From the NCBI RefSeq assembly GCF_023217965.1, contig NZ_JALPSC010000001.1, forward strand, positions 1,860,001-1,924,000: a stretch of 64,000 bases of DNA, given 5' to 3'. The DNA comes from Prevotella sp. E13-27. Its GTDB lineage: Bacteria > Bacteroidota > Bacteroidia > Bacteroidales > Bacteroidaceae. Numbering within the stretch: position 1 is the stretch's first letter; every line of letters starts with the position of its first letter. The position numbers and the translations under genes were made by a program. This document shows positions 1 through 64,000 of the stretch, piece after piece. Below the pieces are notes generated by a model. That model made no database searches. It worked only from the letters and a program-made list of their open reading frames with translations, and was not told where the DNA came from.

Positions 1-1011
1 AAACGTAATGATATACCTTCAGAGCAGGATGTGCCAGCATATAAGCTCGTTTACTATGATGCAAACGGTAATGCGTCATATACATTCCCTGAAGGAACAG
101 AGATAGGATTCTTCAATACCGTATCTCCAAGATATATATCTGGTATAGATAAGCCATTCAACTGGTATAACGAAGGCACTTCAAATCTTGCACTGTCTGA
201 GTATTTCAAGGATAGGAATGTATTGCCAGACTGGGCAAAGAGCTATAACGTAGGTTGGGAGACTTTCTCTCATACTGTGATGTTCCAGCGTGGTGGCGTA
301 AGCTTCGTCTGCTTCGAAGACTGGGTACAGGACTTCGATATGAACGATATAGTCCTTATGATAGATGGTAACATCGAGAATGCTCCTTTGGCACCAACAA
401 AATCTTGCAAGGAGAACATTAAGTTCTATCGTTATTCATATGGATTTGAGGATACGTTCATGGGCGACTACGACATGAATGATGCTGTCCTTCGCGTATG
501 GCGCCAGAACCTGCAGACTAAGGATCTTACAGTTGAACTCGCAGCAACGGGTGCTGCTGACAAGATTTATATCTATTATCAGCGTGACAATGGCGAGCGC
601 GTAGAGCTGTTCGATGGAAAAGAGGCTCATGAGGCGTTCCAGCTCTGTGGTAACCCTGCAGCTGAGTTCTATAATACGGAGACTATCAATGGACCGATAC
701 TGCCCGTATGCAAGCTTACACTTTCAAACAAGGAGTGGGAAGACTTCAACTATAACAAGGCCGACTTCTTCATCATCAACAAAACTAAGGATTTTGAAGT
801 GCATAATCCTGCAGCCTTGGGAGAGAAGGGTGGTGCTCCTTATGCTATCTGTGCTCCACAGAAGTCATGGAAATGGCCGAAAGAGCATATCTGCATTACC
901 AATGCCTACAATCCAATGTTTGCTCCGTTTGCTGCAGACAGAAACGTAAACGTAGATTGGTATAAGTTCCCTGTAGAGGAAAGTGTCATGGAATATGACA
1001 CAGCAAAATAA
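1..1011 (+). CDS. LruC/DUF4842-like surface protein, 3' part
   Basis: The reading frame is open from base 1, so the 5' end lies outside the window; 336 residues are visible. Two copies of an acidic motif stand out: FEDWVQDFDMNDIVLM near residue 105 and FEDTFMGDYDMNDAVLRV near residue 155. This E-D...D-x-D-M-N-D pattern is typical of the LruC/DUF4842 and DUF4114-like domains of large secreted Bacteroidota proteins, where the acidic residues probably bind calcium. No C-terminal sorting tail is seen. The gene ends just before a strong terminator and is unrelated to dnaK downstream. The family call is from motif recognition; the function is unknown. Confidence 0.6.
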   Translation, partial: KRNDIPSEQDVPAYKLVYYDANGNASYTFPEGTEIGFFNTVSPRYISGIDKPFNWYNEGTSNLALSEYFKDRNVLPDWAKSYNVGWETFSHTVMFQRGGVSFVCFEDWVQDFDMNDIVLMIDGNIENAPLAPTKSCKENIKFYRYSYGFEDTFMGDYDMNDAVLRVWRQNLQTKDLTVELAATGAADKIYIYYQRDNGERVELFDGKEAHEAFQLCGNPAAEFYNTETINGPILPVCKLTLSNKEWEDFNYNKADFFIINKTKDFEVHNPAALGEKGGAPYAICAPQKSWKWPKEHICITNAYNPMFAPFAADRNVNVDWYKFPVEESVMEYDTAK

Positions 1012-1034
1012 GAAAGAATCTTAAATATAATAAT

Positions 1035-1079
1035 CGAAGCGTCACATTATGTCAGTTTAATGTGACGCTTCGTTTTTTT
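1035..1079 (+). terminator. Intrinsic terminator after the LruC-like gene
   Basis: A 15-bp perfect inverted repeat (CGAAGCGTCACATTA at 1035-1049 and its complement at 1058-1072) with an 8-base loop is followed directly by seven T residues. It lies 23 bases after the stop codon. Confidence 0.93.
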
Positions 1080-1112
1080 ATGCCTTTGCTCTGCCATAAG
1101 TTATATTATTTG

Positions 1113-1144
1113 TGACAAAATGTCATACATACTGACATGTTCGT
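1113..1144. promoter_or_regulatory. Interlocking TGACA/TGTCA inverted repeats upstream of dnaK
   Basis: The order is TGACA-AAA-TGTCA-TACATAC-TGACA-TGTTCG-TGTC. The central pair ATGTCA-N7-TGACAT is a perfect palindrome, about 100 bases before the dnaK start. The position suggests an operator for a heat-shock or stress regulator, but this is not the classical CIRCE sequence and no regulator is named here. Confidence 0.4.
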
Positions 1145-1237
1145 GTCGCATTTTTCATTTTTGGCATACGCTTTGCTGTGATGTTTGTGGCTAAGTGCCG
1201 CATAAACGGAATAATAACAATTAAAAATAATACAATT

Positions 1238-3145
1238 ATGGGAAAGATTATTGGAATTGACTTAGGTACAACAAACTCGTGTGTATCTGTATTCGAAGGT
1301 AATGAGCCTGTCGTTATCGCTAACAGCGAGGGCAAGCGCACAACACCTTCAGTAGTAGGCTTCGTAGATGGCGGTGAGCGCAAGATTGGTGATCCAGCAA
1401 AGCGTCAGGCTATCACAAACCCTCAGAAGACTGTTTACTCTATCAAGCGTTTCATGGGTGAGACATGGCAGCAGACTGAGAAAGAAATCTCACGCGTACC
1501 ATTTAAAGTGGTTAACGAAGGTGGCTACCCACGTGTGGAGATTGATGGACGTAAATATACTCCACAGGAAATCTCAGCTATGGTGCTCCAGAAGATGAAG
1601 AAGACCGCTGAGGACTATCTCGGACAGGAGGTTACAGAGGCTGTCATCACCGTGCCTGCATACTTCTCTGACTCACAGCGTCAGGCAACAAAGGAGGCTG
1701 GTCAGATTGCAGGTCTTAACGTACGTCGTATCGTTAACGAGCCTACGGCTGCTGCTCTGGCTTATGGTATCGACAAGACCAACAAGGATATGAAGATTGC
1801 TGTGTTCGACCTCGGTGGCGGTACATTTGATATCTCTATCCTCGACTTCGGTGGTGGTGTGTTTGAAGTGCTTTCTACCAATGGTGATACCCACCTCGGT
1901 GGTGATGACTTCGACCAGGTAATCATTGATTGGCTCGTTGACGAGTTCAAGCACGATGAAGGTGCTGACTTGAAGAGCGATCCAATGGCAATGCAGCGTC
2001 TGAAGGAGGCTGCTGAAAAGGCAAAGATTGAGCTGTCAAGTTCTACTTCAACAGAAATCAACCTGCCTTATATCACAGCAACTGTTAGCGGTCCTAAGCA
2101 CCTTGTGAAGACTCTGACACGTGCAAAGTTCGAACAGCTGGCTCACAACCTGATTCAGGCTTGTCTCGTTCCTTGTCAGAACGCCGTACGCGATGCAGGC
2201 ATCTCTGTAAGCGATATCGATGAGGTAATCCTCGTGGGTGGCTCAAGCCGTATCCCCGCTGTGCAGACACTCGTTAAGAACTACTTCGGTAAGGAGCCTT
2301 CAAAGGGCGTTAACCCTGACGAGGTTGTTGCTGTAGGTGCTGCTATTCAGGGTGCTATCCTCAACCAGGAGACAGGTCAGGACATCGTGCTGCTCGACGT
2401 TACTCCTCTGACACTGGGTATCGAGACTCTCGGTGGCGTGATGACAAAGCTCATCGAGGCCAACACCACTATCCCTTGCAAGAAGAGCGAGACCTTCTCT
2501 ACCGCAGCCGACAACCAGACAGAGGTAACCATCCACGTGCTGCAGGGTGAGCGTCCTATGGCTTCACAGAACAAATCTATCGGTCAGTTCAACCTTACTG
2601 GCATAGCACCAGCGCGTCGCGGCGTTCCTCAGATTGAGGTTACCTTTGACATCGATGCTAACGGTATCTTGAAGGTAAGTGCTAAGGATAAGGCTACAGG
2701 TAAGGAGCAAGCTATCCGCATTGAGGCTTCTTCTGGCCTGTCACAGGAAGAGATTGACCGCATGAAGGCAGAGGCTGAGCAGAATGCTGAGAACGATAAG
2801 AAGGAGCGTGAGCGTATCGATAAGATGAATCAGGCTGACTCTATGATATTCCAGACAGAGACCTTCCTCAACGAGAATGGCGACAAGCTTGGTGCTGACA
2901 AGGCAAACGTTGAGGCTGCCGTACAGCAGTTGAAGGACGCTCACAAGTCGGGTGACATCGCAGCTATCGACTCTGCTATCAACAACCTGAACACTGTAAT
3001 GCAGGCTGCTTCTCAGAAGATGTACCAGCAGGGCCAGGCTGGTCCTCAGCAAGGTGCCGACCAGCAGCAGTATCAGGGTGGTCAGCAGTCTCAGTCGAAT
3101 CCTAACGACAACATCCAGGATGCCGACTTCGAAGAAGTGAAGTAA
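1238..3145 (+). CDS. dnaK: Molecular chaperone DnaK (Hsp70)
   Basis: ATP-dependent cytoplasmic chaperone that works with DnaJ and GrpE on unfolded proteins. The 635-residue product begins [15 protein letters not shown], the classic phosphate-1 motif, and contains the second ATPase signature [14 protein letters not shown], the substrate-binding domain and the helical lid. It ends in a glutamine/glycine-rich tail and [11 protein letters not shown], close to the usual EEVD-like terminus. ATG 1238 is chosen because every known DnaK begins at this motif; the open frame upstream to 1178 is not family sequence. The gene stands alone between terminators, without dnaJ or grpE in the window. Confidence 0.98.
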
Positions 3146-3162
3146 ATACCTTAATATATAAT

Positions 3163-3206
3163 AAGAATGGCGTGTAGCTCTGATGAGTTACGTGCCATTC
3201 TTTTTA
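3163..3206 (+). terminator. Intrinsic terminator of dnaK
   Basis: AAGAATGGC at 3163-3171 pairs with GCCATTCTT, with further G-U pairs inside the stem, and a T-run follows. It lies 17 bases after the dnaK stop. Confidence 0.85.
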
Positions 3207-3347
3207 TTTGTCTTCGCATTTCCCTATGAAGTAATAGAAAAATACCCTTTCACTTTAGGAATAATCCTTTTGATAGCTCGTGAAAAGTTCTGACCTTTGC
3301 GATGTGATTAATAAACGACAAAGTTCAACTTTTAAAATTTATAAGTT

Positions 3348-3815
3348 ATGAAAAAGATGATGTTTATGGTAATGATGATGGTCATGACTATCTCTGCCAA
3401 CGCAATGAGTTATAACACCGCAAAGAAGGAGGCATCGTTCCTTAGTGACAAAATGGCACAAGAGTTGAAGCTCTCTTCATCACAGAGTGAAGATGTTTAT
3501 AAGATAAACCTTGACTACCTGTTGGGTGTTAACGATCGCAATGATATGTACGGAAGGAAGTGGGATAGACGTAATAAAGACCTGCGCTATGTGCTTAACA
3601 CTAAGCAGTATGACAAGTACAAGCATCTGGATTATTTCTATCGCCCGGTGTCATGGCAGTCAGGCAAGTTTGCCTTCAGCCTCCACTCTTCTCAAAGCAG
3701 CAATAAGGGCTGGCGCACTACCAATCCTTCAGACAAAGGTCATCAGTTAGCTCAGAACGAGAAACACAATACTCATAACCACAGTATTAACGGACGCTCT
3801 GGCGGACGTAGGTAA
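3348..3815 (+). CDS. Small secreted protein, possibly Spy/CpxP-like
   Basis: 155 residues with a methionine-rich signal peptide cleaved near ANA (residue 19). The mature part starts with a predicted helix containing LSDKMAQELKLSSSQSEDVYKIN, then a basic helix-forming stretch (YGRKWDRRNKDLRYVLNTKQYDKYKHL). A helical periplasmic protein with an L-x-L-x(2)-x-Q segment recalls the LTxxQ/CpxP-Spy family, but similarity is weak. The C-terminal 40 residues are polar and low-complexity. The gene has its own terminator and is convergent with birA. Function unknown. Confidence 0.6.
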   Translation: MKKMMFMVMMMVMTISANAMSYNTAKKEASFLSDKMAQELKLSSSQSEDVYKINLDYLLGVNDRNDMYGRKWDRRNKDLRYVLNTKQYDKYKHLDYFYRPVSWQSGKFAFSLHSSQSSNKGWRTTNPSDKGHQLAQNEKHNTHNHSINGRSGGRR

Positions 3816-3825
3816 GTAACAGACT

Positions 3826-3859
3826 GGGGATGTGTCTATTGGCACATCCTCGTTTTTAT
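3826..3859 (+). terminator. Intrinsic terminator at the convergent 3' ends of the small secreted gene and birA
   Basis: GGGGATGTG pairs with CACATCCTC across a short loop and is followed by TTTTTA. The T-run reaches the last codons of birA on the other strand. Confidence 0.8.
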
Positions 3860-4641
3860 ATGATATACTGCACTTCTTTAAAGGCGTAGCGGCGTAGATG
3901 GTTCGAGGTATCGCGTAGAACTATCATGCCGCTATCTTCTATTGTTTCAAACTCAGCCTGGAAAGAGCCATTGGCGTCGCTATATGGAAAGAAGCCGTCT
4001 TGACGATAGAGTAGGGCAACATAGTCATAGCGCAAGTCGTTGAAAGCGTCTTGCTGAGCTTCGCCTGTAGTGCTGTCTACAGGGGCAATCCTGCGACTGA
4101 ATGACTGAAGGATGTCGTCCAGCAAAGCTGATCGAGAGAGCTCTTGTCCTGTTATCTGATAAAGTGATACTGGATTTGGCGCATCGCTGAGGAATGCCTG
4201 CTGGTTTACGTTTAGCCCTACGCCGATTATGCTTTCTTTTACCATTGTTCCGCTGAGCTTATTCTCTATCAGTATGCCGCATAGCTTGCGGTCTTGCCAA
4301 TAGATGTCGTTTGGCCATTTTATCTGTAGCGGTTTTCGCGCGTCAGCCCCATTATTAGTGTCTGGAACGGCTGGTATGTGAGACTTTACAGCATCGTGTA
4401 TGGCAAGAGCCATAGCCATTGATATGGCGTATTGGTATTTCGCAGTAATATTTTTAGAATGAAACAGTACTGAGAAAAGGAGGTTCTTGCCTCGCTCGCT
4501 TTCCCATCTGTTGGTGCCGCATCCACGTCCGGCCGTCTGGTAGTCTGTCCATACGGCAGTATCAGTGTGTGGCACGTTCTCAGCGAGCCATCGGTTTGTG
4601 GAGTCGGTCTCTTCTATGTGGATTACCTCGAATGTGTGCAT
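3856..4641 (-). CDS. birA: Biotin--[acetyl-CoA-carboxylase] ligase
   Basis: Attaches biotin through biotinyl-5'-AMP to a lysine of biotin carboxyl carrier domains. The 261-residue product has ETDSTNRW near the N-terminus, the biotinyl-AMP loop GRGCGTNRWESERGKN, and KWPNDIYW with the catalytic-region lysine. It lacks the N-terminal helix-turn-helix, so it is the monofunctional ligase without repressor activity. The start is ATG 4641: an upstream in-frame TTG at 4674 overlaps the promoter -7 element and would be too close to the transcription start. Divergent from tadA. Confidence 0.93.
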   Translation of the reverse strand: MHTFEVIHIEETDSTNRWLAENVPHTDTAVWTDYQTAGRGCGTNRWESERGKNLLFSVLFHSKNITAKYQYAISMAMALAIHDAVKSHIPAVPDTNNGADARKPLQIKWPNDIYWQDRKLCGILIENKLSGTMVKESIIGVGLNVNQQAFLSDAPNPVSLYQITGQELSRSALLDDILQSFSRRIAPVDSTTGEAQQDAFNDLRYDYVALLYRQDGFFPYSDANGSFQAEFETIEDSGMIVLRDTSNHLRRYAFKEVQYII

Positions 4642-4671
4642 GTGTAATGGTGCTTCTTTTGTTTCGCCTTG

Positions 4672-4701
4672 CAAAATTACATCTTTTTATATAGTGGACA
4701 A
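4672..4701 (-). promoter_or_regulatory. Promoter of birA
   Basis: On the minus strand a TAATTTTG -7 element (4672-4679) follows a TTG -33 core (4699-4701) with 19 bases between, matching the Bacteroidota housekeeping promoter. The predicted leader is about 25 bases. Confidence 0.7.
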
Positions 4702-4730
4702 TGGATATGAAGTAAAAAAGAAGGAAAATA

Positions 4731-4762
4731 TTCGCCTTTTCCCTCGTTTCTTTGTACCTTTG
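4731..4762 (+). promoter_or_regulatory. Promoter of tadA
   Basis: TACCTTTG at 4755-4762 with a near-consensus TTCG 20 bases upstream. ATG 4792 is 29 bases downstream. Confidence 0.65.
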
Positions 4763-4791
4763 ACTCCTGATTATTAAAGAAGTTGTTGAAT

Positions 4792-5223
4792 ATGACTGAC
4801 GAACAGTATATGCAGCGAGCCCTTGATGAGGCTCGTAAAGCGGAGGCAAAGGGAGAGATACCTATTGGTGCGGTGGTGGTGTGCAAGGATCGTATCATTG
4901 CTCGTGCACACAATCTTACTGAGACCCTTTGTGATGTCACTGCTCATGCGGAGATGCAGGCTATAACGATGGCTGCTAATGAGCTTGGCGGTAAGTATCT
5001 CACTGATTGCACGCTTTATGTCACCGTAGAACCGTGTCCTATGTGTGCTGGCGCTATTGGCTGGGCTCAGGTGCCACGCATCGTTTATGGTGCTCCTGAT
5101 GAGAAGCGTGGCTTCCGTCGTTTTGCTCCGGATGTGCTTCATCCAAAGGCAACTGTCGTCGGCGGGGTGCTTGAAGATGAGTGTCGCGAGATTATGCAAC
5201 AGTTCTTCAAGAACAAACGATAA
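4792..5223 (+). CDS. tadA: tRNA-specific adenosine deaminase TadA
   Basis: Converts wobble adenosine 34 of tRNA-Arg(ACG) to inosine. The 143-residue protein has the cytidine-deaminase fold zinc motifs: H52-A-E54 (zinc ligand and proton shuttle) and P80-C81-P-M-C84 (zinc ligands). Length is normal. The start is ATG 4792, directly before TDEQYMQRALDEA; an upstream in-frame TTG gives only three extra residues. Convergent with fba. Confidence 0.95.
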   Translation: MTDEQYMQRALDEARKAEAKGEIPIGAVVVCKDRIIARAHNLTETLCDVTAHAEMQAITMAANELGGKYLTDCTLYVTVEPCPMCAGAIGWAQVPRIVYGAPDEKRGFRRFAPDVLHPKATVVGGVLEDECREIMQQFFKNKR

Positions 5224-5224
5224 A

Positions 5225-5256
5225 CAAAAAAGAGTTCCCCAATGCGAGGAACTCTT
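5225..5256 (-). terminator. Intrinsic terminator of fba
   Basis: AAGAGTTCC (5230-5238) pairs perfectly with GGAACTCTT (5248-5256). Read on the minus strand the hairpin is followed by six T residues, so it terminates fba. Upstream tadA has no other terminator and may share it. Confidence 0.88.
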
Positions 5257-5278
5257 AAAGTATTGTTGAATTAGTCAA

Positions 5279-6277
5279 TTACTGAGCGAGCTTACCGTCA
5301 GAACCGAGTACGTTCACAATCTTGTGGATGTACATCTTCTTCATGTTCTCACGAGCAGGCTTCAGATACTGACGAGGATCGAAGTCTCCAGGATGCTCAG
5401 CCAGATGCTTGCGGATAGCAGCAGTCATAGCGAGACGAGAGTCAGAGTCGATGTTGATCTTGCAAACAGCGCTCTTTGAAGCCTCACGCAGTTGCTCCTC
5501 GGGGATACCGATAGCAGCCTCGAGGTGACCACCGTACTTGTTGATGGTGTTGACCTCTTCCATAGGAACTGAAGAAGAACCGTGGAGCACGATGGGGAAT
5601 CCAGGAAGCTTCTTCTCGATCTCATGCAGGATGTCGAATGCCAATGGTGGTGGAACGAGCACGCCGTTAACGAGTGTGCACTGCTCTGGGGTGAACTTGT
5701 GAGCACCGTGAGAGGTACCGATAGAGATAGCCAGAGAGTCGCAACCTGTGCGGGTAGAGAAGTCGATAACCTCCTCAGGCTTGGTGTAGTGAGACTCTGC
5801 AGCAGCAACCTCATCCTCAACACCAGCGAGCACGCCGAGCTCAGCCTCAACTGTTACGTCGAACTGATGAGCATAGTCAACAACCTTCTTTGCCAAAGCG
5901 ATATTCTCCTCATAAGGCAGAGAAGAACCGTCGATCATCACTGAAGAGAAGCCCATGTCGATACAATCCTTACAGAGCTCGAAGGTGTCACCGTGGTCAA
6001 GGTGCAGAACAATCTCAGGATGCTCACAGCCGAGCTCCTTAGCATAAGCTACAGCACCCTCAGCCATGTAGCGCAGGATAGTAGCGTTAGCATAGTTGCG
6101 AGCGCCCTTAGAAACCTGCATGATAACTGGAGACTTTGTCTCAACGGCAGCCTGTACGATAGCCTGCATCTGCTCCATAGTGTTGAAGTTGAAAGCGGGG
6201 ATAGCATAGCCACCAGCCACTGCTCTCTTGAACATCTCGCGGGTATTAACGAGACCCAAATCCTTGTAATTTACCAT
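5279..6277 (-). CDS. fba: Class II fructose-1,6-bisphosphate aldolase
   Basis: Zinc-dependent glycolytic/gluconeogenic enzyme that interconverts fructose-1,6-bisphosphate with dihydroxyacetone phosphate and glyceraldehyde-3-phosphate. 332 residues, the usual length. The class II signature is present at residues 92-97 (HLDHGD), with DGSSLPYEENI, the GVEDE loop and the GAHKF and HGSSSVP phosphate-binding segments. Single gene with its own promoter and terminator, so probably constitutively and strongly expressed. Confidence 0.96.
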   Translation of the reverse strand: MVNYKDLGLVNTREMFKRAVAGGYAIPAFNFNTMEQMQAIVQAAVETKSPVIMQVSKGARNYANATILRYMAEGAVAYAKELGCEHPEIVLHLDHGDTFELCKDCIDMGFSSVMIDGSSLPYEENIALAKKVVDYAHQFDVTVEAELGVLAGVEDEVAAAESHYTKPEEVIDFSTRTGCDSLAISIGTSHGAHKFTPEQCTLVNGVLVPPPLAFDILHEIEKKLPGFPIVLHGSSSVPMEEVNTINKYGGHLEAAIGIPEEQLREASKSAVCKINIDSDSRLAMTAAIRKHLAEHPGDFDPRQYLKPARENMKKMYIHKIVNVLGSDGKLAQ

Positions 6278-6320
6278 AATTGTTTTATAATTTAAAAAGA
6301 TGGATTATAAAATTTGAGCG

Positions 6321-6353
6321 CAAAATTAGTGAAATCTTTCGAAAATGCGCAAA
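6321..6353 (-). promoter_or_regulatory. Promoter of fba
   Basis: Minus-strand TAATTTTG (6321-6328) with TTTG (6350-6353) 21 bases upstream. The leader is about 40 bases. Confidence 0.75.
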
Positions 6354-6421
6354 AAGCGCTGCGGATTTATTGGAATTTTCGGATTTTTTAATCAATCCGT
6401 TTCTTCCAATAAGTCCGCAGC
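6351..6421 (-). terminator. Two-tier hairpin terminator of aqpZ
   Basis: An outer stem GCTGCGGA/TCCGCAGC plus ATTGGAA/TTCCAAT encloses an inner CGGATT/AATCCG hairpin (6358-6421). On the minus strand it is followed by GCGCTTTTT. It sits between the aqpZ stop and the fba promoter and slightly overlaps the fba -33 element. Confidence 0.7.
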
Positions 6422-6466
6422 TGTTAAATGTAAGATTCAGTTTGCAAAATCAGTTTTCAGCAGCTA

Positions 6467-7138
6467 TTACTCAGCAGGAGCAATGAACTTCCATATGCAT
6501 GCAGCGAGGACACCGCCTACCAATGGGCCAACGATGAAGACCCAAAGTTCTGCCAGTGCCTGGCCTTGCTCGAACAATGCCGGACCTATTGAGCGGGCTG
6601 GGTTTACAGATGTTCCTGTGAAATGAATGCCCACGAGGTGGATGAGTATGAGGCTGAGACCGATGGCAAGGCCTGCGAAGTTGTTTGTCGCTCCGTTAGT
6701 CTTCGATGTAGCGCCCAATACTACGAGTACGAAAAGCATGGTGAGCACAATCTCAACGATGAGTCCGTTGGTCGTGCCATAGGCACATGCGTTTGCACCT
6801 GTTGCTGTGGTAATGACGGCTGAAGGATCTGTAGCCACGATACCTGCCAGGCAAGCGGCTGCCAGTACGGCACCGATAATTTGGAATACCATGTACATGG
6901 CGCAATCCTTAGCACTGATGCCTCCGTTGATGAACACGCCAAGTGTAATGGCTGGATTGATGTGGCAACCTGAGATGCCGCCAATGGTGTAAGCCATAGC
7001 AACCACGGCAAGACCGAATGCGATGGCTGTTCCTACTACTGATGCAGTGTCAGATCCGCAACCCAGAGCTACAGCAGCTCCGCAACCCAAGAACGTCAGT
7101 ACGAATGTACCAACAAGTTCAGCAAAATACTTTTTCAT
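6467..7138 (-). CDS. aqpZ: Aquaporin (AqpZ-type water channel)
   Basis: 223-residue six-helix inner-membrane channel of the MIP family. Both half-helix motifs are present: N61-P-A and N179-P-A. The four selectivity-filter residues can be placed by spacing from E. coli AqpZ: F41, H167, T176 and R182. A histidine with a small threonine and the arginine is the water-selective pattern, not the glycerol-facilitator pattern (Trp/Gly/Phe/Arg). Single gene with promoter at 7209-7239 and a hairpin terminator. Confidence 0.93.
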   Translation of the reverse strand: MKKYFAELVGTFVLTFLGCGAAVALGCGSDTASVVGTAIAFGLAVVAMAYTIGGISGCHINPAITLGVFINGGISAKDCAMYMVFQIIGAVLAAACLAGIVATDPSAVITTATGANACAYGTTNGLIVEIVLTMLFVLVVLGATSKTNGATNNFAGLAIGLSLILIHLVGIHFTGTSVNPARSIGPALFEQGQALAELWVFIVGPLVGGVLAACIWKFIAPAE

Positions 7139-7208
7139 GATAATTTTTTTGTTAATAAAATGATTGGTTAGGTTTTTATAAATTATTGTTCGTTATTGTT
7201 TTGCAAGG

Positions 7209-7239
7209 CAAAAGTACAAAACAATTATAATTTGCCAAA
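7209..7239 (-). promoter_or_regulatory. Promoter of aqpZ
   Basis: Minus-strand TACTTTTG (7209-7216) with TTTG (7236-7239) 19 bases upstream. The leader to ATG 7138 is about 65 bases and A/T-rich. Confidence 0.75.
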
Positions 7240-7270
7240 AAAATATTCAAGAAAAAATGTGTTTAGACAT

Positions 7271-7334
7271 AAAAAAAGGGTCACCGCTGTGACCCAACCT
7301 TTGTTAACCTTAAATCTAATACTATGAAAAACAC
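7271..7334 (-). ncRNA. Candidate small RNA of about 65 nt
   Basis: A complete minus-strand transcription unit without a credible ORF. A perfect Bacteroidota promoter at 7339-7370 is followed, after about 35 bases of unstructured sequence including AAGGTTAACAAAGG, by a GC-rich hairpin (GGGTCAC at 7278-7284 with GTGACCC at 7289-7295) and seven T residues. It lies upstream of aqpZ on the same strand but ends in its own terminator, so it is not simply the aqpZ leader. Size and layout are those of a free-standing sRNA; no Rfam family is assigned. Confidence 0.55.
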
Positions 7335-7338
7335 GATG

Positions 7339-7370
7339 CAAAATTAATAGTGTTTTGGGTGTTTTGCAAA
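7339..7370 (-). promoter_or_regulatory. Promoter of the small RNA candidate
   Basis: TTTG (7367-7370), 20 bases, TAATTTTG (7339-7346) on the minus strand: exact consensus and spacing. Confidence 0.7.
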
Positions 7371-7474
7371 CAAATTGAAACTTTTTAGTGTACTTTTTAT
7401 AATTAATTGATATAAATCAATCAAATTTTGTGATAATCGCATTTGTCTTGTCGTTTCGATTCAGCGTTAGTTTT

Positions 7475-7659
7475 TTCGCTCACTTATTCGTACTTTGAGT
7501 TAGCGCTCGAAGGTACTCTCGTTCGGGAATGAAAAGAAAAACAAGTTTTCCTTTTGCATTTCGCTCACTTATTCGTACCTTTGAACTTCGTTCGAAAGTA
7601 CTTCCGTTCGGAAAAATCAAAAAATATTTTGCTTTTTCGCTCACTTATTCGTACCTTTG
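7475..7659 (+). promoter_or_regulatory. Three tandem copies of a promoter module upstream of purL
   Basis: TTCGCTCACTTATTCGTAC-(C)TTTG occurs at 7475-7497, 7560-7583 and 7636-7659. Copies 2 and 3 are full promoters (TTTG 7553-7556, 19 bases, TACCTTTG; TTTG 7628-7631, 20 bases, TACCTTTG). Copy 1 has lost one base in the -7 box and lacks a good -33. The first two copies are each followed by related GTTCG-containing sequence. Confidence 0.75.
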
Positions 7660-7694
7660 CAGCCAGAATTAGAACTAAATTTTTTAAGGTAACT

Positions 7695-11444
<3,750 letters not shown>

Positions 11445-11485
11445 GAAATCCTAGGAACCCCTAGGCAATCCTATAATATGAAAAT

Positions 11486-12028
11486 ATGAATATCTATTTG
11501 GAATCATTTAAAACATTCTTTAAGATTGGCATGTTCACCCTTGGGGGTGGATATGCCATGATTCCCATTATCGAGTCGGAAGTTGTGGAAAAGCACAAAT
11601 GGGTGTCGAAAGAGGAGTTCCTTGACCTCATCGCCATTGCCCAGAGCTGTCCGGGTGTCTTTGCCATCAACATCAGCACTTTCATTGGATATAAGCTGAG
11701 AAAGGTAAGGGGCGCCATCAGCTGCACTCTTGGCACAGCCTTGCCTTCTTTTCTCATTATCCTGCTGATAGCTATGTTCTTTCATCAGTTTCAGGACAAT
11801 GCCATCGTGGCGTCTATCTTCCGTGGTATCCGTCCTGCTGTTGTGGCGCTTATTGCCGTTCCAACGTTTAATCTTGCAAAGAGTGCACAGCTGACGTGGA
11901 CCACTGCATGGATACCCGTCGTTGGCGCACTTGCCATCTGGGCACTTGGCGTTTCACCTATTATAATAATACTTGCCGCAGGACTCTTTGGCTGGATGTA
12001 CGGCACACTGATAAAACCAACAGAATGA
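11486..12028 (+). CDS. chrA: Chromate transporter, N-terminal half (ChrA family)
   Basis: 180-residue membrane protein with one CHR domain: FFKIGMFTLGGGYAMIPIIE at the N-terminus and SCPGVFAINISTFIGYK. In the long ChrA proteins two such halves are fused; here they are separate genes whose stop and start codons overlap (ATGA, 12025-12028), so they are co-translated and probably form a heterodimer. The short CTAGG repeats between purL and this gene (11440-11475) hold no terminator, so read-through from purL is possible. Substrate chromate is the family name only; the natural role may differ. Confidence 0.85.
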   Translation: MNIYLESFKTFFKIGMFTLGGGYAMIPIIESEVVEKHKWVSKEEFLDLIAIAQSCPGVFAINISTFIGYKLRKVRGAISCTLGTALPSFLIILLIAMFFHQFQDNAIVASIFRGIRPAVVALIAVPTFNLAKSAQLTWTTAWIPVVGALAIWALGVSPIIIILAAGLFGWMYGTLIKPTE

Positions 12029-12600
12029 TTTACCTATATCTTTTCATAACATTCTTTGAAATAGGCGTTTTCGGCTTTGGTGGCGGCTATGGCATGCTCT
12101 CGCTCATTCAGAACGAGACCGTAGAACATTGGCACTGGCTCACATCATCGCAGTTTACTGACATCGTTGCTGTCAGTCAGATGACCCCAGGTCCTATTGG
12201 CATCAACTCAGCAACCTATTGCGGATATACCGCTGTTATAAATGCTGGTGGATCTGTGCCAATGGCTATGCTTGGCTCTGCTGTGGCTACTTTTGCTCTT
12301 GTTCTGCCTTCGCTTGTGTTGATGGTACTCATCAGCAAGATGTTTCTAAAGTATATGCATACCGTTGGCGTTCAGTCGGTCTTTGCAGGCTTGCGCCCAG
12401 CAGTCGTTGGCTTGTTGGCAGCTGCCACGTTGCTGCTCTGTACAAAGGACAATTTCTCTGCTCCGTCTGAGAATATGTGGCAGTTCTGTATTAGCATCAT
12501 GCTCTTCGTTGCCACCTTCGTAGGTACATTGTTCTTTAAGATTAACCCCATCAAGATGATACTGATGAGTGGTTTTGCCGGTCTGCTGTTGCTTTATTAA
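12025..12600 (+). CDS. Chromate transporter, C-terminal half (ChrA family)
   Basis: 191-residue partner of the preceding gene, with FFEIGVFGFGGGYGMLSLIQNE and SQMTPGPIGINSATYCGY. The start is ATG 12025, overlapping the upstream stop by four bases; the longer open frame from 11896 overlaps the first gene and is not family sequence. Strong hydrophobic helices throughout. Convergent with the SprT-like gene three bases downstream. Confidence 0.85.
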   Translation: MIYLYLFITFFEIGVFGFGGGYGMLSLIQNETVEHWHWLTSSQFTDIVAVSQMTPGPIGINSATYCGYTAVINAGGSVPMAMLGSAVATFALVLPSLVLMVLISKMFLKYMHTVGVQSVFAGLRPAVVGLLAAATLLLCTKDNFSAPSENMWQFCISIMLFVATFVGTLFFKINPIKMILMSGFAGLLLLY

Positions 12601-12603
12601 GCG

Positions 12604-13239
12604 CTATTGCTTTTTATCTACAACCTTGTCATATACCTCTTTGGTAATTTTTCGCGCGCGTAAAGAACGCACCTGCGAGAAACTGTCAAAGAAACTGTCA
12701 TTGCTTACAAACCAATAATGAGCCGCTATTTGTGGAGCCAGTGGTAATTGTCGTTCTACATACTTCCTGTAGGAAGGATGAACCACCGACAGATAGCGAC
12801 TGCCGTCCCTTCCCTCCAATGCCAGCACCAAGTGCTGTTTGCGTTGGTTCTTTGGTGTTGTCACATACTGGGTGGTACGTGCGCTGATGGTGATGTGGCG
12901 CCCCATACGGTTCAGGCGATTCATCTCCTTACGGAACAATTGTCCGTGTGCTGATGTGTCGCGCAGTTGTCGGAAGGCAATGAGGAAGTGAATCATCTCA
13001 TGGAGTAGGGTGTCGTCAATCTCTTCAGCAGTCTGCTCGTAATACTCGCTCACCTTTATCTTATAGCTCGTATTGGCATATTTGCCGAAGAAACCTTTTC
13101 TTACTCGCTTACAAGAGAACTGTCCCATCTGTGTCCGTGCATTAGTGACGGCAAACTGCGGCTCTGGCAGTTCGTTGTCAAAGTAGTCATTGTTGAGCAC
13201 CCGGAAGCGCTCGCGCAGATATTGTGCAGTCAGTTCCAT
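12604..13239 (-). CDS. SprT-like zinc metallopeptidase domain protein
   Basis: 211 residues. The SprT-like HExxH zinc motif is H80-E-M-I-H84, followed by a possible third ligand H98 in TSAHGQLF. SprT-like domains in eukaryotes (Spartan) cut DNA-protein crosslinks; the bacterial role is not established. The start is ATG 13239 because the -7 box (13248-13255) lies just upstream, leaving a leader of only a few bases; the upstream TTG at 13260 would precede the transcript. Confidence 0.85.
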   Translation of the reverse strand: MELTAQYLRERFRVLNNDYFDNELPEPQFAVTNARTQMGQFSCKRVRKGFFGKYANTSYKIKVSEYYEQTAEEIDDTLLHEMIHFLIAFRQLRDTSAHGQLFRKEMNRLNRMGRHITISARTTQYVTTPKNQRKQHLVLALEGRDGSRYLSVVHPSYRKYVERQLPLAPQIAAHYWFVSNDSFFDSFSQVRSLRARKITKEVYDKVVDKKQ

Positions 13240-13247
13240 TGTCTTTG

Positions 13248-13278
13248 CAAAAGTACACAAAAAAGCAGTAATTGCAAA
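13248..13278 (-). promoter_or_regulatory. Promoter of the SprT-like gene
   Basis: Minus-strand TACTTTTG (13248-13255) and TTTG (13275-13278), 19 bases apart. Only 8 bases separate the -7 box from the ATG, so the mRNA is nearly leaderless. Confidence 0.7.
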
Positions 13279-13382
13279 ATCGGCTATTCTTTTATTTCTT
13301 TAGAAACACAGGCTATTATTGATGATTAAAGTTTAATAAATTACAAATAGTAAGCTTGATAGTCACTTTTTCCCGATTTTTC

Positions 13383-13413
13383 TTGCACTATATTTGTTTT
13401 TTCTCTATATTTG
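13383..13413 (+). promoter_or_regulatory. Promoter of gdhA
   Basis: TATATTTG at 13406-13413 with TTG at 13383-13385, 20 bases upstream. The leader to ATG 13475 is about 57 bases. Confidence 0.65.
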
Positions 13414-13474
13414 CACGGTTCTAGTAACAAATTGGCTAATAAACACAAATAAAAACCTTTTAAATCCTAAAACT

Positions 13475-14815
13475 ATGGAAGTTGAGAAAATCATGCAGGC
13501 TTTGGAGCGTAAGCATCCGGGCGAGTTGGAGTATCTACAGGCAGTGCGCGAAGTGCTTGAGTCAATAAAGGATGTCTATAATCAGCATCCTGAGTTCGAG
13601 AAAGCAAAGATTGTTGAGCGCATTGTTGAGCCAGAGCGCATCACCACATTCCGCGTGCCCTGGGTTGATGACAAGGGCGAGGTTCAGGTGAACATCGGCT
13701 ACCGTGTACAGTTCAACTCAGCCATTGGCCCTTACAAAGGCGGTCTGCGTTTCCACCCATCAGTAAACCTTTCCATTCTGAAGTTCCTCGGTTTCGAACA
13801 GACATTCAAGAACGCTCTGACCACACTGCCTATGGGCGGTGGCAAGGGCGGCAGTGACTTTGCTCCTCGTGGTAAGAGCGACGCTGAGATTATGCGTTTC
13901 TGCCAGGCATTCATGATGGAGTTGTATAAAGTAATTGGTCCTGATATGGACGTGCCTGCAGGCGATATCGGTGTTGGCGGTCGTGAGATTGGCTACCTCT
14001 TCGGTATGTACAAGAAACTCACATCACAGTTCCACGGTGCTACTCTCACTGGTAAGGGACTGGAGTGGGGTGGCTCAATCCTTCGTCCTGAGGCAACAGG
14101 CTTTGGCGCACTCTATTTCGTTAACCACATGATGAAGACCCATGGTTTGGACATCAAGGGTAAGACAGTTGCATTGTCTGGCTTCGGCAATGTTGCATGG
14201 GGTGCTGCAAAGAAAGCCACTGAGCTTGGCGCAAAGGTTATCACCATCAGCGGTCCTGACGGCTATATCTACGATCCAGCTGGACTTGATGCAGAGAAGA
14301 TAGAATACATGCTTGAGCTCCGTGCCAGCGGCAACGATATCTGTGCTCCTTACGCTGAGGAGTTCGACGGCGCTACATTCTTCCCAGGCAAGAAGCCATG
14401 GGAGCAGAAGGCCGACATCTATCTGCCATGTGCTACTCAGAACGAGCTCAATGGTGCTGATGCCGATGCTATCCTGGCAAATAAGCCGTTGTGCGTAGCT
14501 GAGGTTTCCAACATGGGCTGCACGGCTGATGCTGTCAACAAGTTCATTGCTGCCGGTCAGCTGTTTGCTCCTGGCAAGGCTGTCAATGCAGGCGGCGTGG
14601 CTACCAGTGGTCTTGAGATGACACAGAACTCTATGCGTATGTCATGGACAGCTGAGGAGGTTGATCAGAAGCTCCACCAAATTATGTCTGGCATCCATGA
14701 GCAATGCGTCAAGTACGGCAAGGAGGCTAACGGCTATATAAACTATGTTAAGGGTGCTAACGTCGCAGGCTTCATGAAGGTTGCCCACGCAATGATGGCA
14801 CAAGGAATCGTGTGA
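13475..14815 (+). CDS. gdhA: Glutamate dehydrogenase (NADP-specific type)
   Basis: Reductive amination of 2-oxoglutarate with ammonia, the main route of ammonia assimilation in ammonia-rich gut bacteria. 446 residues, the length of the hexameric short form. Catalytic lysine segment PMGGGKGGSDFAPRGKSD, the D of DVPAGDIGVGGRE, and a Rossmann motif ALSGFGNVAWGA. The start is ATG 13475 (MEVEKIMQALERKHP); the open frame from 13394 runs through the promoter. rlpA follows after four bases, so the two are probably co-transcribed. Confidence 0.96.
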   Translation: MEVEKIMQALERKHPGELEYLQAVREVLESIKDVYNQHPEFEKAKIVERIVEPERITTFRVPWVDDKGEVQVNIGYRVQFNSAIGPYKGGLRFHPSVNLSILKFLGFEQTFKNALTTLPMGGGKGGSDFAPRGKSDAEIMRFCQAFMMELYKVIGPDMDVPAGDIGVGGREIGYLFGMYKKLTSQFHGATLTGKGLEWGGSILRPEATGFGALYFVNHMMKTHGLDIKGKTVALSGFGNVAWGAAKKATELGAKVITISGPDGYIYDPAGLDAEKIEYMLELRASGNDICAPYAEEFDGATFFPGKKPWEQKADIYLPCATQNELNGADADAILANKPLCVAEVSNMGCTADAVNKFIAAGQLFAPGKAVNAGGVATSGLEMTQNSMRMSWTAEEVDQKLHQIMSGIHEQCVKYGKEANGYINYVKGANVAGFMKVAHAMMAQGIV

Positions 14816-14819
14816 TTAT

Positions 14820-15353
14820 TTGAGAATTTATAGAATCATAATAAAACTGAGCTTGGTACTGGGCTTCATCTTTTGGAGCTCAGCGCCAAGTCTTTGTCAG
14901 ACACAGTTGGGCTATGCGTCACATTATGCCAAGTCTGCTTCAGGTGCTCGTACGGCAAATGGTGAGCGCCTGCACCATGACTCCATGACGTGTGCTCACC
15001 GTACGTTTCCATTTGGCACTGTGCTACAGGTGACCCATCTGAAAAATGGGCGTACTATCCTTGTGCGTGTCAACGACCGCGGTCCCTATGCCAGTGGACG
15101 TATCATTGACCTTTCGTGGGAGGCGGCTAAACAGTTGGGCATGCTTGGTGAAGGCATCGCCAAGGTATCTGTCCATCAGGCTGATAATATAGTTATACCA
15201 TTGCTGGCACCGAAGGAACGTATAGTGTTCCCGAAGCTTGAGGTCGAGTCTATAGAGATGGCCGACACAATCAAGCCTATCTGGCAGGAAGACCTGCTTA
15301 TTGAACATAAGGTGGTACAGAAAAAGAAGCGCAGCAAAAAGGCTTTGAAGTAG
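14820..15353 (+). CDS. rlpA: RlpA-family septal ring lytic transglycosylase-like protein
   Basis: 177 residues. Signal peptide ending near SLC (residue 27), then a double-psi beta-barrel domain with GYASHYAKSASGARTANGE, MTCAHRTFPFGT and the catalytic-aspartate loop VNDRGPYASGRIIDLS. RlpA cleaves naked glycan strands. There is no SPOR domain; instead a basic tail ends in KKRSKKALK. The start must be TTG 14820: no ATG or GTG lies between the preceding in-frame stop and the signal peptide. Four bases downstream of gdhA. Confidence 0.85.
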   Translation: MRIYRIIIKLSLVLGFIFWSSAPSLCQTQLGYASHYAKSASGARTANGERLHHDSMTCAHRTFPFGTVLQVTHLKNGRTILVRVNDRGPYASGRIIDLSWEAAKQLGMLGEGIAKVSVHQADNIVIPLLAPKERIVFPKLEVESIEMADTIKPIWQEDLLIEHKVVQKKKRSKKALK

Positions 15354-15412
15354 AGTTTACTCCAAAGCCTTTTTCTTTAAGTGCTCTTTGACTTTACTTT
15401 AAAGCCTTTTTT
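15336..15412. terminator. Bidirectional terminator built from the ends of two convergent genes
   Basis: AAAAAGGCTTTG (15336-15347), the last codons of rlpA, pairs with CAAAGCCTTTTT (15363-15373), giving a plus-strand hairpin with a T-run. The same segment can also pair with 15393-15412, which is the reverse complement of the last codons of the glycine-zipper gene. Both proteins therefore end in KKALK. Confidence 0.75.
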
Positions 15413-16161
15413 CTTGTCTCTATCTTGTACTGTTGTGTCTGCGACGTAATCTCCTTCTGTCCATGTACAACTCCAAGTCTTACTACGATTACACCGTCTT
15501 TTAGCTGTTTGTCGGCAAGTATCGTGGCAGTGTAGCGAATGCCCTGATGTGGTGCAATGCTCTCTACACGCAGGTTAGGCGACACTTTTATGTGCTTGTT
15601 GCCAGTGGCATCTTCCACGATAGGGCATATGTCGTAGATGGGGTTCGGCGTGTTGTTCATAATCTCAAACACCACCGTGCACTGCTCGCCACGAGAGAGT
15701 ACGCCGTCGTCATTGGTGTCGTAGATGCGCGCGTTGCGCACCTCTATCGCAGGACGCCTTGTCAAGTCGTTGACAGAGATGGAACGCTTCCCAGCCTCGT
15801 TAGGGTAGGCTGATGGCCCTTCGTCGAAAACTATGCGGTCGTCAACTGGCTCCTTGCCAGTGCGCTGGTTTATTCCTTGGTCGCGTCTGGCTTCCTCGGC
15901 TCTTCTCTCACGCATGTCTTCCATCTTCTTCATTTGTGACTTTTCTACGGCTGCCCCGATGGCCGCTCCAGCAAGAACTCCTCCTACAGTGCCTAATGCG
16001 CCTCCAGCACGCTCTCCGCGCCAGCCACCAGTGATTCCTCCTATGGCGGAACCTACGACATGTCCAAACTCACCGCCCACGCTTGCTCCTGTGGCAGTGT
16101 AGCTACTACAGCTTGATAATACCAATGCTGCGCTGAGAAGTGATATTGCAACTTTCTTCAT
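15394..16161 (-). CDS. Glycine-zipper lipoprotein
   Basis: 255 residues. Lipoprotein signal with lipidation cysteine C18 in ALVLSSCSS. Residues 24-70 are a glycine-zipper membrane segment (VGGEFGHVVGSAIGG, GGVLAGAAIGAAVEKSQ) like the 17-kDa antigen/YMGG families. A charged linker follows, then a C-terminal beta-rich domain resembling transglutaminase-associated or invasin-like folds (ARIYDTNDDGVLSRGEQC is an EF-hand-like loop). The start is ATG 16161, since the promoter lies at 16189-16219 and the upstream open frame would precede transcription. Function unknown, envelope-associated. Confidence 0.8.
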   Translation of the reverse strand: MKKVAISLLSAALVLSSCSSYTATGASVGGEFGHVVGSAIGGITGGWRGERAGGALGTVGGVLAGAAIGAAVEKSQMKKMEDMRERRAEEARRDQGINQRTGKEPVDDRIVFDEGPSAYPNEAGKRSISVNDLTRRPAIEVRNARIYDTNDDGVLSRGEQCTVVFEIMNNTPNPIYDICPIVEDATGNKHIKVSPNLRVESIAPHQGIRYTATILADKQLKDGVIVVRLGVVHGQKEITSQTQQYKIETRKKALK

Positions 16162-16188
16162 AGTAGTAATTATTCGATTTGTTAGCGG

Positions 16189-16219
16189 CAAAGATAAGCA
16201 ATTGTTTTCATAGTTCAAA
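16189..16219 (-). promoter_or_regulatory. Promoter of the glycine-zipper lipoprotein
   Basis: Minus-strand TATCTTTG (16189-16196) with TTTG (16216-16219), 19 bases apart. Confidence 0.72.
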
Positions 16220-16383
16220 GAATATGCTTGAAAAAAAACTAATACCTGTTCCAATTTTATGTTCAAAATTACATAATGTGTAACTAATAATAGAAAAACT
16301 GTGAATTTGAACATTTTTTTTGCGATTTTGTTCGTTGATGTTTCAAAAAATATTCTGAAATTTGTATCAGAAATATTTCTTTT

Positions 16384-17265
16384 ATGGAAAAATCAACACA
16401 AACTAACGGCAAAAGTTTTCTCGAAATGAATAATCTTGTTGTAGATTATTCTGATGGAGATGTGTCAATCTATGACAACGTAAAGAATCTCAAGGAGATA
16501 TCACCTCTGAAACCATTGGTAAACCTAGTGGTTATGTGTACTTCTGGTAGCATGAAAATGGTAATAGGTGGCAGGACATCAGTAGTGAAAACTGACGATG
16601 TGATGTTTTGTCCGTCGTGTGTCTGTATCGATGATTATACTCTGACTTCTGATTTTGAATGTAAGATGCTTTGCATGTCTGACCGCATCATCCAGACCTT
16701 GCTTCATGATAAGTATCTCGTTTGGAACGATGCTGTCTATATGAGTCAGCTCAATGTGGTAAGCATGTCCGAAGTGTGCAAGGAAGAGTTCAGTTTCTAT
16801 TATGCACTGATTCAATCAAAGATTAAGAACCATCGTAAGAATTCAAACGAGATAATGCATGCTCTGATACGTTCGTTGCTCCTCGAGCTTTGCAACATCA
16901 TTGAGAGCACCCAGCAAAATTATGACGACGAGAGGAAGCAGTCGCAGGGACGCATGCTTTTCAATCGTTTCATTCGTATTGTAGCTGCTAGTGAGGTAAA
17001 ACGCCAGCCCATCACTCATTATGCCGGCATGCTTGCCATCACCCCAAAATACCTCACCATGCTCTGTCTAAAGTATAGTAACAAGACCGCTTCTGACTGG
17101 ATTGTGCAATATACTAAGGAAGACATACGCTTCTATCTCAGGAACTCTAACCTGAGCATCAAGGAGGTGTCAGCCCGTCTTGGCTTTGCTAATATGAGCC
17201 ATTTCGGCAGCTATGTTAGAAAGCATCTCGGCGCTTCTCCAAGCGATTTCCGTCGCGGACGGTAA
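16384..17265 (+). CDS. AraC-family transcriptional regulator
   Basis: 293 residues. The C-terminal 100 residues are a double helix-turn-helix AraC domain (ITPKYLTMLCLKYSNKTASDWI and LGFANMSHFGSYVRKHLGASPSDFR). The N-terminal part is a cupin-like sensor (LVVMCTSGSMKMVIGGRTSVV...). The ligand is unknown. Divergent from the glycine-zipper lipoprotein, with an A/T-rich 220-base gap between them; the next plus-strand gene has its own promoter. Confidence 0.88.
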   Translation: MEKSTQTNGKSFLEMNNLVVDYSDGDVSIYDNVKNLKEISPLKPLVNLVVMCTSGSMKMVIGGRTSVVKTDDVMFCPSCVCIDDYTLTSDFECKMLCMSDRIIQTLLHDKYLVWNDAVYMSQLNVVSMSEVCKEEFSFYYALIQSKIKNHRKNSNEIMHALIRSLLLELCNIIESTQQNYDDERKQSQGRMLFNRFIRIVAASEVKRQPITHYAGMLAITPKYLTMLCLKYSNKTASDWIVQYTKEDIRFYLRNSNLSIKEVSARLGFANMSHFGSYVRKHLGASPSDFRRGR

Positions 17266-17303
17266 GAGTAATTAAGCGCTCTCGTCTGTTGTTTATCAGC
17301 ATA

Positions 17304-17348
17304 AAAACAAGAAAGAACACGGCTCTAAGGCATGTTTTTTCTTGTTTT
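17304..17348 (+). terminator. Terminator of the AraC gene
   Basis: AAAACAAGAAAGAACA (17304-17319) pairs with 17333-17348 at 15 of 16 positions; the 3' arm is T-rich. The downstream promoter starts two bases later. Confidence 0.65.
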
Positions 17349-17350
17349 AT

Positions 17351-17381
17351 TTTGTTCTGCTGTCTATTTTGACTACTTTTG
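17351..17381 (+). promoter_or_regulatory. Promoter of the receiver/PEP-binding gene
   Basis: TTTG (17351-17354), 19 bases, TACTTTTG (17374-17381). It places transcription start just before ATG 17399 and excludes a start further upstream. Confidence 0.75.
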
Positions 17382-17398
17382 CAGAAAAATCTGAAGCT

Positions 17399-20300
17399 AT
17401 GGCTAATATTCCTCAGGAATTCAATAACTTTTTCTTGAAAGATGTGTCGTTCATGAACCTCATGACTCGTCGCATCTTCAGTGTGCTTATTGTTGCAAAC
17501 CCCTACGATGCGTTCATGCTTGAAGACGATGGCCGCGTAGATGAGAAAATCTTCGACGAATACACTGAGCTGGGCATGCGCTATCCGCCATCGTTCACTC
17601 AGGTGTCAACGACTGATGAAGCCAATCAGGTGCTGGGCGAGACAAACATCGACCTTGTCATCTGTATGCCAGGCAATGCCGACAACGATGCTTTTGCCGT
17701 GGCGCGCCAGATAAAAGAGAAGCACCCCGACATACCATGTGTTGTGCTTACTCCCTTCTCCCATGGCATCACTCAGCGAATGCAGGATGAGGACATGTCA
17801 ATCTTCGACTATGTGTTCTGCTGGCTTGGCAACACCAACCTTATTCTCTCTATAATAAAACTTATTGAGGACCGCATGAACATTGAGCATGACATGCGTG
17901 AGGCAGGTGTGCAGATGATATTGTTGGTTGAAGACAACATACGCTTCTATTCCTCCATCCTTCCCAACCTCTATAACTATATCCTTGCACAGAGCAAGCG
18001 TTTCTCAACAGAGGCATTGAACCCTCATGCAGCAGCCCAGCGTAAGCGCGGTCGTCCAAAGGTCATGCTGGCAACCAACTATGAGGAGGCAATGTCTATC
18101 TATGAGAAGTATAAGGACAACGTGTTGGGAGTCATTTCTGATACGCGCTTCCCCATCCATACCGCTGTAGGACGCCTCTCTCATGTGGAGGAAGGCGATG
18201 CTGAGGCAGGCCTGAAACTGCTGAAGGAGATACGTCTGCACGACGAGTATGTGCCCCTGATTCTTCAGAGCTCTGAAGTTGTGAACAAAGAGAAGGCATG
18301 GGAGGCCGGCTTTGACTTCCTTGACAAGAACTCCAAGAAGTTCAATGTCGATCTGCGTCATCTGCTTGAGGAGCACATGGGCTTTGGCGACTTCATCTTC
18401 CGTGATCCTGAGACCCACGAGGAGGTGGCTCGCGTGTCGTCGTTGAAAGAGCTTCAGGACAATATCTTTAAGATTCCCCATGACTCGCTCATGCATCATG
18501 TGCGTCGCAACCACATGAGCCGTTGGCTCTGTGCCCGCGCCATCTTCCCTGTGTCCAACTTCCTAAAGCATGTCACATGGCATAAGCTCCAGGATGTCGA
18601 TGCCCACCGCCAGATTATTTTCGACGCCATAGTCCAGTATCGCCGCATGAAGAACATCGGCATCGTGGCAGTCTTCGACCGCTTGAAGTTCGACCGCTAT
18701 GCCCATTTTGCACGTATTGGCGAGGGCTCGCTTGGTGGCAAAGGCCGTGGCCTCGCGTTCCTCGACAATGTGATAAAGACTCATCCTGAGCTCAACAAGT
18801 TCGGCAATGCCACAGTCCAGATACCAAAGACCGTGGTGCTGTGTACTGACTTCTTCGATGAGTTTATGGACAAGAATAACCTGTGGACCATTGCCCTTAG
18901 CGATGCTCCCGATGAAGATATATTGCAGCACTTTCTGCGCGCACAGCTGCCCGATGCGCTGATAGCCGACTTCTTCACTTTCTTTGATGCTGTGAAGTCG
19001 CCTATTGCCGTGCGCTCCAGCTCTTTGCTCGAAGACTCCCACTACCAGCCCTTTGCAGGAATCTATAGCACATACATGATTCCTTATCTCGAAGATAAGT
19101 ATGAGATGCTGCGCATGATGGCCTGTGCTATCAAGAGTGTCTATGCCTCAGTCTATTATCGTGACTCAAAGGCATATATGACAGCCACTCAGAACGTCAT
19201 AGACCAGGAGAAGATGGCAGTAATCCTTCAGGAGGTAGTGGGCAAACAGTATGGCGACCTCTACTATCCCACGTTCTCAGGCGTTCTGCGCTCGCTTAAC
19301 TATTACCCCATTGGTGATGAGAAGGCAGAGGAGGGCATAGCCTCGCTGGCACTTGGTCTTGGCAAGTATATCGTTGATGGCGGACAGACCCTTCGCGTGT
19401 CGCCTCACCATCCTCATCAGGTACTGCAGATGAGCGAGATGGATATTGCGCTGCGCGACACCCAGACTCGCTTCTATGCCCTTGACATGAGCCATGTTGG
19501 CGATGACTTCAAGGTCGATGATGGCTTTAATATTAAGAAGCTTCGCGTAAAGCAGGCCGATCAGGACGGCTCGCTCAACTATATCGCCTCCACATTCGAT
19601 CCTGCCGACCAGATTATTCGTCCTGGCATCTATGAAGGTGGTCGCAAGGTCATCTCCTTTGACGGTGTGCTCCAGCAGGGAGTGTTCCCATTGCCAGAGC
19701 TTCTGCAGATGTCGCAGGAGTATGGCGCCGATGCCATGCACCGTCCTGTGGAGATAGAGTTCGCTTGTAACCTGGAGCCTTCGACAGACCCCACTGAAGG
19801 TGCTGCTCGTGGCGATCTCTACCTGTTGCAGATACGTCCTATCGTTGACTCTAAGCAGGTGCTCGATGAAGACCTTCAGCAGATACCCGATGAGCAGTGC
19901 CTGCTGCGTTCTTACAACTCGCTTGGCCATGGCATCTCCGAAGATGTGGTCGATGTGGTCTATGTCAAGACCGACGAGAACTTCACAGCATCAAACAATC
20001 CGCAGATAGCATGCGAGATTGAACAGATAAACCGTCAGTTCCTTGAGCAAGCACATACCAATTATGTGCTCATAGGTCCAGGACGCTGGGGCTCCAGCGA
20101 TCCATGGCTTGGCATACCTGTAAAGTGGCCTCACATCTCTGCAGCCCGTGTCATCGTTGAGGCAGGCCTGAAGAACTATCATGTCGATCCCTCGCAGGGT
20201 ACTCATTTCTTCCAGAACCTCACATCCTTCGGCGTGGGTTACTTCACCATTAACACCTATACTGGCGATGGCATTCTTCAACAGTCTGTGCTCGATGCTA

Positions 20301-20407
20301 TGCCCGCTGTCTATGAGACCGAGCATGTGCGTCATGTGCGCTTCGAGCGTCCGCTGAAAATTATGATGGACGGCAAGAAGCAGACAGGTGTCGTGCTGCT
20401 GCCATGA
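17399..20407 (+). CDS. Receiver-domain protein fused to a PEP/pyruvate-binding (PPDK N-terminal) domain
   Basis: 1002 residues. Residues about 28-160 form a receiver-like fold without a clear phosphoacceptor pocket (DLVICMPGNADND). Residues about 175-345 are a second receiver with acidic pocket LVEDN, probable phosphoacceptor D in GVISDTRF, and a later SS and DKNSKK lysine. Residues about 440-830 match the ATP-grasp-like PPDK N-terminal domain (GSLGGKGRGLAFLD, AVRSSSLLEDS, YLLQIRPIVD). The phosphohistidine and PEP-binding domains of true PEP synthase are absent, so it is probably a signalling or phosphotransfer protein rather than a complete enzyme. Common in Bacteroidales but uncharacterised as far as I know. 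Confidence 0.75.
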   Translation: MANIPQEFNNFFLKDVSFMNLMTRRIFSVLIVANPYDAFMLEDDGRVDEKIFDEYTELGMRYPPSFTQVSTTDEANQVLGETNIDLVICMPGNADNDAFAVARQIKEKHPDIPCVVLTPFSHGITQRMQDEDMSIFDYVFCWLGNTNLILSIIKLIEDRMNIEHDMREAGVQMILLVEDNIRFYSSILPNLYNYILAQSKRFSTEALNPHAAAQRKRGRPKVMLATNYEEAMSIYEKYKDNVLGVISDTRFPIHTAVGRLSHVEEGDAEAGLKLLKEIRLHDEYVPLILQSSEVVNKEKAWEAGFDFLDKNSKKFNVDLRHLLEEHMGFGDFIFRDPETHEEVARVSSLKELQDNIFKIPHDSLMHHVRRNHMSRWLCARAIFPVSNFLKHVTWHKLQDVDAHRQIIFDAIVQYRRMKNIGIVAVFDRLKFDRYAHFARIGEGSLGGKGRGLAFLDNVIKTHPELNKFGNATVQIPKTVVLCTDFFDEFMDKNNLWTIALSDAPDEDILQHFLRAQLPDALIADFFTFFDAVKSPIAVRSSSLLEDSHYQPFAGIYSTYMIPYLEDKYEMLRMMACAIKSVYASVYYRDSKAYMTATQNVIDQEKMAVILQEVVGKQYGDLYYPTFSGVLRSLNYYPIGDEKAEEGIASLALGLGKYIVDGGQTLRVSPHHPHQVLQMSEMDIALRDTQTRFYALDMSHVGDDFKVDDGFNIKKLRVKQADQDGSLNYIASTFDPADQIIRPGIYEGGRKVISFDGVLQQGVFPLPELLQMSQEYGADAMHRPVEIEFACNLEPSTDPTEGAARGDLYLLQIRPIVDSKQVLDEDLQQIPDEQCLLRSYNSLGHGISEDVVDVVYVKTDENFTASNNPQIACEIEQINRQFLEQAHTNYVLIGPGRWGSSDPWLGIPVKWPHISAARVIVEAGLKNYHVDPSQGTHFFQNLTSFGVGYFTINTYTGDGILQQSVLDAMPAVYETEHVRHVRFERPLKIMMDGKKQTGVVLLP

Positions 20408-20455
20408 GTACTTCACATATATAATTGAATAGAAACATCAACTATTAAAAAAACT

Positions 20456-23400
20456 ATGAGAAAACTATTCTTACTATTCTTTGCTGCCCTGGCTTTGACA
20501 GCCAGTGCTCAGCAACTCGCTTTCCCTGGCGCACAAGGGTGGGGACGCTTCGCCACTGGCGGACGTACCGGATCCGTATATCATGTCACCAACCTTAATG
20601 ACAGTGGTAGCGGCTCGCTCCGCGATGCTGTTAGTCAGCCCAACCGCATCGTTGTGTTCGATGTGTCTGGCGTCATCAGAATCAATTCGCGCATATCGTT
20701 TGCTAAGAACCTCTATGTGGCAGGTCAGACAGCTCCTGGTGAGGGTATCACCGTCTATGGCGATGGTGTCAGCTTCTCAGGCTCTGACAATATCATCGTG
20801 CGCTACATGCGTTTCCGTATGGGTGCCGTGGGTACCAAGGACAAGGATGCCGCAGGCATTGCCAATGGTCAGAACATGATATTCGACCACTGCTCTTTCT
20901 CTTGGGGACAGGATGAGAACTTCTCCATCAACTGGGACAACAAGGGCACTGCTCCACAGAACATCACCCTCATGAACTCCATTGTAGGACAGGGACTGAT
21001 GACCCACTCTGCAGGCGGACTCATGCAGGCTTCGAACATTACCCTTTACCGCATACTGCTTGTAGATAACTCTACGCGTAACTTCAAGGTTAAGGGCATT
21101 AACCAGTATGTTAACAATATCGTTTACAACTGGAAGAACTATGCTTACAACATGGGTGGCGACTCTGAAGGAACAAGCTATGTGAATATTGAGAATAACA
21201 TGTTCATCAACGGTCCTGCCGTTGGTGGCGATGCCCTCTCAGGTGGTAACTCTGACTTCCATTTCTATGGTGCAGACAACTGGCAGGACAAGAACCGCGA
21301 TGGCATCTATAACCCAACAGAGTTCACTGGCAATGGCGGTGGCGACCGTCAGTCTCAGCCCTATGACTATCCAGCTCTTGAAAAGTGGGCTGCCAACGAC
21401 CTCATTGAAAAACTGTTGCCCGAGGTGGGTGCTTCTCTGCCTTATCGCGACATTGCTGACTGCTACATGGTTGACGAGGTCCTGTCGTTTGGTAAGGAGG
21501 GTAAGCTGATAACCAACGAGAACGAGCTGCCCATCGGTTTGCCTACGTCATGGAGCTGGTTTGCAGGCACAAAATATACCGATACCGATGGCGACGGCAT
21601 GCCCGATGCATGGGAGAGTGCCAATGGCACTAACCCCAGTGCCAACGATGCTATGACCATTGCTTCCAATGGCTATGCCAACATTGAGAACTATATCAAC
21701 TCCATAACAAAGGATGACCGTCAGTTCTTCCTTCGTGCTCCTATGCTTCTCTCGCTGGCAGAATCGACCACCAACAGCCTCACTCTGAAGTGGGCCGACT
21801 ATACTGACAACGAGGAAGGCTTCATCGTTGAGTTGAAGAAAGACGGTGCCTTTGTCGAGGTAGGCCGCACAGCAGCCAATGCCACAAGTTTTGAAATAAG
21901 CAACTCTCAACTCTCAGCTCTCCGCTCGGCTTTGCCGCTTGGCTCGTCCAAGAACTTCCAGCTCTCTCCCGCCACCGCCTATCAGGTGCGTCTCTGCGCA
22001 TTCAGCGGCGACAATAAGTCGGCCTATACCTCTGAGCTTACCGTCAAGACACGTCCTGAGCAGGTGGGCATCATCGATGTGGAAACTTTCACTGGTACAG
22101 GTGAAGGCGAATGGCTCATCAATCCTGCTTCCGATCAGATTATAACCATCACTGAGGCTACGCCTAAGACAGCTGTCGTTGTCAAGAGCGATGCCAATGT
22201 TACCATCAACGGTGCTGGCTACATAAGCGGGGCGGCATCAATGAACAAGGCCGGTCAGGGCACCCTCGTCATTGCCTCTGACCAGCAGTATGAAGGTGCT
22301 ACCGTGCTGCATGAAGGCATCTACGAGTTCTCTACACTTAAGAACGGTGGCGTTGCCAGCGGACTGGGCAAGAGTCAGGAGTTTGCGCAGAACTGGATTA
22401 TGGATGGCGGTATCTACAAGTACACTGGTGCTTCAACCTCTACCGACCGCTCTGCAACGCTCTATAACGATACAGAGCTGAACATCGCTGAGAAAGCCTC
22501 TGTTGTTACTATGAATGGCAGCATTGAAGGCTCGGGCAACCTTGAGGTTGGCGGCTCAGGCACTATAGGCGTTAACACTCAGAACTTCTTCAAGTTCGAT
22601 GGCGACGTTGTGCTTAAAGGCGGTACGCTGAAACTCAATAGCAAGAACATCTCCGATGCCGGCATAGGCACTGCCTCAAAGCTCGTCATGGCAGGCGGCT
22701 CGTTCACCACCGTTGGAAAGAACGAGGCAAATGTAACCTATAACTTCCCCATCGTGGCAGAGGAGGGAACCACTTCGACACTCTATTTCGACCGTTGGAA
22801 CACCAACAAGTGTAACGTCAGTGGCACAGGCACCCTGCAATGGGGCGTGAACTACCTGCGCGAATATATCGAGGGCAACTGGGACAACTTCACTGGTAAG
22901 TTAATCATTACCAAGACTGGCAACTACGGCGACAACCGTCAGTTCGCCATTCGCAACAATGGTGGTATTAAGAATGCTACCATACAGCTGAAGAGCGGCA
23001 CAGCCATCAATGGTGGTAAGAACGCTGCAACCTACTATCTTGGCGGACTCTCTGGTGAGGCAGGCTCTTATCTCGCAGGCTTCAATGTTAAGGCTAAAGG
23101 CACAGGCACATGGATCGTAGGCGGTGCCAATACCGATGAGGTCTTTGCTGGTGTCATCAACAACAACGACCAGGCAGGCTCTCACCCAGGAACAACCACT
23201 ATAATTAAAGAGGGTAGTGGTGACTGGCGTCTTACTGGTACCAATGTATATAGTGGAACGACGACAGTCAATAAGGGTCGCCTCGTTGTCAACGGCACCC
23301 ACACCACAGGCGGTGCCTATACCATCAACAATGGCGGTACGCTCATGGGTAAAGGTACTGTTGGCTCTCGTGTCAATGTAAACAGCGGTGGTTCTGTCTC

Positions 23401-23887
23401 TGCTGGCGATACACTCATCGCCCTTAATGAGCTGAAGCTTAGTGGCGGTCTCACCGTGTCGAGCGGTGGCGAGGTGCACTTCCCCGTCAGATGGACAGGC
23501 AGCAGTGTTTTCACTAACCGCATAAAGGTTACAGGCGCTTTGACCATTAATGGAGGTACTCTTGTTATTGATATCAAGGACGATGCCGAGCTCCCTGCAG
23601 GCACAGTTCTAACTTTGTTCTCGTCACTGGGCACAGTCAGCGGTACTGGCTTCTCTGCCGTCGTTCCTGAGCGTCCTTCTGCTACTACAAAGTGGGATTT
23701 GAGCACTGTTCTTACCGATGGTAAGGTTCGCGTGGCGAACGATGAAACTGCTGTAGGACAGCTGAAGGCCGACGCAAACGCAAAGTCTTCTACCGTATAT
23801 GACCTGAAAGGTCGTAACCTCGGTACGGGTGATGCTCACCATAAAGGCATCGTCGTAAAAGACGGACGTAAGTATATCTCTAAATAA
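20456..23887 (+). CDS. Secreted pectate lyase (PL1-like) with autotransporter-type repeats
   Basis: 1143 residues. Signal peptide to about residue 18; a pectate-lyase beta-helix at about 20-330 (PGAQGWGRFATGGRTG, FDHCSFSWGQDENFSI, KGINQYVNNIVYNW); a calcium-type loop DTDGDGMPDAWE near 376; a fibronectin III-like domain at about 425-530; passenger-associated transport repeats at about 560-1080 (GTLVIASDQQYEGATVLHEG, NVYSGTTTVNKGRLVV); and a tail ending GIVVKDGRKYISK typical of type IX cargo in Prevotella. It probably cleaves homogalacturonan at the cell surface. The gene starts 48 bases after the preceding stop; the next gene follows by 15 bases. Confidence 0.87.
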   Translation: MRKLFLLFFAALALTASAQQLAFPGAQGWGRFATGGRTGSVYHVTNLNDSGSGSLRDAVSQPNRIVVFDVSGVIRINSRISFAKNLYVAGQTAPGEGITVYGDGVSFSGSDNIIVRYMRFRMGAVGTKDKDAAGIANGQNMIFDHCSFSWGQDENFSINWDNKGTAPQNITLMNSIVGQGLMTHSAGGLMQASNITLYRILLVDNSTRNFKVKGINQYVNNIVYNWKNYAYNMGGDSEGTSYVNIENNMFINGPAVGGDALSGGNSDFHFYGADNWQDKNRDGIYNPTEFTGNGGGDRQSQPYDYPALEKWAANDLIEKLLPEVGASLPYRDIADCYMVDEVLSFGKEGKLITNENELPIGLPTSWSWFAGTKYTDTDGDGMPDAWESANGTNPSANDAMTIASNGYANIENYINSITKDDRQFFLRAPMLLSLAESTTNSLTLKWADYTDNEEGFIVELKKDGAFVEVGRTAANATSFEISNSQLSALRSALPLGSSKNFQLSPATAYQVRLCAFSGDNKSAYTSELTVKTRPEQVGIIDVETFTGTGEGEWLINPASDQIITITEATPKTAVVVKSDANVTINGAGYISGAASMNKAGQGTLVIASDQQYEGATVLHEGIYEFSTLKNGGVASGLGKSQEFAQNWIMDGGIYKYTGASTSTDRSATLYNDTELNIAEKASVVTMNGSIEGSGNLEVGGSGTIGVNTQNFFKFDGDVVLKGGTLKLNSKNISDAGIGTASKLVMAGGSFTTVGKNEANVTYNFPIVAEEGTTSTLYFDRWNTNKCNVSGTGTLQWGVNYLREYIEGNWDNFTGKLIITKTGNYGDNRQFAIRNNGGIKNATIQLKSGTAINGGKNAATYYLGGLSGEAGSYLAGFNVKAKGTGTWIVGGANTDEVFAGVINNNDQAGSHPGTTTIIKEGSGDWRLTGTNVYSGTTTVNKGRLVVNGTHTTGGAYTINNGGTLMGKGTVGSRVNVNSGGSVSAGDTLIALNELKLSGGLTVSSGGEVHFPVRWTGSSVFTNRIKVTGALTINGGTLVIDIKDDAELPAGTVLTLFSSLGTVSGTGFSAVVPERPSATTKWDLSTVLTDGKVRVANDETAVGQLKADANAKSSTVYDLKGRNLGTGDAHHKGIVVKDGRKYISK

Positions 23888-23902
23888 AGTCTGTGTAGGA
23901 AT

Positions 23903-25243
23903 ATGGTCGTCGATTTCGTAAAATATGCTTTCGTTATAAGTAACTATCTTCGTGGCTATATAGCCTTGGTTATAGTGGCGTTTCTCGTTTGCTCCTTTCC
24001 CTGGGGTTCATACGGGTGGATGAGCTATTTCGACTTCCGTCGCATATCATACGAAGAAGGCATTAGCATGGCTATCGATACTATATCTCCTGAAGACTAT
24101 TCTATTCCACGGGCTACCTATGGCGAGCCAGACTTCAAGATACCTGCCGGTACTCCAATCCGTGTCTATGGCTTTTATCGCGATCTGCCTGAAAACTTCC
24201 AGTCGCGCCACTTGTTGGTAGAGACTCCCGACAGTTTCCGCACGGTGGTGTTTCGTCCAGGTGCTTATCCAGAAGTCATAATTAATGGTCATGATCGCGT
24301 TGACGATGTGTTGCTATTCCGTCAGATAGTCTATTCCGACGATGCTGAGAAGATGAAAGGCATGACGCTTGGCGAATTTGAGAAGCACATGGATGCCATG
24401 GCACGAAGTGTCTATCGTTTTACTTCCAATGGTGAAGAGTTTCTTGCTGCCGCATTCCCCGGCTTCGATTTTATGGGCGATAGCTGCTATTACAAGGGAC
24501 TCACCGCCGTGTTCAAAGACGGCAAACTTTTTGGGTGCACAGGTATGAGGAACGAGTCGCCAGCCTACTATCGTTGGGTGGCTAAGTTAGGCAACTATTG
24601 GATGTCACACTCTGTGGCCCATTATGCTCCAGGCTTCTATAAACCAACGAAAGGCTATGGCCCCTTCCGCAGTTGGAACTACATGTTCCGTTGGATGGCA
24701 CGTGGAGTGATGGGCATCTTCGATGTGCTTGCACCTCTTGTCATATTCCTCACCTTGTTCTTAGTGTTTTATTTCACGCTTTATCGTATTCAGGCTGTTC
24801 CCATCATTGCTGCAGAACTATTGCTGATTGTCGTAACTGGCGTATGCGATTACCTTTATTTGCTCTATACCATGGAGTTCAGTCCGAACCTGTTCTTCTT
24901 CCTGATATCAGGCATGATGGCATGGAACCTGTGTATGTCGCTGATGAGTTATACGCGTTGCCCGTCGTGTGGAGCTCTTGGAACACTTGAGGAAATAGGA
25001 GTCCGCGAGGGTTCTAAAACTAGCGTGTCCTTGGATACTCATCACAGTACTGACGAGGAAATAAGTACTGAGCGTGTGCATAATGTGTTAGTTCATAATA
25101 TATTGCGTAGGCACTACACCACCACACATCGTGCCGAAGGTCAAGACTATTATGTCATTATGCGTTGCACGAACTGTGGCCATACCTTCGAGAAAAAAGA
25201 GCATGTCACCACAAAGGTGCAGAGCACAACCAAAGAGGATTAG
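23903..25243 (+). CDS. Membrane protein with C-terminal zinc ribbon
   Basis: 446 residues. One N-terminal membrane helix (GYIALVIVAFLVCSFPW), an extracytoplasmic domain of about 230 residues, then three hydrophobic helices around 280-360, and a C-terminal zinc ribbon formed by CPSCG and CTNCG separated by about 65 polar residues. A homologue with the same layout is at 62913-64000. No function is known. It lies 15 bases after the pectate lyase and ends in a strong terminator. Confidence 0.75.
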   Translation: MVVDFVKYAFVISNYLRGYIALVIVAFLVCSFPWGSYGWMSYFDFRRISYEEGISMAIDTISPEDYSIPRATYGEPDFKIPAGTPIRVYGFYRDLPENFQSRHLLVETPDSFRTVVFRPGAYPEVIINGHDRVDDVLLFRQIVYSDDAEKMKGMTLGEFEKHMDAMARSVYRFTSNGEEFLAAAFPGFDFMGDSCYYKGLTAVFKDGKLFGCTGMRNESPAYYRWVAKLGNYWMSHSVAHYAPGFYKPTKGYGPFRSWNYMFRWMARGVMGIFDVLAPLVIFLTLFLVFYFTLYRIQAVPIIAAELLLIVVTGVCDYLYLLYTMEFSPNLFFFLISGMMAWNLCMSLMSYTRCPSCGALGTLEEIGVREGSKTSVSLDTHHSTDEEISTERVHNVLVHNILRRHYTTTHRAEGQDYYVIMRCTNCGHTFEKKEHVTTKVQSTTKED

Positions 25244-25255
25244 CGATATGTGAAG

Positions 25256-25300
25256 TGAACCTCAGAAGTTAACCAAAATACTTCTGAGGTTCATTTTTTT
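25256..25300 (+). terminator. Intrinsic terminator
   Basis: TGAACCTCAGAAGT (from 25256) pairs perfectly with ACTTCTGAGGTTCA (to 25293), followed by seven T residues. Confidence 0.93.
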
Positions 25301-25362
25301 GATATACAAAATGGGAAATCTGACATTATCAACTCAGAATAATAAATTTTTCTTGAAATGGC

Positions 25363-25392
25363 TTGTGGTTTGCTGAAAAATTATTACATTTG
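25363..25392 (+). promoter_or_regulatory. Promoter of the beta-helix operon
   Basis: TACATTTG (25385-25392) with TTG (25363-25365), 19 bases upstream. A leader of about 95 bases precedes ATG 25493. Confidence 0.65.
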
Positions 25393-25492
25393 CACCGTTA
25401 TCATTCCAGTACTAACATTATTTTAAATCTGCGGCAATCACCTACTTGACCTGTTTGAATTCTAAAACTATAACATCAAAAAACGAATAATT

Positions 25493-26437
25493 ATGAAAAG
25501 ACTACTTATCCTAACAGCAGTACTTGTGTCAATGGTTTCAGCACAAGCTACAGTATTACGAGTAAACAATATCGAAGGTATTGATGCACCTTACAAAACA
25601 ATTGATGCAGCATTGCTTGATGCAGTAAGCGGTGATACAATCATGGTGGAAGGCTCACCTACTTCTTATGGAACAATTACCATCGAGAAATCTATAACGA
25701 TGATTGGCTCTGGTTATTGGCAGGTGAAAAATGGTATTATGGCTGAGGGAGCCAACGCAACCTTCACAAATAACGTTATTGTAAAAGTACCCAATGTGAC
25801 CATTCATGGGATTGATATGGGGTATCTTTATTTATATGATGACAATTGTGTGGTGACAAGATGTAAATTAAGCGGTATATATTATAATGTTGAAAAGGAT
25901 GGTTCAACTATTGTAAAGTCATCTGATAATAGTGTGATTAGTCAATGCGTCATTCGTGGGAAAATTACTGTTTACGGAGGTACTTCAAATAGAACATCTG
26001 GTCATCAGATAACAAATAATATATTCAATGGGGATACGCAGGTAGAAAACCCGACCGCAGAAATTATACAGCTGGATAACAGTTATATTGCCTACAACAC
26101 ATTTCGCGGTAAACTTGCTTTTGGTTCTTGCAGTGCAACTAGTGTAGAATATAATTTATGGAGCGAAGAACCTTCGTCATCATCATCAAATAGCGTAGGA
26201 ACCAATCAAATCCATAATTTCGGCAAACTACTCACCAAAGACTCTACCGACAAGGACTTCTATGAGCATGAGGGCACTTTGGATTTAAGAGATACGTTTG
26301 GTGCTTTTGCTGGCGACAATCCCTATGTGATATCGGGCATTCCTACTGGTCCGGTGATTACGGACATTGAGATGCCGACCACAGTTGAGAAAGGTAGCAA
26401 ACTGAATGTAACCCTTAAAGTAGCCGTTTCAAAATGA
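25493..26437 (+). CDS. Secreted right-handed beta-helix protein
   Basis: 314 residues with a signal peptide ending SAQA (about residue 19). The N-terminal part (PYKTIDAALLDAVSGDTIMVEGS) and the later N/V/I-rich rungs (NVTIHGIDM, DNSVISQCVIRGKITVYG, HQITNNIFNG) are typical of pectate-lyase-superfamily beta-helices. No catalytic residues can be assigned. It lacks a C-terminal sorting tail; the tail is found on the overlapping downstream gene. Confidence 0.75.
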   Translation: MKRLLILTAVLVSMVSAQATVLRVNNIEGIDAPYKTIDAALLDAVSGDTIMVEGSPTSYGTITIEKSITMIGSGYWQVKNGIMAEGANATFTNNVIVKVPNVTIHGIDMGYLYLYDDNCVVTRCKLSGIYYNVEKDGSTIVKSSDNSVISQCVIRGKITVYGGTSNRTSGHQITNNIFNGDTQVENPTAEIIQLDNSYIAYNTFRGKLAFGSCSATSVEYNLWSEEPSSSSSNSVGTNQIHNFGKLLTKDSTDKDFYEHEGTLDLRDTFGAFAGDNPYVISGIPTGPVITDIEMPTTVEKGSKLNVTLKVAVSK

Positions 26438-27282
26438 GAAAATCTGTATTAATATTTATGTTGCTCTTTGCGAGTATAGCCACATGGGCTCAGGGAGACG
26501 TGGTGCGAGCTGAATATTTCCTCGATACCGACCCTGGTCATGGCAAGGCGCAAAGCGTGGAATGCCGTCAGGTGGGCGAAAACCAGTTGGTCTTTGACTT
26601 GGGTCAGGCTGCTGCGGGTGCCCATATATTGTTCATCAGAACACAAGACTCTCAGGGACGATGGTCAACAACGATATCGCGCCCCTTATATGTGATTTCT
26701 CTCAAGGGAAGGAATGTGGCGCGTGCAGAGTATTTTCTCGATACAGACCCAGGTTATGGCAAGGCGCGGAGCGTGGAATGCAATCAGGTGGGCGAGAACC
26801 AGTTGGTATTTGATCTGAGCCAGGCTGCTGTGGGTGCCCATATATTGTTCATCAGAACACAAGATACGCTGGGCCGATGGTCAACAGCGATGTCGCGACC
26901 GCTTTATGTGTGTCCTCTTGAGGGTATTGCTCAAGTGGAGTATTTCATCGACGATGCAGATCCGGGTGTAGGCAAGGCTACTCAGGTGGTAGTATCCGAT
27001 CCGAAAGCAGAAACCATTCCTTTTGTAATTGATATTGATGCTTTGTCAGAAGGCGACCATCAGTTGTCTGTACGCGTAAAGTCGCATAGCGGCACTTGGT
27101 CGATGTTAACCACTCAATCCTTTAATATAACCATATGTACAGGTATTCGTACTATAGTTTTCAACGATTCTGCACCTGCCAAACGATATAACTTGAGAGG
27201 ACAGAGTGCCAATAATGGTACACCTCATAGCGAAATATACATCCAAAATGGGAAAAAATATTTTGATAAAAATAAAAAATAA
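26434..27282 (+). CDS. Secreted tandem-repeat protein with type IX-like tail
   Basis: 282 residues, signal peptide to about AQG (residue 21). Three copies of a roughly 72-residue domain starting (R)AEYFLDTDPG at residues 25, 97 and 167; the first two are nearly identical in protein and DNA, the third is diverged. The C-terminal segment (RYNLRGQS...IYIQNGKKYF) resembles a Prevotella type IX sorting tail. It overlaps the upstream stop by four bases (ATGA), indicating translational coupling, but has its own signal peptide, so the pair is not a broken single gene. Confidence 0.75.
   Translation: MRKSVLIFMLLFASIATWAQGDVVRAEYFLDTDPGHGKAQSVECRQVGENQLVFDLGQAAAGAHILFIRTQDSQGRWSTTISRPLYVISLKGRNVARAEYFLDTDPGYGKARSVECNQVGENQLVFDLSQAAVGAHILFIRTQDTLGRWSTAMSRPLYVCPLEGIAQVEYFIDDADPGVGKATQVVVSDPKAETIPFVIDIDALSEGDHQLSVRVKSHSGTWSMLTTQSFNITICTGIRTIVFNDSAPAKRYNLRGQSANNGTPHSEIYIQNGKKYFDKNKK
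26506..26931 (+). repeat. Two near-identical 216-base coding repeats
   Basis: Units at 26506-26721 and 26722-26931 share long identical runs, including the codons for GAHILFIRTQD. They encode the first two domains of the repeat protein and point to recent duplication. Confidence 0.75.
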
Positions 27283-27392
27283 AATATTAGTGTCCTATCA
27301 TCTCCGCTAGGTTTTTATTTGTTGGCTTATGTAAGTTATGACTTTGGATTATTATGAAGTAAGTATTGTTTAACCTTTTCCCCCAAAAAACA

Positions 27393-27983
27393 ATGAAAAG
27401 ATTTTCGAAATGGACATTTCTATTAATGATAACTATCGTGAGCCTTGGCTTAATTTCATGTAGTAACGACGATGATGGAAACAAAGAATCGTATAGCTAT
27501 GTGAACTATGGTTACACAGGTACAGTAAAATTGACTTTCCACATAATCCCAGGTACTGAAACAGCTACTGATACCAATAGCGGGGTTATTGTTGATAGTA
27601 TTGTAGTAAATGAAAAATCAAGTAATAATACCCGAATTGCATTATTCAATCCTGTCTTGCTAAAAAGCAAGTCGTTAAATGATACGATTAGTTTACAACA
27701 ATATGTGATAATGCCACCAGCGGAGTCTTATTCTTGCCTGATGTACATGTCTAGTTCCCTTAGGATTTCGTATGGTAGCGAAGAACTAAAAACAATTAAT
27801 TCAAAAATAGAAGTTTTGTTGAGACCATTCAATAATGGATTTGTTGCAGGAATGAGCTACGATGTATATATTAAGATATACGGCATAGAAGAAGTTGTGT
27901 GTAATGTGACTCCAGAAGTTTGGACAGATTCAAAAAATGAGCCTAAAGGGGGGCCGCTGACTCAGGGTGTGTCAGTTCCATAG
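27393..27983 (+). CDS. Lipoprotein of unknown function
   Basis: 196 residues. Lipoprotein signal with LISC followed by SNDDDG, the acidic patch that directs Bacteroidota lipoproteins to the cell surface. The mature part is beta-rich with no recognised domain. The start is ATG 27393, directly before a standard signal peptide. Its last 12 bases overlap the end of the convergent nuclease gene. Confidence 0.75.
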   Translation: MKRFSKWTFLLMITIVSLGLISCSNDDDGNKESYSYVNYGYTGTVKLTFHIIPGTETATDTNSGVIVDSIVVNEKSSNNTRIALFNPVLLKSKSLNDTISLQQYVIMPPAESYSCLMYMSSSLRISYGSEELKTINSKIEVLLRPFNNGFVAGMSYDVYIKIYGIEEVVCNVTPEVWTDSKNEPKGGPLTQGVSVP

Positions 27984-28832
27984 GTTCATGTTCACCTCTG
28001 CTTCCACTTTTTCTTCTATATCATCAGGCAATGCGGTGAAGAAGTCTATGCCAGTGATTCGCTCCACCTGATTGACAGAGTTGTAATACAGGTCTTTCTT
28101 TTTGTTGCCTTCGGTGTTCCTTACAATGACGCCAAAGGCCTTGGGCTTACCATTCATGCAAAGCACCACTTTGAAGAATGCCTCAGGCACCACAACCTTG
28201 TTCTTTCCAATTGTCTCGTGCTCTTTGTTTGTGAACACCGGTCCGCAGACTATGTATATGTCTCCATACTCCTTAGCCCATTGTCGGCAGTCCATCTCAA
28301 GGCTGTTCCATAGCCCGCTGTTCAGCTTTGAGTTCTGTGGACAGATGTTCGTCAGCAGAAACGTCTCTTTCATTGCCTGTTCGTCCCACTTGTTGTCGCC
28401 AGCAGGACACATGTGTCCTCTTGACCATCCACTCTTCTTATAATCTTCCAGCGTGGCCCTGGGCTCTGGCACCTCTTTGTCCTCTTTGAACCCATTGCTT
28501 CTCTCTATCTGGCCGTCAGCATGAGCAGCAGTCAGATGCCATGCCACCCAGTTCGGCTGCAGCGTCTCCTTGTTGTATGACACCACATAGCTCTTCCTCC
28601 TCAGTATCATCTCAGGTTTGTCATTCAGCGCAGCCGGCATCATGATACTCTCGTCCTGTGCCTCGCTGCCATTAAGAGCTGCGGTGGTGTTTTGTGTGGC
28701 GTCGTCATAGACCTCCTCTGTGTTTCCGTTCCAGTTCTTTGCCAGCGTTAGTAGCGTCAGTCCGAACACCAGCACCGCTGTCACTATGAGCGAGTAGCCA
28801 CTTCTCTTATTTTTCTTTTTCCTTTTCATCAT
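27972..28832 (-). CDS. Membrane-anchored DNA/RNA non-specific endonuclease
   Basis: 286 residues. A basic N-terminus and one membrane helix (GYSLIVTAVLVFGLTLLTLA) anchor the protein. The catalytic domain has the NUC1-type motif SRGHMCPAGDNKW (D-R-G-H in most members; here S-R-G-H, with the catalytic histidine kept), then NICPQNSKLNSGLWN with the metal-binding asparagine. It probably degrades nucleic acid outside the inner membrane. A TACTTTTA -7-like box is at 28850-28857. Confidence 0.88.
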   Translation of the reverse strand: MMKRKKKNKRSGYSLIVTAVLVFGLTLLTLAKNWNGNTEEVYDDATQNTTAALNGSEAQDESIMMPAALNDKPEMILRRKSYVVSYNKETLQPNWVAWHLTAAHADGQIERSNGFKEDKEVPEPRATLEDYKKSGWSRGHMCPAGDNKWDEQAMKETFLLTNICPQNSKLNSGLWNSLEMDCRQWAKEYGDIYIVCGPVFTNKEHETIGKNKVVVPEAFFKVVLCMNGKPKAFGVIVRNTEGNKKKDLYYNSVNQVERITGIDFFTALPDDIEEKVEAEVNMNLWN

Positions 28833-28857
28833 CGTTTCCGTTTTCGGCTGTAAAAGT

Positions 28858-29886
28858 ACAAAAAAATGTTCATCTGCAAAACTGAAAATTTAGATTGTTT
28901 TAAAAAATAGAAAAAACCTCACTCCTTAAACAATATTTTTTGCCCCTGTTATTCTGTCTAAACTATGCTGAAGTATAGTCAGGGCTATGGCTTAGTATAG
29001 TCAGAACTATGCTGCACCAGCGTCTAAGCTGTACCACAGTTTAGTCTAAACAACGCCATAGCGTAGTCAGTACTACACCATAGCTCAATCAGAGTCGTAA
29101 CATGTTTGACGAGAATCTTCAAAAATCAGGCTAACTTTTTGCAGATTTGCAGGTTTTGCAAAAAAAAACCTCATCCCTCCCATAATCGTTGGAAACGCCT
29201 TTGTATAAAGGGTTTGAGCACGGGAGGGAATTTTTTTCATCCCTCCCATAACCCTCCCATATCTCCATGATACCTTCAAAGATGATGTTCCTCCTGTTTT
29301 TTAGATTGTGATAACAATCGATGTTTTTGCTCACTTCAGTATGTGATGTCTCTGAAGAGACAAAGATGCGATGCGGATATTTTTATCTGGGTGCTTGCAC
29401 ACAAGGAATAATATTCACCTCGTATCTTGTAAGGATTGAAAGTCCGACACATACTTAAGTGAGGGTATTTAAGGTTTTTGTCCTTTTGGGAGGGATGGGG
29501 TGGAGATGAAGGGAGGGATGAAGGGAGAGATGAAAATCGAAGAATCCCTTTGTTTAAAGGGCTCAGCACCATCCGACGGGAGGGATGGGGCACTTTTCGT
29601 TTATAGTCAACAAAATCAGAACACGAAACAAAACTGTTCGATGTTCATCAATAAGAAGCGCTTATTTTTCAACACGCTTTACTTTCAAGAACGTTCCCTT
29701 ACTGGGAACTCAGCGCTCCCTATTTGGGAACCTACAGAAGATAGCACTACAATATCCGAAGCAGACTGTAATGCTTGTTCAAACTCTATGAAAAATGACG
29801 ATTATGAAATAGTTGAACAATTTCTTGGAAAAGACAAAAAAGACTTTTGTAAATTTGCAGCATCATAACTCAAAAAGATTCAATGA
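28858..29886. other. Gene-poor repeat-rich region
   Basis: No credible gene before 29887. Positions 28964-29095 carry degenerate direct repeats of the type CTATGCTGAAGTATAGTC. Positions 29170-29266 and 29488-29591 carry CATCCCTCCC-type repeats in opposite orientation, each with a small hairpin (CCTTT-GTAT-AAAGG and CCCTTT-GTTT-AAAGGG) followed by a similar GAGCA/CAGCA...CGGGAGGGA motif. Open frames here are low-complexity by-products. Confidence 0.6.
29850..29857 (+). promoter_or_regulatory. -7 element upstream of the 49-residue gene
   Basis: TAAATTTG, with a CTTG 22 bases upstream; 29 bases before ATG 29887. Confidence 0.4.
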
Positions 29887-30036
29887 ATGAAAATCATACT
29901 GAACGATTACCACAAGAAGGTGAATGCGGAAATGAGGAAGAGTATGGCATTTTGGAAAGAGCATCCGCTTTCGCGCACCGAGTCCTTGAGGAGGTTGAAG
30001 CTCTTACGGGAACAACGGCTTGCCGCTCGACTTTAG
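29887..30036 (+). CDS. Small basic protein, 49 residues
   Basis: ATG 29887 to TAG 30034-30036 encodes MKIILNDYHKKVNAEMRKSM followed by AFWKEHPLSRTESLRRLKLL and REQRLAARL. The composition is protein-like, strongly basic and helix-forming, and unlike the flanking low-complexity sequence. A -7 box lies just upstream. No family is recognised; it may be a small conserved Bacteroidales protein or a fragment. Confidence 0.45.
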   Translation: MKIILNDYHKKVNAEMRKSMAFWKEHPLSRTESLRRLKLLREQRLAARL

Positions 30037-30130
30037 TCGCTTGCTACCAAAGGGACGCAAGAAGTCTGTCCAACCTAAATTCCACAGCACTTTAGTTTAT
30101 TTATTTTTCTAAGTTCCTGAGCAACAAAAA

Positions 30131-30181
30131 GTTCATGCTGTGTCAAGCGGCAGAGCCGAGCGGCCCAGAATTTTGCCATGT
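30131..30181. repeat. Left copy of a 50-bp direct repeat flanking the peptidase island
   Basis: The sequence from GTTC(A)TGCTGTGTCAAG through CGGCAGAGCCG to AGAATTTTGC(C)ATGT recurs at 36982-37032 in the same orientation with two mismatches. It contains a CGGC-AGA-GCCG hairpin. Confidence 0.85.
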
Positions 30182-30285
30182 CATATTTTACACTTACCTT
30201 AGTGCTGCACATCAAGTCAAGCAAAATCATCAATGGCATGGCAAAGGTAAGCATAAAATATGAGAATTTAATACTTGTTCTTTAT

Positions 30286-32124
30286 TCACTTGAGCGGACC
30301 ACCGCCGTTGCTTGTGGGATTGTCCCAAAGCAGTTGCTGGTTGGTGCGTAGCCAGTTGCCCCATCCCGTCAGTTTGTGGAATGTGGTCTGCTCGTAGCCT
30401 TGGTCGAATTTGCACAGGGCATTAGGGACAAAAGCCTTAATCAGTTCCGGGTCTTTGTTATTTCCCTCGTAGTTCTCTTCGTTGACCAGACAGACGCTCA
30501 GCGTGTAGTGGTCCAGATGCTGTTCGTTCGTACTGACGTCGGCATAGTGGACGAAGGCCTCGCTGAAGGCTTTGTCCAAATCGCTGGAGATGGCAGCCAT
30601 TTCCGCGTCGCCAGTCTCCTTTGCCAACAAATGGGCATAGTCTGCCAAATCGACGAAGGGATTCACGAATGTTAACACGGGAGCGTTATAGCGTAGGAAG
30701 AACCGATACACCCCTGTGGTGGCCTTGTCGATGGCATCCTTCTGCGTGGGGTAGAGTGCAAGGAGCCTGTCTGCGAGGCGCTTGGTGGCACTGATGATGG
30801 CATCGAGTTTGGCAGTGCGGATGAGCTTGTAGTCGCCGTTGTTCCAGTACTCTGTCTTCCCATCGTCTTCAAAACCGTGATAGGACTGTTCCCATTTCGG
30901 ATGCACGCGCTCAAACATCTGTGCGATGGCATCCTCGGTATTCCCCTTCTCCAGCAGTCCGCGGACGTATTCCGTGAGCAGTTCGCCCTCGCTCTCAAGC
31001 AGGTGTGCCGAGGCCACGATGTAGTCGGACAGGCCGCGCAGTTCGGTCAGCGTCTCCATGTTGCCCATCAGGCAGTTGTGGAAGAAGATGGTGTTCAGCC
31101 GGCTCAAGCCTGCGGAACGGATGGCGGTACTCAGTTCATACATATCCAGCTCTTCATGTTCATTCCACTCATCGGCAATGACCCCTCGGGTAGCAGGTGC
31201 AGCGGCGGGGTCTTCATATTTGCCGGGGACATCTGCCAAGGGGTTCAGTCCATTGCCATGCCCCCAGATGCTGAACACATACTGCTCGGCAGGACACACC
31301 AGACTGCTGATCTGGATGAACGCGCTGACGGTCTTGGGGTCGCACAGTTTCAGTTCCTGGGCCTCCTTTTCATACCCATATGCCTTAAGTCCTCCGTTAC
31401 GAATATTCTCCAGTTTGGTCGTGTCGTTCAGATCGAACCATACGATGTCGCCCGGGTCGGCATACTTACCGGTAAAGGGCATTTTTGGGGGCAGGTCCTT
31501 ACCATATTTGTAGAAGCAGACTACGCGGACGTTGTTGTGGTCCGTGAGCAGCGGCTGTATCTTCTCCCAGAAGCCATACTCAATAATCTTATCCATGGTG
31601 CCTCCCGCATTGCCATAGACAAAGACGGTGTAGCGGGCAGGTTGCGGTACATTGACCAGGTTGTCCTTGCGGCTCCACGCATCAAAGTCCTTAGCCTTCG
31701 CGTCATCCATCTTCTGCATGGCCAGTTGGTGGTCACCCTCCGTCAACGTCAGCTTGCCTTCGCTCACGGTATATCTGGCAGTGGTCTTGGCGTTCCTCTC
31801 CGCGATGTCCATCGTCAGCAGTCCGTCTGTGGCGCTATAGGTGAACGAATAGTGCTCACGGGCCACGGCGACATCGCCGTCGAGGTAATAAATGTTGGTG
31901 ACGCCTGTGCCGTCGGCCTTCAGTTCCGTCTGCTGCCATGCCTTGCCGTAAGTCCAGGCGGCATAAGTAGCCCCCGACACGTCGGAATACCATTGACCTA
32001 CAAGTTCGCTGTTCGCTCCTGATTTAGGAGAAGGATTGTCGTCGTTGTCCGAAGTACACGATGTGAATACACTTGCGCCACTGATGAGGATGGCGGCGAG
32101 CACCCATTGCATGATTCTTCTCAT
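30286..32124 (-). CDS. Clostripain-like (C11) cysteine peptidase lipoprotein A
   Basis: 612 residues. Lipoprotein signal with C23 in VFTSCTSDNDDN. After an N-terminal lipocalin-like domain (residues about 40-150: LVGQWYSD...KLTLTEGDHQL) comes a C11 domain with catalytic H289 (IWGHGNG) and C351 (FHNCLMGNMET). C11 enzymes cut after arginine or lysine and are usually calcium-activated. Last gene of the minus-strand operon starting at 35137. GC content is visibly higher than in the surrounding chromosome. Confidence 0.88.
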   Translation of the reverse strand: MRRIMQWVLAAILISGASVFTSCTSDNDDNPSPKSGANSELVGQWYSDVSGATYAAWTYGKAWQQTELKADGTGVTNIYYLDGDVAVAREHYSFTYSATDGLLTMDIAERNAKTTARYTVSEGKLTLTEGDHQLAMQKMDDAKAKDFDAWSRKDNLVNVPQPARYTVFVYGNAGGTMDKIIEYGFWEKIQPLLTDHNNVRVVCFYKYGKDLPPKMPFTGKYADPGDIVWFDLNDTTKLENIRNGGLKAYGYEKEAQELKLCDPKTVSAFIQISSLVCPAEQYVFSIWGHGNGLNPLADVPGKYEDPAAAPATRGVIADEWNEHEELDMYELSTAIRSAGLSRLNTIFFHNCLMGNMETLTELRGLSDYIVASAHLLESEGELLTEYVRGLLEKGNTEDAIAQMFERVHPKWEQSYHGFEDDGKTEYWNNGDYKLIRTAKLDAIISATKRLADRLLALYPTQKDAIDKATTGVYRFFLRYNAPVLTFVNPFVDLADYAHLLAKETGDAEMAAISSDLDKAFSEAFVHYADVSTNEQHLDHYTLSVCLVNEENYEGNNKDPELIKAFVPNALCKFDQGYEQTTFHKLTGWGNWLRTNQQLLWDNPTSNGGGPLK

Positions 32125-32194
32125 AATGCTTTATTTGATATAAATTCCTAAATGGTTCTACGTCACTTGCTGCTGACGTCGGCGCAGCCGTTCA

Positions 32195-33745
32195 TTAATA
32201 TTCGTAATATTCGGTGTAACATTTTGTGTTGGGTTCCTGTCTATTCAGTTTGAGCCAGCGGCTCCAGCCGGTGAGCCGGTCGAAGCGCAGCTGGCCGTAG
32301 GTGGCATCGAGGGTGGAGCCCCATGGCAGACCGTCGCTGGTCGGCTGGCCGTCGGCAAACAGATAGACTAATCCGTCGGCATCATAACGGAAGTGCAGGC
32401 CATTCTCCACGGTGGTGAAGTGGCCTTGGCAGCCGAGCATCACGCTGAGCGAGACGGTGTGGCCGTTCTCTTCGAGCCACTTGCTCGACTGCTGGAGGGC
32501 GAAGTAGTGGTTGTAGGCCTGGTCGGCCAGACCCTCAATCACAGGACCAAAGTCGTCGGGCAGTGCGGCAGTGAGGCCGATGATGTAGTTCATGAGGTCG
32601 TAGGTGGGCTGCTCGTCGTCGACGCGATAGGCGTTGGCGGTGATCGAGTCGATGCGGGTCCGGGCGTAGTCGGTGCCGTTCTGATAGACGTCGACCAGAC
32701 GGTCGACGAACTTCTTGAGCTCAGCGCCGAAGGCGTCGGCCTCGGCCGAGCGATAGACGCTCATGTCGTGATAGTGTGGCACGTCCTCGCCTTTGTCTTC
32801 CTTTTCGGCATCCTTGTCCCAAGCATCGACGCAGAATCGTGCGAAGCGCGTCAGGGCCTGCTCGGGATCGTCGGGGTTGTCCGAGAGGGCGTCGACCAGC
32901 TCTGTGTAGTTGCCGCCTGCGCTAGGCACGAGGAAGGTGGAGAGCACGAGGTAGTCGGTCACCGGGGCCAGTTCGAACTGATATTCGGCCGCGTTCATCA
33001 GGCAGGCGTCGCAATAGACGGCGCTGACGTGCACCGAGGCCTGCCGGATGGCCTCGGTGAGGCTCTTTGCGGTGAAGTGGGCCCGGTTGTGGCCGTCGTC
33101 CTTGATGACGCTGCGGGTCTGACGGGCGGCGGCAGCAGCGACAGGGATTTCCTCGGTGGGCAGATAGCCATCGCCGTGGTCGGACAGTACGAGGATATAC
33201 CTGCGGGCGGGGCGCACCCGCGCTGCCCAGTCGATGAAGCGGGTGAGCGAGTCGGTTCGCGAGATGTCGGCATTGTCGGGGCCAATGAAATGGGCGGTGA
33301 TGGTGGCCATCATGTCGGTCTCGGCGACTGTGGGGTCGACGGTGAAGCGGCTGGTCTTCCCGCCATAGGGGTAGAAGTCCTTAATCCTTTCGACTAAGGC
33401 CACCTGGGCCGGGTCGTTGGGGTCGATTTCGGTTTTCAAGTCCCTGTAGCTGTTCTGCAAGTTCTCGAGGGTCGAGAACTTGTATTGTGCGCAGATGCTC
33501 ACGTTGCGCCGGTGGTCGGCGTCGGCTTTGAAGAACTGGGCGATATTATCCATCAGGAAAGCGTCGAGGTTGCTGCCGCCGTGACCGTAGAAGATGATGG
33601 TGTAGTCGGCCAGCGGCTGTTGCTGCGGCTCGTCGGGGTTAATTACTGGGTTGTCGTCGCTGTCCGACGAACACGATATGAATACGCTTGCGCCGCAAAC
33701 GAGGGTGGCGGCGAGCATCCATGTCAATTCATGTAACTTTCTCAT
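32195..33745 (-). CDS. Clostripain-like (C11) cysteine peptidase lipoprotein B
   Basis: 516 residues, lipoprotein signal with ISCSSDSDDN. The C11 domain starts soon after (YTIIFYGHGGSNLDAF), with catalytic H190 (LSDHGDGY) and C248 (YCDACLMNAAE). Paralogous to the next gene but without the lipocalin-like N-terminal domain. 70 bases separate the two. Very GC-rich, and the opposite strand is largely open for that reason. Confidence 0.87.
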   Translation of the reverse strand: MRKLHELTWMLAATLVCGASVFISCSSDSDDNPVINPDEPQQQPLADYTIIFYGHGGSNLDAFLMDNIAQFFKADADHRRNVSICAQYKFSTLENLQNSYRDLKTEIDPNDPAQVALVERIKDFYPYGGKTSRFTVDPTVAETDMMATITAHFIGPDNADISRTDSLTRFIDWAARVRPARRYILVLSDHGDGYLPTEEIPVAAAAARQTRSVIKDDGHNRAHFTAKSLTEAIRQASVHVSAVYCDACLMNAAEYQFELAPVTDYLVLSTFLVPSAGGNYTELVDALSDNPDDPEQALTRFARFCVDAWDKDAEKEDKGEDVPHYHDMSVYRSAEADAFGAELKKFVDRLVDVYQNGTDYARTRIDSITANAYRVDDEQPTYDLMNYIIGLTAALPDDFGPVIEGLADQAYNHYFALQQSSKWLEENGHTVSLSVMLGCQGHFTTVENGLHFRYDADGLVYLFADGQPTSDGLPWGSTLDATYGQLRFDRLTGWSRWLKLNRQEPNTKCYTEYYEY

Positions 33746-33776
33746 CGTCGTTGTGTCTTATGAAACATTACTAATC

Positions 33777-34904
33777 TTAATTACCAGTCAGCACTTCAGT
33801 GATGCGCGGCACTATCTGCTTGCGTGAGAGTTTCTCGGATGTATAGCAGACACCCTCACGCAATGACGGACCGAAGACGCCCTCGGCCACCTGCTTGGCA
33901 CCTTCACCATAATATATAAAATAGGTGCCATTCTCCACGTAAGGCCGTTCGGCACGGTCGTCGCCCGTGTTCTCCACCATGTTGTCAATCTTGGCAACGA
34001 GCATCTGCCGCCCACGCTGCCCCATCACTTCGGGCATGACTGCCAGCATGCGGTCGATGAAGGCTTCCATCTGGCTCTGCTTGCAGACGAGGCTGCCGAA
34101 GCCAAGCAGATGGCCGTCAATCTCGTATTCCTTGTAGTCGGAGAGGAAAATCTCGGCATCGGTCATGCCGGTATAGTCGGTGGCTGCATCCTCCATGCCA
34201 CGGTTCAGACGAGCCACGGAGTCGGGGCTGATGGCCAACTGTGCGGTCAGAGCCTGCAATGCCGTGGAGTCGATGGCCTGCGTGGTGGTTTTCGACAGGT
34301 TGCGCGTGTCGCTGATGATGCCTGCCAGCATGATGCGGGCGGTCTCGTCGTCGATGGTGATGCCCTGTTCCTTATACATCTCGTAGATGATGGTGTTGGT
34401 GGAGCCAACCATCTCGCGGCGCACAAAGGGGATGCCGCTGTCTGCAATGTCGCCCTCCACATGGTGGTCTATCTTCTGCAGGACAACGGCTTCGCGGGCA
34501 CCCTCCACGCACTGCGCATAGTCGGTGTGGTCGGTCAGGATGAGCCGTGTCTGCGGCACCACGCTCGACTTCAGTTCGGGCAGCGCGAAGCCGAACACGC
34601 GGGCGATATAGGCCGTCTCGCGGTTCATCCCGCTCGACACTTTGGCCTTGCAGTTGTAGCCCATCAGCCGCATCAGCCTGGCATACGACAAGGCCGAGGT
34701 GACGGCATCCACGTCGGGTGTCTTGTGACCATAGACGAAGCATGTGTCCGTGCCCCAGTCCAGCGTTTTCAGCAGTGCGCCGAACTCCGTTTCATGGCCG
34801 GGCTGCGGAATCACCGCATTGTCATCGTTCGAACAGGATGTCCATACAAAGAGGCTGCTTGTCAGGGTGGCAGCCACCATCCATTGCATGATTTTTCTCA
34901 TCAT
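33777..34904 (-). CDS. Exported lipoprotein homologue of manganese-dependent inorganic pyrophosphatase (DHH/DHHA2)
   Basis: 375 residues. Lipoprotein signal, C24 in VWTSCSNDDN. The rest is a full family II pyrophosphatase: H60, D64 and D66 (GHKTPDVDAV), D125 (LTDHTD), D146-H-H148 and D199 (ISDT). Their spacing matches the metal ligands of cytoplasmic PpaC almost residue for residue, and the C-terminal SRKQIVPRI matches the substrate-binding SRKKQ motif. Normal family members are cytoplasmic, so a lipidated export signal is unusual. It sits between an S66 remnant and two peptidases in one operon. Confidence 0.85.
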   Translation of the reverse strand: MMRKIMQWMVAATLTSSLFVWTSCSNDDNAVIPQPGHETEFGALLKTLDWGTDTCFVYGHKTPDVDAVTSALSYARLMRLMGYNCKAKVSSGMNRETAYIARVFGFALPELKSSVVPQTRLILTDHTDYAQCVEGAREAVVLQKIDHHVEGDIADSGIPFVRREMVGSTNTIIYEMYKEQGITIDDETARIMLAGIISDTRNLSKTTTQAIDSTALQALTAQLAISPDSVARLNRGMEDAATDYTGMTDAEIFLSDYKEYEIDGHLLGFGSLVCKQSQMEAFIDRMLAVMPEVMGQRGRQMLVAKIDNMVENTGDDRAERPYVENGTYFIYYGEGAKQVAEGVFGPSLREGVCYTSEKLSRKQIVPRITEVLTGN

Positions 34905-34924
34905 CTTTCTGACTTTTAAATTAT

Positions 34925-35137
34925 TTACTTCTTGAATAACTGCTCACTTGCTCCTTCTAAGGAGTATGTCTTTCTCTCTCCTTCGACATTGAATGTCAGG
35001 ACAGACTTCTCGGGGCTGACCTCAAACACACAGGGAGCACCGACCATCATAGGAATGCAACTGTTGCCCCCCACGGGGAAGCCGCAGCATACGGGAATGT
35101 CATATTCTGTCAGATGGGCTGTCAGCATTTTCTCCAT
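34925..35137 (-). pseudogene. S66 LD-carboxypeptidase C-terminal remnant
   Basis: 70 residues from ATG 35137. TEYDIPVCCGFPVGG and MVGAPCVFEVSPEKSVLTF resemble the C-terminal 70 residues of LdcA-like S66 peptidases, but the catalytic Ser and Glu regions are missing and the usual PVGH histidine is replaced by glycine. It has its own promoter and opens the operon, so it may be expressed as a small protein although it cannot be an active peptidase. Confidence 0.55.
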
Positions 35138-35159
35138 ATCGCATGTATTTTTATAGGTG

Positions 35160-35190
35160 CAAAGTTACTGTAAATCCCCTGCGCACACAA
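35160..35190 (-). promoter_or_regulatory. Promoter of the pyrophosphatase/C11 operon
   Basis: Minus-strand TAACTTTG (35160-35167) with TTG (35188-35190), 20 bases upstream. ATG 35137 is 22 bases downstream. Confidence 0.65.
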
Positions 35191-35363
35191 TAGCAGAAAC
35201 GAATGAGCAAGTCTGTTGAAATAAATAAGCAAAAATAAAATTGGCTTTACCTCCCCCATAGCAAATCAGCAATCGCATAAGCAAAACAAAAGCCTCGCCG
35301 AAAGGCAGGGCAAGAGGAGGTATCAGGGCTATCAGAAATGAGGTTCTGCCGCCGTACGGAAAG

Positions 35364-36923
35364 TTATCTCCGGCGATACTCGGAAGGGGTAAGGTTGTAA
35401 CGAGCCTTGAAGTCGTGGTTGAAAGTGGTGGCGCGGCTGAAACCGGAGGCACTGGCCGCGTCGGCCACCTTCATGTCTGTAGTTGTGAGAAGGTGACAGG
35501 CATACTCCAAGCGGCAGTCGCGCACGAAATCAGCTACAGAATCATAGTCGCTGCCCTGTGCAAAGGCGTTGCCCACCTGTACGGCAGTAAGACCATAGCG
35601 GCTGCAGACCGCTTGCCGGTCGAACTTCGGGTCGAGGTAAAGCCGCTTCTCCCGGATGTCATCATAGAGGTACTGGAATAGAGCATCCGCAGAAAAGCTT
35701 TTCAAATCAACAGGATGCGGCACCGTCTCTCCTTCACTTTCCACGAAGTGTGCCAGCATGGACTGGTGCATCTGCTCGTAGCGTTCCTTATATCTGATGG
35801 TTTCGTCAATCAATTTAACCAAGCCACGGTTCTTCATGTTGATAATCCTGTTCTTGGCGAATACATACGCGGCAAACAGCAATGCAAAGAGCAGTGAGCA
35901 GACAGCAGCAATGGCGACTATCGTCATCTGACGGCTGTGTACCTCGGACTCTTGTCGTTTTAACTGCTGCTCAAGGGCATCGTAGCGGGCGCGGTGCTCG
36001 CGCGTCTCGGCATCGCGCACGATGTTCTCCAACCGCTCGAAAGTGACGTACATGTCGTCAGACTGTCCCAATGCGGCGTAGGCAGTAGCAATGAAGTTCT
36101 CGCCCTGTGAGCGGTAGAAACGGATATATTCCTCGCGCCTCGATGCTGGTGGTTCGCGGTAGGTGCCGTCATGGTACTTGTCGGGGTGATGCTCGTAATC
36201 GTTGAGCAAGGTGACGATGCGCCGGGCCAGTGGCAACACCTCTGCCGCCTGCCCCTTGGAAATCATTACCCCGGCTTTGCGCTTCAGGGCAATGACGAGG
36301 GCATCGAGTTCGTTGAACTTCAGCTCCCCATCGGAGAGTGCAACGATTGTCCTATCCATCATCGCCATGCCCTCGCTCTCCTGTCCCATATAGCACAGCG
36401 CGGCTCCAATCTCCGCTTCGCCTCGAAGGGCCTCGGTCTCGGCCCCCTGCCTGCGGCATACTTCCACCAGCTGGCGTGAACGCCGAAGCCAGAGTGTAGT
36501 GTCCTTCTGACAACGCGCCACGTAAGCCAATATCTCCAGTACATCTTGTCCTTCGAGACTATTCTTTATGGAGTCGTGCCTGATGAGCTGTTCGCCAATA
36601 ATACGGGCGGTGTCGAGCCGTGCGCCGGCTGTCCAATGCATCAGTGAGTCGAGCCTTTCGCCCGCTTGTGTCTGGCTGTAGATACGCGCACGGTTCTTGT
36701 CGGCTCGCCAAGAGCTCATGTTTCCGACTATAACCGCCGAATCGACAATCTGTAATGCCCGCACGGGATCGTAGCCGTAAACCGCCATCGCTTTCTGCTC
36801 GGTATAGAGTGTATCATGAGGCAGCCGTGACTGTACCATGCCCTGTTTCCCATCTGTACATCCTGTTATGGATAGCACAATGGCCGCTACTATTATTATA
36901 TATGTATAGAGTCTCTTTGCCAT
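35364..36923 (-). CDS. Membrane-bound AraC-family regulator with TPR-like sensor
   Basis: 519 residues. The N-terminal hydrophobic segment ends in a lipobox-like SITGC at about 21; residues about 40-330 are helical TPR-like repeats; one membrane helix at about 345-365 (IVAIAAVCSLLFALLFAAYV); the C-terminal 110 residues are an AraC DNA-binding domain (VGNAFAQGSDYDSVADFVRD, ATTFNHDFKARYNLTPSEY). Such proteins sense periplasmic signals and regulate neighbouring operons. The start is ATG 36923, 10 bases after the -7 box TACCTTTG (36934-36941). The operon it probably controls starts 230 bases downstream. Confidence 0.82.
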   Translation of the reverse strand: MAKRLYTYIIIVAAIVLSITGCTDGKQGMVQSRLPHDTLYTEQKAMAVYGYDPVRALQIVDSAVIVGNMSSWRADKNRARIYSQTQAGERLDSLMHWTAGARLDTARIIGEQLIRHDSIKNSLEGQDVLEILAYVARCQKDTTLWLRRSRQLVEVCRRQGAETEALRGEAEIGAALCYMGQESEGMAMMDRTIVALSDGELKFNELDALVIALKRKAGVMISKGQAAEVLPLARRIVTLLNDYEHHPDKYHDGTYREPPASRREEYIRFYRSQGENFIATAYAALGQSDDMYVTFERLENIVRDAETREHRARYDALEQQLKRQESEVHSRQMTIVAIAAVCSLLFALLFAAYVFAKNRIINMKNRGLVKLIDETIRYKERYEQMHQSMLAHFVESEGETVPHPVDLKSFSADALFQYLYDDIREKRLYLDPKFDRQAVCSRYGLTAVQVGNAFAQGSDYDSVADFVRDCRLEYACHLLTTTDMKVADAASASGFSRATTFNHDFKARYNLTPSEYRRR

Positions 36924-36933
36924 AATTCGTGTG

Positions 36934-36941
36934 CAAAGGTA
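36934..36941 (-). promoter_or_regulatory. -7 element of the AraC-sensor gene
   Basis: TACCTTTG on the minus strand, 10 bases before the ATG. No clear TTTG is seen at the usual -33 position. Confidence 0.5.
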
Positions 36942-36981
36942 CTCAATTTCCGCCGAAAAACCTAACACTTTGCGCTTTTTG

Positions 36982-37032
36982 GTTCTTGCTGTGTCAAGCG
37001 GCAGAGCCGAGCGGCCCAGAATTTTGCTATGT
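36982..37032. repeat. Right copy of the 50-bp direct repeat flanking the peptidase island
   Basis: Same orientation as 30131-30181 with two mismatches; the copies are 6.85 kb apart and enclose the GC-rich peptidase operon and its regulator. Confidence 0.85.
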
Positions 37033-37620
37033 TAGTTATGTCATGGGACTGATACCTGACATCTTCTAGCAAACCACAACAAGTTCTGCATTTATATTTG
37101 CGTCATTTCGCTTGTAAACGAAAAAGTCTGTACCTTTGCCTTTGAAAACAGTTCCTTATCTATGCCAGATTGTATTTCTGGCCGTGATTCGGGGCTATTT
37201 TCTGTTTATACGGATTAAATTGATTATTGGAACTCTGAAGTTAACTTAGAAAGTTTAACACAACTTAAAGGTTCACTTCAGTACATTGATACTGTAGAAA
37301 ATGGTGGTAAAGAGGGAAAAACGAAGAAAAAGTCGGTTTTGTGCTCTTATTCTGGCAGTTTTATATTATAGTTATAGCATCCTTGTATTATAGTCCTTAC
37401 TATCTTGAAAACCAAAGTCGTCGACTTTGGTGACCAAACTCGACGAGTTTGTAAATTGGTATAGACAGAACTACATTGCTGTTCAGACTGCCACACATTG
37501 CAATTCTGTCTAAACAAAAATGATGCAGGTACATCGGCATGCTCTACCTGTAGTTTTTGGGTATGGTTGCCAGCTTCTTTGTCGTAAATTACTAATTAAC
37601 AATTATTATCTTTTATCGAA
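37033..37620. other. Intergenic region without a recognisable gene
   Basis: A TACCTTTG -7 box lies at 37131-37138 on the plus strand, followed only by an 18-codon ORF from about 37160. Two strong palindromes at 37411-37451 are listed separately. The rest is A/T-rich and looks degraded. Confidence 0.5.
37411..37451. repeat. Two adjacent near-perfect palindromes
   Basis: ACCAAAGTCG-T-CGACTTTGGT (37411-37431) and CAAACTCG-A-CGAGTTTG (37435-37451), each with a single central base and related sequence. There is no T-run, so they are not terminators; they could be protein-binding sites. Confidence 0.7.
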
Positions 37621-37685
37621 TAAGACAGCGGGGACAGGTGCGCGTTTCGCGTAGGCAAATCATAAATTGTGGATCAGCGGAACCG
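37621..37685. repeat. Repeat X, copy 1 (uninterrupted)
   Basis: The segment TAAGACAGCGGGGACAG (37621-37637) recurs at 40003-40019, and the 37-base segment 37649-37685, ending GGATCAGCGGAACCG, recurs at 41792-41828. Copy 1 keeps both with 11 bases between; in copy 2 they are separated by the second IS110 element. Confidence 0.8.
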
Positions 37686-37723
37686 CATTCTATGCTAAAT
37701 TCCAAACATTGATTGATATTTAA

Positions 37724-38788
37724 CTATATATTTAACACTTGAGGAGCTAGGCTTACCTCGTTACTCGTTCTATACACGTTATCGGGATTGTATTTTACCC
37801 GATCTCTGACCATTGCCACGAGGATGTGCAGCATCTTGTTCTTGATGTTATTATGTATCAGCAACGGATGCTTGCCTCGTTCTATGAGCCGCTGATAATA
37901 GCTGTGTACGTTTATGTCAAACTTAATTGCCGCCAGTGCCGCTTGCGAGAGTAAGGACTTAATCCTCCTGTTGGCAAAAGGACTGACCTGAGGCCTGCTG
38001 TTGACGCTAGTGCCCGATTGTCGTCCGAATGGAGCAATACCATAATAGCAGGCTATCTTCCTTGAGTCTAGGTCAAATTTCTGGAAGTTGTCCGTATAGA
38101 CCATCAGGCACGTCGCATTCTGCACTCCAATGCCTGGCATGGAGGTGATGATGCCAAAGATCTCCCTGAGTTCGTCATCAGAGGCAATGATTTCCTTAAT
38201 CTTCTGGTCACATTTCGCGATGGCTTTGTTTACCTCTGTAATAAGGTGTTTGCTGGTAAAAGACATAAAAGCTCTGGCATCCGACTTCTCCTGTGTGAGA
38301 CGTTTCTCGTCTCTTCTGACCGTCAGTGCTACCTTCTGCCTGACAAGGCTGTGACGATAAAGGAATATCTCTCTCAAACAAGTTAGCGAGGCACTCTGAG
38401 GCTTGTGCAGTATCATCTTGTCGTAGTTACGCATAGCATACTCTGCGATGGCCCGTGAGTCAGCCTTGTCGTTCTTTACACGTTGGATACCTGCAGAGTG
38501 CTTGATCTTGTAGGCACACTCCAGCCACATGTCATAGCCCGAGGCATAAAGATAGTTGCTAAGCCCGATACTATACCCACCGGTATTCTCCCCACAGAAG
38601 AGCCAGGAATCTGCCGCAAAGCCCTCTGCATGAGCCTTCACCCACTTCGCCAGACGACGATAGCCTGATGTTTTGTTGTCAAACACTTCGTGCACGCTAG
38701 GGGCACATTCCTTCAGTCCCTCTGCCTGAATGAGGGTCGCATCAAACTTTTCTTTCGAGAAATCGATGCCAATAAAGATTTTTTTCAT
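37724..38788 (-). CDS. IS110-family transposase (DEDD recombinase), IS A
   Basis: 354 residues. RuvC-like N-terminal domain with DEDD residues in FIGIDFSKEKFD, FCGENTGGYS and KNDKADSRAIAEY; C-terminal transposase domain with MPGIGVQNA and the catalytic-serine region FGRQSGTSVNSRPQVSPFANRRIKS. The enzyme is intact. IS110 recombinases use an RNA encoded in the element to pair donor and target; here that RNA lies upstream of the gene on the same strand. Confidence 0.95.
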   Translation of the reverse strand: MKKIFIGIDFSKEKFDATLIQAEGLKECAPSVHEVFDNKTSGYRRLAKWVKAHAEGFAADSWLFCGENTGGYSIGLSNYLYASGYDMWLECAYKIKHSAGIQRVKNDKADSRAIAEYAMRNYDKMILHKPQSASLTCLREIFLYRHSLVRQKVALTVRRDEKRLTQEKSDARAFMSFTSKHLITEVNKAIAKCDQKIKEIIASDDELREIFGIITSMPGIGVQNATCLMVYTDNFQKFDLDSRKIACYYGIAPFGRQSGTSVNSRPQVSPFANRRIKSLLSQAALAAIKFDINVHSYYQRLIERGKHPLLIHNNIKNKMLHILVAMVRDRVKYNPDNVYRTSNEVSLAPQVLNI

Positions 38789-38799
38789 ACCTTTGTACC

Positions 38800-38978
38800 G
38801 TTAAAATGAAGGAATTGGCCAATAGTTGTCTGGTCTTGGACTCTAAATAGGCTATTATGCCGCTGGCATTCTATCTGGACTTCGCAACTAAGCAGGAAGG
38901 ACTAAGACGGTTCATAGACTCTAAAGGACTGTTGTCCCACGGATAGTTTCCCTTTCCTGTCGGCCTCTTCCTCCTTCT
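38800..38978 (-). ncRNA. Bridge RNA of IS A
   Basis: About 180 nt between the LE end and the transposase, transcribed like the transposase. The target-binding loop is closed by CAGGAAAGG/CCTTCCTG (38951-38959 with 38893-38900) and holds an inner GGAC-AACA-GTCC hairpin. The donor-binding loop is closed by AGTTG/CAACT (38885-38889 with 38824-38828) and holds TGCC-AGC-GGCA (38858-38868). Guides in 5'-3' order: 38934-38943 against the right target flank (8 of 10 plus a wobble), 38906-38913 GAACCGTC against the left target half (8 of 8), 38866-38874 ATAGAATGC against RE (9 of 9), 38839-38846 TTAGAGTC against LE (8 of 8). This order is that of IS621-type bridge RNAs. Confidence 0.8.
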
Positions 38979-38983
38979 GACAA

Positions 38984-39015
38984 CAAAGGTAAGGATTTGG
39001 CCGTGATAAAGCAAA
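38984..39015 (-). promoter_or_regulatory. Promoter of the bridge RNA inside LE
   Basis: Minus-strand TTTG (39012-39015), 20 bases, TACCTTTG (38984-38991): exact Bacteroidota consensus. The predicted start near 38978 gives an RNA beginning just before the first stem. Confidence 0.75.
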
Positions 39016-39043
39016 TTCTTCACTGATATATTCTATCAGAGCG

Positions 39044-39051
39044 CAAAATTA
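39044..39051 (-). promoter_or_regulatory. Orphan -7 element at the LE end of IS A
   Basis: TAATTTTG on the minus strand, four bases from the element end, with no TTTG upstream in the present flank. In a circular form the RE end would supply TTTG (37703-37706) 21 bases upstream, completing a promoter. Confidence 0.6.
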
Positions 39052-39071
39052 GAGTCCCGCTGATCCTGATG

Positions 39072-39356
39072 TCATGCCATCACCTCCTCCTGATGTACAA
39101 CCTGCAAAATTGGAGCGCGAAGGACATTCTCGATAGAGACCAGCGTATCTATGGTAAAGTTGTGGGTACCACGCATCCACTTGCTAATCTCTGCTTCTTT
39201 TTTGCCTAAAAGCATAGCAAGGTCTTTCTGCTTCATGCCTTTCTCAGTAAGAATTTCATGAATGCGATCCACAATTTGAAACGACATGTCGACAGACTCG
39301 CGAATCTCAGGATTCACTGACCTGCGACGATTCTCCAAAATACTACTCCTTTTCAT
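39072..39356 (-). CDS. HigA-like helix-turn-helix antitoxin
   Basis: 94 residues. XRE-type helix-turn-helix at about 38-85 (EKGMKQKDLAMLLGKKEAEISKWMRGTHNFTIDTLVSIENVL). It overlaps the upstream gene by 14 bases, the usual arrangement of a host-inhibition (HigBA) pair with toxin first. It probably binds the palindromes at 39848-39861 and 39908-39922. The gene ends directly before the hairpin into which IS A inserted. Confidence 0.75.
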   Translation of the reverse strand: MKRSSILENRRRSVNPEIRESVDMSFQIVDRIHEILTEKGMKQKDLAMLLGKKEAEISKWMRGTHNFTIDTLVSIENVLRAPILQVVHQEEVMA

Positions 39357-39831
39357 AACGAGTAAAATTTAAATTACCTACAATTTCTTTGTCCACCAAT
39401 ACCACTGAGCCGTCGCTTATGCGTGATGTGATAAAGCGGCTCGTGTCAATCAAGAGTTTTACATAGGGAGCCAGTTCTAAGCTTTCCTCCCATGATGCAG
39501 CATCCTTTACGCCTCCGTTTCCGAATACGAGAATCTTATCAGACAATCTCAAGCAGTAAAGACGTACTTTGTTGCCAACGTCGATGGGGATGACACCCAC
39601 GCCATCGCCGTAGCGACCTTCTGGTCTGAAATAGCGCTCAAGTGCTCCTTTCTCGGCTATCTTGTCTAACCAAGAGATAATTACGTCAATCTCATCGTCG
39701 TATTCACATCCCTCAGGGAATTTCTCAAAGAAAGCCTCCATTTCTGTCAGCTCCTTCCCATTAAGGTGGATGCTATAGAAGTTTACGTTATCGTATTCTT
39801 CAACGAGTTCTATAGTATATTCTTGTTTCAT
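39343..39831 (-). CDS. Putative RelE/HigB-type toxin, long form
   Basis: 162 residues. The segment ISWLDKIAEKGALERYFRPEG and the beta-strand VRLYCLRLSDKILVFGNGGVK resemble the core of RelE/HigB mRNA interferases, but the protein is about 50% longer, with a C-terminal extension (LLIDTSRFITSRISDGSVVLV). The assignment rests mainly on this fold-like pattern and the coupled antitoxin gene. Catalytic residues cannot be named with confidence. Confidence 0.6.
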   Translation of the reverse strand: MKQEYTIELVEEYDNVNFYSIHLNGKELTEMEAFFEKFPEGCEYDDEIDVIISWLDKIAEKGALERYFRPEGRYGDGVGVIPIDVGNKVRLYCLRLSDKILVFGNGGVKDAASWEESLELAPYVKLLIDTSRFITSRISDGSVVLVDKEIVGNLNFTRYEKE

Positions 39832-39847
39832 TTATATCTCTTGTACT

Positions 39848-39922
39848 TAACTTTTAAGTTATCTAGGTGCAAATATACGAAAGTTCTCCTAAATAAGCAA
39901 GAAATTAACTTAAAAATTAAGT
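39848..39922 (-). promoter_or_regulatory. Toxin-antitoxin promoter with two palindromic operators
   Basis: The -7 box TATATTTG is at 39870-39877 (minus strand), with a TTG core at 39898-39900, 20 bases away. TAACTT-TT-AAGTTA (39848-39861) lies just downstream and ACTTAA-AAA-TTAAGT (39908-39922) just upstream. Related half-sites on both sides of the promoter fit autorepression. Confidence 0.65.
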
Positions 39923-40350
39923 AATGTCTGAGAAATTATAGATTAAAGGCGAATTTCATTGTTATGTCAGTGGGCTGTCTGACACACAAAGCATATCCTT
40001 TTTAAGACAGCGGGGACAGATACTGTTTTAAAAACCAAACTTTTTGGATTAAAAGTGAGGCATTTTAACAATTCTTGTCTATTGATTGCATTTACACGCA
40101 GCATTCATGCCCTGTTTTCAATGTAAATTGCGACAGGGCTCTGCTGTGATGTGAGATTCAATGCTTAGTGAGTTCCATAACAACAATCAGTGTATAGCGT
40201 TTATCGTCTGCGGCGATTTTTTTTCTGATGTTTACGGGTGCTGCCGCACTGTTTCTCCTCAGCAGTGTGCTATGTTTTATGATTATTTCTTTGTTATTTA
40301 AAAGAATTTGATTAACTTTGCAGCCATCAAGGGAAGACAGCGTTCTGCGG

Positions 40351-41463
40351 CTATTCTTCAGCCAATGTCCCAACATCTATCCCGTGAGGCTGGCCTTCAG
40401 TGGTTTCAGCCTCTTTCTTTTGCTTATCACATGCAGTTTTGTTACGTGTCGGGTCATACTTCTCTCCACTTTTCCAAAGGCTGTATATGAGCAGTAGTAG
40501 CTTGCGCATGGTGGCTGTCACTCCAATCATTTTCGACTGTGTATTCCTGTCACATAGGCGCCCATAGAAATCTTTCATCTGAGGATTACACTGAGTGCTG
40601 ACAATGGCAGGAAAATAGAGTGCCGTTCTGATGTGTACGTTTCCCTGCTTTGAGATGTGACGCTTAGGGTCTACAGGTCCCGACTGATGTGCAGGAACAT
40701 CAAGCCCTGCATATCTTGTCAGTTGCTTGCGGTTAGTTATCAGCGCAAAGCCATTTGTCTCTGCAACCACTGTAGCTACAGTCATAAACCCTATGCCGTT
40801 GATGGTTGTGATACGGTCAATACGCTCTGACAGTCCGGGCTCCTGCTTGATCTTCTCGCGGATGGCCTTCTGATTACTGTCCAGCTGTTTGTCTATCTCG
40901 TTGATAAGTTTGTTATAGTGCTTGACGATGCTCTTCTCCGCTATCTCGCTGTGTGCGAGTGCCTCCAGATGGTTCCTCAACTGTGTCTTGACCTTGTTGA
41001 TGTCGGCCACGAAACGCGTCATCTGTCGCAGTTCCCTATAGATAGGAGATGGCGGTGCCCAAGGTTTGAGGCGCTTGTCCAAACACCCAAGCATCCCAAG
41101 AGTATAGGCATCCATGTTATCGGTCTTTGTGAGGATACCCTCGTACTTTGCAAACTCACGGGCCTTGTTAGGCAACACAACGCAGACGTTCAGACTGAGT
41201 TTGTTCAGATGGGATGCCAGCTGCTCGTAATAGACACCAGTGGGTTCCATCACATAGCGCAGAGGGTAGCCCTTCAGAGCCTCTTTACGGCTCCATTTGA
41301 CGAACTGGTTGAAACCAGTCTTGTCGTTGTTAAACACTACAGGGGCGGTAGAGCATCCCTGATCGAACTCATACATACACAGGCAGGCCGTGAACGTACC
41401 CTTTGCAATGTCGATTCCCACGCACTGCATAAACCACTTGCCAGGTTTGAAATTCGGTTTCAT
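40351..41463 (-). CDS. IS110-family transposase, IS B
   Basis: 370 residues. DEDD residues in CVGIDIAKGTFTAC, VMEPTGVYYEQL and LTKTDNMDAYTLG; C-terminal domain with TINGIGFMTVATVVAE and HQSG...RHISKQGNVHIRTALY. It differs clearly from IS A and belongs to another IS110 subgroup. Intact frame. Confidence 0.93.
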   Translation of the reverse strand: MKPNFKPGKWFMQCVGIDIAKGTFTACLCMYEFDQGCSTAPVVFNNDKTGFNQFVKWSRKEALKGYPLRYVMEPTGVYYEQLASHLNKLSLNVCVVLPNKAREFAKYEGILTKTDNMDAYTLGMLGCLDKRLKPWAPPSPIYRELRQMTRFVADINKVKTQLRNHLEALAHSEIAEKSIVKHYNKLINEIDKQLDSNQKAIREKIKQEPGLSERIDRITTINGIGFMTVATVVAETNGFALITNRKQLTRYAGLDVPAHQSGPVDPKRHISKQGNVHIRTALYFPAIVSTQCNPQMKDFYGRLCDRNTQSKMIGVTATMRKLLLLIYSLWKSGEKYDPTRNKTACDKQKKEAETTEGQPHGIDVGTLAEE

Positions 41464-41499
41464 ACGGTTTGAATTTTGAGTTAATAATGTTGATGATTA

Positions 41500-41700
41500 T
41501 AGCCTCAAATCCTCACCGCCTTTCCTCTTGTATATACTCTGAATCATCCTCTGCCATACATAAAGGATGTCCTCTGATACTTTGTCCTGGCTCCAAAGAT
41601 CTGAAAACGAGGGTGGAAGCTTATCCTGTCCCACGATATAGTCTCTACTTATCTAGGTGAGTGTCTTCTCACCCTCAACGGCATAAATCTCTAGCAAAGC
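41500..41700 (-). ncRNA. Candidate bridge RNA of IS B
   Basis: Upstream of the transposase on the same strand. A loop closed by GAGGGTG/CACCCTC (41670-41676 with 41609-41615) contains GGGACAGG (41625-41632), matching the left flank GGGACAG at 40013-40019. Further 3', AGTATC (41576-41581) matches the RE end at 40019-40024. A right donor match is only approximate. A TAGCTTTG box is at 41695-41702. Much weaker than for IS A. Confidence 0.4.
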
Positions 41701-41791
41701 TACAAAACTTAAACCGTATTGCATCCATCTGCAAGAAATATTTCATGAAAATGGAACAATCTCTATAATCGGATGCAAAGGTAAGAGATGA

Positions 41792-41828
41792 GCGTAGGCA
41801 AATCATAAATTGTGGATCAGCGGAACCG
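41792..41828. repeat. Repeat X, right half of copy 2
   Basis: 37 bases identical to 37649-37685; followed by an intact hairpin site GGATCAGCG...CGCTGATCC (41817-41843). Confidence 0.85.
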
Positions 41829-42030
41829 TCTCGCTGATCCTCCCAATGGCCAACACGACATCTTTGATGCTGTTGAAGGTAATGTGCTAGTGGGTGATGA
41901 TGGGTACATTTATTTTATTGACACAATCATTTACCCGTCCGATACGGATGGCTACGAGACCTATTGCAGCCTATCGCCCAGAGCAAGCTCGAAAAACAAA
42001 AATAATAAAACAAAAGCGCTTAATAACTAA
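41812..42030 (+). pseudogene. 3' fragment of a kinase-like polyvalent/mobile-element protein
   Basis: About 72 codons without a good start; an in-frame stop lies immediately upstream. The core GNVLVGDDGYIYFIDTIIYP resembles the D-x-N...D-x-D segment of the protein-kinase-like domains of Bacteroidales mobile-element proteins. The 5' part of the gene is missing, its place taken by repeat X and IS B. Probably a remnant. Confidence 0.45.
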
Positions 42031-42047
42031 TTCCTATGATTATAGGC

Positions 42048-43763
42048 TTATTTCGTTAAACGCTTAATCAGTTGGTCATAGTCAATACTGCCACATATAA
42101 TTCTCTTCTTACAATGGTAATTAGGTGAAAGCAGATTCTTGTCTTCCTGATTCCATTTACTTGAAATGCCAGCAAGATAGAGTAGTAACTGAGGTAGGCC
42201 GTCAGTCATGAAAGGTTTGTCATGAGATTGCTCTATTTGCTGTATAATTTCTGGATGACTACATCTGTAAGATTTAGAACACCATATCCACATTGGAACC
42301 TCATGCTCATTTTTTGCTTGTGCCGCTGTCGGTTCTTGAAATAGTCTTCCATTAACTTTCAAGTCATCGTATACTTCTTCTCCATGATCTGAGACGAACA
42401 GAATAATAGCGTCATCATCTCTATATATGTTAATGATGTTGTCAAGAACAAGGTCATTATAGTGCGTGGCATTGTCATAGTGCATTACTATATTCTTTTC
42501 GTCTTTGCTGATGTCTCTGTCCGAATAATCATCTATGGAGAATGTCGCTTCGATTTTTGGATAGCGTATAGAATAATCAAAATGCTGGCCAATTAAGTGA
42601 ATGATGTCTAATGTGCATTCTGTTTGATTTCTACTATTTTTGAAATCTGAGATTTGTTCGACCAATCCAATGTCATATTTGCTCCTTTTCCTGTTGCGGA
42701 ATGTGAATAGTGAGTCGCTCATCTCTCTATCTGCAAGGAAGAAATGTCCAGCCTGATTAGTGACCCCCTTACGGAATCCTTTCAAAAGATATTGGTTGGA
42801 AAAGAAATTAACTGAATAGCCTGCACGTCGGAACAGCATAGGGAACAGTGGCTTGGTTACTATAGGCTCTGGCATTCCGAATTCCCACATAGAAAAAAGA
42901 TCGAGAAACACATTGCTCGTAATGTTCCAAGGGGTTACAACATCATGGAATACAAACAGCTTTCCGTCTTCAAATAGTTCCTGTTGTCTTGGGGTCGTTT
43001 GCAAGTGGTAACCATAGAGCGTGGAATGATGTTTGTTGTAGCTTTCACCGATGACAAAGACTATATGAGGTGACATATATATGCAACTGTCAATCTGCGC
43101 GGTGAACGTTACACGTTTAATTTCTTCAAGTTGTTGTGACGATTGCTGCAATGAGTAGCATGCAAATGCAAATCGGTGCAATGGTGTGGGTATCTTTTCA
43201 TGGTAGTGGCGGAAAATAAGACCTTCCATGCTTTTCAAGTCGCCTCTTTGCCAGAAGAGTTGTAGGAACCTGTAGGAAGATGGAAGTTCGTAGATGAAGC
43301 ATAAAGATGTTATTACAATTACCGCATATCTACTCATTCTACTCCATTTGACAGTTATTCTTCTGTTGATAAATGATAAATATGATAATGGCAGGAGAAT
43401 AACCAATGATAGTTCAGCTGTAATACGCCAGCTTGATAACAAATGCGAGCCAATGAATGTAGAAAGAAATTCCCGTGTCTCACGTGAATCGCTCAGAAGA
43501 ACATTAGAAAGAATCTGAGGCGTGACTTGGGTCATAAACATATCTTGACAATAGCAATCGACAAGACAGATTGTTACAATAACTTCACCAATAAAAAATC
43601 CTGTTACTTTCCTATAATTGCCAGTGAGAAAAGAAACAGCGTAGCTCAAAACAAAAGCAGTAAATGTAGGGGCTGTTAATAAATGAAACGACAGCCCGCT
43701 TGTTGTGTTAACACACAGCAAACAGGCTGCCAAAACTGTAAAAAAAAGATTTAATGAATTCAA
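42048..43763 (-). CDS. Phosphoethanolamine transferase-like membrane protein (sulfatase fold)
   Basis: 571 residues. Five N-terminal membrane helices (about 1-170) are followed by an alkaline-phosphatase-fold domain. Nucleophile region VFVIGESYNKHHSTLYGY, then metal-site sequence SDHGEEVYDD and a later NEHEVPMWIW. This is the EptA/CptA pattern of enzymes that add phosphoethanolamine to lipid A, core sugars or glycans; the residue at the nucleophile position is serine rather than threonine. Last gene of a four-gene operon, five bases after the lipoprotein gene. Confidence 0.83.
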   Translation of the reverse strand: MNSLNLFFTVLAACLLCVNTTSGLSFHLLTAPTFTAFVLSYAVSFLTGNYRKVTGFFIGEVIVTICLVDCYCQDMFMTQVTPQILSNVLLSDSRETREFLSTFIGSHLLSSWRITAELSLVILLPLSYLSFINRRITVKWSRMSRYAVIVITSLCFIYELPSSYRFLQLFWQRGDLKSMEGLIFRHYHEKIPTPLHRFAFACYSLQQSSQQLEEIKRVTFTAQIDSCIYMSPHIVFVIGESYNKHHSTLYGYHLQTTPRQQELFEDGKLFVFHDVVTPWNITSNVFLDLFSMWEFGMPEPIVTKPLFPMLFRRAGYSVNFFSNQYLLKGFRKGVTNQAGHFFLADREMSDSLFTFRNRKRSKYDIGLVEQISDFKNSRNQTECTLDIIHLIGQHFDYSIRYPKIEATFSIDDYSDRDISKDEKNIVMHYDNATHYNDLVLDNIINIYRDDDAIILFVSDHGEEVYDDLKVNGRLFQEPTAAQAKNEHEVPMWIWCSKSYRCSHPEIIQQIEQSHDKPFMTDGLPQLLLYLAGISSKWNQEDKNLLSPNYHCKKRIICGSIDYDQLIKRLTK

Positions 43764-43768
43764 AATAG

Positions 43769-44179
43769 TTATTCTTTGCTCAACACATATGCTAAAGCGT
43801 CCCCATAGCCTTTCTCGTATAAATACATATTTTTACCATTAATCTCGAAATATATGTGCTCAGTATCGTATCCAGAATAGCTGTCATACTCTTTAATGGT
43901 AATCACTCCTTTTGATTGTCCATCCATTTTATATGTGAAACTTCCTTTTTCAGTTTCCATTCCTGAATAAGAATCATAATAGCGACTAGACCAATTGCCA
44001 GAGCCATTGCTATTAAAAGTAAGGGTAATATACTCTCTCCCTTCTTGTCCCGACCAAGTACCGACTACTCCGTTACTAGAGTCATCATCATCGTCACTAC
44101 TACAAGCAACAAATCCAATACTCAGCATTACTACCATAATAATGGCGAGCATGCTCCAAAGAATACCTTTCTGTTTCAT
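43769..44179 (-). CDS. Small lipocalin-like lipoprotein
   Basis: 136 residues. Lipoprotein signal with FVACSSDDDDDSS, a surface-export acidic patch. The mature part (VVGTWSGQEGREYITLTFNSNG...) is the beta-rich lipocalin-like fold common in Bacteroidales lipoproteins. Function unknown. Third gene of the operon 45953-42048. Confidence 0.75.
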   Translation of the reverse strand: MKQKGILWSMLAIIMVVMLSIGFVACSSDDDDDSSNGVVGTWSGQEGREYITLTFNSNGSGNWSSRYYDSYSGMETEKGSFTYKMDGQSKGVITIKEYDSYSGYDTEHIYFEINGKNMYLYEKGYGDALAYVLSKE

Positions 44180-44204
44180 AATAGTTATTGGTTATTAGAT
44201 GCCA

Positions 44205-44951
44205 TTAAAATGTATATCCGAGGGCAATGCTTATTGTCTGGAATTTTGCTTTTTTTGTAATCTCTGAGAAGTCGTTCCCATATGAAATACCAGCCATGTA
44301 TTTTTGGCTAAAGCGAGCTTTTACGCCAATCTGCCAACCAAACTGGAGACGCTCCCAACAAACTTCACCCATATCTTTCTTGTCAAAAAGGTCTGCATCT
44401 TTATTACCAGCTTTAATTGTTCCGGAAACATTATAGCGTAGGGTGGCTCCGACAAACGGTGCAAGGCTGATGTTGCTGTTGGGAATTGCGTAATTGTAGA
44501 GAAGGTTTACAGGAACTTTGACTGACCACAAAGTAATGTCGCCGAATGAAGATCCATAACCGTCTTCATAATCTTCGTAATCGTCCTCGTCATAATCCCC
44601 ATAACCTCTAGTCTCATAATAACCACTATCATCATCGTTATTTGAATTAGATTTTGAAGCAGAATATTTCGCATATTGTAAGCCAATTCCTGCTTCCAAG
44701 AAGACAGGCATACCTTGGGAAAGACTAAAAGCCTTACTAAATCCTGCTGAGAATCCTGTCATAGACTCATCCTTTGCACCAGATACGTCATACTTCATTT
44801 TAATTGGATTGTACTCAACCCAAACCGTGTTCCATCCATCAGAATTTGAACTTGATGATGAAGAGCTCATTGTGGTGTTGGTAAACTGTGCATAGGCACC
44901 AGAACTGATAGCCAATAAAGCGCCTAAAGCAAGAAATTTGATTCTTTTCAT
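44205..44951 (-). CDS. Outer-membrane beta-barrel protein
   Basis: 248 residues with signal peptide ending AYAQ (about 22). Alternating hydrophobic strands and a terminal aromatic strand (ISIALGYTF) indicate a small PorT/OmpW-like barrel. One acidic, tyrosine-rich loop (about 118-133, DYDEDDYEDYEDGYG) is probably extracellular. Second gene of the operon. Confidence 0.78.
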   Translation of the reverse strand: MKRIKFLALGALLAISSGAYAQFTNTTMSSSSSSSNSDGWNTVWVEYNPIKMKYDVSGAKDESMTGFSAGFSKAFSLSQGMPVFLEAGIGLQYAKYSASKSNSNNDDDSGYYETRGYGDYDEDDYEDYEDGYGSSFGDITLWSVKVPVNLLYNYAIPNSNISLAPFVGATLRYNVSGTIKAGNKDADLFDKKDMGEVCWERLQFGWQIGVKARFSQKYMAGISYGNDFSEITKKAKFQTISIALGYTF

Positions 44952-44981
44952 AAATAATAATGTTAAAAGTTAAACAAAAAA

Positions 44982-45953
44982 TTAGTATACAAAATCCATA
45001 CGCCAGACATTAGCTGTACCTGTAGAAGAACCTCTTTGAGAAACAAAATAGATAGACTTTCCATCCCTGCTCCAAACTGGGCTTAAATCATCGGCTGCAT
45101 GATGGGTCAGCTGTACCATTTGTGTTCCATCCACATGACAAGCGAAGAGATCTGTGTTGAAATATTTTAGATTGCCGTTCGTTATTGCATTGCTGCCTAC
45201 AAATAGAATCCATTCTCCGTTTGGTGAAATACTTGGTGTCGTAAAACTGCGTGAAGGGTCACTGACTATACATTCTTCTATGCCTGTTTGATAATTCACT
45301 CGCCATATTTCACCGCGCCCTTCGGTATTAATCCTACAGCATAATACACTGCTTTCCCCTTTGATAGGACATGGGTTCAATCCTTTCGTATAGCTTGAAA
45401 GAAAGTTGCTACCAATATCATGACTCCAAATACTTGAGCCATTCTTTTCTACTCGTGAGAAAAATATATTCTTCATATCTGGAGAATATACTGGTGAGTA
45501 ATCTTTGTTTCCACTAGTTATTTGACGGCAAACATATCCACTTGTGGCACTCGTTTGATATATTTGGCTCATTTTGCCGTTTGCTTCAGAAAAACAAATA
45601 TTCTTGCCGTCTGGCGAATAAGTGAAATCTATTACGGTTTGCCTATTAGTCCTTTGAACGGATGCTCCTTGTTTGCCAATCTCTTTGATGAAAATGTTTG
45701 TTGTATTGCTGCGAAACGACAGATATGCCAACTGAGTTCCATCAATAGAAATATCAAGAATGCGGTTGGAAAGCCAATTGATGTTTCTACCTGTGCGTTT
45801 CACTTCTGGCATACAGACGTAGTCATTGTCTGTTGTGATTTGAGTAAAGTTTATGCCAGATTCTTCGTTCACCTGAACTACGGAATAATCCACCTGTGCA
45901 TATAATCCACCTGGGATTAATGCAAACAGAAGTAATAAGTACTTGCTCTTCAT
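44982..45953 (-). CDS. Periplasmic TolB-like PD40 beta-propeller
   Basis: 323 residues with signal peptide ending LYAQ (about 20). Repeated blades have PDGKNICFSE, SPDMKNIFFSR, SPNGEWILFVG and SRDGKSIYFVSQR, the PD40/TolB pattern. First gene of a four-gene operon (propeller, barrel, lipoprotein, sulfatase-fold transferase; gaps 30, 25 and 5 bases), suggesting a shared envelope-modification role. Confidence 0.82.
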   Translation of the reverse strand: MKSKYLLLLFALIPGGLYAQVDYSVVQVNEESGINFTQITTDNDYVCMPEVKRTGRNINWLSNRILDISIDGTQLAYLSFRSNTTNIFIKEIGKQGASVQRTNRQTVIDFTYSPDGKNICFSEANGKMSQIYQTSATSGYVCRQITSGNKDYSPVYSPDMKNIFFSRVEKNGSSIWSHDIGSNFLSSYTKGLNPCPIKGESSVLCCRINTEGRGEIWRVNYQTGIEECIVSDPSRSFTTPSISPNGEWILFVGSNAITNGNLKYFNTDLFACHVDGTQMVQLTHHAADDLSPVWSRDGKSIYFVSQRGSSTGTANVWRMDFVY

Positions 45954-46005
45954 TTTGCTTACTATTATTTGTTATGTTATCAAATATCGTAATGCAAAGG
46001 TCAGG

Positions 46006-46035
46006 GCATAAAGAATGGCGTGGCCATTCTTATGC
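46006..46035. repeat. Strong hairpin in the operon leader region
   Basis: GCATAAAGAATGGC pairs with GCCATTCTTATGC with one bulged base. It adjoins the larger inverted repeat at 46034-46218; no T-run follows on either strand. Confidence 0.6.
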
Positions 46036-46218
46036 ACTTGACCTGAGGGGCGAGCTTAGGAAATTGGAACCCCTACGTAACAAATAAGAATGCTACCACG
46101 CCAATGGCGTGTGCATAGCTATGCGTTACGTGGGGAGTGCCATTGTCGTGGCTTCTTCCCTCTGCTTTTTAAATCGAACTATTCCAAATTAGGTTCCTAA
46201 GCTTCTTCAGTCAAGTGC
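46034..46218. repeat. MITE-like element bounded by imperfect inverted repeats
   Basis: The left arm (46034-46070: GCACTTGACCTGA, AGCTTAGGAA, TTGGAA) is mirrored by the right arm (46182-46218: TTCCAA, TTCCTAAGCT, TCAGTCAAGTGC). Inside are CCCCTACGTAAC/GTTACGTGGGG (46070-46081, 46125-46135), ACGCCA-A-TGGCGT (46098-46110) and GCATAGCTATGC (46113-46124). No ORF. Confidence 0.55.
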
Positions 46219-46484
46219 GAAATAATAAGCTAATGCATCATTGAAAACGGATTTCTCCCCGATTTCGCTGCAAATGTATGTGTTTTTTTTGAATTCGCCA
46301 AACAAAAATGAAAAAAAGTTTATATTTTATTGATTGTTGTTTGTAAATATGAGCTGAGCAATCTTTAACTTCTTTGAAAGAGAAGTTTAACTTTGCTCGA
46401 AGAGATGTTTAACTTATCTCTGAGAAAAGTGTAACTTTGTCTAGGCAGAACTAAACTAAAAGGCAGCTGACGAATTATGATGTG
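46219..46484. other. A/T-rich intergenic sequence
   Basis: No gene seen. Three degenerate units around 46375-46440 share GTTTAACTT/GTGTAACTT followed by TGTCT/ATCTC-like sequence. Confidence 0.4.
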
Positions 46485-46580
46485 GATAATTGGGGTTGAT
46501 GGGCATGATGGGTCTAATGGGTTTAACGGGGATGATGGGTTTAACGGGGTTGATGGGTTTAATGGGGGTGTTTAATGGGC
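46485..46580 (+). repeat. 9-base repeat array upstream of the four-helix gene
   Basis: About ten imperfect units of TGATGGGTT / TAATGGGTT / TAACGGGGA type. The same repeat type encodes the C-terminus of the downstream protein. Confidence 0.85.
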
Positions 46581-46638
46581 ATTTTATAGTGTGTTGATGC
46601 TTCAGTGGGGGTGGTACGTTCAAAAAAGTGCGAATAAG

Positions 46639-46670
46639 TTTGGAGTTTTGAGTGCTTAACCGTACCTTTG
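46639..46670 (+). promoter_or_regulatory. Promoter of the four-helix gene
   Basis: TTTG (46639-46642), 20 bases, TACCTTTG (46663-46670). ATG 46675 follows by four bases, so the mRNA is leaderless or nearly so. Confidence 0.75.
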
Positions 46671-46674
46671 CGTC

Positions 46675-47355
46675 ATGAAGAATGAAAATAAAGAGTTCCT
46701 GAGGCAAGATAATAACTACCGGACGTTGAAGGCATTCCAGAAAGCGGAATGTATCTACGACGTTACATTCTATTTTGCCAATACGTTCTTAAAGGTGGGT
46801 GACCGCACTATCGACCAGATAATACAGGCTGCACGTTCGGGTAAGCAGAACTTAGCTGAAGGTAATATCGATGGTATCACCTCACGAGAAATGGAACTGA
46901 AGTTGACGAACGTAAACAGGGCTTCTTTACATGAACTGTTGCTTGACTACGAGGATTATCTGCGGGTGAGGGGTCTGGAACAATGGAGGTATGATGATCC
47001 ACGATGCGTGCAGACACGTACGTTCTGTAAGACTCATCTCGACTCTGCCATTTTCAGAGAGAAAATTAAGGATCGTTCCGACGAGACTATAGCTAACATC
47101 GCCATCACGCTGATTCATCAGTGCGACATTCTTATACGTGGACTCATTGAGTGGAAAAAACACGATTTCCTTGAAAAGGGTGGTATCAAGGAGGAATTAT
47201 ATCAGGCACGGAAGGATTGGCAGAAGAGGAATGGGGCCTATGGGAAGATTCCGTATGAAGGAAGTGGGTTTAATGGGTCTAATGGGTTTAATGGGTTTAA
47301 TGGGTCTAATGGGGCTGATGGGCCTAATGGGCATTTTGTTAAGCGACCCAAGTAG
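46675..47355 (+). CDS. Four-helix bundle suffix-domain protein (23S rRNA IVP family)
   Basis: 226 residues. The family core (FQKAECIYDVTFYFANTFL, QIIQAARSGKQNLAEGNI, LHELLLDYEDYL) matches the four-helix bundle/S23 family, with the extra suffix region seen in Bacteroidales (IANIAITLIHQCDILIRGLIEW). The fold is shared with the Avd accessory of diversity-generating retroelements. Residues about 197-219 are F-N-G/S-N-G triplets encoded by a 9-base DNA repeat. Role unknown. Start supported by the adjacent promoter. Confidence 0.85.
   Translation: MKNENKEFLRQDNNYRTLKAFQKAECIYDVTFYFANTFLKVGDRTIDQIIQAARSGKQNLAEGNIDGITSREMELKLTNVNRASLHELLLDYEDYLRVRGLEQWRYDDPRCVQTRTFCKTHLDSAIFREKIKDRSDETIANIAITLIHQCDILIRGLIEWKKHDFLEKGGIKEELYQARKDWQKRNGAYGKIPYEGSGFNGSNGFNGFNGSNGADGPNGHFVKRPK
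47264..47338 (+). repeat. 9-base repeat array within the 3' end of the four-helix gene
   Basis: Eight units of GGGTTTAAT / GGGTCTAAT type, in frame, encoding (F/S)NG triplets. Same family and orientation as 46485-46580. Confidence 0.88.
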
Positions 47356-47399
47356 CCTAATAAGCCTATAAAGCCCAGTTCTTCCGATAAAACAATAGA

Positions 47400-49625
47400 A
47401 TGATAATGAAACAATTGCTGATGACAGGTGTAATCTTTCTGATGCTCCTTTCTGGCGCTCCTTTACAGGCGCAGCAGAGGGGGATGGGGAAGATGTCGCC
47501 TTGGCTTAGGCATATAGCAAGGCTGGAAACGAGCTGGGCAAGGCAGGATGCAAACCAAGCAAACAGGGTGTCTGCTTACGGAGAGACAACGGACAGAAGG
47601 CAGGTGTGCGCTTTAGCTGATGTTGCCACGGCGGAGGTGCTGCCGCTTTATGGCAGTAGGTCGCTGGCTGAAGTGGGAGGTGTGCATATTGTCAGCATAC
47701 CCATTGGACAGCTCCGTTCCTTGGCTGCAGACCCAAGGGTGAGAAGAATAGAAGCACACCCTTTAGGAACAGCGCTCAATGATTCGATGGCAATACACCT
47801 GAATGCCTTGCCTGCATATGCTGGAACAGACCTTCCGCAACCTTTTACAGGAAAGGGCGTGGTAGTGGGAATCATGGATATAGGCTTTGACCTGACGCAA
47901 CCCAATTTTTACAGCCGTGATACTACGCAATATCGCATAAAGCGCCTATGGGACATGTTGTCAACGGACACTCTGGGAAGTGAATTTTATGTGGGACGCG
48001 ACTACACGACGCGCGACGAGCTGTTGAAGCTGCAACATTCGCGCGATGGACGCGATCTTACACATGGCACATATACACTGGGTATTGCTGCAGGCAGCGG
48101 ATATACCTCAAACTATCGCGGCATGGCACCAGAGAGTGATATTTGCCTGGTGGCGAATGCCGTGTCAAATAACGCGGCTTATATCGATTCGGTCAATTAC
48201 TATAAATATACTTATGCCACTGATGCCCTTGGATTCAAATATATCTATGACTATGCCGCGAGTGTCAACAAGCCGTGCGTGATATCACTGAGTGAGGGCA
48301 GCTCACAGGATTTCCGTGGTGATGACCTGCTCTATTACAAGATGATAAAAAGCCTGGTGGGACCTGGACGTATCCTTGTGTCGGCAGCCGGTAACAGGGG
48401 ATGGATGAAGGACTGGATTCACAAGGGGAGATGTGAGCAGTCGAAGGGCGCTTTTCTTTATGCTGAAAACAAGACAATGATAGTAACCACGAAGTCGAGG
48501 GATGACTTCTCCTTGCGAGTGGTGGCATACAGGGAGAAGAATGATACGCTGACAATAAACACTAGAGAGGTGATGAGCGCACAGGACTCAACGCTGAATA
48601 CCGTTTTAGACGCAGGCGGAGCAAAGCTGAGTGTTCAGGTTGAGGCTTATCCGTCGTGCTACGATGAGAGCGACATGTGCTACGACCTGACGATAAACGG
48701 AGAGTCGTATATAGGATTTAACTTTCCCATATCGTTTGAAGTGGTGGGTGCAGATTCCGATGTTGAGGTGTTTAGGGTAAACGGCGCTTTCGGCGGTTCA
48801 GACAAGAACCGTCAATTGGAAGCTGGAGAGCGCACACATAACATACTGTCTCCCAGCAGTAGTCCTGACGTGATCTGCGTAGGAGCAACGGCATATCGTT
48901 TGGGCGTTATTAATCATGAAGGGAAATATGTGGAATTCGATGATGGCAAGGACGGAGAACGTGCAGGCATGTCGTCGGTAGGCCCTACGTTCGACGGACG
49001 TATAAAGCCCGATGTTATGGCGCCTGGCATTAATGTCATATCGTCATACAACAGCTTCTACATAGAAGAGCATCCTAATGCCTCCGATGCTTCTGGAAAT
49101 ATGTTCTATTATGATTTCAACGGGAGAACCTACACGTGGAACTGTAATAGTGGCACTTCCGGCTCATCGCCAGCTGTGGCAGGCGTAATAGCGCTATGGC
49201 TGGAAGCATGTCCCACATTGTCGCCTGAGGACGTGATGGATGTCATAGCCCATACGAGCAGACATAACGACCCAACGCTGTCGTATCCAAATAACCTATA
49301 CGGATGGGGCGAGATAGATGCCTATGGCGGACTGCTGTATCTGCTGGGTGCAGACAAGATAGACGGTGTTACGAGAGACCCCTCTAAGGTTCGGGTGAGC
49401 GTGACAGGTGAAGGCGCTGTAAGGCTGGTATTGCCGGAACCAGCGCAGTCGGCTGTGAAAGTAACTGTCTATGAGCTGTCTGGCAAAGTAAAATATCGCC
49501 AGCGGCTTGTGCCTGGCGAAAGCGAGTACCTTTTGCCATCGTTGCGACTGGCGAGAGGTCAGGTTTATGTAGTTCAGATTGATGGTGACGCAGCAGTGAA
49601 AGGCTCCCTGATAATAAAAGGATAG
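47400..49625 (+). CDS. Secreted subtilisin-family (S8) serine peptidase
   Basis: 741 residues. Signal peptide ending PLQAQ (about 25), a short propeptide, then the S8 domain with catalytic D160 (VVGIMDIGFD), H222 (THGTYTLGIA) and S587 (GTSGSSPAVAG). The large insert between His and Ser is typical of Bacteroidota subtilases. The C-terminal 75 residues (VTVYELSGKVKYRQ...GQVYVVQI) are a type IX secretion tail. Start ATG 47400; an ATG six bases further in is equally possible. Confidence 0.9.
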   Translation: MIMKQLLMTGVIFLMLLSGAPLQAQQRGMGKMSPWLRHIARLETSWARQDANQANRVSAYGETTDRRQVCALADVATAEVLPLYGSRSLAEVGGVHIVSIPIGQLRSLAADPRVRRIEAHPLGTALNDSMAIHLNALPAYAGTDLPQPFTGKGVVVGIMDIGFDLTQPNFYSRDTTQYRIKRLWDMLSTDTLGSEFYVGRDYTTRDELLKLQHSRDGRDLTHGTYTLGIAAGSGYTSNYRGMAPESDICLVANAVSNNAAYIDSVNYYKYTYATDALGFKYIYDYAASVNKPCVISLSEGSSQDFRGDDLLYYKMIKSLVGPGRILVSAAGNRGWMKDWIHKGRCEQSKGAFLYAENKTMIVTTKSRDDFSLRVVAYREKNDTLTINTREVMSAQDSTLNTVLDAGGAKLSVQVEAYPSCYDESDMCYDLTINGESYIGFNFPISFEVVGADSDVEVFRVNGAFGGSDKNRQLEAGERTHNILSPSSSPDVICVGATAYRLGVINHEGKYVEFDDGKDGERAGMSSVGPTFDGRIKPDVMAPGINVISSYNSFYIEEHPNASDASGNMFYYDFNGRTYTWNCNSGTSGSSPAVAGVIALWLEACPTLSPEDVMDVIAHTSRHNDPTLSYPNNLYGWGEIDAYGGLLYLLGADKIDGVTRDPSKVRVSVTGEGAVRLVLPEPAQSAVKVTVYELSGKVKYRQRLVPGESEYLLPSLRLARGQVYVVQIDGDAAVKGSLIIKG

Positions 49626-49626
49626 C

Positions 49627-49688
49627 TAACCTCTTACTTCTCACCTCTTACCTCTCACCTCTTACCTCTAACCTCTAACCTCTCACCT
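49627..49688. repeat. Heptamer/octamer repeat array, CTAACCTCT type
   Basis: About nine imperfect units of CTTACCTCT / CTCACCTCT / CTAACCTCT fill the gap between convergent genes. The same family in inverted orientation is at 54774-54837. Confidence 0.85.
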
Positions 49689-50726
49689 CTATTGTCCACC
49701 AAGGCGCGAGAAGTATTCGATGATGTCTTCCCAGGTTTTGAACGTGTCAGAGCCAAACTCTATGAGCGATGCCATGGCATCGGCCTCTTTCTCGCGACTA
49801 ATGAGGTAGTCGCCATAGAGCAGGCTGCGTTGGTTGGTGAAGATGGTGTGACCCCATGCAGGCACGTTGATATATTCTTCCAGCCATGCTGTCACATCGG
49901 AGTAGAATGATGGCTGCGATGTGGGAGCTGGAGCCACGAAATAAACCTGATAGCGTTCTATCAGCTGACGCACAGCTTTCTGCGAAGATGATAGTGGCTT
50001 TGCCTCAAGTCCCAAAGAGGGTAGGGCGCTGAGAGAAGATTCGGATACTGGCGGAACGAGACTCTCAATACCGATATATATAATTGGGCGCTCGCGACCT
50101 TCCTGACGATCGTCAATCCAACGGATGACAGGCATCACGGAGTGCATGAACGAACGGTCATCCATACGGTGCTCGCCGTGGAAATGAGCAGCGTTAGGAT
50201 AGTGCTCGATGAACATGCCGAAGGTATCGACAACGTCATCTCTATCGCCAAAGAGACCATAGACACGCTTCTGCTCCTCCCTTGAACAGCCGCTGAAACG
50301 CTGTTCTGAGACCTGACGATATTCCTTCACCAAGGCTTTGTCAACATAGAACTGTTGTACGCCGTCGAGGCGTGGGTTCTGGAATGTTTGTGTGCCTGTC
50401 ATGCCATGGGCCTGCATGGTGTCGGCAAGGCAGAGGGCTGGGTTCAGACAGATACGGTCGAAGCCGTAGAGCTGTTCTGTGTACATGCCGCCCATTGACG
50501 TGCCTATTATGAGGTCGGGCTTCTCTGTGTCGCATATCTGCTTCAGCAGAGCCTGTGCCTCCTCTGGATGAACGGGCAGGTCGGGTGCGATGACTTTGGC
50601 ATTGGGCATGACCACGCGGAGGCGTGACACTGTGCCAGACTGGCCGCTTGAACCGAAGCCATGAACGTATAGAACTGTCTTTCCTGACATTATCTCAGGA
50701 AACTGCTTTACATACTGATTTTCCAT
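49689..50726 (-). CDS. YqiA-like alpha/beta hydrolase fused to a degenerate HAD/5'-nucleotidase domain
   Basis: 345 residues. Residues 1-210 are a YqiA/UPF0227-type esterase: VLYVHGFGSSG, nucleophile S77 in GTSMGG, and a later GDRDD and HGEHRMDD. Residues 214-345 resemble a 5'(3')-deoxyribonucleotidase (RQLIERYQVYFVAPAP, WLEEYINVPAW, NQRSLLYGDYLIS), but the catalytic D-x-D motif is replaced by YIGIES, so this half should be inactive. A -7 box at 50735-50742 leaves only eight bases before ATG 50726. Confidence 0.78.
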   Translation of the reverse strand: MENQYVKQFPEIMSGKTVLYVHGFGSSGQSGTVSRLRVVMPNAKVIAPDLPVHPEEAQALLKQICDTEKPDLIIGTSMGGMYTEQLYGFDRICLNPALCLADTMQAHGMTGTQTFQNPRLDGVQQFYVDKALVKEYRQVSEQRFSGCSREEQKRVYGLFGDRDDVVDTFGMFIEHYPNAAHFHGEHRMDDRSFMHSVMPVIRWIDDRQEGRERPIIYIGIESLVPPVSESSLSALPSLGLEAKPLSSSQKAVRQLIERYQVYFVAPAPTSQPSFYSDVTAWLEEYINVPAWGHTIFTNQRSLLYGDYLISREKEADAMASLIEFGSDTFKTWEDIIEYFSRLGGQ

Positions 50727-50734
50727 AATTGGCG

Positions 50735-50742
50735 CAAAATTA
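50735..50742 (-). promoter_or_regulatory. -7 element of the YqiA-fusion gene
   Basis: TAATTTTG on the minus strand, eight bases before the ATG. Confidence 0.55.
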
Positions 50743-50828
50743 GCGTTTCGATTCTATAATAATGGGGCTTGTGAGGTTAAAATATTCTAATTCGCAGAAA
50801 CTTTCGGCTGTTTTGACCGTCATATCAG

Positions 50829-50836
50829 TAATTTTG
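50829..50836 (+). promoter_or_regulatory. -7 element of the OmpA lipoprotein gene
   Basis: TAATTTTG, 81 bases before ATG 50918; no clear -33 box at the standard distance. Confidence 0.5.
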
Positions 50837-50917
50837 CATCTAAAATTTGCTTTTGGGCCAAAAGCCCAGGTAAAAAAGAATGTAGAATAATAAAAACTTA
50901 AAAATAGAAAAACGATT

Positions 50918-51772
50918 ATGAAGAAGAACATTCTGTTTATTGCTCTTGCAGCCACAGTGCTGATGAGCAGCTGCGCCAGCAAGAAGGATCTTGTGGCATG
51001 TCAAACTGAGAATAAGTCGCTGACCGCTTCACTGCAGAGCGCGCGTGAGGATCTTGCAGCAAAGAATGCACGTGTGCAGAGCCTTGAGGAACAGCTCGCT
51101 GCACAGAAATATGCCATGGCTGAGCAGAAGAAGCTCGTGACAAACCTACAGAACTCGCTGGACAAGAGCCTTAACAACGCATCGCAGAACAACGTGTCAA
51201 TAGAGAAGCTCGTTGACCAGATTAACGAGTCAAACCTCTATATCCGTCATCTGGTAGAGGTGAAGTCGAAGAGCGACTCACTTAACATGGTGCTGACAAA
51301 CAACCTCACACGCTCACTTTCTAAGGAAGAGATGAAGGAGGTTGACGTACAGGTGCTGAAGGGCGTGGTATATATCTCGCTGGCAGATAACATGCTCTAC
51401 AAGAGCGGCTCTTACGAGATTAACGAGCGCGGCGCACAGACACTGTCGAAGATTGCAAAGATTATCACAGACTATAGTAACTATGACGTGCTGATAGAGG
51501 GTAACACTGACGATGTGCCCATCTCGAAGACAAACATCCGCAACAACTGGGACCTCTCATGTCTGCGTGCCTCTTCTGTAGCACAGGTGCTCCAGACAAA
51601 GTATGGCGTTGATCCAAAGCGTCTTACTGCAGGTGGACGTGGCGAGTACAACCCAATTGAGAGCAATGATACAGAGGCTGGTAAGCAGCGCAACCGCCGT
51701 ACACAGATTATCATCACTCCGAAACTCGACGAGTTCATGGATCTCATTGGCAAGGCTCCTGAGTCAAAGTAA
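50918..51772 (+). CDS. OmpA-family peptidoglycan-associated lipoprotein
   Basis: 284 residues. Lipoprotein signal with LMSSCASKK; a coiled coil at about 30-125 (heptads in ENKSLTASLQSAREDLAAKN); a C-terminal OmpA domain (LADNMLYKSGSYEINERGAQTL, NTDDVPISKTNIRNNWDLS, GRGEYNPIESND, RNRRTQIIITP) that binds diaminopimelate in peptidoglycan. It probably tethers the outer membrane to the wall. Own promoter. Confidence 0.92.
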   Translation: MKKNILFIALAATVLMSSCASKKDLVACQTENKSLTASLQSAREDLAAKNARVQSLEEQLAAQKYAMAEQKKLVTNLQNSLDKSLNNASQNNVSIEKLVDQINESNLYIRHLVEVKSKSDSLNMVLTNNLTRSLSKEEMKEVDVQVLKGVVYISLADNMLYKSGSYEINERGAQTLSKIAKIITDYSNYDVLIEGNTDDVPISKTNIRNNWDLSCLRASSVAQVLQTKYGVDPKRLTAGGRGEYNPIESNDTEAGKQRNRRTQIIITPKLDEFMDLIGKAPESK

Positions 51773-51814
51773 TCGGCTGAAACTGTCTTTTACCAATAAC
51801 TAATTACTATTACT

Positions 51815-52873
51815 ATGACTATGAACAAACTTATTCTTTCGGCTGCTTTTGCCATCAGTTCGCTGGCTGTCTCTGCACAGAACATTCAGAAAGGTGACTA
51901 CGGCTATCTGTACTGCCACATGAGCGACCATGGAGAGTTCACAGCCTACGCCCTGAGCCGTGACGGATACAACTATGAGGATATCATAGGCGGACGTGCC
52001 GTCATAGATCCAAAAGAACATGCTCGCATAGAGGGTGGACAGCGCGATGCCTTCATCACGCGTTCATGGGACGGCAAGGGATTTGTCATGGTGACAACAG
52101 ATATGTGTGTAGCAAAGTCACGTAAATGGGATAACTACGGCATAGACCTGCTGAAGAGCGATGACCTCATAAACTGGACAAGCGTCACCTTCGACTATCG
52201 CAAAGGCACGAGCATCTTCATGAACCCTGATGCAGAGAGCGTGTATAAGGACTGGTCAACCATCAACCGCGTGTGGGCACCACAGATATTCTGGGATCCT
52301 AACTACACATGGGAGAATGGAGAGAAGGGCGGATACATGATATACTACTCAATGCTCAATCGTCCTGAGGAGAAGTACGACCGCATGTACTATTCTTACG
52401 CTGACAAGTCGTTTACGAAGCTAACCCAGCCTAGACTGCTGTTTGACTGGGGCTATGCCACCATCGATGCCGACATCAACCTGCTTGACGACGGACTATA
52501 TCACATGCTGATAAAGAAAGAGGGCGGCAAGCCTGGCATATACACCGCCACATCGAAGAACCTCACAAGCGGCTGGGGTGAACCCGTTGCCGATGACTAT
52601 GTGAGCTTCGAGGGCAGAAAGAACTGCGAGGGTTCGAGCGCGTTCCAGCTCATTGGCGACAAGACATGGCGCGTGGCTTACATACAGTATCATGACAACC
52701 CGAAGCACTATCGCATATGTGAGGCCGACGAGCATCTGCGCAACTTCAAGAATCCTGTTGACATAAAGGGAGTGACAGCTCCTCAGCATGGTTCGTTCAT
52801 GAGACTGACAAAGAAAGAGTATAAACGACTGAAGAAGTGGTCGGACAAGCAAAATGAAAAAACAGGTAAGTAA
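51815..52873 (+). CDS. Secreted glycoside hydrolase family 43-like protein
   Basis: 352 residues, signal peptide ending VSAQ (about 22). A five-bladed propeller pattern with NRVWAPQIFWDPNY and GYATIDADINLLDDGLYHMLIKKEGG, typical of GH43 arabinanases/xylosidases. Acidic residues fit the family but the exact catalytic trio was not assigned. No C-terminal sorting tail; the last 20 bases overlap the next gene. Confidence 0.82.
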   Translation: MTMNKLILSAAFAISSLAVSAQNIQKGDYGYLYCHMSDHGEFTAYALSRDGYNYEDIIGGRAVIDPKEHARIEGGQRDAFITRSWDGKGFVMVTTDMCVAKSRKWDNYGIDLLKSDDLINWTSVTFDYRKGTSIFMNPDAESVYKDWSTINRVWAPQIFWDPNYTWENGEKGGYMIYYSMLNRPEEKYDRMYYSYADKSFTKLTQPRLLFDWGYATIDADINLLDDGLYHMLIKKEGGKPGIYTATSKNLTSGWGEPVADDYVSFEGRKNCEGSSAFQLIGDKTWRVAYIQYHDNPKHYRICEADEHLRNFKNPVDIKGVTAPQHGSFMRLTKKEYKRLKKWSDKQNEKTGK

Positions 52874-54773
52874 GAATACTGCAGACACAAAGACAGGGGA
52901 ACCGAAAAACTCGGCTCCCCTGTATCTGCGCTATACGGGTATAGCAGTCAGCGTGCTGGTTCTCGTTGCAGCCTTTGGTGCCATCGTTGCTAACGAGGAT
53001 GACTATCTCTATCGTGTACAGGAACTGAACTTGTTCCTCTATACACCGCTGTTCTTCAAGCAGCAGCTGGTAGTGGCAGGAGGCATGCTTACGTGGCTTG
53101 GCACTTATTTCACACAGTTTTTCTATCACACATGGTTGGGCACGCTGATGCTCATCGGCTGGCTGGCACTCTTCATGTGGCTCGTGAAGCAGACGTTCAA
53201 GTTGCCGGCATCGTGGATGCCGCTGCTTCTCATCCCTGCCGGTCTGATGCTGATAACCGACTTTAACCTCGGCTATTGGGTATATATCCTCAAGCTGCGC
53301 GGACATTTCTTCATTGGCGTCATGGGCATGTCAATGGCTGTGGCGTTGGTATGGCTATACAGGGTGGTGGCAGCGAAGGCTTTCGCAAAAGACAGCAGTC
53401 TCGCAACGGCACTTCTCGTAGTGTTCCAAATTGTCGTGGGATTCCTGGCATATATTGTGGGAGGCTTCTACGGACTGCTGGCGCTGCTGCTCATGGCCGT
53501 GGTGAGCGTTAAGCTAAAGTCTGTGCTGACAGCGAAGATAATAGCCATAGCAACATCACTGTTGCTGATTGTTGTCGTCCCGCTCATAAGCTATCGACTC
53601 ATTTACTATCAGACGAACAGTGACTATGTGTGGTGGCAGATGTTGCCAGTCTATCATGATGAAAGCGGACTGGGCATCTACTATCCCTATATCATCACAT
53701 CGCTCTTCCTCGTAGTGCTGGCAGCACTTTATGGCATCCGTTATTCAGCATGTGTGCTGCGTCGCAGTTGGCTCCATATTGCCATGCAGCTTGTATTTGC
53801 CGTGGCTACAGTCTTTGGCTGCTGGCAGCTGTGGTATAAGGACGTGAGCTTTTACGAAGAGCTCCACATGAGCAGAAACGTGGAGAGCGGCGACTGGGAG
53901 GAGGTACTGCGCACTGTGCGCAACCATCAGGGCGAGCCAACGCGAATGATGGTGACATACAAGAACCTTGCGCTCTTCAAGGTGGGACGTGCCGGCGACG
54001 AGATGTATAACTATCCTGATGGCTCGAAGGAGTTTAACTGTCCCTTCGCGATACGCATGGCGCAGTTTGGTGGTAAGAACCTGTACTTGCACTATGGACT
54101 TCCAAACTACTGCTATCGCTGGTGTCTGGAGGAAGGTGTGGAGAACGGCTTCCGTGCGGAATATCTGAAACTGCTCACACAGTGTGCACTTCTTAACGAA
54201 GAGTGGCAGGTGGCAAAGAAATACATAGAACTGCTGAAGCAGACACGTTATCATGGAGAGTGGGCAGAGCAATATGAGGCGCTTGCTACACCCGATGGCG
54301 TGAAGAAGTTGAGTGAGCACCCCACGCTGGGGCCAATAAGCCAGCTGATGAAAGGCATCGACGTTCTGGGCACAGACCAGTCGATAATAGAGTTGTTCCT
54401 GCTGAACATTCAGGCTTATCGCCGTACTACAGACCTGAAGACTGCTGAACTTGTGCTGCTGTCTGCCTTGCAGCTGAAGGATATCAACACCTTCTGGCGC
54501 GCATTCTTCCAGTATGCTACGCTGAAGAAAGACGGTCGCATACCTCGTCACTTCCAGGAGGCTGCCTACCTCTATGGCAATCTCGAACATACGGTTGACA
54601 TCAGTCACATGCCGTTTGACAGCACCGTCGTTGAAAGTTGTAAGGCGTTCATGAACGCTGTGCGCCAGTATAAAGGTGCGAGTGAGGAGCAGCTGAAAAA
54701 CTCGCTGTACTATAGTTTCGGCAACACGTTCTACTATAACTACTTCCTCATGCGAAACCTGAAGACGTATTGA
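52854..54773 (+). CDS. DUF6057-family multi-pass membrane protein
   Basis: 639 residues. About nine hydrophobic helices in residues 25-330, then a 300-residue helical TPR-like domain outside the membrane (VESGDWEEVLRTVRNHQGEPT, EEWQVAKKYIELLKQT). This matches Bacteroidales DUF6057, usually followed by a PD40-type protein, as here. Function unknown. Starts within the GH43 gene (20-base overlap). Confidence 0.82.
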   Translation: MKKQVSKNTADTKTGEPKNSAPLYLRYTGIAVSVLVLVAAFGAIVANEDDYLYRVQELNLFLYTPLFFKQQLVVAGGMLTWLGTYFTQFFYHTWLGTLMLIGWLALFMWLVKQTFKLPASWMPLLLIPAGLMLITDFNLGYWVYILKLRGHFFIGVMGMSMAVALVWLYRVVAAKAFAKDSSLATALLVVFQIVVGFLAYIVGGFYGLLALLLMAVVSVKLKSVLTAKIIAIATSLLLIVVVPLISYRLIYYQTNSDYVWWQMLPVYHDESGLGIYYPYIITSLFLVVLAALYGIRYSACVLRRSWLHIAMQLVFAVATVFGCWQLWYKDVSFYEELHMSRNVESGDWEEVLRTVRNHQGEPTRMMVTYKNLALFKVGRAGDEMYNYPDGSKEFNCPFAIRMAQFGGKNLYLHYGLPNYCYRWCLEEGVENGFRAEYLKLLTQCALLNEEWQVAKKYIELLKQTRYHGEWAEQYEALATPDGVKKLSEHPTLGPISQLMKGIDVLGTDQSIIELFLLNIQAYRRTTDLKTAELVLLSALQLKDINTFWRAFFQYATLKKDGRIPRHFQEAAYLYGNLEHTVDISHMPFDSTVVESCKAFMNAVRQYKGASEEQLKNSLYYSFGNTFYYNYFLMRNLKTY

Positions 54774-54837
54774 GAGGTTAGAGGTTAGAAGTTAGAGGTT
54801 AGAAGTGAGAGGTTAGAAGTGAGAGGTTAGAGGTTAG
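54774..54837. repeat. Heptamer/octamer repeat array, GAGGTTAGA type
   Basis: About eight imperfect units of GAGGTTAGA / GAAGTTAGA / GAAGTGAGA between two co-directional genes. Inverted relative to 49627-49688. Confidence 0.85.
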
Positions 54838-54861
54838 ACCGCTTAAAACATAAAAAAGAAG

Positions 54862-56367
54862 ATGAAGAATATTTGCAGTTATTTCTTTTTGACAATAGTG
54901 CTGGCGCTTGCTGCATGCCAGCAGGCAAAGGTGCCTGCCGATTATGCGCTGCTTAATGAGAAACCAGCCATCTATCCGGACTATATCGATGTGACTGTGC
55001 CGGTAAACATTGCCCCGTTGCATTTCCTGTTGCAGAATAGCTATGATGAGGTGGTTACACGCTTCAAGGCTGGCGACACAGAGGTTGTGCTCGGCGGACA
55101 GAAAGTTATGATAGACCAGGATGACTGGCAGGAACTGAAGGAGAAGGCTTGCGCAGCAGGCTCACCCATAAGCGTGGAGATGTACACCCGCATGGGCGAG
55201 AAATGGCAGCGCTACCAGCCGTTTGACATCACAGTGTCAAAGGACAGCATAGACCCATGGCTCACATACCGACTCATATCGCCCAGCTATGTGGCCTACG
55301 AGGAGCTGACCATCAACCAGCGCTGTCTTGAGAACTATGACGAACAGGTTATCTATGACAACATGCTATGCTCAACAGAACAGAGCGGACAGTGCATAAA
55401 CTGCCATTACAGTCAGGGAGGCAATCCACAGCGCACCGTCTTCCACGCTCGTCAGAATCTTGGCGGCACAATGCTTAACATTGACGGTAAGCTGAAGAAG
55501 ATAAACTTGAAGACCGACAGCACCATCTCGGCTGGCGTTTATCCTGCATGGCATCCGAAGCAGAACGTGATAGCCTTCTCTACAAATAATACCATGCAGA
55601 GCTTCCATACGCGCGATATAGACAAGGTGGAGGTGCTCGACGATAAGAGTGACCTTATTCTATATAATGCTGCTACCGACGAGGTGAGCATCATCGAGAA
55701 CGACTCCACGGAGTTTGAGACCTTCCCCTGCTGGAGTCCTGACGGACGCTGGCTCTACTACTGCTCTGCCCACTTCGAGTATGATGACTCGGCATCGACT
55801 ACGGCTGCCGACTGCATTAAGCGTTACAAGGAGATAAAATATAATGTATATCGTAAGGCGTTTGACAGCGAGAAGCTTACCTTCGGACCTCGTGAGATGG
55901 TGTTCTGTGCCGACTCTATGGGGCTTAGCGCCACTTTGCCGCGTATCTCTCCCGATGGACGCTATCTGCTGATGACAGTAGGAGAGTGGGGTACGTTCCA
56001 TATCTGGCATCGTGATGCCGACCTGTGGCTGATGGACTTGAATACGGGCGAGGCAGCACCTCTTGAGGGGGCAAACAGCAAGAGTGTGGAATCGTTCCAC
56101 AACTGGAGCAGCAACGGCCGTTGGATAGTGGTGAGCAGTCGCCGCGATGATGGCAACTTCACACGTCCGTTCTTTGCTCATGTTGATGCCGATGGCCATG
56201 CGTCGAAAGCCTTCGAGCTGCCTACCGATGATCCAAACTTCCACCGTGAGTTCATGAAGTGCTACAATGTTCCTGAGTTCATGCGTGGGCGTGTAGAGAT
56301 TTCTCCCCAGCAGTATGCTGACGCGTTGAAGAAACCTGCCGAAAAGGCAAAGTTCGTAAGGAGATAA
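54862..56367 (+). CDS. PD40-propeller lipoprotein with one CxxCH haem-type motif
   Basis: 501 residues. Lipoprotein signal with lipidated C19 (ALAACQQ). An N-terminal beta domain, then C178-I-N-C-H182, a c-type haem-binding motif set in QSGQCINCHYSQGG, then PD40 blades (WHPKQNVIAFSTN, WSPDGRWLYYCS, ISPDGRYLLMTV, NGRWIVVSS). DUF6057 and this family occur together in Bacteroidales. The substrate is not known. Only one CxxCH is present, and a distal axial ligand was not identified. Confidence 0.8.
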   Translation: MKNICSYFFLTIVLALAACQQAKVPADYALLNEKPAIYPDYIDVTVPVNIAPLHFLLQNSYDEVVTRFKAGDTEVVLGGQKVMIDQDDWQELKEKACAAGSPISVEMYTRMGEKWQRYQPFDITVSKDSIDPWLTYRLISPSYVAYEELTINQRCLENYDEQVIYDNMLCSTEQSGQCINCHYSQGGNPQRTVFHARQNLGGTMLNIDGKLKKINLKTDSTISAGVYPAWHPKQNVIAFSTNNTMQSFHTRDIDKVEVLDDKSDLILYNAATDEVSIIENDSTEFETFPCWSPDGRWLYYCSAHFEYDDSASTTAADCIKRYKEIKYNVYRKAFDSEKLTFGPREMVFCADSMGLSATLPRISPDGRYLLMTVGEWGTFHIWHRDADLWLMDLNTGEAAPLEGANSKSVESFHNWSSNGRWIVVSSRRDDGNFTRPFFAHVDADGHASKAFELPTDDPNFHREFMKCYNVPEFMRGRVEISPQQYADALKKPAEKAKFVRR

Positions 56368-56407
56368 TTAACTAGAGTACTTGTCAAAACACAAGATTTA
56401 TTTAAAA

Positions 56408-56493
56408 ACAACGGATTTCGCGGATTTCACGGATTTAAGCCCTACTGATAATCAGTAACTTAGATAATTCGTTTAATCCGTGAAATCCGTTGT
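56408..56493. repeat. Dispersed inverted-repeat element, ACAACGGATT type, copy 1
   Basis: ACAACGGATTTC and CACGGATT on the left are mirrored by AATCCGTG and GAAATCCGTTGT on the right, and TGTGGTTAAT follows. A second copy is at 62816-62893. Confidence 0.85.
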
Positions 56494-56604
56494 GGTTAAT
56501 TATGACATGTCCTATAGTTTGTTATTATGGTTCGGAAAATGAAAAAGATTATTTTGTGCTATTGTCTGTCATTATTTTGAAGTGATAATACATCATTTTG
56601 TGCG

Positions 56605-56612
56605 TACCTTTG
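56605..56612 (+). promoter_or_regulatory. -7 element of the fucosidase gene
   Basis: TACCTTTG, 32 bases before ATG 56645; the usual -33 spacing is not met. Confidence 0.5.
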
Positions 56613-56644
56613 CAGCGGAATTAGAAACCATAAAAAATCAACTA

Positions 56645-59600
56645 ATGAAAAAGATCTTCTTATTACTACTACTGACAGCCATCACTATGACGGTCAGCGC
56701 ACAGAATGATGACGTGCCAGTGAAGACTGGCTCGTTTGAAGGTAACTGGGAATCGCTTAGCGCATGGGAGTGCCCAGAGTGGTTCAAGGATGCAAAGTTC
56801 GGAATATGGGCTCACTGGGGACCACAGTGTCAGGCTGAGGATGGTGACTGGTATGCTCGTTTTATGTACTATTCTAATAGCGGACAGTATAGCTATCATG
56901 TCAACAATTTCGGCAATCCAAGTGTTTTCGGACTGAAGGACCTCTGCAATGCATGGAAGGCAGACCAGTGGGATCCACAGGAGCTGGTGAGCCTCTACAA
57001 GAGCGTAGGTGCCCGCTATTTCATGGCATTGGGTAATCACCATGACAACTTCGATTTGTGGAACTCGCCTTATCAGGAGTGGAACTCTGTGAACGTGGGT
57101 CCGAAGAAAGACCTGCTAAAGGGATGGAGCGACGCCTGCAAAGCCGAGGGACTACCACTTGGCGTTTCTATCCACGCTTCACACGCATGGACATGGCTGG
57201 AGCCATCGCAGAATTATGACGGCAACCTGAAGAAGGCAGACGGCGTAGGCAAATGGTGGGAAGGAATGGATCCTCAGGAGCTGTACGCTCAGGACCATGC
57301 TCACTCTACTGGTTGGGAGAGTTCAGGCACTATTCACAGCCAGTGGGATTGGGGCAATGGCGCAAGCCTGCCTTCACAGGCATACAAGACGAAGTTCCAG
57401 AACCGTGTGCTGCAGGTCATCAACGACTATAACCCCGACATGGTCTATTTCGATGATACTGCCATGCCTTTCTATGGTTGTGATGACAATGTGGGCAAGA
57501 ACATTCTTCAGCATTACTATAACCATAGTGCAGCACTGCATGAAGGCAAGCCAGAGGTGGTGGTGACAGGTAAGCAGCTCACCACTGAACAGAAAGACTA
57601 CATGATGTGGGACGTGGAACGCGGAATTCCTGACCGTCCACAGGATGCCTACTGGCAGACTTGTACCTGCATTGGCGACTGGCACTATAATAAAGATGTA
57701 TATAACGGCAATCGTTATAAGAGTGGTGCAACAGTCATACGCATGCTTATAGATGTGGTGTCTAAGAACGGTAACCTGCTGCTCAGCATCCCTGTCAAGG
57801 GCAATGGTACTATCGATGACAAAGAGCGCAAGGTTCTTGCTGACATAAAGGCATGGATGGACATAAACAGCGAAAGTATCTACGGCACACGTACGTGGAA
57901 GACCTTTGGCGAAGGCCCTCTTGCTGAAGCTGCCAACCCAATGACTGCTCAGGGCTTCAATGAGGGACAGGCATACTCGGCACAAGATGTGCGTTATGTA
58001 GAGAAGAACGGTGTTGTCTATGCCACTGTAATGGCATGGCCCACAGCAGGCGACTTCTGCTTCAAGGCATTCTCTGTCATTGAGCCTACCTATAGTGGCG
58101 AGGTGGAATCTGTGCAGCTCCTCGGAAGTGGCGATGTTGAGTTCGTTCAGGACATGAACGGTCTGACTGTTAAAGTACCAACAACAAAACCAAATGATAT
58201 TGCACCCGTGTTCCGCATCACCTTCAAGGCTGATGACCGTTCAGCCTATGAGGTGCTGCAGTCACTGGTCTCTGACATGGAGTCAATGATGGAGACTCTG
58301 GCAGCACAGACACACCCTTATAACACAGGTAAGCTTAATGGTGCCAAGATGGCAACGCTCCAGGCAGCCATTGCTACTGCAAAGAGCATACCTTCGACCG
58401 TGTCTGACGATGAGGCTGTGACTGCACGTGAGGCACTGGCAGCAGCCTACCGCTCGTTCCTCAATGATGGTATGAACCGTGGTGGTGCTTTCAGCGGTGT
58501 TGTTGAGGATAACCTTACGACAAAGTATTTTGTTGAGGCATCGAGCTTCACTCGTTCAGCAGGTGGCACAGCACGTTTCGGAAAACCTAAAAACTGGACT
58601 GTCGAGAATTTCAATATCCCCAATGGAAACTCTGGCACTAAACAGGGACTTGACAACTATTCCGGCAACGAGGCTCTGATGCTGGGCGTGTGGAACGATG
58701 CTTCTGCCAACACTGGTGGTGACCTGAGCAACGCACGCATCTATCGTAAGGTGAAGATGGCTGCTGGCAAGTATTTCTTCGGCGCAGCCTATAACACAAC
58801 CTATAGCATGAGTCAGCAGTCTTACATGTTCGTGAGTAAGACTCTCTGCAATACTGCCGATATTCCCACGCAGTCAATAGCATATTATAACATCAACAAT
58901 TGTACTGGCGACATGAAGCTGCAGGGCCTGTACTTCCAGCTCGATGAAGAGACCGAAGTATATATTGGCTTCCAAGCAAACCTGCTCAATGGCTCTGCCA
59001 CACAGGAGTTCCGTGCTGAGCGTGTAGCACTCTATAGTCCAAAAGAGGTGGGCGAGCGTCATGCAGAGGCTAACGGATGGCAGAAGATTGAGGCTCTGCC
59101 AAGCGACGCGAGCCAGTATTTCTATGCATTCTATGACCATGGCACTGACAATGCACTTGTCCTTGCCAAGGGCGACAAGCAGGGCACGTCATACATGACC
59201 ATGTGGTATCAGGAGGATGTCTATCCCGAAGGAAACAAGGATGCCCTTTGGACTGTCGATGCTTTCAACTCTAACAACTACTCTGGGGCAAAGGATGAGG
59301 CTGTGAAGTGGCTCGTCATTACCAATGCAGGCAATCCAGACATCTGCATGCAGTCTAATGATAGCCCTAACAACTGGAACTATCGCACTGAGAACAACGG
59401 TGAGGGATGGACAGACCGTTGCTATGTAAGTGCAGCATATATGCCTGAGGCAGGCTGGACTCTGACAAACAACAAGGGTGGCAACATGGGTCGCTATGAG
59501 GACACCGACGAGATAAGTGGAAATGCTACTGATACCAATATTGGCCATTATGATATCTATACAATCCTGCGCGGTAACTATGTAGCTGCAGCAGAGAATG

Positions 59601-60214
59601 TTGACAAGGCATCAGAAGATAATCCTATCGACATCTCCTACGTCATCACTAATGCTGATGGTACACGCTATAACAACTTCCATGCTAAGCAGCCTGTAGG
59701 ATGGACACTCTCTCAGGACGATGCCTTCGAAATAGAGTATTCAAGCTATTTGCCTACTAAGGTTGGCAACAGCTATTTCAACAAGTGGCAGGGTTCAGGC
59801 ACACTGACAAACCGCGAAATCAGTCAGGAGATTACAGGTCTGCCAAATGGCACCTATCGCCTGTCAGTACGCACTGCAGCCAGCACCATTCATGCAGGAG
59901 CGTGGGCGTTTGCCAATAACGATAAGGTTGACATGACACAGCTGGTGGATAACAATGCTGTGGTTACTACAAAGGTTACAGACGGCAAGCTGACAATTGG
60001 TGTGAAGTTGGAGAACTATACCAGCAACAACTGTAAGTTCGACCACTTCGTGCTGGAATATCTTGGCGACGAGAACAATACCGTTCCTGTGAGTGGCACA
60101 CACATGCAGACAACCGATGCACGCCAGCTGATCTACGACATCAGCGGACGACAGCGGGCAAAGATGCAGAAAGGTCTGAATATTGTTGGCAAGAAGAAAG
60201 TCGTTGTAAGATGA
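56645..60214 (+). CDS. Secreted GH29 alpha-L-fucosidase, multidomain
   Basis: 1189 residues, signal peptide ending VSAQ (about 20). GH29 catalytic domain at about 35-460: WFKDAKFGIWAHWGPQ, GNHHDNFDLWNS, nucleophile D270 in DMVYFDDTAMPFYG, and GNLLLSIPVKGNG. Then a helical linker, two beta-sandwich modules (about 600-800 and 1010-1140) and a tail (YDISGRQRAKMQKGLNIV) typical of type IX cargo. The long C-terminal half suggests glycan binding. The start is ATG 56645, before a standard signal peptide. Confidence 0.9.
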   Translation: MKKIFLLLLLTAITMTVSAQNDDVPVKTGSFEGNWESLSAWECPEWFKDAKFGIWAHWGPQCQAEDGDWYARFMYYSNSGQYSYHVNNFGNPSVFGLKDLCNAWKADQWDPQELVSLYKSVGARYFMALGNHHDNFDLWNSPYQEWNSVNVGPKKDLLKGWSDACKAEGLPLGVSIHASHAWTWLEPSQNYDGNLKKADGVGKWWEGMDPQELYAQDHAHSTGWESSGTIHSQWDWGNGASLPSQAYKTKFQNRVLQVINDYNPDMVYFDDTAMPFYGCDDNVGKNILQHYYNHSAALHEGKPEVVVTGKQLTTEQKDYMMWDVERGIPDRPQDAYWQTCTCIGDWHYNKDVYNGNRYKSGATVIRMLIDVVSKNGNLLLSIPVKGNGTIDDKERKVLADIKAWMDINSESIYGTRTWKTFGEGPLAEAANPMTAQGFNEGQAYSAQDVRYVEKNGVVYATVMAWPTAGDFCFKAFSVIEPTYSGEVESVQLLGSGDVEFVQDMNGLTVKVPTTKPNDIAPVFRITFKADDRSAYEVLQSLVSDMESMMETLAAQTHPYNTGKLNGAKMATLQAAIATAKSIPSTVSDDEAVTAREALAAAYRSFLNDGMNRGGAFSGVVEDNLTTKYFVEASSFTRSAGGTARFGKPKNWTVENFNIPNGNSGTKQGLDNYSGNEALMLGVWNDASANTGGDLSNARIYRKVKMAAGKYFFGAAYNTTYSMSQQSYMFVSKTLCNTADIPTQSIAYYNINNCTGDMKLQGLYFQLDEETEVYIGFQANLLNGSATQEFRAERVALYSPKEVGERHAEANGWQKIEALPSDASQYFYAFYDHGTDNALVLAKGDKQGTSYMTMWYQEDVYPEGNKDALWTVDAFNSNNYSGAKDEAVKWLVITNAGNPDICMQSNDSPNNWNYRTENNGEGWTDRCYVSAAYMPEAGWTLTNNKGGNMGRYEDTDEISGNATDTNIGHYDIYTILRGNYVAAAENVDKASEDNPIDISYVITNADGTRYNNFHAKQPVGWTLSQDDAFEIEYSSYLPTKVGNSYFNKWQGSGTLTNREISQEITGLPNGTYRLSVRTAASTIHAGAWAFANNDKVDMTQLVDNNAVVTTKVTDGKLTIGVKLENYTSNNCKFDHFVLEYLGDENNTVPVSGTHMQTTDARQLIYDISGRQRAKMQKGLNIVGKKKVVVR

Positions 60215-60220
60215 TACACA

Positions 60221-60252
60221 AAAAAAATGAGTCCATCCGGACTCATTTTTTT
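60221..60252. terminator. Bidirectional terminator between the fucosidase and kinase genes
   Basis: AAAAAAATGAGTCC pairs with GGACTCATTTTTTT around a four-base loop; a T-run follows on both strands. Confidence 0.93.
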
Positions 60253-60254
60253 GT

Positions 60255-61916
60255 TTAGTATGTGAACGATGATCCACCGAGGAACTCGCGTAGCAGCGAT
60301 GTCGGTGGTATCTGCGTCTCTGGTATCGGACTAATATAACGCAGGAACTTGCGCAGGCGGTAAGCCTCGGCATGCTCAGGACAGTTCTCAGGCACCTGCT
60401 CAAGAAGCGGCTCTGCCTGACTCTTTATCACGGCAAGTTCGAAGAGCATGGCGGTATTAAACATTACATCGGCATTCTCCTGATAAGGGAATATCCACTT
60501 GTTCTCACCTTTGCGCACGGAAGCCCAGCGGCGTATGGTCTCGCGGGCATCTACACCACGGTATTTGTGGTCGCGAATGATGCGGCGTAGCAGACGGTTG
60601 TCTGTCGTCGGGATATAGTTGTGATTGTCAAGGAGCAGGGTGGTAAGTGCCGATGCATACACACGGAACTTCTTGTCGTTAGATATCTGGGCAGTAAGTT
60701 CAGGATTCAGTGCGTGAATGCCTTCCACGACGAGTATCTCGTCTTCCTTCAAACGCAGCTTCTTGCCGCTCCACTCGCTCCTGCCTTCCTGGAAATTGTA
60801 GCGTGGCAGCTCTATCTCCTCACCATTGAAGAGGGCTTCAAGCTGCTCATTAAGAAGAGGAATGTTTAGTGCATGTATGCTCTCGAAGTCATAGTCGCCT
60901 GTCTCGTCACGTGGCGTCTTGTCACGATCAAGGAAATAATCGTCCAGTGAGATGGGCACAGGCTTGATGCCGTTTACTGCCAGCTGTACTGAGAGACGCT
61001 TGCACGTGGTTGTCTTGCCACTTGACGACGGACCGGCAATGAGCACCATGCGTATGCCTCTCCTGTTGGCTATCTCGTCGGCAATCATTGAGATCTTCTT
61101 CTCCTGCAGGGCTTCGCTGATTTGTATGAGCTGTGAGCTGAACCCTTGGCTGATGGCCTCGTTAAGGTCTCCTATGGTGCGCAGACCGAGAATCTGCTGC
61201 CACTTGTGCTGCTCTTTGAAGATGCTGAACATCTTGTCCTGCATCACCATCTCGCCAAGTTCATCGGGGTTCTCGCGAGAGGGCAGGCGCAGCAGCAGGC
61301 CATCGTAGTATTTCTCCAGCCCAAAGAGGTAGAGCTGCTTGGTATTGGTAAGCAGCGAGCCGTAGTAATAGTCGTAGTAGTTGTCAATGTCGTAGAACGT
61401 GGTGAACAGCGAACCAGTGCTTTTGAGCAACTTTACCTTTGAGAATGTATGGAGAATGGTGAACATCTTGATAGCCTCCTCTGTTGTTGATTCGTGGCGG
61501 TGGATGGGGTAGGCTGCATCTATTATCTCCTGCATGCGCTTGCGAATCTTTCCCGCATCTTCGAGTGTCACAGGATGCCCAATGTCAAGGTCAACATAGT
61601 AACCGTTTGACACGGGTATATCTATAGTTACCTTGCATTTCTCATAAAGGTCGTGTACGGCCTTGCAGAGCACAAAGAACACTGTGCGCGTATAGGCACG
61701 CAGTCCCGATGGCGTCGTTATGCCAAGGAACTCAATGTTCTTTGCCTTATAGATGCGGTAGTGCATGCCTTCTACCTTGTTGTTCACATGGGCACTGATG
61801 GGGCCATGAGGAATGTCAAGTCCTGTCTGTTGATACAGCTCTTCGAGGGTGCTGCCTATTGCCACCTCATATTGTTTTGAGTCGTTAAGGCAGAATACTG
61901 TTGTTGTCTTTTCCAT
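60255..61916 (-). CDS. Nucleoside (uridine-type) kinase with TGS/tRNA-SAD-like N-terminus
   Basis: 553 residues. A TGS-like N-terminal domain (SKQYEVAIGSTLEELYQQTG), a threonyl-tRNA-synthetase-like second additional domain (about 60-200), and a phosphoribulokinase/uridine kinase domain from about residue 290 with Walker A GPSSSGKTTT and SLDDYFLDRDKTPRDE. This fusion is widespread in Bacteroidetes and Firmicutes. The kinase half should phosphorylate a nucleoside; the use of the N-terminal half is unknown. Confidence 0.88.
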   Translation of the reverse strand: MEKTTTVFCLNDSKQYEVAIGSTLEELYQQTGLDIPHGPISAHVNNKVEGMHYRIYKAKNIEFLGITTPSGLRAYTRTVFFVLCKAVHDLYEKCKVTIDIPVSNGYYVDLDIGHPVTLEDAGKIRKRMQEIIDAAYPIHRHESTTEEAIKMFTILHTFSKVKLLKSTGSLFTTFYDIDNYYDYYYGSLLTNTKQLYLFGLEKYYDGLLLRLPSRENPDELGEMVMQDKMFSIFKEQHKWQQILGLRTIGDLNEAISQGFSSQLIQISEALQEKKISMIADEIANRRGIRMVLIAGPSSSGKTTTCKRLSVQLAVNGIKPVPISLDDYFLDRDKTPRDETGDYDFESIHALNIPLLNEQLEALFNGEEIELPRYNFQEGRSEWSGKKLRLKEDEILVVEGIHALNPELTAQISNDKKFRVYASALTTLLLDNHNYIPTTDNRLLRRIIRDHKYRGVDARETIRRWASVRKGENKWIFPYQENADVMFNTAMLFELAVIKSQAEPLLEQVPENCPEHAEAYRLRKFLRYISPIPETQIPPTSLLREFLGGSSFTY

Positions 61917-62022
61917 AGAGAATAGTTGTGTTGTTTCTTTCGTTTTAGGATACTATGCGACAAATTTACGTATTTTTTTTGTTTTTCCAAGCATAGGCAA
62001 TAAAAAAATAGAAAAGATTGTT

Positions 62023-62030
62023 TATCTTTG
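62023..62030 (+). promoter_or_regulatory. -7 element of pyrH
   Basis: TATCTTTG, 54 bases before ATG 62085; weak -33. Confidence 0.5.
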
Positions 62031-62084
62031 TGGCAGTTTAATCGATTTATACATTTTTATAGTAATAAATAACAACGTGGTACT

Positions 62085-62792
62085 ATGAGATTCAAGAGAA
62101 TTCTTCTAAAGCTGTCGGGCGAGAGTCTGATGGGAAAGCAGGGCTTCGGCATAGACCCTGAGCGCTTGAGCGACTATGCTCAGCAGATTAAGGAGGTGAG
62201 TGAGATGGGCGTGCAGATTGGCATTGTCATTGGCGGTGGTAACATCTTCCGTGGACTGAGCGGAAGTCAGAAGGGCTTCGACCGCGTAAAGGGTGACCAG
62301 ATGGGCATGTGTGCAACAGTCATCAACTCGCTGGCATTGTCATCGGCTCTTGGTGCCATTGGCGTGAAGAACAAGGTGCTCACTGCCATCCGCATGGAGC
62401 CTATTGGTGAGTTCTATACGAAGTGGAAGGCTATTGAGGCTATGGAGCAGGGACAGGTATGCATCTTCTCTGCAGGAACAGGCTCTCCTTATTTCACCAC
62501 TGACACTGGTTCGTCACTGCGTGGCATAGAGATTGAGGCTGACGTAATGCTGAAGGGCACGCGTGTTGACGGCATCTACACTGCCGACCCAGAGAAAGAC
62601 CCTACAGCAACAAAGTTCTCTGACATTACATATAAAGAGGTGCTGGCTCGTGGCTTGAAGGTCATGGATCTCACTGCTATCTGCATGTGTCAGGACAACA
62701 ACCTGCCCATCTATGTGTTCAACATGGACATCGTTGGCAACCTGAAGAAAGTTATGGAGGGCGAGGACATCGGCACGCTTGTCCATAACTGA
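62085..62792 (+). CDS. pyrH: UMP kinase
   Basis: Phosphorylates UMP to UDP. 235 residues, the hexameric bacterial amino-acid-kinase-fold form. KRILLKLSGESLMG, VIGGGNIFRG, the GDQMGMCATVINSLAL segment, TGSPYFTTDT (phosphate binding) and DGIYTADPEKDP are all present. frr, which often follows pyrH, is not here; a dispersed inverted repeat follows instead. Confidence 0.97.
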   Translation: MRFKRILLKLSGESLMGKQGFGIDPERLSDYAQQIKEVSEMGVQIGIVIGGGNIFRGLSGSQKGFDRVKGDQMGMCATVINSLALSSALGAIGVKNKVLTAIRMEPIGEFYTKWKAIEAMEQGQVCIFSAGTGSPYFTTDTGSSLRGIEIEADVMLKGTRVDGIYTADPEKDPTATKFSDITYKEVLARGLKVMDLTAICMCQDNNLPIYVFNMDIVGNLKKVMEGEDIGTLVHN

Positions 62793-62815
62793 TGACAAAG
62801 TAAATATCTTTTTAA

Positions 62816-62893
62816 ACAACGGATTACACGGATTTTACGGATTTATGCCTGTTGATAGCAGGAACTTTGAGTGAAATCCGTGTAATCCGTTGT
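62816..62893. repeat. Dispersed inverted-repeat element, ACAACGGATT type, copy 2
   Basis: ACAACGGATTACACGGATTT on the left, AAATCCGTGTAATCCGTTGT on the right, a nearly perfect mirror with a 30-base loop. It lies between convergent genes and may also end both transcripts. Confidence 0.87.
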
Positions 62894-62912
62894 GGTTATT
62901 TTTATTTTATAT

Positions 62913-64000
62913 TTAACTTTCCGTATGAACGGTTGTGGTTCCTGAACTCAAGTATTCGCGTTGTAGTTCTTCTTTCGTGAAGTCATGGACGGCTTCACGG
63001 TGTCCGCAGCTATGGCACTTGTAAACATCGTCATACGGATGATAACGATAGAGCACGTTGTAGTTGTGTACAGCGTATGTAGAATCAGTGGTGTGGATGG
63101 TGCGATGGTTGGTGTCATAGGATGAACCGTCGCTACGTGTCACGTGAGTCCACTCCCTGCGTGAGCCATGCTCCTCGTGAAGCAGATCGCCTGTTTCGCT
63201 CACAACTTCCCACTTCTCATATTCCTGTCCCCATACACGCTCGTCAAAATCCATGGTGTAGAGACGACGGCACTTCGGACAGCGGTTATGAGGAATAGTG
63301 TTCAGGTCGGCTGAAGCTATGGCATAAGCTGCGAATGCCGCCATAAACACCATCGGTATGGAAATAATCCAGAACGAGCCCCATGCCAGTGTGAGCACAA
63401 GCCACAGATAGGCGGAGACTATGGTGACTGCTGCAAAGAGAATTTGCAGTACGCTGTCGCCTAATGGATAGAATACGTAGCGGCAGTGGAGCAGAGCCTC
63501 GCAGATAAGCACCGGTATGGCAAGCGCTGCGAAAAGCCATACGAGGCCTAACAATATGTAGAAGGCCATGCCTACCCAGTGGTACCACTTGGCATCGCCG
63601 TCTATGCAAGATTTGTAGCTGCCGAAGGTGCTGGGTTGGTAGAACGACTCCTGGATATGTGTCATGAACAGGTCGCAGTCGATAATCTCGCTAACAAATG
63701 GCAATAGCTTCATCAGCCAATCGCTGCGGTCGCGTGGAAAGACGAGCTTGTAGTCAGTGGCAATGAGAGAGTCGTTGAACGTCACTATGGGACGATAGAA
63801 GCGACCATCACTCTTCTTGAACACCAAGATGGTGTTGAACATGGCTGTCAGCTGCTTGTCAACGGTATTTACTGAAATTGCCGGACGGAAGAGACTGTCA
63901 CACTTTCCGAAAGTGTTGTCAAGATACAAGCGGCGGAACTTCTTCTCCGACATGGTGTAGTAGCCTTTGAAGTCTATCAAGTAGTCGTGCATGTCGTCGT
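62913..64000 (-). CDS. Membrane protein with zinc ribbon, cut by the window edge
   Basis: The frame stays open to the window end, so the 5' end may be missing; 359 residues follow the first in-window ATG. An extracytoplasmic domain ends in SFYQPSTFGSY, followed by three or four membrane helices (about 130-235) and a zinc ribbon with CPKCRR and CHSCGH separated by about 90 polar residues. Layout matches the protein at 23903-25243 (FYKPTKGYG, then helices, then CPSCG/CTNCG), so the two are likely paralogues. Confidence 0.7.
   Translation of the reverse strand, partial: DDMHDYLIDFKGYYTMSEKKFRRLYLDNTFGKCDSLFRPAISVNTVDKQLTAMFNTILVFKKSDGRFYRPIVTFNDSLIATDYKLVFPRDRSDWLMKLLPFVSEIIDCDLFMTHIQESFYQPSTFGSYKSCIDGDAKWYHWVGMAFYILLGLVWLFAALAIPVLICEALLHCRYVFYPLGDSVLQILFAAVTIVSAYLWLVLTLAWGSFWIISIPMVFMAAFAAYAIASADLNTIPHNRCPKCRRLYTMDFDERVWGQEYEKWEVVSETGDLLHEEHGSRREWTHVTRSDGSSYDTNHRTIHTTDSTYAVHNYNVLYRYHPYDDVYKCHSCGHREAVHDFTKEELQREYLSSGTTTVHTES

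Follow-up and report, generated by a model that had tools for sequence, protein, structure and literature searches.

Bridge RNAs were published in 2024, and 85.7% of the IS110-group entries of ISfinder are predicted to have one (PMC11208160). In IS621, the RNA lies in the long left end of the element, is about 170-180 nt in length, and carries a target loop followed by a donor loop (PMC11208160, PMC11208158), the 5' guide of each loop reading the bottom strand and the 3' guide the top strand. With the junction nucleotide (a C in our element) counted as position 9, its left target guide covers t1-t9 and its left donor guide d1-d8 (PMC11208158). The insertion sequence described here is alike in each of these respects, and also in its DEDD and Ser residues and, it appears, in its donor-loop handshake base. 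With ISEc21 and ISMch6 it shares an upstream non-coding RNA (their seekRNA) that matches both target strands, the bottom-strand match lying 5' of the top-strand match, and the natural redirection of relatives with a changed guide (PMC11187229), but their target is another one, their seekRNA is a shorter, 74-nt form, and more natural redirections are visible in the present clade. The IS1111 group (ISEc11, ISPa11) also has a DEDD recombinase and RNA-guided target choice (PMC11187229), but there the RNA is found downstream of the gene, the order of the strand matches is reversed, and there are subterminal inverted repeats of 7-17 bp. The locus represents a known kind of system (IS621, ISEc21), with a core in which usually only a C is shared, a closing stem, and a promoter-like motif in the left end as clade-specific traits. 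Among titles and abstract openings of the open PMC literature no description of this Prevotella-type clade was found, which is weak as an indication of absence.

The window is the whole 64,000-nt stretch of Prevotella sp. E13-27 DNA that was analysed, and coordinates refer to it unless prefixed C2. The element, its target and its RNA are placed as follows.

37685-39054, minus strand: IS110-group insertion sequence, called IS A (three copies, 100% identical, with differing flanks, and an uninterrupted target)
37724-38788, minus strand: recombinase gene, 354 aa (PF01548, PF02371, NF033542, phmmer to IS621 8wt6)
38811-38978, minus strand: structured part, 168 nt, of the very probable bridge RNA (168 bits with covariance model R1; covariation)
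37671-37684, plus strand: target half past the right end, the minus strand reading GGTTCCGCTGATCC (sequence read)
39055-39066, plus strand: target half past the left end, the minus strand reading GGATCAGCGGGA (sequence read)
41814-41840, plus strand: uninterrupted copy of the target, one base different (sequence comparison)

IS A is 1369 bp long plus one core base, a single C (37685 or 39054, minus strand) being common to both junctions. Its DEDD/Tnp recombinase scores 54.9 bits against PF01548 (cut-off 29), 58.4 bits against PF02371 (cut-off 21.3), and 144.5 bits (cut-off 140) against NF033542, 'IS110 family RNA-guided transposase', under which NCBIfam already names the protein. It aligns with the solved IS621 chain 8wt6 (phmmer, E=2e-17), with D9, E67, D107, D110 and S258 opposite IS621 D11, E60, D102, D105 and S241, as counted off the printed alignment with an assumed chain offset of 2 residues. 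G70 is aligned to IS621 G63, a residue that touches the second core base (PMC11208158). The non-coding left end is long (265 nt, 39053 to 38789) and the right end short (39 nt, 37723 to 37685), as is usual for the IS110 group. The IS1111 group was considered and rejected, since the RNA lies upstream of the gene and the right end has only 39 nt; judged by eye from the printed ends, the inverted repeats amount to TAGA/TCTA, with no subterminal repeats of the IS1111 type in view. A distant blastn search of a plasmid collection gave no match. The target reconstructed from the two flanks (37671-37685 then 39055-39066) is found elsewhere in the genome as an identical, uninterrupted 27-mer at C2:1641067-1641093 and reads GGATCAGCGGGACGGTTCCGCTGATCC on the relevant strand.

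The RNA consists of a closing stem (GGAA..GGCC with GGCC..TTCC), a target-binding stem-loop and a donor-binding stem-loop, in that order. The closing stem joins the ends of the RNA, whereas a 5' stem-loop is described for IS621. The guide order, the strand use, the place upstream of the gene and the size agree with the published descriptions of IS621 (PMC11208160, PMC11208158), the roughly 180 nt given in the earlier note being corrected to 168 nt for the structured part. Covariance model R1, built from 18 RNAs including that of the window, matches in 59 of 62 sources (E up to 1) and has no match in loci L135-L137, where protein identity is 36%. On the model-fitted alignment of 41 distinct sequences, which is biased toward the structure, 25 of the 26 stem pairs are changed on both sides and 96.0% of cells are paired, a level that shuffles did not reach and that sliding the partners destroyed; on an unfitted alignment of 18 sequences, 6 of the 26 pairs are changed on both sides. 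The stems therefore do covary, a point on which the earlier note had let its reading depend, and the covariation supports a structured RNA with two internal loops, as in bridge RNAs. Folded alone, the window RNA is no better than its shuffles (z = -0.22). An Rfam search of 37500-42500 under an E-value threshold found no bridge RNA family; its sole match, on another stretch, was mir-492 with 18.7 bits (gathering score 76).

Within the RNA, the guides and handshake positions are these.

38934-38942, minus strand: left target guide CCGUGGGAC, covering t1-t9 up to and including the junction C (homologous place in 41/50 insertions; permutation 0/20000)
38907-38913, minus strand: right target guide GAACC with core partners G and U, pairing with ACGGTTC (full pairing at 3/3 genomic sites; permutation 0/20000)
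38905-38906, minus strand: target-loop handshake position CU (homology to IS621 81-82; first base unpaired with donor d7=T in this clade)
38867-38874, minus strand: left donor guide AUAGAAUG, d1-d8 (8/8 with the right end; 8/8 in 32/32 rows)
38840-38846, minus strand: right donor guide UUAGAGU (pairs with left end CTCTAA; follows three left-end types)
38838-38839, minus strand: donor-loop handshake guide CC, pairing with target t7 t6 = GG (first base with t7 in 36/42 rows, 14/17 by guide class)

The earlier note had claimed four guides, all matched to the element's own insertion site. Read directly from the sequence, the four matches lie where they had been placed, but the claim holds in full for this one insertion only, and then only by way of an 8-of-10 match: minus-strand 38934-38943 (TCCGTGGGAC) against the flank TCAGCGGGAC gives 8 Watson-Crick pairs and one wobble over 10 positions. 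Minus-strand 38906-38913 reads GAACCGTC, and 38866-38874 reads ATAGAATGC, the complement of 37685-37693 at the right end, just as proposed. The left-end match needed trimming. Minus-strand 38839-38846 reads TTAGAGTC and is identical to the plus strand at 39049-39056, but its last two bases (39055-39056) are target bases retained at the left-end junction, leaving UUAGAG and a possible U:G wobble as the donor part of the guide. The string TTAGAGTC occurs twice in the RNA, at 38839-38846 and again at 38917-38924. The second copy, UUAGAGUC, is the right donor guide with the next base and sits in the target-loop hairpin, an arrangement present in this clade and absent from the second family of the genome (see below).

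Of 20000 dinucleotide shuffles of the 194-nt RNA, 38 contained GAACCGTC, 11 ATAGAATGC and 217 TTAGAGTC, and 1340 gave a left target match of 8 out of 10. In no shuffle did more than one of the three exact strings occur, nor did all four matches occur in order, but the strings were those chosen by the earlier note and the test flatters them. A search free of preset strings in the window alone gave p=0.083 for the left target and p=0.63 for the right target 8-mer counted from the core C. Taken alone, the window is suggestive and no proof, and it is the relatives that make the case.

These came from one scan of genome contigs from Prevotella and other Bacteroidales (39 loci) and from places in 18 of 301 family genomes. 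The resulting guide table has 61 entries and 54 distinct RNA/flank combinations, 50 with a left flank of at least nine bases and 43 usable for the right flank. Rows were left out for four loci without a left end in their contig (L048, L075-L077) and one without a left flank (L056). Never entered were L080-L082 (no element seen upstream), L121-L122 (upstream stretch the same as in L120), L135-L139, and loci L084-L116, which repeat places already entered. Left ends, right ends and RNA starts were chosen by motif, so the conservation of those motifs is partly by construction.

When the nine target bases ending at the junction C were sought anywhere in the RNA, 41 of 50 insertions had their best match at RNA index 38-41, and nine had it elsewhere, namely L015, L045, L049, L050, L059, L069, L070, L072 and L083. 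For the right target 8-mer, the best match was at index 60-70 in 23 of 43 flanks. For the permutations the guides were read at a fixed position and each guide and each target was represented once, shared ancestry being left uncorrected. On the left, 27 representatives gave an observed mean of 6.96 of 8 (best permuted 5.48, 0/20000), and on the right, the observed mean of 19 representatives was 4.92 of 6, where the best permutation reached 4.82 (0/20000). One of these, L052, had scored on a string outside the guide; when it was removed and the guide place narrowed, the remaining 18 gave 4.86 (best permuted 4.64, 0/20000). The target loop of the relatives covaries with the target on both strands, as that of a bridge RNA does. 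The right flanks of L052, L064, L066, L067 and L073 begin with TCTA, which resembles the element's own left end TCTAA, and they have no fit to the right target guide.

As a held-out check, the covariance model was run over 121 family genomes and returned five RNA places new to the table and the L083 locus. Four of the new places (L171, L172, L173 and L175) have their best left match at index 40, with 8, 9, 7 and 9 of 9 bases, and the last three of these are close relatives of one another with differing guides; the fifth (L174) is without a left flank in its contig. The guide of L176, which is the L083 locus, fits its left flank badly. The L083/L176 copy is immediately preceded by ATAGAAAGC, with which elements of another subgroup end on the right, as if it had been inserted into or beside the end of another element.

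The donor loop pairs with both element ends, again as in bridge RNAs. Its left guide equals the right-end bases d1-d8, 8/8 in all 32 rows with a right end and over six end types, the frame of the right end in L123 having been set by the motif used for picking. The right guide follows the left end over three types (CTCTAA, CCCTAA and CCTTAC) with 5.5 to 7 of 7 pairs, though a similar string in the target hairpin is the better match for L054 and L079 and ties with the guide in several other rows. Re-lettering also extends to the handshake. The first donor-loop handshake base pairs with t7 in 36 of 42 rows (C:G 22, G:C 6, U:A 8), with wobbles in 2 more, against a shuffle mean of 15.8 and with 0/5000 shuffles reaching this count; with one row per guide class it pairs in 14 of 17, a value reached by 3/20000 shuffles. 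The second base pairs with t6 in 31 of 42 rows (0/5000 shuffles). In the target loop, 19 of 34 rows have a pair between the first handshake base and d7, against a shuffle mean of 9.1, and the second base is uninformative, because d6 is always A. The window's own clade has C against d7=T at the first position, which gives no pair, and this C could pair with the target's own t7. In IS621, cognate handshake pairing blocked exchange, both when the two loops were changed and when the donor loop was (PMC11208158).

Wherever both ends are available (43 entries), the two junctions differ from each other over positions 6-9, which is read as the left-end junction keeping the target letters at these positions and the right-end junction the donor letters. 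The natural breakpoint, with target through C9 and element from position 10, lies just 3' of position 9, where the top strand of IS621 is cut (between 9 and 10; PMC11208158). A core of GG, taken from the GG repeated at both junctions, was dropped, since the uninterrupted site and the second family both place the junction after C. The core is NC: the donor has GC except in L073 and L123, and the target AC, GC, TC or CC. IS621 has a CT core with a near-invariant T9, as do its close orthologues, whereas here position 9 is C, the first core base is usually unlike between target (mostly A) and donor (G), and usually the second base C alone is shared rather than a whole dinucleotide. The excerpts drawn on present the shared dinucleotide as a property of IS621 and close orthologues and do not state it as a rule for all bridge RNAs. 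The RNA partner of core position 8 is U or C, U being able to pair with both A and G.

All three identical copies of IS A sit at GGGAC|GGTTC, with junctions CAGCGGGAC|GGTTC, CACGGGGAC|GGTTC and AATGGGGAC|GGTTC, where copies with the same RNA at unrelated targets had been named beforehand as a result that would count against a guide. The right guide and core partners (GAACCGU) pair in full at all three, while the left guide CCGUGGGAC fits with 7 and a wobble, 6, and 5 of 9 bases. Genome-wide there are 9 occurrences of the motif GGGACGGTTC and 5 of its reversed control, so that the motif by itself is not rare; two of the nine sites (L154 and L157) lie visibly in palindromes, and a third (L152) is a tandem repeat adjoining the third copy. 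The ideal core target derived from the guide, CGTGGGACGGTTC, showed no genome-wide excess at up to 2 mismatches (74 against 88 for the reversed control, 0 exact).

A second family, with 66% DNA and 64% protein identity to IS A, has six copies in the same genome, and model R1 finds nine RNAs there, at the nine places of both families. Its sites read GGATTT(C/T)AC|GGAT, that is GGATTTCAC|GGAT or GGATTTTAC|GGAT, and its RNA has GGATTTCAC at the place homologous to CCGTGGGAC of the first family. On the right, AUCUGU replaces GAACCGU and pairs with ACGGAT with one wobble. The pattern GGATTTCACGGAT has 39 matches in the genome and its reverse 0. With differing guides and differing sites, the two families amount to two natural programmes of the same machine in one genome.

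Among other readings of the locus, the one that survives best, though it is unlikely, is that the bridge RNA worked in the past but is in decay in this genome, its three copies being relics. The left guide does fit its own sites worse than in many relatives, and may have lost a G (CGTGGGAC here, CGTGGGGAC in L046, L050 and L074). The complete pairing of the right guide at every site argues the other way, as do the three identical copies at distinct sites, all with the same guide, and the open 354-aa frame; identical copies at distinct sites and an open frame imply recent transposition. We are highly confident that this region is a bridge RNA, and that the IS110-group insertion sequence to which it belongs is active or was so recently.

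Transcription of the RNA may be served by motifs close to the consensus for Bacteroides promoters, -33 TTTG / -7 TAnnTTTG (PMC7366714).

38984-38991, minus strand: -7-like box TACCTTTG, just 5' of the RNA (TAnnTTTG match)
39012-39015, minus strand: -33-like TTTG, 20 nt from the -7 box (sequence read)
39044-39053, minus strand: left end terminus TCTAATTTTG, with the right donor (d10 on) and a TAnnTTTG -7-like box TAATTTTG (sequence comparison)
37703-37706, minus strand: right-end TTTG, which a joining of the ends into a circle would place 20 nt from TAATTTTG (end-pair comparison)

A TAnnTTTG box is present in 31 of 33 distinct upstream stretches, the motif used for picking the stretches overlapping the box. 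Among 24 distinct end pairs, 8 have a TTTG within 17-23 nt of the terminal box, all 8 of them at 20 nt. The IS621 promoter forms across the circle junction (PMC11208160), whereas here a Bacteroides-type promoter-like motif lies within the left end, with a possible circle-junction promoter in addition; both are candidate promoters on the evidence of their letters. If the left end does contain a promoter of its own, the integrated element could make its guide without circularisation. Over the recombinase start codon (38788-38795 and homologous places), CAAAnnTA is kept in 39 of 40 distinct RNAs, and on the other strand this is TAnnTTTG, a -7-like box aimed antisense through the bridge RNA.

The box kept at the start codon and facing the RNA would suit a transposase regulator, acting as leader or antisense control, with the likeness to target and ends reflecting DNA-level binding sites of the recombinase; the IS110-family ISPpu9 is also thought to be modulated by small RNAs (as cited in PMC11208160). 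Such a regulator is very improbable here, since protein-DNA recognition needs no letter-for-letter change of an RNA with each target, on both strands and in the IS621 order, and the handshake covariation would be without meaning. That the matches are chance or by-eye selection in an ordinary untranslated leader of the transposase gene, as the window-alone p values, the unremarkable fold and the doubled donor string might suggest, is the least credible reading, because in the relatives the guides covary with targets and ends at a fixed structural place, the stems covary, an uninterrupted target is found elsewhere, and the permutation tests contradict it unless the locus table is biased.

That the RNA at 38811-38978 is a bridge RNA is, then, very probable. 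The analysis directly observed the sequence matches, the placement at homologous positions, the covariation in stems and in guides, one unoccupied site and several insertions. Speaking against this reading are the fold of the window RNA, no better than its shuffles, the left guide's fit at its own sites (7 and a wobble, 6, and 5 of 9), the lack of a genomic excess of CGTGGGACGGTTC, the 9 of 50 left misses, the right flanks (23/43), the five flanks that begin with TCTA, L083, and the target-loop handshake base that in this clade can pair with the cognate t7. By homology to IS621, the RNA would be transcribed and would bind the recombinase encoded downstream; the first of its internal loops would pair with both strands of GGGAC|GGTTC, a target that in this case forms a palindrome's loop, and the second would pair with the two element ends where they meet in the excised circle (AUAGAAUG-C-UCUAA). 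The donor-loop handshake base would capture the incoming target strand, and the recombinase would swap strands just past the shared C. The circular intermediate and the chemistry of exchange are likewise presumed from IS621.

Rather tentatively, and with somewhat less than even confidence, we suggest that this Bacteroidales clade works with unlike target and donor cores (C9 usually the sole shared base, position 8 being A in most targets and G in donors and bridged by U or C in the RNA), has its own left-end promoter heading the RNA, and in the palindrome-targeting branch uses a target-loop handshake that pairs with the cognate target, contrary to the locking rule of IS621. In this natural clade, evolution has changed the letters of the target guides, the donor guides and the donor-loop handshake base alike, and occupied sites can be compared with unoccupied ones; it thereby offers a test bed for the generality of the IS621 rules: an identical core dinucleotide, no cognate handshake pairing, and a circle-only promoter. 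It also points to a recombinase that reads C in place of T as the second core base; this would enlarge the range of addressable cores.

The neighbourhood holds a second IS110-family element at 40020-41791 (ends estimated), with a recombinase at 40351-41463 on the minus strand that scores 182 bits against NF033542. It probably has its own bridge RNA, as its upstream region holds GTGGGACAG, which can pair with CTGTCCCC at its right flank. This element and IS A split two copies of one repeat (AAGACAGCGGGGACAG ... GCGTAGGCAAATCATAAATTGTGGATCAGCGG...), at 37622-37685 for IS A and at 40004-40019 with 41792-41840 for the second element, so that each copy shows the target of the other empty. The second element has just one other long match in the genome (C2:1055357-1055670 and C2:1056982-1058468, L168 and L167). 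About 1.3 kb separates its two parts, whose matched stretches overlap by 9 bases, as if left by an insertion with target duplication. Adjoining the IS A insertion are two small, overlapping genes within 39072-39831, one for an HTH protein (39072-39356) and one for a 162-aa protein (39343-39831), a pair that in its arrangement resembles the two-gene layout of toxin-antitoxin systems.
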